A stretch of DNA of 35,877 nt, from the NCBI GenBank assembly GCA_012511795.1, contig JAAZFJ010000147.1, forward strand, positions 1 to 35,877, in the 5' to 3' direction. Positions within the stretch are counted from its first letter, which is position 1; the number at the start of each line of letters is the position of its first letter. The notes below the pieces were generated by a model. The model did not search any database and had not been told where the DNA came from. It saw only the letters and a program-made list of their open reading frames with translations. Shown here in pieces: positions 1-35,877 of the stretch. The position numbers and the translations under genes are program-made. Origin of the DNA: Syntrophomonadaceae bacterium. Lineage in GTDB: Bacteria; Bacillota; Syntrophomonadia; Syntrophomonadales; Syntrophomonadaceae.

Positions 1-285
1 GATAACTTTTTTGTCAATGCCCTGGATCATACCCCTGTTGGAGGAACCATCAGGATAAAAATAGACGAGGATAAACTGGCACTATATAATAGCGGCAGCC
101 ATATTCCACAAGAAAAGCTGCAAGAAATCTGGCAGCCCTACAAAAAAGTTGATATGTCACGAGGCGATACAAAAGGTACAGGTCTTGGCCTTTCTATTGC
201 ACGGGGGATTCTGGAATCGCATAAATTTTCCTATGGTGCTGAAAATACTGTTGATGGTGTGACGTTTTGGTTTAATTTTGAGTAA
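1..285 (+). CDS. Sensor histidine kinase, C-terminal HATPase_c fragment (5' end outside window)
   Basis: Frame 1 reads DNFFVNALDHTPVGGTIRIKIDE...GDTKGTGLGLSIARGILESHKF...FWFNFE*, with N-box-like (NALDHTP) and G-box (GTGLGLSIA) motifs. Stop TAA at 283-285. Confidence 0.85.
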   Translation, partial: DNFFVNALDHTPVGGTIRIKIDEDKLALYNSGSHIPQEKLQEIWQPYKKVDMSRGDTKGTGLGLSIARGILESHKFSYGAENTVDGVTFWFNFE

Positions 286-310
286 ATTATTTCTTGAAAT
301 ATGGTGATAA

Positions 311-490
311 TATAAATCTGCTGCAAGTGATCAAAAGCGCCTAAGGCAGCCGGACAAAAATCCGATCGCACATTTTATAACAACATATATCAATAAATAT
401 GAGTCGGCTTCTGATGAAGGTATGAACTTGGCAATAAAATTTGTTCAGATGGAGCAGGAATTTATGAATGAGCTGTTGGTATATTTGTAA
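311..490 (+). pseudogene. Possible degraded gene fragment, family unidentified
   Basis: 60-codon open frame YKSAASDQKRLRQPDKNPIAHFITTYINKYESASDEGMNLAIKFVQMEQEFMNELLVYL* preceded by in-frame TGA TAA. No good start or SD, but protein-like composition. Confidence 0.3.
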
Positions 491-531
491 AACTTTTAAT
501 TATGCAATGAAAATTAAAATAACACTCAAGT

Positions 532-577
532 AAAATAAAGGATACTATTTAAAATAGCAAGTAGTATCCTTTATTTT
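532..577. terminator. Bidirectional intrinsic-terminator-like hairpin
   Basis: Perfect 16-bp inverted repeat AAAATAAAGGATACTA (532-547) / TAGTATCCTTTATTTT (562-577) with A-rich and T-rich flanks. Confidence 0.6.
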
Positions 578-606
578 TGGCGGGGAAATACTAATTCATT
601 ATACTG

Positions 607-2667
607 ATGAAAGTAGATGAAAAAATGACAAATTCTAAGGAAAAAGAATCTAATAACCTGGTAAACGAAAAATCCCCCTACCTCTTGCAGCACGCCCACA
701 ATCCTGTAAACTGGTATCCCTGGAATGAAGAAGCCTTTGCCAAAGCGCAAGAAGAGGATAAGCCTATATTTCTTTCTATAGGATATTCAACCTGTCATTG
801 GTGCCATGTAATGGAAAGAGAATCCTTTGAAGATGAGGAAGTGGCCGGATTATTAAATCAGAATTTTGTTTCTATAAAAGTTGATCGGGAGGAAAGGCCG
901 GATATCGATCACATTTATATGACTGTCTGCCGGGGGATGACCGGTCATGGGGGCTGGCCTTTGACCATCGTCATGACTCCTGAAAAAAAGCCTTTCTTTG
1001 CTGCTACCTACATTCCCAAAACAAGCCGGGGCGGTATGAACGGAATACTGGAACTCTTGCCGCGCATTGCTGGTTTATGGACAGAGAACCGTGAAGCGCT
1101 GGAGACTTCCGGTGAAAAAGTAACTGAGTGGCTTAAAGAGGCAGATAAAAGTGAAAGGCAAGCGGTCAACCCGAAAATTTTTGAAAAGGCTTATAAAAAC
1201 TTTTACCAGACTTTTGATGAGAAATACGGGGGATTTGGTCGGGAACCAAAGTTTCCTTCGCCCCATAATCTGATGTTTTTGCTGCGCTATTATCACCTGA
1301 CTGGAGACAAGAAGGCTCTTCATATGGTGGAACAGACCCTGGAAAAGATGTATCAGGGGGGAATGTATGATCATATCGGATTTGGCTTTGCCCGCTATTC
1401 GACAGACAGAGTATGGCTGGTTCCACACTTCGAAAAGATGCTCTATGATAATGCTCTCTTAGTCATTGCTTATCTGGAAACTTTTCAGATAGGTCAGCGA
1501 AACCGATTTGCCCGGGTAGCTGCAGAAGTATTAGATTATATTCTGCGCGATATGACTTCTGCTGAGGGCGGGTTTTATTCGGCAGAAGATGCTGATTCTG
1601 AAGGTGAAGAAGGAAAGTTTTATGTATGGGAGAAAGAAGAAATTTTATCGGCCTTAGGGCAGGAAAGTGGTAACCGGTTCTGTGAAATTTATGATATAAC
1701 TGACCGGGGAAATTTTGAGGGTAAAAATATTCCTAATCTTATAAAGTCACAAGCTGATGAAAATACTCGGGCCGATATTGAAGAATCCAGGAAGAAGCTT
1801 TTTTCCTACCGGGAAGTCAGAATACATCCTTACAAAGATGACAAAATACTTAGTGGCTGGAATGCTTTGATGATAGCAGCTTTGGCTAAAGCTTATGCTG
1901 TGCTGCAAAATCCTCGCTATCTTGATGCTGCTATGAAGGCCTTGGATTTTATTATGACCAAAATGCGCCGTCCGGATGGAAGACTGCTGGCCCGTTACCG
2001 GCAGGGAGAGGCACTATACCCGGCTTATGCTGCCGATTATAGTTATTTCATATGGGCATTAATTGAGTTATATGAAGCAACTTATGACAGCAATTTCTTA
2101 AAGACTGCAATAGAGTTCAATGATGAGATGCTGAAATACTGCTGGGACCAGGAAAATGGCGGTCTATTCTTTTACGGCAAAGATGGCGAGGAACTTTTGA
2201 CCCGCCCGAAAGAGGCCTATGATGGTGCCATGCCATCTGCTAATTCAGTGGCAACGCTGAACTTTCTGCGTTTGAGCAAATTAACCGGGGATAGCAGATT
2301 GGAAGAGATAGCACATGAGCAGCTGCAAGTATTTGGAGAAAGAATTAATGCACAGCCCACCGCTCACGCATTCTTTTTGTCTGCAGCTATGTTTGCCTTA
2401 AAACCCACCAGGGAAATAGTGATTACAGGTGAGATGAATGAAGAAGAGACTGCCCATATGCTAAAGGTGGTCAGAGAAAAATATATGCCGGATACCATCA
2501 CTGTTTTTAAACCGGGAGATGATGGTGAATCAATTATAGAATTAGCTCCTTATCTGAAGGATATGTCAATGGTTGAGAACAAGACCACTGCCTATATATG
2601 TGAGAACTATGCCTGCCAAAAGCCTATTACTCAAATTGAGGAATTTGATAGCAGGATCAATAATTAA
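607..2667 (+). CDS. yyaL: Thioredoxin domain-containing protein, DUF255 / YyaL (SPATA20-like) family
   Basis: [48 protein letters not shown] and [11 protein letters not shown] are typical of the family. Start may be ATG 607 or 625. Confidence 0.9.
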
Positions 2668-2690
2668 TACCAGGAGCTGAGTAAAAACAA

Positions 2691-2721
2691 TTGTTTCGCA
2701 AGTAATCGAATAGGTTATAAT
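2691..2721 (+). promoter_or_regulatory. Possible sigma-A promoter of the metal ABC transporter operon
   Basis: TTGTTT (2691-2696) and TATAAT (2716-2721), but with a long 19-bp spacer. Confidence 0.3.
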
Positions 2722-2752
2722 ACAAATATTAGAAATACCGAGGGAGAGAACA

Positions 2753-3628
2753 ATGCGAAGTAAGGTCATTTCATGGTTGTTAGTTTTCATTATGACATCA
2801 GCCCTGACTGGATGCAGCACTACAGCGGAAAAAAACGGAGTGGAAGTGAACACGGTCAAACCGGTGAAGGTTTTGGTAAGTATTTTGCCCCAGGCTGATT
2901 TTGTAGGCAGTATTGGCGGCGAAAAGGTGGAGGTCACTGTTTTGATACCTCCTGGAGCCAATCCGGAGGATTATGAAATGAGCCCCCGGCAGATCCAGAA
3001 AATCAGTGAGGCAGATATGTATATTACAGTGGGAAACATTCCTTTCGAGGAAATCAATATGGAGCGTATAAAATCAGCTAACCCTGACATGAGTATCATA
3101 AGTTTCAATGAAAAGCATGACGAAAATACAGAAGCACATAAGCATGATCCGCATGTCTGGCTGTCACCCAGGTTAGTTATGGAGCAAGCTGAAATAATCT
3201 GTAAAGAGCTCAGTCTGATTGATTCTGCTAATGAGACGTTTTATCTTAAAAACAAAAATGCTTATATCTCTGAGCTGGAAAGACTGGATATTGAAATAAA
3301 AGAACTTCTGGCAGACAGGCAAAGGGATCATTTTTTGGTTTATCATCCGGCCTGGGGTTATTTTGCGGAAGATTATGGTTTGGTTGAAATAGCTGTTGAA
3401 AAAGATGGGAAAGAGCCAACAGCTGGTGAGATGGCTAGAATAATCGAAGAAGCGGAGTCCAGAGGTATAAAGGAAGTGCTGGTATCACCCCAGCACAGTA
3501 CCCGCAGTGCAGAAACCATTGCTAAACAAATGGGGGGAGAAATAAAAGTTGTTGACCCCCTGCCGGGAAATTATATCGAAGGAATGCGAGAAGCTGCCTA
3601 TACTTTCAAAGAGGTCTTGAATGATTAG
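2753..3628 (+). CDS. znuA: Metal (Zn/Mn-type) ABC transporter substrate-binding lipoprotein
   Basis: Lipobox LTGCS; VLVSILPQADFVGSIGGEKVEVTVLIPPGANPEDYEMSPRQ; HKHDPHVWLSPR. Followed directly by ATPase and permease genes. Confidence 0.85.
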   Translation: MRSKVISWLLVFIMTSALTGCSTTAEKNGVEVNTVKPVKVLVSILPQADFVGSIGGEKVEVTVLIPPGANPEDYEMSPRQIQKISEADMYITVGNIPFEEINMERIKSANPDMSIISFNEKHDENTEAHKHDPHVWLSPRLVMEQAEIICKELSLIDSANETFYLKNKNAYISELERLDIEIKELLADRQRDHFLVYHPAWGYFAEDYGLVEIAVEKDGKEPTAGEMARIIEEAESRGIKEVLVSPQHSTRSAETIAKQMGGEIKVVDPLPGNYIEGMREAAYTFKEVLND

Positions 3629-4427
3629 GAGGACTAGTTTGCCGTACGCTTGTGAAAATATAATTGAAAATAAAGTAATCGAAATCAATGACCTGTCTGT
3701 CAGCATCAATGGGATGTCTGTTTTAGACAACATTAATTTGACCGTGTTTGACCGTGATTTTTTAGGTATCATAGGCCCCAATGGAGGAGGAAAAACAACT
3801 CTGCTTAGAACCATGCTGGGCTTAATCAATCCCGATCATGGAACGGTCTTAATTATGGGAAAGCCACTGAGGCAGAGCCGTCATTTAATAAGCTATGTTC
3901 CTCAATATGCTACGTTTGACAGAACTTTTCCGATTAGCGTATGGGAAGTTGTTTTGATGGGGCGTCTTGGGCAAAAGATTGGTCGAAGCTATTCAAAGGA
4001 AGATCACTACATTGCTCTTGAAGCATTAGAGCGGGTGGAAATGGAAAAACTTAAAAATCGTCAGATCGGGCAGTTGTCCGGAGGAGAGCGACAGCGGGTA
4101 TTAGTGGCAAGGGCAATTGCTGCCAAACCTAAGATTCTTCTGTTGGATGAACCAACTGCTTCAGTTGACAGCAGATTTGAAGCAGGATTTTACGATATAA
4201 TGCAAGATCTAAACAAGGAGATAACAATTATCCTGGTATCCCATGATATCAGTGCTGTTTCAGCTTATGTAAAAACTATTGCCTGTTTGAATCAGCAATT
4301 GTTTTACCAGCACGCCAAGGAACTAACTGAAGAAATGATAGAACATGCATATCATTGCCCGGTTCATCTCATCGCTCATGGAATTCCCCATCGGGTACTG
4401 GCACCACATGACGGGGTGGTGGGATAA
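3621..4427 (+). CDS. znuC: Metal ABC transporter ATP-binding protein
   Basis: Walker A GPNGGGKTTL, signature LSGGERQRVLVARA, Walker B ILLLDEPTASVD. Overlaps the upstream gene by 8 bp. Confidence 0.88.
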   Translation: MIRRTSLPYACENIIENKVIEINDLSVSINGMSVLDNINLTVFDRDFLGIIGPNGGGKTTLLRTMLGLINPDHGTVLIMGKPLRQSRHLISYVPQYATFDRTFPISVWEVVLMGRLGQKIGRSYSKEDHYIALEALERVEMEKLKNRQIGQLSGGERQRVLVARAIAAKPKILLLDEPTASVDSRFEAGFYDIMQDLNKEITIILVSHDISAVSAYVKTIACLNQQLFYQHAKELTEEMIEHAYHCPVHLIAHGIPHRVLAPHDGVVG

Positions 4428-5266
4428 TGGATATTTTAAGCTATGAATTTATCCGCAATGCTTTGATCGTTGGCTCACTGGCTTCAATATCCTGCGGGAT
4501 CATCGGTACCTATGTAGTAATAAAAAGAATCGTTTTTATAAGCGGGGGCATATCACATACGGCCTATGGCGGAATCGGGCTGGGTTATTTTCTGGGAATC
4601 AATCCCATGATAGGGGCGCTGGGATTTACAATTTTAGCAGCTTTAGGAATGGGGATCGTCAGTCATAAGTCAGCCCAGCGCAGTGATACATTAATAGGTG
4701 TCATGTGGGCTGTTGGAATGGCTTTGGGAATTATATTTGTCAGTTTGTCTCCTGGCTATACTACTGATTTAATGAGTTACCTGTTTGGCAATATCCTGTT
4801 AGTGCCCACAAGTGACATCTGGCTATTATTAATTTTAAATATTATCATTTTAATTACGGTTTTTGCCTTCTATGAGGAATTTAAAGCAGTCGCTTTTGAT
4901 GAAGAGTTTGCAGAAGCTTCAGGCTTAAATGTTAAGCTGTTAAATCTAATATTATTAGTTATGATTGCCCTTACAGTAGTTGTCTTGATCAGAGCGGTAG
5001 GGATCATACTGGTGATTGCATTACTTACCATACCTGCTGCTACGGCGGGTAGATTTACCAGCAAACTTTTAAATATGATGATTGTGGCGATTATCTTAGG
5101 GATGCTTTTTACCAGCGGCGGTTTATATATGTCCTATATATTTGACCTGCCTTCCGGGGCAACCATCATTTTATTGGCCGGACTGGTATTCTTTGCTGTA
5201 TCTTATGGTTTTCACCGGCAGGAAAAAAAAGCAGTGAGGGAAGAAATAAAACTTCCATTTGATTAA
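4427..5266 (+). CDS. znuB: Metal ABC transporter permease (ABC-3 / ZnuB family)
   Basis: Polytopic membrane protein with GTYVVIKRIVFISGGISHTAYGGIGLGYF and VGIILVIALLTIPAATAG. Directly abuts the ATPase gene. Confidence 0.88.
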   Translation: MDILSYEFIRNALIVGSLASISCGIIGTYVVIKRIVFISGGISHTAYGGIGLGYFLGINPMIGALGFTILAALGMGIVSHKSAQRSDTLIGVMWAVGMALGIIFVSLSPGYTTDLMSYLFGNILLVPTSDIWLLLILNIIILITVFAFYEEFKAVAFDEEFAEASGLNVKLLNLILLVMIALTVVVLIRAVGIILVIALLTIPAATAGRFTSKLLNMMIVAIILGMLFTSGGLYMSYIFDLPSGATIILLAGLVFFAVSYGFHRQEKKAVREEIKLPFD

Positions 5267-5312
5267 ATTGAATCTTTTTCAGCTATTTTAGATAATTAAG
5301 ACTTATAAAAGA

Positions 5313-5346
5313 AATCTCGTGATGATTTATCCGAGGTTTTTTGTTA
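5313..5346 (+). terminator. Probable intrinsic terminator after the metal transporter operon
   Basis: Short stem TCTCG...CGAGG followed by TTTTTTG. Confidence 0.4.
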
Positions 5347-5401
5347 TTTTAAATTCATTTTCGGGAATCATATTAAAGATAAAAAATCAGGAGGTTTAAA
5401 T

Positions 5402-6358
5402 GTGAGGAAAAAAATCATTCTTTTTTTTATTATAATAGCATTCCTTTTCTTTCATCAGGCAGCTATTGCTGCAACCGCAGAAAAACAAAATGAACCGTTC
5501 TTATCGGCTTACCCTATTGACAATACTGACTTTCCTGTACTCTATTTAAATGAACCACAACTGCATGGCGAAGCAGTGTGGATGCTGCAGGCGCGTTTGC
5601 GGGAATTGGGATATGACCTTGCCGTTAATGGCATATATTCCGGAGAAACCTGTAATATGGTCAGAATGTTTCATAATGCCCAGGGCATGTCTGACAGTAC
5701 CGTGGTAACCAGAGAAACCTGGCAAAAATTAATGCTGGAGGAGCCTTCGCTGAGTGTTTCTGCCGGAGAAAAACCTTCCGGCCGGTTACTGATCGTAATC
5801 GATGTGACAACACGCAAGCTTACTCTTTATGAAAATGATAAACCTATAAGGGAATATCCTGTTGCAGTTGGTAAAAGCAAGACTCCCTCACCCCTGGGAG
5901 AATGGAAAATTGTTCATAAATCCCTTAATTGGGGGAATGGATTCGGTACCCGCTGGATGGGTCTCAATGTTCCCTGGGGGATATACGGGATTCACGGAAC
6001 CAATAAACCCGGTTCCATAGGCAGTTATGCTTCCCATGGCTGCATCCGCATGTTCAATAAACAGGTGGAGGAACTTTATCCCCTTGTATCAGAAGGTACG
6101 CGGGTACGTATCGTAGAGGAAGGACAGATTTTTCCCCAAAATTTTACGCCGGTAAAATTAAAGAAAAAAGACAGCGGCCAAAGGGTTGTCTATGTACAGA
6201 GCAGGTTAAAAGAGCTTGGCTTTGAATTTGATCACGCAGATGGGAGATTTGGCAATATGACTGAATTGGCGGTGAAATATTTTCAGGTTTGGCATGGTCT
6301 GCCTGTTACAGGTGAATTGGATGAAGCAACTTATCGTGCCATGGGGATGATCGAGTAA
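5402..6358 (+). CDS. L,D-transpeptidase (YkuD domain) flanked by two peptidoglycan-binding domains
   Basis: GTG start after AGGAGG; signal peptide; YkuD catalytic motif IHGTNKPGSIGSYASHGCIRM; PG_binding_1-like repeats at both ends (VWMLQARLRELGY... and VVYVQSRLKELGFEFD...). Confidence 0.88.
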   Translation: MRKKIILFFIIIAFLFFHQAAIAATAEKQNEPFLSAYPIDNTDFPVLYLNEPQLHGEAVWMLQARLRELGYDLAVNGIYSGETCNMVRMFHNAQGMSDSTVVTRETWQKLMLEEPSLSVSAGEKPSGRLLIVIDVTTRKLTLYENDKPIREYPVAVGKSKTPSPLGEWKIVHKSLNWGNGFGTRWMGLNVPWGIYGIHGTNKPGSIGSYASHGCIRMFNKQVEELYPLVSEGTRVRIVEEGQIFPQNFTPVKLKKKDSGQRVVYVQSRLKELGFEFDHADGRFGNMTELAVKYFQVWHGLPVTGELDEATYRAMGMIE

Positions 6359-6363
6359 AGAAA

Positions 6364-7080
6364 TCAGTCTGCAACAGCAGATAAAATAGAAGCAATACCC
6401 GCTTCGATATTATTGATATGTTCAAGCATTCTGGTTCTGGCTAATTCAGAATCCTTACTGCGGATGGCATTTAAAATAGCTTCATGTTCATTGATGATCT
6501 GCGCTCCATGGTTACCGCTGGCATATAAATGTTCACGGTCATGGCGAAAGGTGTGATGCATTAAATCAGCAACTGTATTCATAATTCTAAGCAAGATGCT
6601 ATTGGTAGTTGCTTCGGCAATGGCATAATGAAACTTTAAGTCAAAGGAAACAGCTTCCTGTACAGTGTCAGCTTTTTTCATCTGCTGCAGAATGTCAGCA
6701 ATTTTTACCAGTTGTTCTTCAGTAGCCCTTTGCGCTGCTAATGCTGCACTTTCAGTTTCAAGGACCCGCCGCACTTCCATCAATTGATTGCCGGGGTTTC
6801 TTTCTACGGTCAGGACCAGAAATAATGGCCAGAAGGTTTCAGCCATACTGGTTTCTCTGACAAAGGTACCTTCCCCAGGCCTGATATCCAGAATGCCTAT
6901 GGCTTCCAGTGCGGTGAGAGCTTCCCGGACTGAAGTCCTGCTGACACCCAGTGAATCAGACATCTCTCTTTCCGAAGGAAGTTTATCACCAGGTTTTAGC
7001 TCACCGGTACTGATCATTTCCTTTAGCTGTTCAACGATTTCTTCATAGATTTTTTTGGGCTTGATCGGTTGAAAACTCAT
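6364..7080 (-). CDS. FadR/GntR-family transcriptional regulator (FCD domain)
   Basis: wHTH GDKLPSEREMSDSLGVSRTSVREALTALEAIGILDIRPGEGTFV plus an FCD-like C-terminus. The ORF track extends to 7161, but MSFQPIKPKKIYEEI with an upstream AGGA favours the start at 7080. Confidence 0.88.
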   Translation of the reverse strand: MSFQPIKPKKIYEEIVEQLKEMISTGELKPGDKLPSEREMSDSLGVSRTSVREALTALEAIGILDIRPGEGTFVRETSMAETFWPLFLVLTVERNPGNQLMEVRRVLETESAALAAQRATEEQLVKIADILQQMKKADTVQEAVSFDLKFHYAIAEATTNSILLRIMNTVADLMHHTFRHDREHLYASGNHGAQIINEHEAILNAIRSKDSELARTRMLEHINNIEAGIASILSAVAD

Positions 7081-7210
7081 TGACTTTTTTCCTGCTTTCC
7101 AAGAAAGTATCCAACCACATTTTACTTTAATCAAGTATGAATTGTAAAACAGTTTAGCCAAAAACGGCAGATTTTACTTTTAATTCTGACCGATCAACTT
7201 TGAGTAATTA

Positions 7211-8149
7211 CTAAGTTGTAATTTTCGCCCGTTCTCGCATGAAAGCGATCTCGCAATCGATATCTGCTTGCATTTCAGCGATGCGGCTTTCCGCTGCTGC
7301 GCTTTTAAACAGGCGGGTGAAACGTCCCTGCCGCATTACGTATTCATTTACCGGCTCAGCTTCTCTTTTACCGCTGATGATAAGTGAACTGGGACTGTTA
7401 AAGCTGATCCTGCCATTTTCAGCTTCCCATAACAGCCACGCACCGCTGCGTACAGCCATACGACTCATCTTCACGGTTTCGGGCATATCAAACTGCCAGC
7501 CCAAATAGCAAGGGGCAAGGATCTCGATGTATTTCATACCGGGGATGCTCTTGGCCTTTATAACTTTGTCATACAAATCGCCCGGATAAGCTACGGTAGC
7601 AGTAGCTACATAGGGAATATTGTGCTCCAGCATCAGCCGGGTCATATTTTTTTTGGGCTGGCGCTTGCCGGTAGGGGTAGTAGTGGTAAAACTGCCCCGG
7701 GGGGTGGCACCGCTGCGTTGCACGCCGGTGTTGCTGTAGGCTTCATTGTTATAACAAAAGTGAATCATGTTATCGTTGCGTTCGGCAGCGGCTGAAAGTG
7801 CCTGAAAGCCAATGTCATAGGTGCCGCCATCACCAACCCAGCTGAATACAGTAGGCAGTTCTCCCTGCAGGCGGCCCTTTTCCTTCATAATTTCAAGGGC
7901 GTGGGTGATACCGGAGGCGGAAGAGCCGGCGGTGGCAAAGGTAACATTAATACAGGGCCAGTTGTAAGCCAGTTTGGGGGTCATGCCCATACTGGCTACA
8001 GCGCAGGAGGGGGTCAAGAGCATGATGGCGTTTGGTCCCAAAGCCTTACCCACGATACGCAGGGCCATTGTGGACGGGCAGCCTCCGCAAGCCCCATTAC
8101 CGCTTAATACCTGTTCAAAATCAGGTAGCTTTTTTATACTGGTAGTCAT
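7211..8149 (-). CDS. 2-oxoacid:ferredoxin oxidoreductase, TPP-binding beta subunit (pyruvate/2-ketoisovalerate type)
   Basis: GNGACGGCPSTMALRIVGKALGPNAIMLLTPSCAVASMG...; TPP-binding-like VGDGGTYDIGFQALSAAAERNDN; HFCYNNEAYSNTGVQRSGATP. Confidence 0.88.
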   Translation of the reverse strand: MTTSIKKLPDFEQVLSGNGACGGCPSTMALRIVGKALGPNAIMLLTPSCAVASMGMTPKLAYNWPCINVTFATAGSSASGITHALEIMKEKGRLQGELPTVFSWVGDGGTYDIGFQALSAAAERNDNMIHFCYNNEAYSNTGVQRSGATPRGSFTTTTPTGKRQPKKNMTRLMLEHNIPYVATATVAYPGDLYDKVIKAKSIPGMKYIEILAPCYLGWQFDMPETVKMSRMAVRSGAWLLWEAENGRISFNSPSSLIISGKREAEPVNEYVMRQGRFTRLFKSAAAESRIAEMQADIDCEIAFMRERAKITT

Positions 8150-8281
8150 ATTTCATCCATTCCTTTCATGGTCTATGCTTTTATATATTTAGAAAAGACT
8201 TTTTGGTTGCCCCCTTAGGCATAAGGTTGTACCGATAGTCTTTGCATCCAGCGCATAAAGCTTTTAGACAAGAAAAATTTT

Positions 8282-9412
8282 CTACTCCTCCATCATGGAT
8301 AGGATCTCTTCGGCCATGAAACGCCGGGTCAAATCGATACCGCCAATGCCTACCACCCTGTTTTTAACGGTAAGGTCATTACGCCGGCCAAAGAGCACGC
8401 TTTTTAGTTCCGAAGCCAGGATACCGCCGGGATGGCCGAAGTTATAGTTGCGGTCCAGGACCATTATCTGGGCATTTTGCGGTATGGCATTGATGATATC
8501 TTCTGTCGGGAAAGGCAGATAAAGGCGCGGCCTGAGTAAGCCGGCTTTGATGCCCTGTTCGCGAAGGATATCAATGGATAGTCTTAATTCTGCCGCCATA
8601 CTGTTGACAGCAAAGGCTACTACTTCAGCATCTTCCAGCAGGTATGTATCGATGGTGTCCCCATCCCACATGCCGGTTATCTCTTTATATTCCTGGGCCG
8701 CCTGCTTTACCAGTGAAATGGAAGCCAGGATGTCACCGGAGAGCATTTCACGGAATGGTGCATATTCCGCTGCATTGGTTACATTGCTGAAGGAAGAAGG
8801 ATGCGCCGGGTCCAGTCTCCACCCTGGTTCGTAGGGAGGAAGGAAACGGTCAATATCCTCCTGTGCCGGCAGAGTTAAAGGCATCAGACAATGGGAAATC
8901 GCAAAGCCGTCAAAATTAACCATAACAGGTATATTGATTTGTTCTGCTACTCGGAAGGCTTGCAGAATGGTATTGTACACCTCCTGATTGGAAGAACAGT
9001 GATATTGGATCCAGCCGGTATCCCGCTGGGCAAAAGAGTCCTGATGATCGGCCCACAGGGTCCAGGGAGCAAAAATCCCACGGTTGACGTTACACATTAC
9101 CACCGGCAGGCGTCCCCCGGAAGCCATATGTAAAACTTCATGCATATATAATAAGCCGTTGGCCGAAGTAGCTGTGAAAACACGGGCGCCGGCAGCGGAG
9201 GCGGCTACAGCAGCAGCCATAGCGCTATGTTCTCCTTCAACCGGAATGAAGCGGGCATGCAGCTCGCCATTTTCAACCATGGCCGCTACTGCTTCCATAA
9301 TGCTGGTTTGCGGTGTGATAGGGTAGCCGGGTACCACGTCTACCCGAGCGCTTTTTACGGCCAGTGCAGCTGCATGGGCACCAGTATCCATAATAACTTG
9401 TGCAGTTTTCAT
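8282..9412 (-). CDS. 2-oxoacid:ferredoxin oxidoreductase, alpha subunit
   Basis: MKTAQVIMDTGAHAAALAVKSARVDVVPGYPITPQTSIMEAVA...PVEGEHSAMAAAVAASAAGARVFTATSANGL. The track start at 9580 overlaps the ferredoxin gene; ATG at 9412 is the better start. Confidence 0.88.
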   Translation of the reverse strand: MKTAQVIMDTGAHAAALAVKSARVDVVPGYPITPQTSIMEAVAAMVENGELHARFIPVEGEHSAMAAAVAASAAGARVFTATSANGLLYMHEVLHMASGGRLPVVMCNVNRGIFAPWTLWADHQDSFAQRDTGWIQYHCSSNQEVYNTILQAFRVAEQINIPVMVNFDGFAISHCLMPLTLPAQEDIDRFLPPYEPGWRLDPAHPSSFSNVTNAAEYAPFREMLSGDILASISLVKQAAQEYKEITGMWDGDTIDTYLLEDAEVVAFAVNSMAAELRLSIDILREQGIKAGLLRPRLYLPFPTEDIINAIPQNAQIMVLDRNYNFGHPGGILASELKSVLFGRRNDLTVKNRVVGIGGIDLTRRFMAEEILSMMEE

Positions 9413-9416
9413 AGGG

Positions 9417-9674
9417 CTACTCCTCCTTTTCCATGCTGATGGCGCCGGTGGGACATTCCACGGCACAAACGCCGCAACCTTTGCAATAGCGGTAATCAAT
9501 GGTGATTTCATGGCGTTCAATGACTGCTTCCGGACAATACACCCAGCAAAGCTGGCATTTGTTGCATATATGGGAATCAACTACCGGACGATGGGTTCGC
9601 CAGGAACCAGTGTCACCACCGGCTCCCTTAGTGGGCCAGGAAATAGGCTGGTAGGCTTTTGTAACTGATTTCAT
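9417..9674 (-). CDS. 2-oxoacid:ferredoxin oxidoreductase, delta subunit (2x[4Fe-4S] ferredoxin)
   Basis: CNKCQLCWVYCPEAV and CKGCGVCAVECPTGAI; located between gamma and alpha subunit genes. Confidence 0.9.
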   Translation of the reverse strand: MKSVTKAYQPISWPTKGAGGDTGSWRTHRPVVDSHICNKCQLCWVYCPEAVIERHEITIDYRYCKGCGVCAVECPTGAISMEKEE

Positions 9675-9710
9675 CTTTTATTCTTCCTTTCGCTAATCCA
9701 AATAGGTGCG

Positions 9711-10268
9711 CTACCGGCTGCCAGCAAGCTGTTTATTGCTTTGCGTAACGGTATGATAAGCTTTGCCGGCGGCGTTCAGATTGCGCTTGCCATTCTCCGG
9801 CCATTTATTCTTGATGGTTTGTTCCATTATATTCTGCGGGATGTTTAAGACTCTGCATACTGCACCAAATAAAGGAATATTGATAAAGGGTCCGTCGGCG
9901 GAAAATAATCCTGCTTCCCGGGCGATACTATCGGCATCCACATGCCAGGTTGGATAATTATCAAAGGCTGCAGCATAAGGGGCGTTGATGATCACGGTAC
10001 CGTTCTCATGAATGCCTTCACTGACTGCTGCTTCAGTGAGCTTTTCGCTCATTACTACTACAAAGTCAGGCAGTTCACATTGACTATGGGCATGGATGGT
10101 GGTGGGGGACATACGTACTGCTGCCCGCACCGGTGCTCCGCGGCGCTCCACCCCGAAGAAAGGTAAAGCCTGCCCCTGCTTGCCATTTTCCAGTGCAGCC
10201 TGAGCTAATAAGTGTGCCAGAGTAACGGAGCCCTGTCCGCCAAACCCGTTGATCCTAAGTTCTAACAC
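9711..10268 (-). CDS. 2-oxoacid:ferredoxin oxidoreductase, gamma subunit
   Basis: VLELRINGFGGQGSVTLAHLLAQAALENGKQGQALPFFGVERRGAPVRAAVRMS. GTG start at 10268 preceded by GGGGGAG; track extension to 10388 is unlikely. Confidence 0.87.
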   Translation of the reverse strand: MLELRINGFGGQGSVTLAHLLAQAALENGKQGQALPFFGVERRGAPVRAAVRMSPTTIHAHSQCELPDFVVVMSEKLTEAAVSEGIHENGTVIINAPYAAAFDNYPTWHVDADSIAREAGLFSADGPFINIPLFGAVCRVLNIPQNIMEQTIKNKWPENGKRNLNAAGKAYHTVTQSNKQLAGSR

Positions 10269-10294
10269 TTTAATACTCCCCCATTTCTTTCTTT

Positions 10295-10318
10295 GTACCA
10301 GAGGTATACATCTGGTAC
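10295..10318. promoter_or_regulatory. Candidate operator (24-bp near-perfect palindrome) upstream of the 2-oxoacid oxidoreductase operon
   Basis: GTACCAGAGGTATACATCTGGTAC; 11 of 12 symmetric positions match. Confidence 0.55.
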
Positions 10319-10660
10319 TTATAATGAAATCGATTCTCGTTTCTAATCTGACCCTACATGTACTTCTCAATAATTTCATTAGTACCATATGGCAAATGAC
10401 CTAAAATCGCAGTTTATAGCAAACTTCCTGGTGCTCCAGGAAATACCGCGTGATTAAATTGACAGTCTCAACTTCCTGCTTACCCAGTGATCTGGTGGTC
10501 TGACCACTTAACCAATAATTATTCGCGTTACTTTGATTTATTCCTGCCTAGTGTGCAGAAAAACATTAATAATCTTTATTGGGTTTGCCCACTCATGGTA
10601 AAGCAGCTAATAAATGTGTTAAAATTGCTTATTATCAGAATTAAAAGGAGTTGCAGCGGT

Positions 10661-11251
10661 ATGAAAAAGATAGTTGATACAAGAGGCCTAACTTGTCCTC
10701 AACCGGTTATATTAACAAGACAAGCCTTAATTGATAAAGAGGTCGATGAAGTAATAACTATTGTAGATAATCAGACTGCTTTGGAAAATATATCGAAACT
10801 GGCCAGTTCCATGAATTTGGAGTCCAGTGTGGATGAAAAAGGCGGGCAATTCTATATAAGTATTCTAAAAGATGATGCACTGGAGAATAACCTGCTTATT
10901 GCCCAGTCTGCCAATGCAAATATGGCAGTTTTGATTACCAGTAATGTTTTGGGCAAGGGGGATGATACACTGGGCAATATTTTGATGAAAAGCTTTATGT
11001 ATACTCTTACCCAGATGGAAGGAGCTTTCAGAACGATCATTTTTATGAATAGCGGTGTATTGTTGACTACCGAAGGCTCTGAAGTCCTGGAATATATAAG
11101 AGCCCTGGAGGATCGTCAGATCGAAGTGCTCTCCTGCGGCACCTGTCTTGATTATTATCATTTAAGTGATAAACTGCGTGTCGGTTCGGTAACCAATATG
11201 TTTACAATTACTGAAAAAATAATGGAAGCGCAGCGTCTGATAACATTGTAA
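10661..11251 (+). CDS. yedF: Sulfurtransferase-like protein YedF (TusA-like N-terminus plus DsrE-like C-terminal domain)
   Basis: MKKIVDTRGLTCPQPVILTRQAL (TusA-like CPxP) and a C-terminal DsrE-like region with LSCGTCLDYY. ATG 10661 follows AAAAGGAG. Confidence 0.82.
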   Translation: MKKIVDTRGLTCPQPVILTRQALIDKEVDEVITIVDNQTALENISKLASSMNLESSVDEKGGQFYISILKDDALENNLLIAQSANANMAVLITSNVLGKGDDTLGNILMKSFMYTLTQMEGAFRTIIFMNSGVLLTTEGSEVLEYIRALEDRQIEVLSCGTCLDYYHLSDKLRVGSVTNMFTITEKIMEAQRLITL

Positions 11252-11390
11252 ACAATTAGTTTATAAAAGAAAAATTTAATTCAAATCAACTTTATAAGCA
11301 AATAATATTGCATGGATCAAGAAACAAGTGTTACCATGCAAAGGAACAAAGTTCGCAGCTCAGAATAATATATCAAAAAGGAGGATGGGC

Positions 11391-12734
11391 ATGATTGACC
11401 GCGAGGAAATAGATGTAAAACAGTTGATTGAAGAGCGGCAATGGCAGGTACTGAAAGAAGAACTTAAAGCAATGCCCATTCCTGATATTGCTGATTTGCT
11501 TTTGGAAATGAATAAAGGTGAAAGAGTGTTGCTCTTTAGGGTTTTGCCCCGCAATATTTCTTCGGATGTGTTTTCTTATATGTTCCATGAACACCGCAAT
11601 GCCTTGCTTAAAGAACTGACTGATGAAGAAACCCGCAACCTGTTAAGCAATTTGCGTCCTGATGACCGTACTACGCTGTTCGAAGAACTCCCCGGACAAG
11701 TTACCCAAAAGCTGCTTAACCTCTTAAGCCCGCAGGATATTAAAGAAGCCCGCCTGCTGCTGGGGTATCCGGAAAAAAGCGTAGGGCGCCTTATGACCCC
11801 GGATTATGTTGCAGTACGACCCGAATGGACTGTTGAACAGGCATTACAGCAAATTCGCCAAAAAGGTAAAGATAGTGAAACCTTAAACGTTATCTACGTA
11901 ACAGATCAAAAATGGCAACTGCTGGATGCCCTCGACCTTCATCGTTTTATTTTAAGTTCACCGGAAGCCAAAGTGTCTGATCTTATGGATTATAACTTTA
12001 TTGCCCTATCTGCCTTTGATGACCGGGAAGAATCAGTTCATGCTATGCAAAAATACGACGTTTTTGTCCTGCCGGTGGTTGACTCGGAAGGAGTTTTATT
12101 AGGAATCGTTACTGCTGACGATATCATGGACGTTGCGGAAGAAGAAGCTACGGAAGACTTCTACAGAACTGCCGCGGTCAATCCCATGAAAAGTTCTTAC
12201 CGGGAAGCTGGTATATGGGAATTGATTTCTAAAAGAATCAGCTGGCTTTTGATTTTGGTTTTGGTAAGTATTTTATCGGCTAATATAATAGGGTATTTTG
12301 AAGACGTTCTGGAGAGTCTGATCATACTTACGATATTTATACCTTTGCTGATCGGAACTGGCGGAAATGCCGGTGCCCAGTCAGCTACCCTGATGGTTCG
12401 TGCATTGGCAACCGGTGATGTGGAAATCGATCAATGGTTCAGAACCATTAATAAAGAAATGCTGGTGGGACTGGCACTGGGTATAATTATGGGTATAGCG
12501 GGGTTTATTCTGGGTTACATCAAAGGCGGCTATGAAATAGCTATAATAATAGGGATTACTATGGTGATCATTATTATAGTCGCCAACCTGATCGGAGTTG
12601 CTCTGCCATTTATCCTGACCCGTTTCGGCCTTGATCCGGCAGTGGCCAGTAATCCGCTAATTGCATCAATCGTAGATGCCACAGGCCTTTTCATTTACTT
12701 CGCGGTGACAACTTATATACTCTCCATGATGTGA
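11391..12734 (+). CDS. mgtE: Magnesium transporter MgtE
   Basis: N-domain repeats (LRPDDRTTLFEELPGQVTQKLLNLL), CBS pair (VGRLMTPDYVAVRPEWTVEQAL; VLPVVDSEGVLLGIVTADDIMDV), and PLLIGTGGNAGAQSATLMVRALATGDV. Confidence 0.93.
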   Translation: MIDREEIDVKQLIEERQWQVLKEELKAMPIPDIADLLLEMNKGERVLLFRVLPRNISSDVFSYMFHEHRNALLKELTDEETRNLLSNLRPDDRTTLFEELPGQVTQKLLNLLSPQDIKEARLLLGYPEKSVGRLMTPDYVAVRPEWTVEQALQQIRQKGKDSETLNVIYVTDQKWQLLDALDLHRFILSSPEAKVSDLMDYNFIALSAFDDREESVHAMQKYDVFVLPVVDSEGVLLGIVTADDIMDVAEEEATEDFYRTAAVNPMKSSYREAGIWELISKRISWLLILVLVSILSANIIGYFEDVLESLIILTIFIPLLIGTGGNAGAQSATLMVRALATGDVEIDQWFRTINKEMLVGLALGIIMGIAGFILGYIKGGYEIAIIIGITMVIIIIVANLIGVALPFILTRFGLDPAVASNPLIASIVDATGLFIYFAVTTYILSMM

Positions 12735-12972
12735 TTATTTATGGCTGCGAAGTGTTTTAATCTATACATTAATGTTGCAGCTTACCCCGCTTCTGTATCT
12801 TCACAAATAAAGTAAACCTGCCGATTTCTTTAGCTTTCATACCTTAATTTTTCTGTTTCACTAAGGAGTAAACTCCGGGAAAATAAGGAACAGTAATGAA
12901 GGGAAACCTAACAATATATTGAATAAATATAATATTAAGCAAGGCATGAATTAATCAGAGAAGAGTGATAGA

Positions 12973-13353
12973 TTGCTGATTGGTATTGACATAATAGATA
13001 TAGAACGGGTTAAAAAAGCTGCTGAGAGGACCCCGCGTTTCCTTAAGCGGGTTTTTACAAAACAGGAACTTGACTACTGCTTCAGCAAAAAGAATCCTTA
13101 TCCTTCATTAGCAGCCAGATTTGCCGCCAAAGAAGCAGTGCGAAAGGTTCACCCGGTTTTTATCAGCGGGATTCGCTACCATGATACGGAAGTGGTTATA
13201 GATCAAAATGGACAGCCGCGAATAGTCTTGCATGGAAAGGCACTGGAGCGATTTGAAAAAGGTTTTGATAAAATGGCAGTAAGCCTTTCTCATGCTGAAA
13301 GACAGGCTATAGCCGCAGTTATTGTAGAGGAGGGCGAGAATGAAACTGATTAA
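12973..13353 (+). CDS. acpS: Holo-[acyl-carrier-protein] synthase
   Basis: MLIGIDIIDIERVKKA, FTKQELDYCFSKKNPYPSLAARFAAKEAVRK, VSLSHAERQAIAAVIVE. TTG start. Confidence 0.92.
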   Translation: MLIGIDIIDIERVKKAAERTPRFLKRVFTKQELDYCFSKKNPYPSLAARFAAKEAVRKVHPVFISGIRYHDTEVVIDQNGQPRIVLHGKALERFEKGFDKMAVSLSHAERQAIAAVIVEEGENETD

Positions 13354-14914
13354 AGCCAAGGAAATGCAGGAGATCGATCACAGGGCCACTGAAGAATATG
13401 GTATAGCCAGTATTGTACTGATGGAAAATGCCGGCATAAAAACTGCTGAAATGGCGGGGAAAATGCTTAACAACGTGGCTGGCAAAAAAATAGTGATCCT
13501 GGCCGGGCGCGGGAACAATGGCGGAGACGGGCTGGTAGCAGCAAGGCATTTACATAACCAAGGAGCAAAACCGGTTGTATTTATGATGGGTAAGGAAGAT
13601 CAATTAAGCACCGACAGCATGATCAATTATAATATTCTGCATAAAATGAATGGACGCCTTTGCCCGCTGATGAATGAACAGGATCGGGAACACTTGCTCC
13701 TGGAATTACTTGACGCTGACCTTTTGGTTGATGCAATTTATGGGATCGGGTTCAGAGGCAGTTTAAGTCCTTTTGAAACCGAAATTATCAAACTGGTTAA
13801 TAAAAGCAGACTGCCGGTCCTGGCAGTTGATATCCCATCCGGAGTAGAAGCGGATAGCGGCAAGGTAGCAGGTGAGGCTGTCAATGCTGCTGCTACTATT
13901 ACCTTTGCTCTTCCTAAGCCAGGTCTGGTCCTGGAGCCGGGTAAGGATTATGCCGGTAAGCTTAATATTGCAGATATTTCCATCCCTCCAGCTCTTTTGC
14001 AGGAAAAAAAGTTTAAAACCAGCTTGATTACAGACACTTTAGCATATGAGTTGATCAAGCCCCGGCATCCTGATTCTCATAAAGGAACCTTTGGGCACGC
14101 TTTGTTAATTGGAGGCTCTACCGGGTTAAGCGGAGCAATCATACTTGCTTCACTAGCGGCAATACGCTCCGGGGCAGGTCTGGTCACAGCTGCTTTGCCG
14201 GAATCCCTGGTTCCGCTTTTCGATTCATCCTTGTTGGAAGTAATGAGTTTTCCGTTGGGCCAAACCGGTCAGGGAGCAATAGCTTTAGAAGCTTTGCCGG
14301 CTATCGAAAATATACTGGGTACTTCATCAGTTTGTGCGATAGGCCCTGGTATGTCCCGTTATAATGAAGGGAGGGCTATTGTTCACTTTGTGCTTGAAAG
14401 AGCCGGGATACCTATAGTAATTGATGCAGATGGATTAAATGCACTTGGGTCAGATCCATCTGTTTTAAAAGGGCGCCAGATCCCAATTGTTCTTACTCCA
14501 CATCCCGGTGAAATGGCCAGGCTGACTGGCAGGACAATTGAGGAAATACAGGCGGACAGAATAAATTATGCTGCACACTATGCACAGGAATGGGGAACCA
14601 CAATAGTACTCAAAGGGAACAAAACCATTGTGGCTGCACCCACTGGTGAAATATACATAAATATTAGCGGCAATCCGGGTATGGCAACTGCCGGAAGCGG
14701 GGATGTACTATGCGGGATCATCACCGGACTTATTTCCCAGGGCTTAAAACCGGCTAAAGCGGCAGCATTGGGAGTATATATACATGGTTTAAGTGGTGAT
14801 TATGCCGCAGGGGTAAAAGGAGAAACCGGGCTTATCGCCAGTGATTTAATTGAAAGCCTGCCATATATTCAGGCCAGGTTCGAAGAGAAAAGAAAATCAA
14901 TGGATATTGACTAA
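13340..14914 (+). CDS. nnr: Bifunctional NAD(P)H-hydrate epimerase / ADP-dependent NAD(P)H-hydrate dehydratase
   Basis: YjeF_N: AGRGNNGGDGLVAARHLHNQGAKPVVFMMG; dehydratase: HKGTFGHALLIGGSTGLSGA, LTPHPGEMARLTG, NPGMATAGSGDVLCGIITGLISQG. Confidence 0.93.
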   Translation: MKLIKAKEMQEIDHRATEEYGIASIVLMENAGIKTAEMAGKMLNNVAGKKIVILAGRGNNGGDGLVAARHLHNQGAKPVVFMMGKEDQLSTDSMINYNILHKMNGRLCPLMNEQDREHLLLELLDADLLVDAIYGIGFRGSLSPFETEIIKLVNKSRLPVLAVDIPSGVEADSGKVAGEAVNAAATITFALPKPGLVLEPGKDYAGKLNIADISIPPALLQEKKFKTSLITDTLAYELIKPRHPDSHKGTFGHALLIGGSTGLSGAIILASLAAIRSGAGLVTAALPESLVPLFDSSLLEVMSFPLGQTGQGAIALEALPAIENILGTSSVCAIGPGMSRYNEGRAIVHFVLERAGIPIVIDADGLNALGSDPSVLKGRQIPIVLTPHPGEMARLTGRTIEEIQADRINYAAHYAQEWGTTIVLKGNKTIVAAPTGEIYINISGNPGMATAGSGDVLCGIITGLISQGLKPAKAAALGVYIHGLSGDYAAGVKGETGLIASDLIESLPYIQARFEEKRKSMDID

Positions 14915-14937
14915 AAGGATTAGAAAGAGGTGTTGAG

Positions 14938-15393
14938 ATGCTTGCCAAGGACATAATGACAACTGATGTAATAACTGTAACTCCCGAGGAGAGAGTAGAC
15001 GTGGTAACAAAATTGCTGGTAGAAAATAAAATCAGTGGTATTCCAGTGGTTGATAAAGAGGATCATATTCTGGGAATCGTAAGTGAAAAAGATTTAATGA
15101 TCAAAGCCGGTGAACTAAAGGTGCCCTTTTATATCACCCTGTTCGACAGTATTATCTTTATGGAAAACCCTTTGCGCTTTAACAGCAATTTGAAAAAATA
15201 TACTGCTTCCAAAGTGAAAGATGCTATGACAACCAAGGTGGTAGTGGTTGATGAAAACACACCGGTAAGTGAAATCGCGGAGCTTATGCAGAACAAAGCA
15301 GTTAACCGCATACCGGTGGTAAGAAATAATAAATTAATTGGCATTATTACCCGTAATGATATATTGAAAGCGCTTGTTAAAAAAAATGGATAA
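14938..15393 (+). CDS. CBS domain-containing protein (two CBS motifs)
   Basis: AKDIMTTDVITVTPEERVDVVTKLLVENKISGIPVVDKEDHILGIVSEKDLM and AMTTKVVVVDENTPVSEIAELMQNKAVNRIPVVRNNKLIGIITRNDILKAL. Confidence 0.9.
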   Translation: MLAKDIMTTDVITVTPEERVDVVTKLLVENKISGIPVVDKEDHILGIVSEKDLMIKAGELKVPFYITLFDSIIFMENPLRFNSNLKKYTASKVKDAMTTKVVVVDENTPVSEIAELMQNKAVNRIPVVRNNKLIGIITRNDILKALVKKNG

Positions 15394-16504
15394 TAAAAGG
15401 CCAACATGGGCAGAAATAGATTTAAAAGCAATACACTATAATCTGCAAAAAATCAGGGAAGCGGCAGCACCTGCCGGAGTAATGGCCATAGTTAAGGCAG
15501 ATGCTTACGGGCATGGTGTTCTGGAGATCACCAGAGCTTGCCTGCAGGAGGGGGTCGAGCATTTAGGCGTTGCTACTCTGGATGAGGCACTGGCTATTCG
15601 CAGAGCAGGCATAGCTGTACCAATACTGATCTTGGGTCCTGTCCTTGAAGAACATGCTCATATTGCAGTGGACTGGAACTTAAGAATATCCGTTTTTAAC
15701 TTTTCCATGGCCAAGGCTTTATCTGATGCGGCAATTAAGTCTTCTAAATCAGCCTATGTTCACATAAAAATAGATACGGGAATGGGTAGATTAGGTTTTA
15801 TTCCGGGAGCTGAAACCCTGGAGCAGATCGTAAAAATAGACGGTTTACCAGGGATAAAGCTGGAAGGAATATTTACCCATTTTGCGGATGCTGATGCAGA
15901 GGATAAAAATTTTGCATACAGGCAACTTGATTTGTTTAACCGCCTGATCGGGGAAATTGAAAACAGAAACGTATGTATCCCGTTAAAACACTGCTCAAAC
16001 AGCGCTGCACTGATGGATTTAAAGAACGCACGATTTAATATGGTCAGAGCCGGCATAATAATGTATGGAATGTATCCCTCGGAATTTGTTGATAAAAATA
16101 AGCTTCACATTATCCCGGCCATGACATTGAAGAGCAGAATCAGTTTTTTAAAAAAACTTGCAGTCGGTGAAACTGTAAGCTATGGGCGCACTTACCAATG
16201 CAGCAAAGAGACATTGGTGGCAACTGTTCCGATTGGTTATGCTGACGGGTACAGCAGGCTGTTGTCTAACAAATCCTTTGCTGTTGTCCGGGGTAAACGT
16301 GTCCCGTTAATCGGTACAGTATGTATGGACCATTGTATGTTCGATGTTACGGAGATAGAAGGAGTAAGCGAAGGTGACCAGGTAATCCTTTTTGGTAAAC
16401 CTGAGGATCATGTAACAGCAGATGAATTGGCGCAAATAGAAGGAACGATAAATTATGAAATTGTTTGTTCAGTCAGTTCCAGGGTTCCCAGGATTTACAT
16501 ATAA
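15386..16504 (+). CDS. alr: Alanine racemase
   Basis: RPTWAEIDLKAIHYNLQKIRE, AIVKADAYGHG (PLP lysine), IKIDTGMGRLGF, PIGYADGYSR, GTVCMDHCMFDV. Track start is 15374; MDNKRPTW at 15386 is more likely. Confidence 0.94.
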   Translation: MDNKRPTWAEIDLKAIHYNLQKIREAAAPAGVMAIVKADAYGHGVLEITRACLQEGVEHLGVATLDEALAIRRAGIAVPILILGPVLEEHAHIAVDWNLRISVFNFSMAKALSDAAIKSSKSAYVHIKIDTGMGRLGFIPGAETLEQIVKIDGLPGIKLEGIFTHFADADAEDKNFAYRQLDLFNRLIGEIENRNVCIPLKHCSNSAALMDLKNARFNMVRAGIIMYGMYPSEFVDKNKLHIIPAMTLKSRISFLKKLAVGETVSYGRTYQCSKETLVATVPIGYADGYSRLLSNKSFAVVRGKRVPLIGTVCMDHCMFDVTEIEGVSEGDQVILFGKPEDHVTADELAQIEGTINYEIVCSVSSRVPRIYI

Positions 16505-16525
16505 CAAGCCATGTAATTATTGGAT

Positions 16526-16554
16526 TTGCGAGCAGGTAAACTAATAACTATAAT
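16526..16554 (+). promoter_or_regulatory. Probable sigma-A promoter for the toxin-antitoxin pair
   Basis: TTGCGA (16526-16531), 17-bp spacer, TATAAT (16549-16554). Confidence 0.6.
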
Positions 16555-16599
16555 AGAAATATCTATTAACAGATTTATATTACTTTGGAGGTGCTCGCT

Positions 16600-16866
16600 T
16601 TGCCAGCCTCGAGAAGGATTATCATAACGGTTCCTGAAAAGCTCTTATCTGAAGTTGATGATATTACAGTATTTGAATGTAAGAATCGCAGTCAGATAGT
16701 AAGGGAAGCTATTGGGTTTTATCTCCGCGAACGGAAGAGGGTTTTAACTATAGAGCAGATGAAAAAAGGATATCTGGAAATGGCCGAAATCAATTTGAGT
16801 TTGGCCTGTGAAGATATCGGGGTTGAAGTTAACCTGCAACATTTAAAAGAAAAACCGTTGGAGTGA
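16600..16866 (+). CDS. ndoAI: Antitoxin of the EndoAI/MazE-like family (ribbon-helix-helix)
   Basis: [44 protein letters not shown] domain, immediately upstream of a MazF/PemK toxin. TTG 16600 after GGAGGTG is the probable start (track start 16585). Confidence 0.82.
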
Positions 16867-16874
16867 TAATAAAC

Positions 16875-17222
16875 ATGATCAAACGGGGCGAGATTTATTT
16901 TGCTCAGCTGAATCCGGTGGTAGGCTCTGAACAGGGAGGTATAAGACCGGTAGTAGTTGTCCAGAATGACATTGGCAATCAATATAGTCCGACTACTATT
17001 GTACTGGCGATTACTTCCCAGATCAATAAAGCCAAGCTGCCTACTCATATTGAATTAAAGGCTGAAACTTATGGCTTGGAAAGAGACTCAGTTGTCCTGG
17101 CTGAACAAATCAGAACCATCGACAAAGCCAGATTAAAACAAAGGATCGCAGTCTTACATGAGGATACCATGAAAAAAGTAGATCATGCCTTGTTGGTTAG
17201 TTTAGCCTTGATTGAAAGTTAG
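16875..17222 (+). CDS. ndoA: mRNA interferase EndoA (MazF/PemK family toxin)
   Basis: [61 protein letters not shown]...[14 protein letters not shown]. Track start 16863 overlaps the antitoxin stop; ATG 16875 is likely. Confidence 0.93.
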
Positions 17223-17238
17223 ATACATAACATACGAA

Positions 17239-17271
17239 AGAGCAGCTTTTATTTAGCTGCTCTTTTTTTTT
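17239..17271 (+). terminator. Intrinsic terminator after ndoA
   Basis: AGAGCAGCT (17239-17247) / AGCTGCTCT (17255-17263), 9-bp perfect stem followed by a T-run. Confidence 0.9.
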
Positions 17272-17374
17272 ATGGTTACATTTTGTGATCAATCTAATAA
17301 ATACTTCCAGAAGAAAATTAGTTTAAGCTGACATATAATACACTAAAGTTTCAGATAAGGGGGGGGAATATAAG

Positions 17375-18115
17375 TTGCGCCCTATTATCGGGATAACCAG
17401 TAATTACGAACTGGAGGAGAATTACCATTACTTGTCGGATGCATATGTTACGGCAATCAATAATGCAGGCGGGGCGGCTATTATTGTTCCGGTCGAGGAA
17501 GCCTCCCTGGATGATTATACAAGGATCTGCCATGGGATCCTGTTATCAGGAGGCGGTGACATAGATCCGGTTTACTGGAATGAATTACCTTCATGGTCAC
17601 TGGGCAATATTAATCCTCTTCGAGACCAATTTGAAATCAGTTTAGCCCGTAAATGCCTTTCACTGGGCATGCCCGTTCTTGGCATATGCCGAGGTTGTCA
17701 AGTCCTTAATGTAGCTGATGGAGGCAGTCTGATACAGGACATCAGAAGCCGAATGAGCCATCAGCAAAAAGCACCCCGTAATTACCCTTTTCATGCTATA
17801 TTTATTGAAGAGGGCACAAGCCTTTTTGAAATATTCAATAAGAGTTGTATCAAAGTAAACAGTTTTCATCACCAGGCGGTAAAAAAGGCGGGTGATCAGT
17901 TAAAGGTAAGTGCTCAGTCAGAAGACAGCACTATTGAGGCCATTGAAAAAAAAGATCATCCCTTTGCTGTCGGGGTACAGTGGCACCCGGAATGCATGGA
18001 GGATGAAAACTCGGCCCGGTTGTTTAAAGCTTTTATTGACAAAGCTGCAGCCTATAAGCAGAAAGTTTATTCCAAAATGATCGCTTATCGCACCACTGGA
18101 GCAGCCAAATCATAA
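17375..18115 (+). CDS. Gamma-glutamyl-gamma-aminobutyrate hydrolase family protein (peptidase C26, class I glutamine amidotransferase-like)
   Basis: GILLSGGGDIDPVYWNE, PVLGICRGCQVLNVADGGSLIQDI (nucleophile Cys), NSFHHQAVK, GVQWHPECM. TTG start after a G-rich SD. Confidence 0.9.
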   Translation: MRPIIGITSNYELEENYHYLSDAYVTAINNAGGAAIIVPVEEASLDDYTRICHGILLSGGGDIDPVYWNELPSWSLGNINPLRDQFEISLARKCLSLGMPVLGICRGCQVLNVADGGSLIQDIRSRMSHQQKAPRNYPFHAIFIEEGTSLFEIFNKSCIKVNSFHHQAVKKAGDQLKVSAQSEDSTIEAIEKKDHPFAVGVQWHPECMEDENSARLFKAFIDKAAAYKQKVYSKMIAYRTTGAAKS

Positions 18116-18138
18116 AATAAAGAGGGAGAGATTTAGCA

Positions 18139-19284
18139 GTGATTGCTGTAAAAGGCGGAAAAATATATACCATGGACCAACAAGGCATCGTAAGTGATGG
18201 GGTAATTATCATAGAAGGGTCCGTAATCAAAGCAATAGGTGAAGAATTACCGATCCCCCAAGGCTGTCCGGTTATTGATGCAGCAGGTAAATATGTCTTT
18301 CCGGGATTTATTGATGCCCATACTCATATTGGTTTGGAGGAAGAAATCTATCGGGTTGAAGGCGATGATGTCAATGAGACCTCTGATCCTGTAACACCTG
18401 AGTTACAGGCACTGGATGGTATTAATTTTGCTGATCTGGCCTTCAGCGATGCGCTGGAAGGAGGAGTTACCAGATCCGTAAGTTTGCCTGGCAGCGCTAA
18501 TGTTATAGGCGGGCAGGCAGTCTTATTGAAGCATTTGGCTCCTGGGATGGGTGAAATGATTTATAAAAACCCCTGGGGGCTTAAGGCAGCTCTTGGGGAA
18601 AACCCCAAACGGGTGTATTCTCAGCAGAAAAAAACGCCTATCACCCGAATGGCCAGCGCAAATTTGTTACGAGAAGCCTTATTTGTGGCCCGTGAAAATA
18701 TGGATAAGAAGGAAATACCGGCAAAAGAAGCTTATCGGCAAAAAGCATTATGGGCGGTTTTGAAAAAAGAAATGCCTTTAATGATTCACGTTCATCGGGC
18801 TGATGACATTTTAACCGCCCTTAGAATTAAGGATGAGTTTGCCGTTGATATGATCCTACAGCATGGTACAGAAAGTTTTAAAGTGGCAGATGAATTGATA
18901 AAAAGAAATGTGCCCGTACTGTTGGGCCCTATGCTGGTAAATCGTGCCAAAGTTGAGATGAAGGAAGTATCATTTAAAAATGCGTTAAAACTCTCCAGGC
19001 ATGGGGTAAAATTTAGTTTTATAACTGATCATCCTGTGATTCCCATAAAATATTTGCGGGAATGTGCGGCTATTGCAGTAAGAGAAGGGCTGGAAGAAGA
19101 GGAAGCATTAAAAGCTCTGACCATCAATCCGGCTGAAATATTAAAGATCGATCATGAAATAGGTTCGATTACTGCTGGTAAGAGAGCAGACCTGGTCATA
19201 TTTGACGGACATCCGTTTGATTTCCGTTCCCAAGTGCAAGATATCATAGTGGATGGAATTTTATGGGGGGATAAAGGTGAATAA
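18139..19284 (+). CDS. Amidohydrolase family protein (imidazolonepropionase-like)
   Basis: VFPGFIDAHTHIGL metal-binding motif; LMIHVHRADDI; FITDHPVIP; LTINPAEILKIDHEIGSITAGKRADLVIFDGHPFD. GTG start. Confidence 0.88.
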   Translation: MIAVKGGKIYTMDQQGIVSDGVIIIEGSVIKAIGEELPIPQGCPVIDAAGKYVFPGFIDAHTHIGLEEEIYRVEGDDVNETSDPVTPELQALDGINFADLAFSDALEGGVTRSVSLPGSANVIGGQAVLLKHLAPGMGEMIYKNPWGLKAALGENPKRVYSQQKKTPITRMASANLLREALFVARENMDKKEIPAKEAYRQKALWAVLKKEMPLMIHVHRADDILTALRIKDEFAVDMILQHGTESFKVADELIKRNVPVLLGPMLVNRAKVEMKEVSFKNALKLSRHGVKFSFITDHPVIPIKYLRECAAIAVREGLEEEEALKALTINPAEILKIDHEIGSITAGKRADLVIFDGHPFDFRSQVQDIIVDGILWGDKGE

Positions 19285-19468
19285 AGGTGATGTCTACACA
19301 GTCTACCTGGATGGGAATGTCATGACAGTATGTGTTGTAGGTTTTTACAATGAAGAATTTACTGGTGAAGAGATGGTCATCCTGGCAGTGGTGAGCGGGG
19401 AGAATATGGTCCATGTTCCGGTGGATGATTTACAGGCCTTGTTTCCTGACCGTAAATACCAAAATTAA
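19277..19468 (+). CDS. Small conserved-looking hypothetical protein (~63 aa)
   Basis: VNKGDVYTVYLDGNVMTVCVVGFYNEEFTGEEMVILAVVSGENMVHVPVDDLQALFPDRKYQN. GTG start overlaps the end of the amidohydrolase gene by 8 bp. Confidence 0.6.
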   Translation: MNKGDVYTVYLDGNVMTVCVVGFYNEEFTGEEMVILAVVSGENMVHVPVDDLQALFPDRKYQN

Positions 19469-19481
19469 TCAGCAGCAGCCA

Positions 19482-19510
19482 AAGGCCGATTTAATGCGGC
19501 CTTATTTTTT
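19482..19510 (+). terminator. Intrinsic terminator
   Basis: AAGGCCG (19482-19488) / CGGCCTT (19497-19503), then ATTTTTTT. Confidence 0.85.
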
Positions 19511-19587
19511 TGCCAATATTTACTTCAAGGACTTTTAGATGCTTATCCGAATTCATATTAAATAGTTTAGCTTAAGGAGAAAAACAA

Positions 19588-20976
19588 TTGCGACACAAAA
19601 GAATAATCAGCATATCGTTAGCCATTTTAGGCGTTTTTATTTTTACATATTTAGCTTCAGGCTTTACTGCCCCTGTTTTGGTAATCGATCATAAAACCAG
19701 AAATGTTGACCCGCCTCCCCAAATCAGCAACAACCGCACCATGGTACCGATCAGATTTATTGTGGAAGACGACGCAATCAAGGGTGAAATATTCTGGAAC
19801 GCCAAATTAGGAAAAGTGGCAATGAATTGTCAGGGCAAATACATAGAGTTGTTTCTCGGCAGTAATAAAGCAATGGTAGACGGAAAAGTTTTATATTTGG
19901 ATGCTGCCCCTTATATTTTCGCCGGCAGAACCTATGTCCCCCTCCGCTTTATTGCTGAAGCAATGGGCGCCAAGGTGGAGTGGAAGCCTGCCACCCAGGA
20001 AGTGGCAATTGATTTCTCTAAAAAATCGAACATTGATCCTGGCCAAGAGGCAGTACAACCAAAAACCGTTTTTGCCTATTATTATTATCGTTGTTTTGAT
20101 GAACTAAAAGCTAATTCGCATTTATTTACCCACATTGCCTTCCGCTGGTTTGAGACTGATGGACAGGGAAGGTTATTCTATGAATATCAGGATGATTATG
20201 ATAGCATTTTGCGATATACCCGGGAAAAAGGAATAAAAAATCATGCCAGTGTAGTTCTGATGGACAAGGCTCAATTGCACCAATTGCTTTCCAGTCCTAA
20301 AAACCGGGCAAATCTGATTGGCAATATACTCGATATAGTAAAAAAGAAAAACTATGATGGCGTAGATATTGATTTTGAATTCATCGATCCCGCTGACGGG
20401 CCATATTTTACACTTTTTTTGCAGGAATTAAAAACGTCCCTGGGATCTGATAAACAATTGTCAGCAGCAGTATTTGCCCGCACGGCTGCAGATAAGTGGG
20501 CAACTCCCTATGAATACAAAAAAATAGGTGAAGTTGTGGATTTTCTGGTAGTGATGGCCTATGATCACAGTTACAAAACCAGTGCGCCGGGACCAGTTGC
20601 TCCCTTGTGGTGGGTTGAACAAGTAGTTGATTATATGAAAGCCAATATCCCCAGGGCAAAGATTTTGCTTGGTATGCCTACCTATGGCTATGACTGGGCT
20701 AATGGTATAAAAACTTCTACGGTTACCGCTGAAAGACTGGCCAAACTCAAGCAAACTTACCAGCTCAATGAATCCTTTGACCAAAAGAGCTGCAGTCCGT
20801 TCTTTAGCTATTATGACAGCAACGGCAGGCTTCATCAAATATGGATGGAAAACCACACCAGCTTAAAGGCCAAGTATAACCTGGCTGCAAATAATCAGTT
20901 AGGAGGTATTTCATTCTGGCGTATCGGCAACGGTTTTACTGATTTGTACAGGATATTGGAGGAAGAACAAAAGTAA
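19588..20976 (+). CDS. Glycoside hydrolase family 18 protein with N-terminal copper-amine-oxidase-like (stalk) domain
   Basis: N-terminus: RTMVPIRFIVE...YLDAAPYIFAGRTYVPLRFIAEAMGAKVEWKPATQEVAI. GH18 catalytic DGVDIDFEFI, then VMAYDHSY. TTG start. Confidence 0.87.
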   Translation: MRHKRIISISLAILGVFIFTYLASGFTAPVLVIDHKTRNVDPPPQISNNRTMVPIRFIVEDDAIKGEIFWNAKLGKVAMNCQGKYIELFLGSNKAMVDGKVLYLDAAPYIFAGRTYVPLRFIAEAMGAKVEWKPATQEVAIDFSKKSNIDPGQEAVQPKTVFAYYYYRCFDELKANSHLFTHIAFRWFETDGQGRLFYEYQDDYDSILRYTREKGIKNHASVVLMDKAQLHQLLSSPKNRANLIGNILDIVKKKNYDGVDIDFEFIDPADGPYFTLFLQELKTSLGSDKQLSAAVFARTAADKWATPYEYKKIGEVVDFLVVMAYDHSYKTSAPGPVAPLWWVEQVVDYMKANIPRAKILLGMPTYGYDWANGIKTSTVTAERLAKLKQTYQLNESFDQKSCSPFFSYYDSNGRLHQIWMENHTSLKAKYNLAANNQLGGISFWRIGNGFTDLYRILEEEQK

Positions 20977-21033
20977 ATGGTACTGCTATTTATGATAATG
21001 GTCTGCTAAGGTATAATAAAATGAATGATAAAT

Positions 21034-21060
21034 AACCACCTGATAAGGTGGTTGTTTTAA
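21034..21060 (+). terminator. Intrinsic terminator
   Basis: AACCACCT (21034-21041) GATA AGGTGGTT (21046-21053), then GTTTTAATT. Confidence 0.75.
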
Positions 21061-21135
21061 TTAAACTTGAATTTAGCGGTTTTTATGCTGGTTATTTAGG
21101 AGAGGGAAGATTAAAATTGAGCAGGAGGGGAGAAA

Positions 21136-21870
21136 ATGATTCCAGAACAACCTGACTTGTTTGCTGACCTTCAACCGCTTGTTGAGCAGGAAAAGGAAGT
21201 AGATTCAAAGCAGGCAATTATAAATTATGGCACTGAGAATCACGAAGAGCAGGGAACAGGGACATATATGTCTTTTCTTCCCGGATTAAAAACTGAACAA
21301 GCCTGGCTGGACATCAAAGATTTTGATCAATTGAAAAGTACCGCCGGTAATTGCACCCTTTGTCGTTTACGCAGCACCTGTAATGGAGTAGTATTTGGCG
21401 AAGGACCTGTAAACAGCAGGATGATGCTGATTGGAGAAGGGCCGGGACATGATGAAGATCTTTCTGGACGCCCCTTTGTAGGCAAGGCCGGGCAGCTTCT
21501 GGACAAGATCCTGCTGGCTGCGGAAATAAAAAGAGAAGATATTTATATAGCCAATGTAGTCAAATGCCGTCCTCCCCAGAACAGACTGCCGGATGCCGAG
21601 GAAGTGAAAATCTGCAAAGGCTATCTGGAGGCCCAGATCCGCCTTATAAAGCCTAAGCTGATTATTTGCCTGGGCGCCCTGGCAAGTCAGGTAGTAATTG
21701 ACCCCCAGGCCAGGATTTCCAAAATTCGCGGCAAATGGTTCCATCGCGGGGGAATTAAAATAATGGCCGTATTTCACCCGGCAGCTTTACTAAGAAATTC
21801 TGATTACAAGAGGCCTACCTGGGAAGATTTCAAGTTGATCAGGGACGAGTATTACAGTTCTGTTAAATAA
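21136..21870 (+). CDS. Uracil-DNA glycosylase, family 4 ([4Fe-4S] type)
   Basis: CTLCRLRSTCNGVVFGEGPVNSRMMLIGEGPGHDEDLSGRPFVGKAGQLLDKIL; NVVKCRPPQNRLP; AVFHPAALLRN. N-terminal ~65 aa extension. Confidence 0.9.
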   Translation: MIPEQPDLFADLQPLVEQEKEVDSKQAIINYGTENHEEQGTGTYMSFLPGLKTEQAWLDIKDFDQLKSTAGNCTLCRLRSTCNGVVFGEGPVNSRMMLIGEGPGHDEDLSGRPFVGKAGQLLDKILLAAEIKREDIYIANVVKCRPPQNRLPDAEEVKICKGYLEAQIRLIKPKLIICLGALASQVVIDPQARISKIRGKWFHRGGIKIMAVFHPAALLRNSDYKRPTWEDFKLIRDEYYSSVK

Positions 21871-21890
21871 GTCAGTAATGGAGTGACAAT

Positions 21891-22361
21891 ATGGAACTTT
21901 ATGTTGAAACAGATGAAGCCATGCAGCTTTTAGGTCAGAGAATCGCACCGTTTTTGTCTGCTGGTGATGTGGTTTATTTGCAGGGAGAAATGGGAGCAGG
22001 CAAAACCACATTGGTAAGAGGAATTGCCAGAGGAATGGGATATGCTGGCAGAGTAACCAGCCCTACCTTTACGATCATGAATATATATCCTAATGAACCT
22101 GACATCTACCACTTTGATTTCTATAGACTGGATCATCATGATTTACCTGATCTGGGACTGGATGATTATTTATCCGGGGAAGGGGTGGTTCTCATTGAAT
22201 GGCCTGAAATTGGTATGGAATTCCTGCCTGAGGAAGCCATGGTCATTGAAATCAGTCTGATTGATGATGATTATGAACGAGGCAGGAAAGTACAGCTAAT
22301 GCCCCGGGGTTTATATTTTGTACAAAAAATTGAGGAGATAGAAAAACAATGCTCATTTTAG
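21891..22361 (+). CDS. tsaE: tRNA threonylcarbamoyladenosine biosynthesis ATPase TsaE
   Basis: GDVVYLQGEMGAGKTTLVRGIARGMGYAGRVTSPTFTIMNIYP; ends in an overlap with tsaB. Confidence 0.94.
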   Translation: MELYVETDEAMQLLGQRIAPFLSAGDVVYLQGEMGAGKTTLVRGIARGMGYAGRVTSPTFTIMNIYPNEPDIYHFDFYRLDHHDLPDLGLDDYLSGEGVVLIEWPEIGMEFLPEEAMVIEISLIDDDYERGRKVQLMPRGLYFVQKIEEIEKQCSF

Positions 22362-23056
22362 CCGTGGACAGCACTACCCCGGTAGCAGGAGTAGCTTTAG
22401 TAGATGAGGACAAAGTGATAGCAGAATACTTTTCCAATTACAAAAGAGTTCATTCAGAAAATTTGTTGCCGATAATAGATAGAATACTCACTGATTGTAA
22501 CTGCCATTTGCAAGATTTGACGGCCATTGCTGTTACAACGGGCCCCGGTTCATTCACCGGCATCAGAATAGGAATGGCTACTGTCAAAGGGTTAAGCCTG
22601 GGCTCCGATATACCATTGATCAGCATATCAACCCTGGACGCCATTGCCTGTAATGTAGTCTTCAGCAATTATTTGGCCTGCCCGGTATTAAACGCTCGGA
22701 AAAATGAAGTTTATGCGGCTCTCTATGATGTAAGGGGGGCTATGCCGGAGTTATTATGGGGACCGGCTGCAGGTGCGCCGGAAGTTATAGCCGATAAAGC
22801 GCTTAAGGTAGCTGCAGACAGGGAAGGAATCATTATGCTGGGTGACGGGTATTTTCCTTTTAGGCAATGTTTTCAAGAGAAATTTGGAGATAAATTAGCC
22901 GCAGCACCTAGCCATCTGATGCTGCCAAGGGCTGCCAGTATTGGTACTCTGGCCAGACAAAAAATCAGACAGGAAAAGTTTGAGGATGTCCACAGCATAA
23001 GGCCTTACTATATAAGACTGTCTGAAGCAGAGTATAAACTGGGAAAGGAATGCTAA
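22349..23056 (+). CDS. tsaB: tRNA threonylcarbamoyladenosine biosynthesis protein TsaB
   Basis: MLILAVDSTTPVAGVAL...VHSENLLPIIDRIL...VTTGPGSFTGIRIGMATVKGL. Confidence 0.94.
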   Translation: MLILAVDSTTPVAGVALVDEDKVIAEYFSNYKRVHSENLLPIIDRILTDCNCHLQDLTAIAVTTGPGSFTGIRIGMATVKGLSLGSDIPLISISTLDAIACNVVFSNYLACPVLNARKNEVYAALYDVRGAMPELLWGPAAGAPEVIADKALKVAADREGIIMLGDGYFPFRQCFQEKFGDKLAAAPSHLMLPRAASIGTLARQKIRQEKFEDVHSIRPYYIRLSEAEYKLGKEC

Positions 23057-23514
23057 ACAAGGTGCTGAATCCCGATTTCATAATTAGAAAAATGGTTCCT
23101 CAGGATATTGAAGCTATTATGGCTATCGAAAAAGAAGCCTTTTCCATGCCCTGGTCCAAAGAATCTTATCTGGCGGAAATGAAAAACCAGTTTGCCTGTT
23201 ATCTGATATGTGACGTAGGGGGGCAAATAGCAGGATACGGAGGAATATGGATCGTTTTTGAAGAGGCTCATATTACCAATATAGCAGTTAATGCCGAATT
23301 CCGCAGGAGAGGAATCGGCAGTGCCATAATGCTGGAACTGGAAAAAAAGGCCCGGGAAAAAAAGGCCGTAAGAATATTGCTTGAAGTGAGGCCATCCAAT
23401 GATCCTGCACTTAAAACTTATAAAAAACTGGGTTATATGCCGTCAAATGTCCGTAAAGAATATTATTCCGATAATGGAGAAGATGCATTGATAATGATGA
23501 AATTATTATTTTAG
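23050..23514 (+). CDS. rimI: Ribosomal protein S18-alanine N-acetyltransferase (GNAT)
   Basis: IRKMVPQDIEAIMAIEKEAFSMPWSKESYLAEM; ITNIAVNAEFRRRGIGSAIM; located between tsaB and tsaD. Confidence 0.93.
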   Translation: MLNKVLNPDFIIRKMVPQDIEAIMAIEKEAFSMPWSKESYLAEMKNQFACYLICDVGGQIAGYGGIWIVFEEAHITNIAVNAEFRRRGIGSAIMLELEKKAREKKAVRILLEVRPSNDPALKTYKKLGYMPSNVRKEYYSDNGEDALIMMKLLF

Positions 23515-23525
23515 GTATAAGGTCG

Positions 23526-24542
23526 GTGAAAACAGTGCCAGACATTAAAATATTAGGAATAGAGAGTTCCTGTGACGAAACTGCAGCTGCCATTGTAAAA
23601 AATGGGCGGCATATTCTTTCCAATGTGGTTAATTCACAGATTGCCATACACCAAGAGTTTGGTGGTGTAGTACCGGAAATTGCATCTCGAAAACATATTG
23701 AAAATATCACCCTGGTGGTAGATGCAGCTTTTAAAGAGGCTGGTTTAAAGTATGAGGATATCGATGCTATTGCTGTTACCAATGCTCCGGGCCTGGTAGG
23801 AGCACTATTGGTGGGTTTGTCATTTGCCAAAGGTTTTGCTTATGCTTTGGGTAAACCTCTTATTGCAGTAAATCATTTACATGGTCATATCTATGCTAAT
23901 TTTTTAGAGCATGATGATATTGAATTTCCGGCTGTATGCCTGATCGTTTCCGGAGGGCATACCAGCATACTTTATATGTCTGAAGCAGGGCACTATGAAG
24001 TTATGGGTTCTACCATTGATGATGCTGCGGGAGAAGCTTTTGATAAAGTAGCTCGTTTTTTGGGAATTGGTTATCCTGGAGGACCTGCGATTCAAAAAGC
24101 TGCCGCAGAGGGCATAGCAGGAAAATTTGTTTTGCCCAGAGTTTTTTTAAACAGAAAAAATTTTGATTTCAGTTTCAGCGGCTTAAAAACTGCGGCTATG
24201 AACCAGTGGAAAAAGAACAACCACGAAAATAACTCTGTCAATGATTTGGCAGCAGAATTTCAAACTGCCCTGGTGGAAATATTATCCGTTAAAACAATAC
24301 GGGCAGCACAGGAGTGTAATGCCAGATCAGTATTGCTGGCCGGTGGGGTTGCTGCTAACAGTGAATTGCGAAAAATGATGAAATTTAAAAGTGAACTTGC
24401 AGGCTTAAAAGTCTATTATCCGTCGCTGAAATTGTGCACTGACAATGCGGCCATGATTGCAGGAACTGCCTATAGTCAGTATAGTAAGGGTGACTTTGCG
24501 CCTCTTAATTTAAATGCTTATGCCAGTCTTTTGTCCTTGTGA
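23526..24542 (+). CDS. tsaD: tRNA N6-threonylcarbamoyladenosine synthase TsaD
   Basis: ILGIESSCDETAAAIVKNGRHILSN, VNHLHGHIYANF, LIVSGGHTSIL, LAGGVAANSELR, CTDNAAMIAG. GTG start. Confidence 0.95.
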   Translation: MKTVPDIKILGIESSCDETAAAIVKNGRHILSNVVNSQIAIHQEFGGVVPEIASRKHIENITLVVDAAFKEAGLKYEDIDAIAVTNAPGLVGALLVGLSFAKGFAYALGKPLIAVNHLHGHIYANFLEHDDIEFPAVCLIVSGGHTSILYMSEAGHYEVMGSTIDDAAGEAFDKVARFLGIGYPGGPAIQKAAAEGIAGKFVLPRVFLNRKNFDFSFSGLKTAAMNQWKKNNHENNSVNDLAAEFQTALVEILSVKTIRAAQECNARSVLLAGGVAANSELRKMMKFKSELAGLKVYYPSLKLCTDNAAMIAGTAYSQYSKGDFAPLNLNAYASLLSL

Positions 24543-24550
24543 AAAATGCC

Positions 24551-24580
24551 TGTGGATAATGTGCATAAGTCTGTTGATAA
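24551..24580 (-). promoter_or_regulatory. Tandem DnaA-box-like sequences (three in direct orientation)
   Basis: TGTGGATAA (24551-24559), TGTGCATAA (24560-24568), TGTTGATAA (24572-24580). On the minus strand: TTATCCACA, TTATGCACA, TTATCAACA. The first two fit TTATNCACA. Confidence 0.6.
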
Positions 24581-24666
24581 TTAATAAATAGCCATTCGCA
24601 TATTCTAAAATTAGTCCCAGTTATTTTCGACAAATGGTTAATCCCCTTAAATCTGTCAGTTGGTCT

Positions 24667-24675
24667 TGTGGATAA
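24667..24675 (-). promoter_or_regulatory. DnaA-box-like sequence
   Basis: TGTGGATAA (minus strand TTATCCACA), exact consensus, same orientation as the upstream trio. Confidence 0.5.
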
Positions 24676-24698
24676 CCGAAAAAGCAAGGAGTGGTGAA

Positions 24699-25454
24699 GT
24701 GTATCCAACGTTAGTTGAATTAGGACCAGTAAATGTAAATTCTTGGGGCTTTATGCTGGCTATCGCCGTAATAGTCTCAATCTTCGGTGTAGGACGCCTC
24801 TTTGACCGGGAAGGATATAACAAAGAAATGGTACTGGATATGGTCCTTATAATGGTCATATGCGGAATTATCGGTTCACGCCTGGCCTATGTATTAGTCT
24901 ATGATTGGCAGGCTTTTTTAAGTAACCCGCTGATGTTATTCAGTCTCCAGGATGGAGGAATTGCAGGTCTAATTTGGTATGGCGGCTTGGTGGGAGGGTT
25001 TATTCCTTTTGCCATTTATGTTTACAGAAAAAAACTTGATTTTTGGCTGTTGATGGATATGTTTGCGCCCTATGTTGCCTTAAGTTATGCCCTGGTAAGG
25101 ATTGGCTGTTTCCTGGCCGGATGCTGTTACGGGGAAGTTACTTCCTGCAGTCTGGGGGTTGTTTTCCCGTATCTGGATGACCTGCCCCGGCATCCCACTC
25201 AGTTATACAGTTCTTTTATCAACTTTATATTATTTGCATTTCTCCTGTGGCGTTACCCAAGGCGCCGCTTTACCGGAGAAATATTTGTTTTTTATATCGC
25301 CGGGTATGCAGTCTACAGGTTCATCATTGAATTTTTCCGGGAAAACCTTATCTTTTATGGGCCTTTCACTTTAGGACAGGTCTATACAGCGGGGCTTTTT
25401 ATTATTGCAGTTATACTTTATCTTTTAAGAAGAAATACCGGTCATTCAAATTAA
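24699..25454 (+). CDS. lgt: Prolipoprotein diacylglyceryl transferase
   Basis: VYPTLVELGPVNVNSWGFMLAIAVI..., GGLVGGFIPFAIYVYRKKLDFWLLMDMFAPYVALSYALVRIGCFLAGCCYG, HPTQLYSSFINF. GTG 24699 likely (track start 24660). Confidence 0.93.
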   Translation: MYPTLVELGPVNVNSWGFMLAIAVIVSIFGVGRLFDREGYNKEMVLDMVLIMVICGIIGSRLAYVLVYDWQAFLSNPLMLFSLQDGGIAGLIWYGGLVGGFIPFAIYVYRKKLDFWLLMDMFAPYVALSYALVRIGCFLAGCCYGEVTSCSLGVVFPYLDDLPRHPTQLYSSFINFILFAFLLWRYPRRRFTGEIFVFYIAGYAVYRFIIEFFRENLIFYGPFTLGQVYTAGLFIIAVILYLLRRNTGHSN

Positions 25455-25455
25455 A

Positions 25456-26058
25456 GTGAGAGACAGGACGATAGACATGTTAAATGAAATAGATATGAGA
25501 AAGTCTTTAAGAAATACTATGCGCACTGCCAGAGAAAGTCTTTCCAGTGAAATGGTAAGTGAATACAGCAGCAGGATCGTCACTAAACTGTGCAGCTTTT
25601 CGGAAATTGTGCAGTCAGAAAACATTATGTGTTTTTTAAGCATAGGAAATGAAATAGATCTGCGGCCCCTCGTGAATCAGTTACAAAAGGATGGAAAGCA
25701 GGTTTTACTGCCCAGAGTGGCAGGGAAAGGAATCATGTCTGCTGTCATTTATGAACATGATAAAACCCGTAAAGGACCTTTTGGTATAACCGAACCGGAA
25801 GGAGAGGCATTTGACCCAAAGAAGATCGATGTGGTTATTCTACCGGGATTGGTTTATGATTATCAAGGTTATCGTTTAGGTTATGGCGGCGGGTATTATG
25901 ACCGTTTTTTGACGTTGCTGAGACCGGGTGCTTTTATTTGCGGCGTCTGTTATGATTTTCAAATCGTAGAAACGGTATTCCCCCACGCCAAAGATGTGGC
26001 AGTTGACTGGATTGTAACGGAGAAATCCGAATTGGTCGTGAACTGGGCTCACTTCTAA
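25456..26058 (+). CDS. 5-formyltetrahydrofolate cyclo-ligase
   Basis: MRKSLRNTMRTARESLS, VVILPGLVYDYQGYRLGYGGGYYDRFL motif. Confidence 0.9.
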   Translation: MRDRTIDMLNEIDMRKSLRNTMRTARESLSSEMVSEYSSRIVTKLCSFSEIVQSENIMCFLSIGNEIDLRPLVNQLQKDGKQVLLPRVAGKGIMSAVIYEHDKTRKGPFGITEPEGEAFDPKKIDVVILPGLVYDYQGYRLGYGGGYYDRFLTLLRPGAFICGVCYDFQIVETVFPHAKDVAVDWIVTEKSELVVNWAHF

Positions 26059-26138
26059 GCAGGTTGCAGTAATTCGATGAGATTCTATTATAATACTTGC
26101 CAGAAATATTTATAAACAACGTGTAAGCATGAAAATAA

Positions 26139-26181
26139 AAAAACGGTTCTTTGCAATTTATCTGCTGAAGAACCGTTTTTT
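26139..26181. terminator. Bidirectional intrinsic terminator between convergent genes
   Basis: AAAAAACGGTTCTT (26139-26152) / AAGAACCGTTTTTT (26168-26181), 14-bp perfect inverted repeat. Confidence 0.85.
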
Positions 26182-26201
26182 AAATTTATTTGATTAAAAT
26201 A

Positions 26202-27152
26202 TTATTCAGCAGATTTTTCAGAAGTATCAGCAGTATTGCCCATTTCTTTTAAGGCGGCAAATACTCCGCCTAATCCGGCTAAATCACTGGGTATAATCAA
26301 TTTGGTTGCCTGACCGTCACCCAGATCTTTTAAAGTTTCCAAAGACTTTAAGGCCAGAACTTTGTCATCAGCCTGGGCCTCTTTAATCATGGTTAAACTG
26401 TCAGCAAAAGCTCTCTGCACGCTTAAGATCGCCTGCGCCTCACCTTCAGCTTCCAGGATCTGGGCCTGCCTCTGTCCTTCTGCTTCCAGGATAGCTGCGG
26501 CCTTAATCGCTTCTGCATTTAATATTTGTGCCTGTCTGGCACCTTCAGCATCCAGAATAGCTGCAGTTTTTTGTCCTTCAGCCCGCAAAATTGCTTCACG
26601 TTTTTCACGCTCAGCCCGCATTTGTTTCTCCATTGCAGTTTGGATGTCCTGGGGAGGCAGAATATTTTTCAGCTCCACCCGGTTAACTTTAATACCCCAT
26701 TTATCAGTTGCTTCGTCTAATATAATTCTTAGTTTGGAATTAACGTGATCTCTGGAAGTGAGAGTTTCGTCTAATTCCAAATCACCTACTATATTTCTTA
26801 AGGTTGTAGCGGAAAGATTTTCGATAGCTATGATAGCGTTGGAAATTTCATAAGTAAACTTAAAGGGATCCGTTACCTGATAGTACACTACGGTATCAAT
26901 CATCATGGTTACATTATCTTTTGTAATAACCGGCTGCGGCGGAAAATCTACTACCTGTTCGCGTAAATCAATAACCATACGGAAACTGTCGATAAATGGT
27001 ATGATAACATTTATACCCTGTTCCGCAATTTTGTGAAATTTACCCAAGCGTTCCACCACACCAACTGTTGCCTGGCGAATAATTTTGATGGAAGAAAATG
27101 CTACAATTATAACGAACAATACCAACAGTACATTAACAATAAAACCCAACAT
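26202..27152 (-). CDS. SPFH/Band 7 domain protein (slipin/paraslipin, QmcA-like)
   Basis: N-terminal TM, RQATVGVVERLGKFHKIAEQGINVIIPFIDSFRMVIDLREQVVDFPPQPVITKDNV, C-terminal Ala/Glu-rich coiled coil. Confidence 0.92.
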   Translation of the reverse strand: MLGFIVNVLLVLFVIIVAFSSIKIIRQATVGVVERLGKFHKIAEQGINVIIPFIDSFRMVIDLREQVVDFPPQPVITKDNVTMMIDTVVYYQVTDPFKFTYEISNAIIAIENLSATTLRNIVGDLELDETLTSRDHVNSKLRIILDEATDKWGIKVNRVELKNILPPQDIQTAMEKQMRAEREKREAILRAEGQKTAAILDAEGARQAQILNAEAIKAAAILEAEGQRQAQILEAEGEAQAILSVQRAFADSLTMIKEAQADDKVLALKSLETLKDLGDGQATKLIIPSDLAGLGGVFAALKEMGNTADTSEKSAE

Positions 27153-27179
27153 AAATAAACCCCTTTCTCATTGAGAATA

Positions 27180-27611
27180 CTAATCAGCCTTTTTGACTAC
27201 CAGTTTTACCCCATCTACAGACAGTACTTCAACCAGGGCACCGGCTTCAATTTCTTCACTTGAAACCGCTGTCCAAATTTCACCGTTTAGTTTAACCTGT
27301 CCATAATGAAGCGGAATTATCTTATCTACACTAATACCTTTTTGTCCTAGCAAAGCTTGCACATTGCTGGCAGTATCATTGGATTTTATGAACTTAACAA
27401 CCAGGGGACGAGTGAATATTATCAGTAAAGTGGTCAAAAAAGCAAAAACCAGCAGTTGTGTCTCAATTTCAGGAAACCAGCCTATACTTACAGCCAGTGC
27501 CACTACCAGAGCAGATATTGCCAAGTATAAAAACCAGAAACCAACCGTAAAAATTTCGATGGCGCCGCTGATTATGGCAACTATTATCCAGGTCATTACT
27601 GACATCAACAT
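27180..27611 (-). CDS. NfeD-like membrane protein
   Basis: Hydrophobic N-terminal TM segments, then OB-fold-like SVDKIIPLHYGQVKLNGEIWTAVSSEEIEAGALVEVLSVDGVKLVVKKAD; paired with slipin. Track start 27662; MLMSVMTW region near 27611/27605 follows GGAGAGG. Confidence 0.85.
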   Translation of the reverse strand: MLMSVMTWIIVAIISGAIEIFTVGFWFLYLAISALVVALAVSIGWFPEIETQLLVFAFLTTLLIIFTRPLVVKFIKSNDTASNVQALLGQKGISVDKIIPLHYGQVKLNGEIWTAVSSEEIEAGALVEVLSVDGVKLVVKKAD

Positions 27612-27735
27612 TCTCCTCTCCTGCACAGTTTCCCGCACAGTATTCAGTACTATATTATTCATAATTTATAATATCATATGTCCATTGATATGTCCTTAGG
27701 AGGTTAATGCAAGCAAGCAGTTTACCGGTCGATTA

Positions 27736-27764
27736 TTGTAAACATTTTACTGATAATGTATAAT
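27736..27764 (+). promoter_or_regulatory. Probable sigma-A promoter of the small-ORF/moa transcription unit
   Basis: TTGTAA (27736-27741), 17-bp spacer, TATAAT (27759-27764). Confidence 0.6.
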
Positions 27765-27824
27765 GAAAAAAATTAATTGAACTCCGATTCATCTGGATCT
27801 AAGGTATTGGATTATTAGACATGG

Positions 27825-27925
27825 ACAGTTGAACAACAGGGTATAGGGGGACACCTTTATGCCTGTATGGAAAGGAGTATGTACTGTTATTTAAATGACA
27901 CTCTTTTCATGGGTGTTAATTTTTT
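27825..27925 (+). promoter_or_regulatory. Structured 5' leader with terminator-like hairpin (riboswitch/attenuator candidate) ahead of the moa cluster
   Basis: Nested pairs ACAGT (27825-27829)/ACTGT (27883-27887) and ACAGG (27836-27840)/CCTGT (27862-27866); then TGACACTC (27896-27903)/GGGTGTTA (27911-27918) followed by ATTTTTT, directly before SD GGGGGAGG. Confidence 0.45.
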
Positions 27926-27944
27926 GGGGGAGGTAAAGTTAAAA

Positions 27945-28118
27945 ATGAACAAGGATGAGCTTATAAAAAAACTGCAGGAGACTGCCCAAAATGGCAAGTT
28001 AAGCTGCACCAAGGCCCGGGAATTAATGGAAGAGTTTAAGGTCCCCAAAGGACAAATGGGAGAAATATGTGATGAAGTAGGTATCAAGATTTTTGGCTGT
28101 GAACTGGGCTGTTTTTAA
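27945..28118 (+). CDS. Small hypothetical protein (57 aa) upstream of moaA, C-terminal GCELGCF
   Basis: ATG 27945 after SD GGGGGAGG: MNKDELIKKLQETAQNGKLSCTKARELMEEFKVPKGQMGEICDEVGIKIFGCELGCF. Track start 27867 would run through the leader hairpin. Confidence 0.75.
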   Translation: MNKDELIKKLQETAQNGKLSCTKARELMEEFKVPKGQMGEICDEVGIKIFGCELGCF

Positions 28119-28177
28119 ATAGTATTAAGTCAAGAAATCCCTAAAAATGGTGAAAAAAATGCGAAAAGAGAGTATTC

Positions 28178-29155
28178 ATGATTGATAATTATGGCAGAAA
28201 CATAAATTATTTTCGTATCTCGGTAACTGACCGCTGCAATTTGCGCTGCCGCTACTGTATGCCGGAAGAAGGCATAGATAAAATTGGCCATGAAGATATT
28301 TTGAGACTGGAGGATTTTGCACGAATAGTGAAAGCGGCAACCCAGGCCGGTATTCGCAAAGTGAGATTAACCGGAGGAGAGCCACTGGTTCGGAAAAATA
28401 TTGTCCAATTAGTAAATTATATAGCTGAAATTCCTATGATTGATGATATTGCAGTAACTACCAATGGAATCCTATTCCCCGTTATGGCAAAACAGTTAAA
28501 AGCCGCCGGGCTTAACCGCATAAACTTCAGCCTGGACAGTTTAAATGAGGACAAATTCAGATATATTACCCGCCATGACGGTCTGGGGAAAGTTAAAACA
28601 GCTATATTCAAGGCATTGGAACTGGGACTTAATCCGGTGAAGATAAACACAGTCATAATAAGAGGCTTTAATGATGATGAAATAATTGATTTTGTCCGGC
28701 TTACCCATGATTATCCCTTGCATATCCGTTTTATCGAATTTATGCCCATTGGGGACTTACTTTTCTGGGATAAAGGGCGTTTGATGGATGTGAAGGCTAT
28801 AAAGGATATTGCCGAGCAACACTTTGCTTTAAAAGCAGTCAGCAACATACAGGGCAATGGACCGGCCATATACTATAAAACCGAAGGCGGAAAAGGTTCA
28901 ATAGGCTTTATAAGCCCCATGAGCAATCACTTCTGTGCCCAATGCAACCGTATTCGCATGACGGCTGATGGTATGCTGCGGGGCTGTCTCTATGATAAAA
29001 AAGAAACTGACTTAAAGCCAGCCTTATCAAACCCTGACGATCAAGAACTTTTACGTTTGATTTTGCAGACCATAAAAGCCAAACCGGCCAGGCATCTGAT
29101 GAATGATGGCTGGGGGGAAGAAAACCAGCGTAAAATGTATCAAATAGGAGGTTAG
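28178..29155 (+). CDS. moaA: GTP 3',8-cyclase MoaA (radical SAM)
   Basis: [33 protein letters not shown]; second cluster motif [22 protein letters not shown]-terminal GG. Confidence 0.95.
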
Positions 29156-29156
29156 G

Positions 29157-29639
29157 ATGGACTTTACCCATATTAATGAACAAGGCCAGGCCCGGATGGT
29201 TGATGTCAGTGGCAAAGAGGATACTGAGCGGGCTGCGACAGCACAGGCTATTATACAGATGCAGCCGGCAACGCTGGAACTGATAAAAACCGGAGGTGTC
29301 AAAAAAGGCAACGTATTATCTGCAGCACAAGTGGCAGGGATAATGGCAGCCAAAAAAACATCCGAGCTGGTACCAATGTGTCATCCCCTGATGATTACCT
29401 CAGCAGATATTAATTTTATGTTCGACGATGACAACTCCCGGATAAATATTACTGCCACAGTTAAAACAACCGGCAAAACAGGAGTGGAAATGGAAGCTAT
29501 CACAGCTGCATCAGTTGCGGCCATTACCATTTATGATATGACCAAAGCAGTTGATCGGTGGATGGTTATCAGGGAAATCATGCTGCTGGAAAAAGAAGGC
29601 GGTAAAAGCGGCCATATTGAAAGAAGCGGGTGTGAGTAA
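29157..29639 (+). CDS. moaC: Cyclic pyranopterin monophosphate synthase MoaC
   Basis: [77 protein letters not shown]. Confidence 0.95.
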
Positions 29640-30076
29640 TGAAAAAAGGCAGATTATATTCTATATGCATCAGTCCGGAGCGCGGACAGCTCAAAACTGA
29701 AGTAGAAGAGGCCAATGTAATAGAAAATTTTGGAATCGAGAATGACGGCCATGGAGGAGACTGGGGAAGACAGATTACCTGTCTTAAATACGAAAGTGTG
29801 CAAAAAGTAAAAGAAGAAAAGAGCCTTGATGTTGGACCCGGCAGTTTCGCTGAAAATCTATTGATCGAAAAGCTTGATTTAGTGGCGGTAGGCGTGGGAG
29901 GCCGGCTGAAAATAGGCAGTAATGTAGTTTTGCAAGTTTCACAGATCGGCAAGGAAGATCATCCCAGTGTAGTGACCAGAACCTTGGGTGTTACCCTTCT
30001 GCCTTATGAAGGATTGTTTTGCAGAGTGCTTAAAGGTGGCCTGATTAAAAAGGGCGACCCAGTAGAGGTATTATAA
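29639..30076 (+). CDS. MOSC domain-containing protein
   Basis: GIENDGHGGDWGRQITCL, PGSFAENLLIEKLDL; start overlaps the moaC stop and end overlaps the next gene. Confidence 0.88.
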   Translation: MKKGRLYSICISPERGQLKTEVEEANVIENFGIENDGHGGDWGRQITCLKYESVQKVKEEKSLDVGPGSFAENLLIEKLDLVAVGVGGRLKIGSNVVLQVSQIGKEDHPSVVTRTLGVTLLPYEGLFCRVLKGGLIKKGDPVEVL

Positions 30077-30564
30077 TGTTTAAGACTGGAATTCTAATTT
30101 TAAGTGACAAAGGGGCCCGCGGGGAAAGAGAAGATCTAAGCGGACCGCAGATAGAAGCTTTGCTGGGAGAGGAATTTCGGATAGATTTTTATGAAGTAAT
30201 CGCCGATGAAAAGCAGCTGATCAAAGAAAAATTGATCTATCTCTGTGACGAACTTAAGCTGGATCTGATACTAACTTCCGGGGGAACCGGCTTTTCTTCA
30301 CGGGATGTGACACCGGACGCAACTTTGGAAGTAATTGAAAAATCAGCACCGGGTATTCCGGAAGCTATCCGCTATTATGGTCTGCAGAAGACACCTAAGG
30401 CAATGCTCTCTCGGGCAGTTGCAGGAATCAGAGGATCCAGCCTTATTATTAACTTGCCGGGCAGTGTAAAAGGGGTGAGGGAATCCCTGGAAGCTGTCCT
30501 GCCTGCTCTGGACCACGGTCTGGAAATAATCCGCGGTTCTGCTGGCGAGTGTGGTCAGGCATAA
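30076..30564 (+). CDS. MogA/MoaB family molybdenum cofactor biosynthesis protein
   Basis: FKTGILILSDKGARGEREDLSGPQIEALL; LILTSGGTGFSSRDVTPDATLEV; LINLPGSVKGVRE. Confidence 0.92.
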   Translation: MFKTGILILSDKGARGEREDLSGPQIEALLGEEFRIDFYEVIADEKQLIKEKLIYLCDELKLDLILTSGGTGFSSRDVTPDATLEVIEKSAPGIPEAIRYYGLQKTPKAMLSRAVAGIRGSSLIINLPGSVKGVRESLEAVLPALDHGLEIIRGSAGECGQA

Positions 30565-30714
30565 AATACCAAACAGTTTTTTAAAAAAGAGAGTTATTAA
30601 GAGGTATAAAAAGAAAATCACAGGTGCATACTATTAATCGAAAATAACGGGCAAATTTGCCAGGTATTTTGATTTGAATACTTGATAAATGTTGCCTAAT
30701 ATTATTATTAGCTA

Positions 30715-30741
30715 TTAGCACTCATCACTGGCGAGTGCTAA
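30715..30741. promoter_or_regulatory. CIRCE operator (HrcA-binding site)
   Basis: TTAGCACTC-N9-GAGTGCTAA, exact consensus, upstream of groES. Confidence 0.97.
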
Positions 30742-30777
30742 TAAATAAAATATAAAAAATCAAAAGGGGGTATACCT

Positions 30778-31068
30778 TTGAAGATCCAACCGTTAGCAGA
30801 TCGATTAGTTATCAAAGTCGTTGAAGCAACTGAAGAAAAGACCAAGAGCGGGCTTTATGTACCTGATACCGCCAAGGAAAAACCTATGGAAGGTGAAGTA
30901 CTGGCTGTTGGCCCCGGAGCTCTTAATGACAAAGGGGAAAGAGTTCCTATGGATGTTGCAGTTGGAGACAAAGTTATTTATTCCAAGTATGGCGGGATGG
31001 AAGTTAAGATTGATGGTGAAGCATACCTGATCTTATCGGAAAGAGATATCCTGGCAAAATTCAAGTAA
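30778..31068 (+). CDS. groES: Co-chaperonin GroES
   Basis: [46 protein letters not shown]...ILAKFK. TTG start. Confidence 0.96.
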
Positions 31069-31096
31069 AATAAATTATGAGAAGGAGGATACATAG

Positions 31097-32728
<1,632 letters not shown>

Positions 32729-32746
32729 ACAAAAAACGATCATTAT

Positions 32747-32774
32747 AAAAAACAGCCCTTCGGGGCTGTTTTTT
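32747..32774. terminator. Intrinsic terminator after groEL (possibly bidirectional with glnA)
   Basis: AAAAAACAGCCC (32747-32758) TTCG GGGCTGTTTTTT (32763-32774). Confidence 0.92.
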
Positions 32775-32895
32775 GGTGTTTATTTATGGCAGTATTTTTT
32801 TGTGTTTATAAACTAACCAATGGCATTGAAAACCGGGTAGTCATTATAATAGTTATTATAAAATCCACCACCAGGATTGCAAAACCAACAATTTT

Positions 32896-34329
32896 TTATA
32901 AATCATAATATAGTTCAAATTCCAGAGGATGAGGAATTTCATTTACCCGCTGTACTTCCCGGCGCTTATTTTCCAGCCATATATCAATTAATCGTTTGGG
33001 AAATACTCCACCCTGCAATAAAAAGTCGTGATCCTGTTCCAAAGCAGCAAGAGCTTCTCCCAGTGATTGGGGAAGTCTTCTGATTTTAGCTTGTTCTTCA
33101 GGCGCCAGATTGTATAAGTTTACATCATAGGGCCCGAAACCTTCAGCTACAGGGTCAATATTGTTTTTGATCCCATCCAGGCCGGCCATTAAAATGGCGG
33201 CAAAAGCCAGGTATGGATTACAGGTGGCATCAGAGGAACGGAATTCGAAACGTCGTTTATCAGGACTCTTGGCATAGGCAGGAATTCTTATTACAGCACT
33301 GCGATTGGCAGTAGCAAAGCATATATTAACCGGTGCTTCATATCCCGGAATCAATCTTTTGTAGGAATTGGTGCTGGGGTTGGTAAAAGCCAGTACTGCA
33401 GGAGCATGTTTCAAAAGGCCGCCGATAAAATTCAAAGCAACATTGCTTAGCTCCGAGTAGCCATTTCTATCGTAAAAGATCGGTTTTCCCTCTTTAAACA
33501 TATGCATATGAACATGCATGCCATTTCCGGCTTCTCCGAACAGTGGCTTGGGCATAAAAGTTGCTGTCTTACCTTCCTGAAAAGCCAGGTTTTTAATTAA
33601 ATACTTGGTCAGCATAGTTTTGTCAGCCATTTCGGTAAGACCGCCGAATTCAACCTCGATTTCAATTTGTCCCGGCCCTCCTACTTCGTGGTGATGATAT
33701 TTAACCGGGATATTATTATCTTCCATTAAAACACACATACGGGATCTTAAATCATAAAGGATATCCAGGGGAGGAGCTACATGGTAACCGCTTTTGAGAG
33801 GAATTTTGTAGCCGAGATTGGGATAATCATCGTTGCCGCTGTTCCAGATGGCCTGCTTGGCATCTATTGAATAGCCGGTTTTTTGAGGTGAAATATCGTA
33901 ACTTACATGGTCAAAAACATGGAATTCATATTCGGGTCCCAGTTTTATTTCATCGGCAATCCCGCTATTTCTCATATATTCTTCAGCTTTTCTGGCGATG
34001 GTACGGGGATCCTGGTCGAAAGGGTAATTTTCAGGGTGAGCAATGACAAAAACGTCGCCTATCATACTTAAAGTATGAACCTGGGTAAAGGGTTCAAAAA
34101 CTGCGGTAGAAATATCAGGTATAAAGACCATATCACTGTTTTCTACCGGAGCAAATCCGTAATTGGAGCCGTCGAACCCAATGCCGTACGTTAGTGTTTC
34201 AGGGGTAAAACGATTTGCGGGGATGCTTAAATGACGCCATCTTCCGATCAGGTCAATAATTTTAAAGTCAATCATCTGAATCTCTTTTTCCCGGCAAAAC
34301 TGCATGACTTCTTCGTAGGTATTAAACAC
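32896..34329 (-). CDS. glnA: Glutamine synthetase, type I
   Basis: GIGFDGSNYGFAPVENSDMVFIPD; KLGPEYEFHVFD; NGMHVHMHMFKEGK; KRLIPGYEAPVNICFATANRSAVIRIP; RRFEFRSSDATCNPYLAFAAILMAGLDGI. Confidence 0.95.
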   Translation of the reverse strand: MFNTYEEVMQFCREKEIQMIDFKIIDLIGRWRHLSIPANRFTPETLTYGIGFDGSNYGFAPVENSDMVFIPDISTAVFEPFTQVHTLSMIGDVFVIAHPENYPFDQDPRTIARKAEEYMRNSGIADEIKLGPEYEFHVFDHVSYDISPQKTGYSIDAKQAIWNSGNDDYPNLGYKIPLKSGYHVAPPLDILYDLRSRMCVLMEDNNIPVKYHHHEVGGPGQIEIEVEFGGLTEMADKTMLTKYLIKNLAFQEGKTATFMPKPLFGEAGNGMHVHMHMFKEGKPIFYDRNGYSELSNVALNFIGGLLKHAPAVLAFTNPSTNSYKRLIPGYEAPVNICFATANRSAVIRIPAYAKSPDKRRFEFRSSDATCNPYLAFAAILMAGLDGIKNNIDPVAEGFGPYDVNLYNLAPEEQAKIRRLPQSLGEALAALEQDHDFLLQGGVFPKRLIDIWLENKRREVQRVNEIPHPLEFELYYDL

Positions 34330-34529
34330 TTCCGAAATAGCCTCCTTAACTTATTAAATAACAACGGAATTATAGCAAATCAGAAAAGTATAGTAAAGAA
34401 AAATGTATCTGGTATACACCCACAGATTTTGGTATATTATGTTTCCCCTTCAAGCAGTTATATAATAATTCATGATTTAATACAATATATTACCCGAAAA
34501 TTAAAATCCAGGTACGGAGGTGGAGGGCT

Positions 34530-35234
34530 ATTACTAAAAAAAGATGGTTAGTTTTTGGAATAATAGCTTTGATTGTAACTGCAGGAATATTATCTGCTGA
34601 AAAAATACATGAAATATATATTAAATCACAACTGGAACCTCTGGTGGAATTAACTGAATCAATTAACAATATGTATGAGCTGAATTCATACAGATATAAC
34701 CTGGTTTCCGGTTTCACAGTTGATCAGCGGAAGGAGGTGATAAGCGAGGTCGTTGGGGAGAAACAGAACGGAAATACCCATATAAAGGGGGAGATGGTCA
34801 ACACAGAAATAGATATTTATTATATCGACCGTACCATCTACAATTACGATTCTTTTTCCGACAAATGGCTGGTTATTGAAAGCAGCAGCCAGAGTTCTGA
34901 AGAATTACTGATCTCAGAACTAAACCCATTATCAAACTTCTCTTTTAAAGAGGTTGCGCTAATTGAGAAAATTGGTTTTGAGAAAGTAGATGGTACAGAA
35001 TGTCTGGTAGTCAAGTGTAATCCGGCAATTGAAAACCAACTCCTGGAAACATTATGGCAGAACTTTGAATATCAAATGTGGTTGGATTATAAAGACCGAC
35101 TGGTGAAAAAAGCATTACTATCTGCCGAAAATAAGCAATCACCTAATACTGTTTTGAAAATTGAGGCTAAGTTTTCTGACTTTGATAAGGATATTCCCAT
35201 TAACCCGCCCGATACTACTGTGAAAAAGAAATAA
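34530..35234 (+). CDS. Hypothetical membrane-anchored/secreted protein, probable ATT start
   Basis: Track start is TTG 34569, but the frame extends upstream to ATT 34530 after SD GGAGGTG (34516-34522). This completes a signal anchor: (M)TKKRWLVFGIIALIVTAGILSAEKIHE.... Confidence 0.6.
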   Translation: MTKKRWLVFGIIALIVTAGILSAEKIHEIYIKSQLEPLVELTESINNMYELNSYRYNLVSGFTVDQRKEVISEVVGEKQNGNTHIKGEMVNTEIDIYYIDRTIYNYDSFSDKWLVIESSSQSSEELLISELNPLSNFSFKEVALIEKIGFEKVDGTECLVVKCNPAIENQLLETLWQNFEYQMWLDYKDRLVKKALLSAENKQSPNTVLKIEAKFSDFDKDIPINPPDTTVKKK

Positions 35235-35246
35235 TATTGATAAGCT

Positions 35247-35275
35247 AAGGGGCCAAAAGGCCCCTTAATAATTTT
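35247..35275 (+). terminator. Intrinsic terminator
   Basis: AAGGGGCC (35247-35254) AAAA GGCCCCTT (35259-35266), then AATAATTTT. Confidence 0.85.
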
Positions 35276-35340
35276 CTGGGTACTAACATTTGCTACAAAA
35301 CCTGCCAGTTGCTATAATCGTTTTGTAGGAGGGATTGCAG

Positions 35341-35877
35341 TTGAATCTTAAGGAAGTAGATGTTCTAATAACCCCGGAAGAAATTAAATCCAAAGTACAG
35401 ATGCTGGGACAGGAAATCGCCAGGGAATATGAGGGAAAGAACCTTTTGCTGGTGGGCATTTTAAAAGGTGCTTTTATATTTATGGCAGACCTGGTAAGAG
35501 AAATCGATATTCCTTTAAATATTGACTTCATGGATGTTTCCAGTTATGGTGCCTCAACAGTTTCTTCAGGGGAAGTAAGGATTATAAAAGATCTGGATTT
35601 TTCTATCAAAGGTAAAAATGTTCTGCTGGTGGAGGATATTATTGATACTGGACTGACTTTGAAATATATAACGGAAATACTGCGTAAAAGAGAACCTGAG
35701 AGTATTAAAATCTGCTGTATGCTGGATAAACCCTCCCGCCGGGTTGCTGATATTAAACCTGATTTTTACGGCTATGCAATAGAGGACCGCTTTGTAGTAG
35801 GCTATGGACTGGATTATGCAGAAAACTATCGTGAATACCCGGCAATCTGTGAATTGAAATCGTTTATTTATCAGGGA
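35341..35877 (+). CDS. hpt: Hypoxanthine (guanine) phosphoribosyltransferase, open at window end
   Basis: TTG start after GGAGGGA: MNLKEVDVLITPEEIKSKVQMLGQEIAREYEGKNLLLVGILKGAFIFMADLVREI...VLLVEDIIDTGLTLKYI (PRPP motif). No stop before the window end, so absent from the ORF track. Confidence 0.94.
   Translation, partial: MNLKEVDVLITPEEIKSKVQMLGQEIAREYEGKNLLLVGILKGAFIFMADLVREIDIPLNIDFMDVSSYGASTVSSGEVRIIKDLDFSIKGKNVLLVEDIIDTGLTLKYITEILRKREPESIKICCMLDKPSRRVADIKPDFYGYAIEDRFVVGYGLDYAENYREYPAICELKSFIYQG

Follow-up and report, generated by a model that had tools for sequence, protein, structure and literature searches.

Four DnaA boxes in a single orientation lie directly behind tsaD (gcp) in a Syntrophomonadaceae genome, and boxes of the same kind and spacing are kept behind tsaD in about half of the distant members of the phylum that were sampled. 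By gene position and box content, the cluster is the positional equivalent of the gcp-ydiF cluster of Bacillus subtilis. It is probably a non-origin DnaA-box cluster of that kind, which would sequester ATP-DnaA and so delay or limit initiation. The window, that is, the whole stretch of DNA analysed, is 35,877 nucleotides long, and the gene order around the site is tsaE-tsaB-rimI-tsaD, the cluster, lgt and 5-FTHF cyclo-ligase. The features are as follows.

23526–24542, plus strand: tsaD (gcp), the anchor gene (TIGR03723, E 4e-132)
24551–24559, minus strand: DnaA box 1, TTATCCACA, exact consensus
24560–24568, minus strand: DnaA box 2, TTATGCACA, exact TTATNCACA, abutting box 1 with a 9-bp period
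24572–24580, minus strand: DnaA box 3, TTATCAACA, one mismatch, 12 bp from box 2
24581–24666, no strand: spacer, diverged in sequence, length mostly held
24667–24675, minus strand: DnaA box 4, TTATCCACA, immediately 5′ of the lgt ribosome-binding site
24699–25454, plus strand: lgt, the next gene (TIGR00544, over cut-off)

The positions and common orientation of the boxes (starts at 24551, 24560, 24572 and 24667) agree with the first-pass annotation of this DNA. The cluster begins 9 bp after the tsaD stop codon. Three of the four boxes (1, 2 and 4) are exact TTATNCACA, and the AT content is 65% in 24543–24698 vs. 58% window-wide. As in non-oriC clusters of the B. subtilis type, several consensus boxes are packed into a short intergenic stretch. 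The DnaA of the source genome has the usual GGRDHTTV signature in domain IV, the role of which is established. Elsewhere in the window, 27770–27893 is a Moco (molybdenum/tungsten) riboswitch (Rfam RF01055) 5′ of a small ORF and a moaA-like gene. A pair of small ORFs at 16585–17222, behind an alanine racemase gene, looks like a toxin-antitoxin of the MazEF/NdoA type when the translations are read by eye.

It is the clustering of the boxes, not their number, that is unusual. The window alone has three TTATNCACA sites vs. 1.7 expected, which is not out of the ordinary. The source draft genome (G000; 2.89 Mb in 419 contigs) has 105, vs. 57 for the reversed pattern used as control. Among the sites listed (100 of the 105), the tsaD-lgt site is the sole trio of exact TTATNCACA within 300 bp, where a Poisson expectation gives about 0.006 triples (about 0.001 in 125 bp). 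Within the same distance these sites include just one further pair, C297:14600/14690, in a secE-nusG-rplK region (gene names from translation). The earlier judgment that such clustering is unusual holds, although it was based on an estimate that assumed equal base composition.

The three-box head is kept at nearly all of the loci sampled in the order. We compared the DNA 3′ of tsaD at 43 order-level loci, the source genome included, and the three-box head is recognisable at 42 of them (the exception is L049 of genome G024). The box starts are 9 and then 12 bp apart, and the third box is usually TTATCAACA, its A-for-C variant being itself conserved. The fourth box, TTATCCACA, starts mostly 106–110 bp after box 2, and also at 96–97 and 127 bp. 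The distances from box 2 to box 4 near 97, 107 and 127 hint at one-turn steps, but 90, 103 and 113 are found too, and the genomes are related. Across these loci the spacer sequence has diverged while the boxes are conserved. In most of the family members that have lgt, box 4 is directly 5′ of the lgt ribosome-binding site. Box 1 and the 3′ end of tsaD overlap in the genomes of family f2 (L077, L078 and L079), where the TAA of the box supplies the stop codon of the gene.

Searches of entire genomes lead back to the same place. TTATNCACATTATCCACA is present in 32 of 41 family genomes, one copy in each, and the reversed control never; the site is at the tsaD position in all 29 checked of the 32. 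In 21 order-level genomes, 22 pairs of exact boxes lie on one strand within 30 bp, vs. one for the reversed control. Seventeen of the pairs are at tsaD, two are just 5′ of dnaA (G005 and G026) and three are elsewhere, which refutes the possibility, raised in the first-pass annotation, that equally dense clusters are numerous across the genome.

Outside the order, we took the 250 bp that follow the tsaD stop codon in 96 genomes of the phylum and used dinucleotide shuffles as control. In raw counts, from uneven sampling and with kinship ignored, these stretches contain 147 exact boxes, vs. a mean of 1.55 and a maximum of 6 in the shuffles. Most (132/147) are antisense to tsaD, and the commonest spacings of successive boxes are again 9 and 12 bp. 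At least two exact boxes are present in 47 of the 96 genomes and at least three in 24, and in each 250-bp segment from 500 bp after tsaD onward the number of genomes with at least two is zero. The suspicion that the cluster is conserved in its position next to tsaD is thus borne out. The genes 3′ of the cluster vary, and include lgt, 5-FTHF cyclo-ligase, murC-like, radical SAM, nuoE-like, convergent and other genes (names read from translated sequence, mostly not run against a library). Maintenance of the cluster beside tsaD in very distant lineages, despite the changed downstream genes and spacer, points to long-standing selection. Fewer than two exact boxes follow tsaD in roughly half of these distant genomes, and so the element is dispensable or movable. 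In genome G058 there are no boxes behind tsaD and a cluster is 20 kb off, beside 5-FTHF cyclo-ligase. A phage-type integrase gene adjoins it on the tsaD side (L255:1901–2062 and 2490–3339 for this locus), a layout that insertion of a mobile element would be expected to produce.

We also searched 399 genomes of the phylum for the three-box 30-mer TTATNAACANNNTTATNCACATTATCCACA, irrespective of where tsaD lies. It was found in 66 genomes at 80 places, and the reversed control at none. Forty-five of the places are 11–827 bp 3′ of tsaD and 31 are 0.2–8 kb from hpf; two of the remaining four (G155:C241 and G202:C10) adjoin a comFC-type gene. At several hpf-side loci that were inspected, the module is behind a ComF-family gene (double zinc ribbon and/or phosphoribosyltransferase domains). 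Apart from tsaD, the TTATNAACANNNTTATNCACATTATCCACA module recurs at a single further location, behind comFC in the neighbourhood of hpf. The comFC-side module occurs in about 33 genomes of the phylum, usually near hpf and sometimes near secA (in L264, L268–L271, L274, L275, L279 and L282–L284 the 30-mer is near position 1501 of the locus). The module is sense to the comFC-type gene and antisense to tsaD. Both modules are present in 12 genomes, and in the single-contig genome G144 they are on opposite sides of dnaA, as are the comFC-side module and the tsaD-side boxes of G110. In the source genome hpf is on contig C367, and no box is found there among the sites listed.

The strict geometry and the comFC sister site are additions to the known cluster type. 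In the literature searched we found no report of such conservation beyond Bacillus or of the depth of the comFC site, although absence there is not proof. The conservation of the tsaD cluster is much deeper than any we found reported. Its presence behind tsaD in about half of the distant relatives sampled suggests that the tsaD-side boxes are of ancient origin and keep DnaA occupied at a distance from oriC, thereby helping to time replication. A bolder reading, which we offer tentatively and would not put ahead of its negation, is that TTATNAACA-N3-TTATNCACA-TTATCCACA is an ancestral, phylum-wide DnaA-control module behind both tsaD and comFC (on opposite replichores in some genomes). The two sites might then act together as a sink or switch dedicated to ATP-DnaA, a counterpart in Bacillota of datA/DARS. 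The four-box element, now defined, and the comFC sister site provide concrete targets for studies of DnaA control.

Where the cluster stands relative to oriC and dnaA, a question raised in the first-pass annotation, can be seen in two complete relatives (G022 and G005). The switch point of GC skew and of gene strand bias is dnaA in both, rather than tsaD. The tsaD site is 807 kb (G022) and 446 kb (G005) from dnaA, or about 0.55 and 0.38 of the half-chromosome, and other genomes of the phylum have tsaD, or the cluster in the case of G058, at 0.17–0.73 of that length. Because the skew puts the origin at dnaA in the two relatives, the tsaD cluster is not oriC there, and its location is outside the replication origin. 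What could speak for a second or the true oriC at tsaD is the box content: three exact boxes and one near box in 125 bp, vs. two exact and one near in the dnaA region of the source genome (L067, C99:10001–18000), which is on a different contig from the cluster. The skew in the relatives rules this idea out, and we give it practically no weight. Given the few boxes in the dnaA region, the cluster at tsaD may be an effective competitor for DnaA. With three near-consensus boxes at dnaA, oriC of the source genome may rely on weaker sites.

Regulation of lgt had been proposed as another function. DnaA at boxes 1–4 would be a transcriptional operator that represses or activates lgt, or tsaD-lgt read-through, and couples lipoprotein modification to the DnaA level. 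In this genome, as in most members of the family that carry lgt, box 4 directly precedes the lgt ribosome-binding site, which is in keeping with this proposal, and a role of DnaA as a transcription factor is known (PMC4447404). However, the spacer has no good sigma-70 promoter on the lgt strand (the plus-strand matches at 24531 and 24553 are weak), and the B. subtilis cluster sits between two 3′ ends (PMC4447404). Above all, the cluster is kept with many other next genes, convergent ones included, which speaks against an lgt operator. Such control is an unlikely primary role; it may be a local by-product, and it cannot explain the phylum-wide pattern. A chance match, or an element acting at the RNA level, can be set aside almost completely. 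TTATNCACA by itself is common in the draft genome, but the clustering, conservation and spacing are far in excess of chance. The transcript folds no better than shuffles (z 0.55), and at the gathering threshold no Rfam family matches at the cluster.

The remaining alternative concerns the nucleotide bound to DnaA. The geometry of the site might promote ATP hydrolysis or nucleotide exchange, rather than simple sequestration, making it a DnaA-nucleotide switch and the counterpart of datA/DARS in Bacillota. The strict 9–12 head-to-tail geometry, the deep conservation of the tsaD cluster and the held distance to the fourth box (its one-turn steps are suggestive only) would suit such a switch, as would the preference for ATP-DnaA at the B. 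subtilis gcp site (PMC4447404). All the same, we regard a switch as quite improbable. To our knowledge, no datA/DARS-type activity has been described in B. subtilis. According to a review, B. subtilis has neither datA nor DARS loci, and what balances the nucleotide state of its DnaA is left open there (PMC13220808). By what means Bacillota restrict initiation, lacking Hda, SeqA and datA, is likewise an open question (PMC13220808).

Sequestration of ATP-DnaA, the reading that we prefer, draws on what is established for B. subtilis. The first-pass annotation placed a DnaA-box cluster near gcp in that organism, correctly: one of its strongest DnaA-binding regions, with 10 sites, lies 3′ of gcp (= tsaD) and ydiF, and about 16-fold more of its DNA is recovered with ATP-DnaA than with ADP-DnaA (PMC4447404). 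The region is one of six non-oriC clusters, according to Okumura et al. (2012) as cited in PMC5295017. When the six are deleted together, initiation is early; the effect is strong only with all clusters gone and is partly relieved by one reinserted (PMC5295017; PMC13220808). The gene context of the present cluster is the same, tsaD being gcp. The non-origin clusters of B. subtilis have so far been read as largely redundant titrators.

By analogy with B. subtilis, we infer DnaA binding, cooperativity and titration in the source organism, and with them the path from boxes to delayed initiation. DnaA, preferentially ATP-DnaA, would bind the three closely packed same-direction boxes cooperatively, and the fourth box, about ten helical turns off, would add to the binding. 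The site would hold several DnaA molecules, and would itself double in copy number when the fork reaches it partway along the replichore. The consequent lowering of free ATP-DnaA would delay or limit re-initiation at oriC.

In closing, we compare the cluster with three known systems. It shares with oriC arrays the same 9-mer and their same-direction arrangement, but it is away from the GC-skew switch and from dnaA. Like datA of E. coli, it appears to be a non-origin box cluster partway along a replichore (here judged from complete relatives, the source genome being fragmented); datA, however, is at another locus, needs IHF and drives DnaA-ATP hydrolysis. The closest likeness is to gcp-ydiF of B. 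subtilis: both are right behind tsaD/gcp, have multiple boxes in an intergenic region and are outside the origin. They differ in that gcp-ydiF has 10 mapped sites between 3′ ends, whereas here four boxes precede a co-directional lgt.
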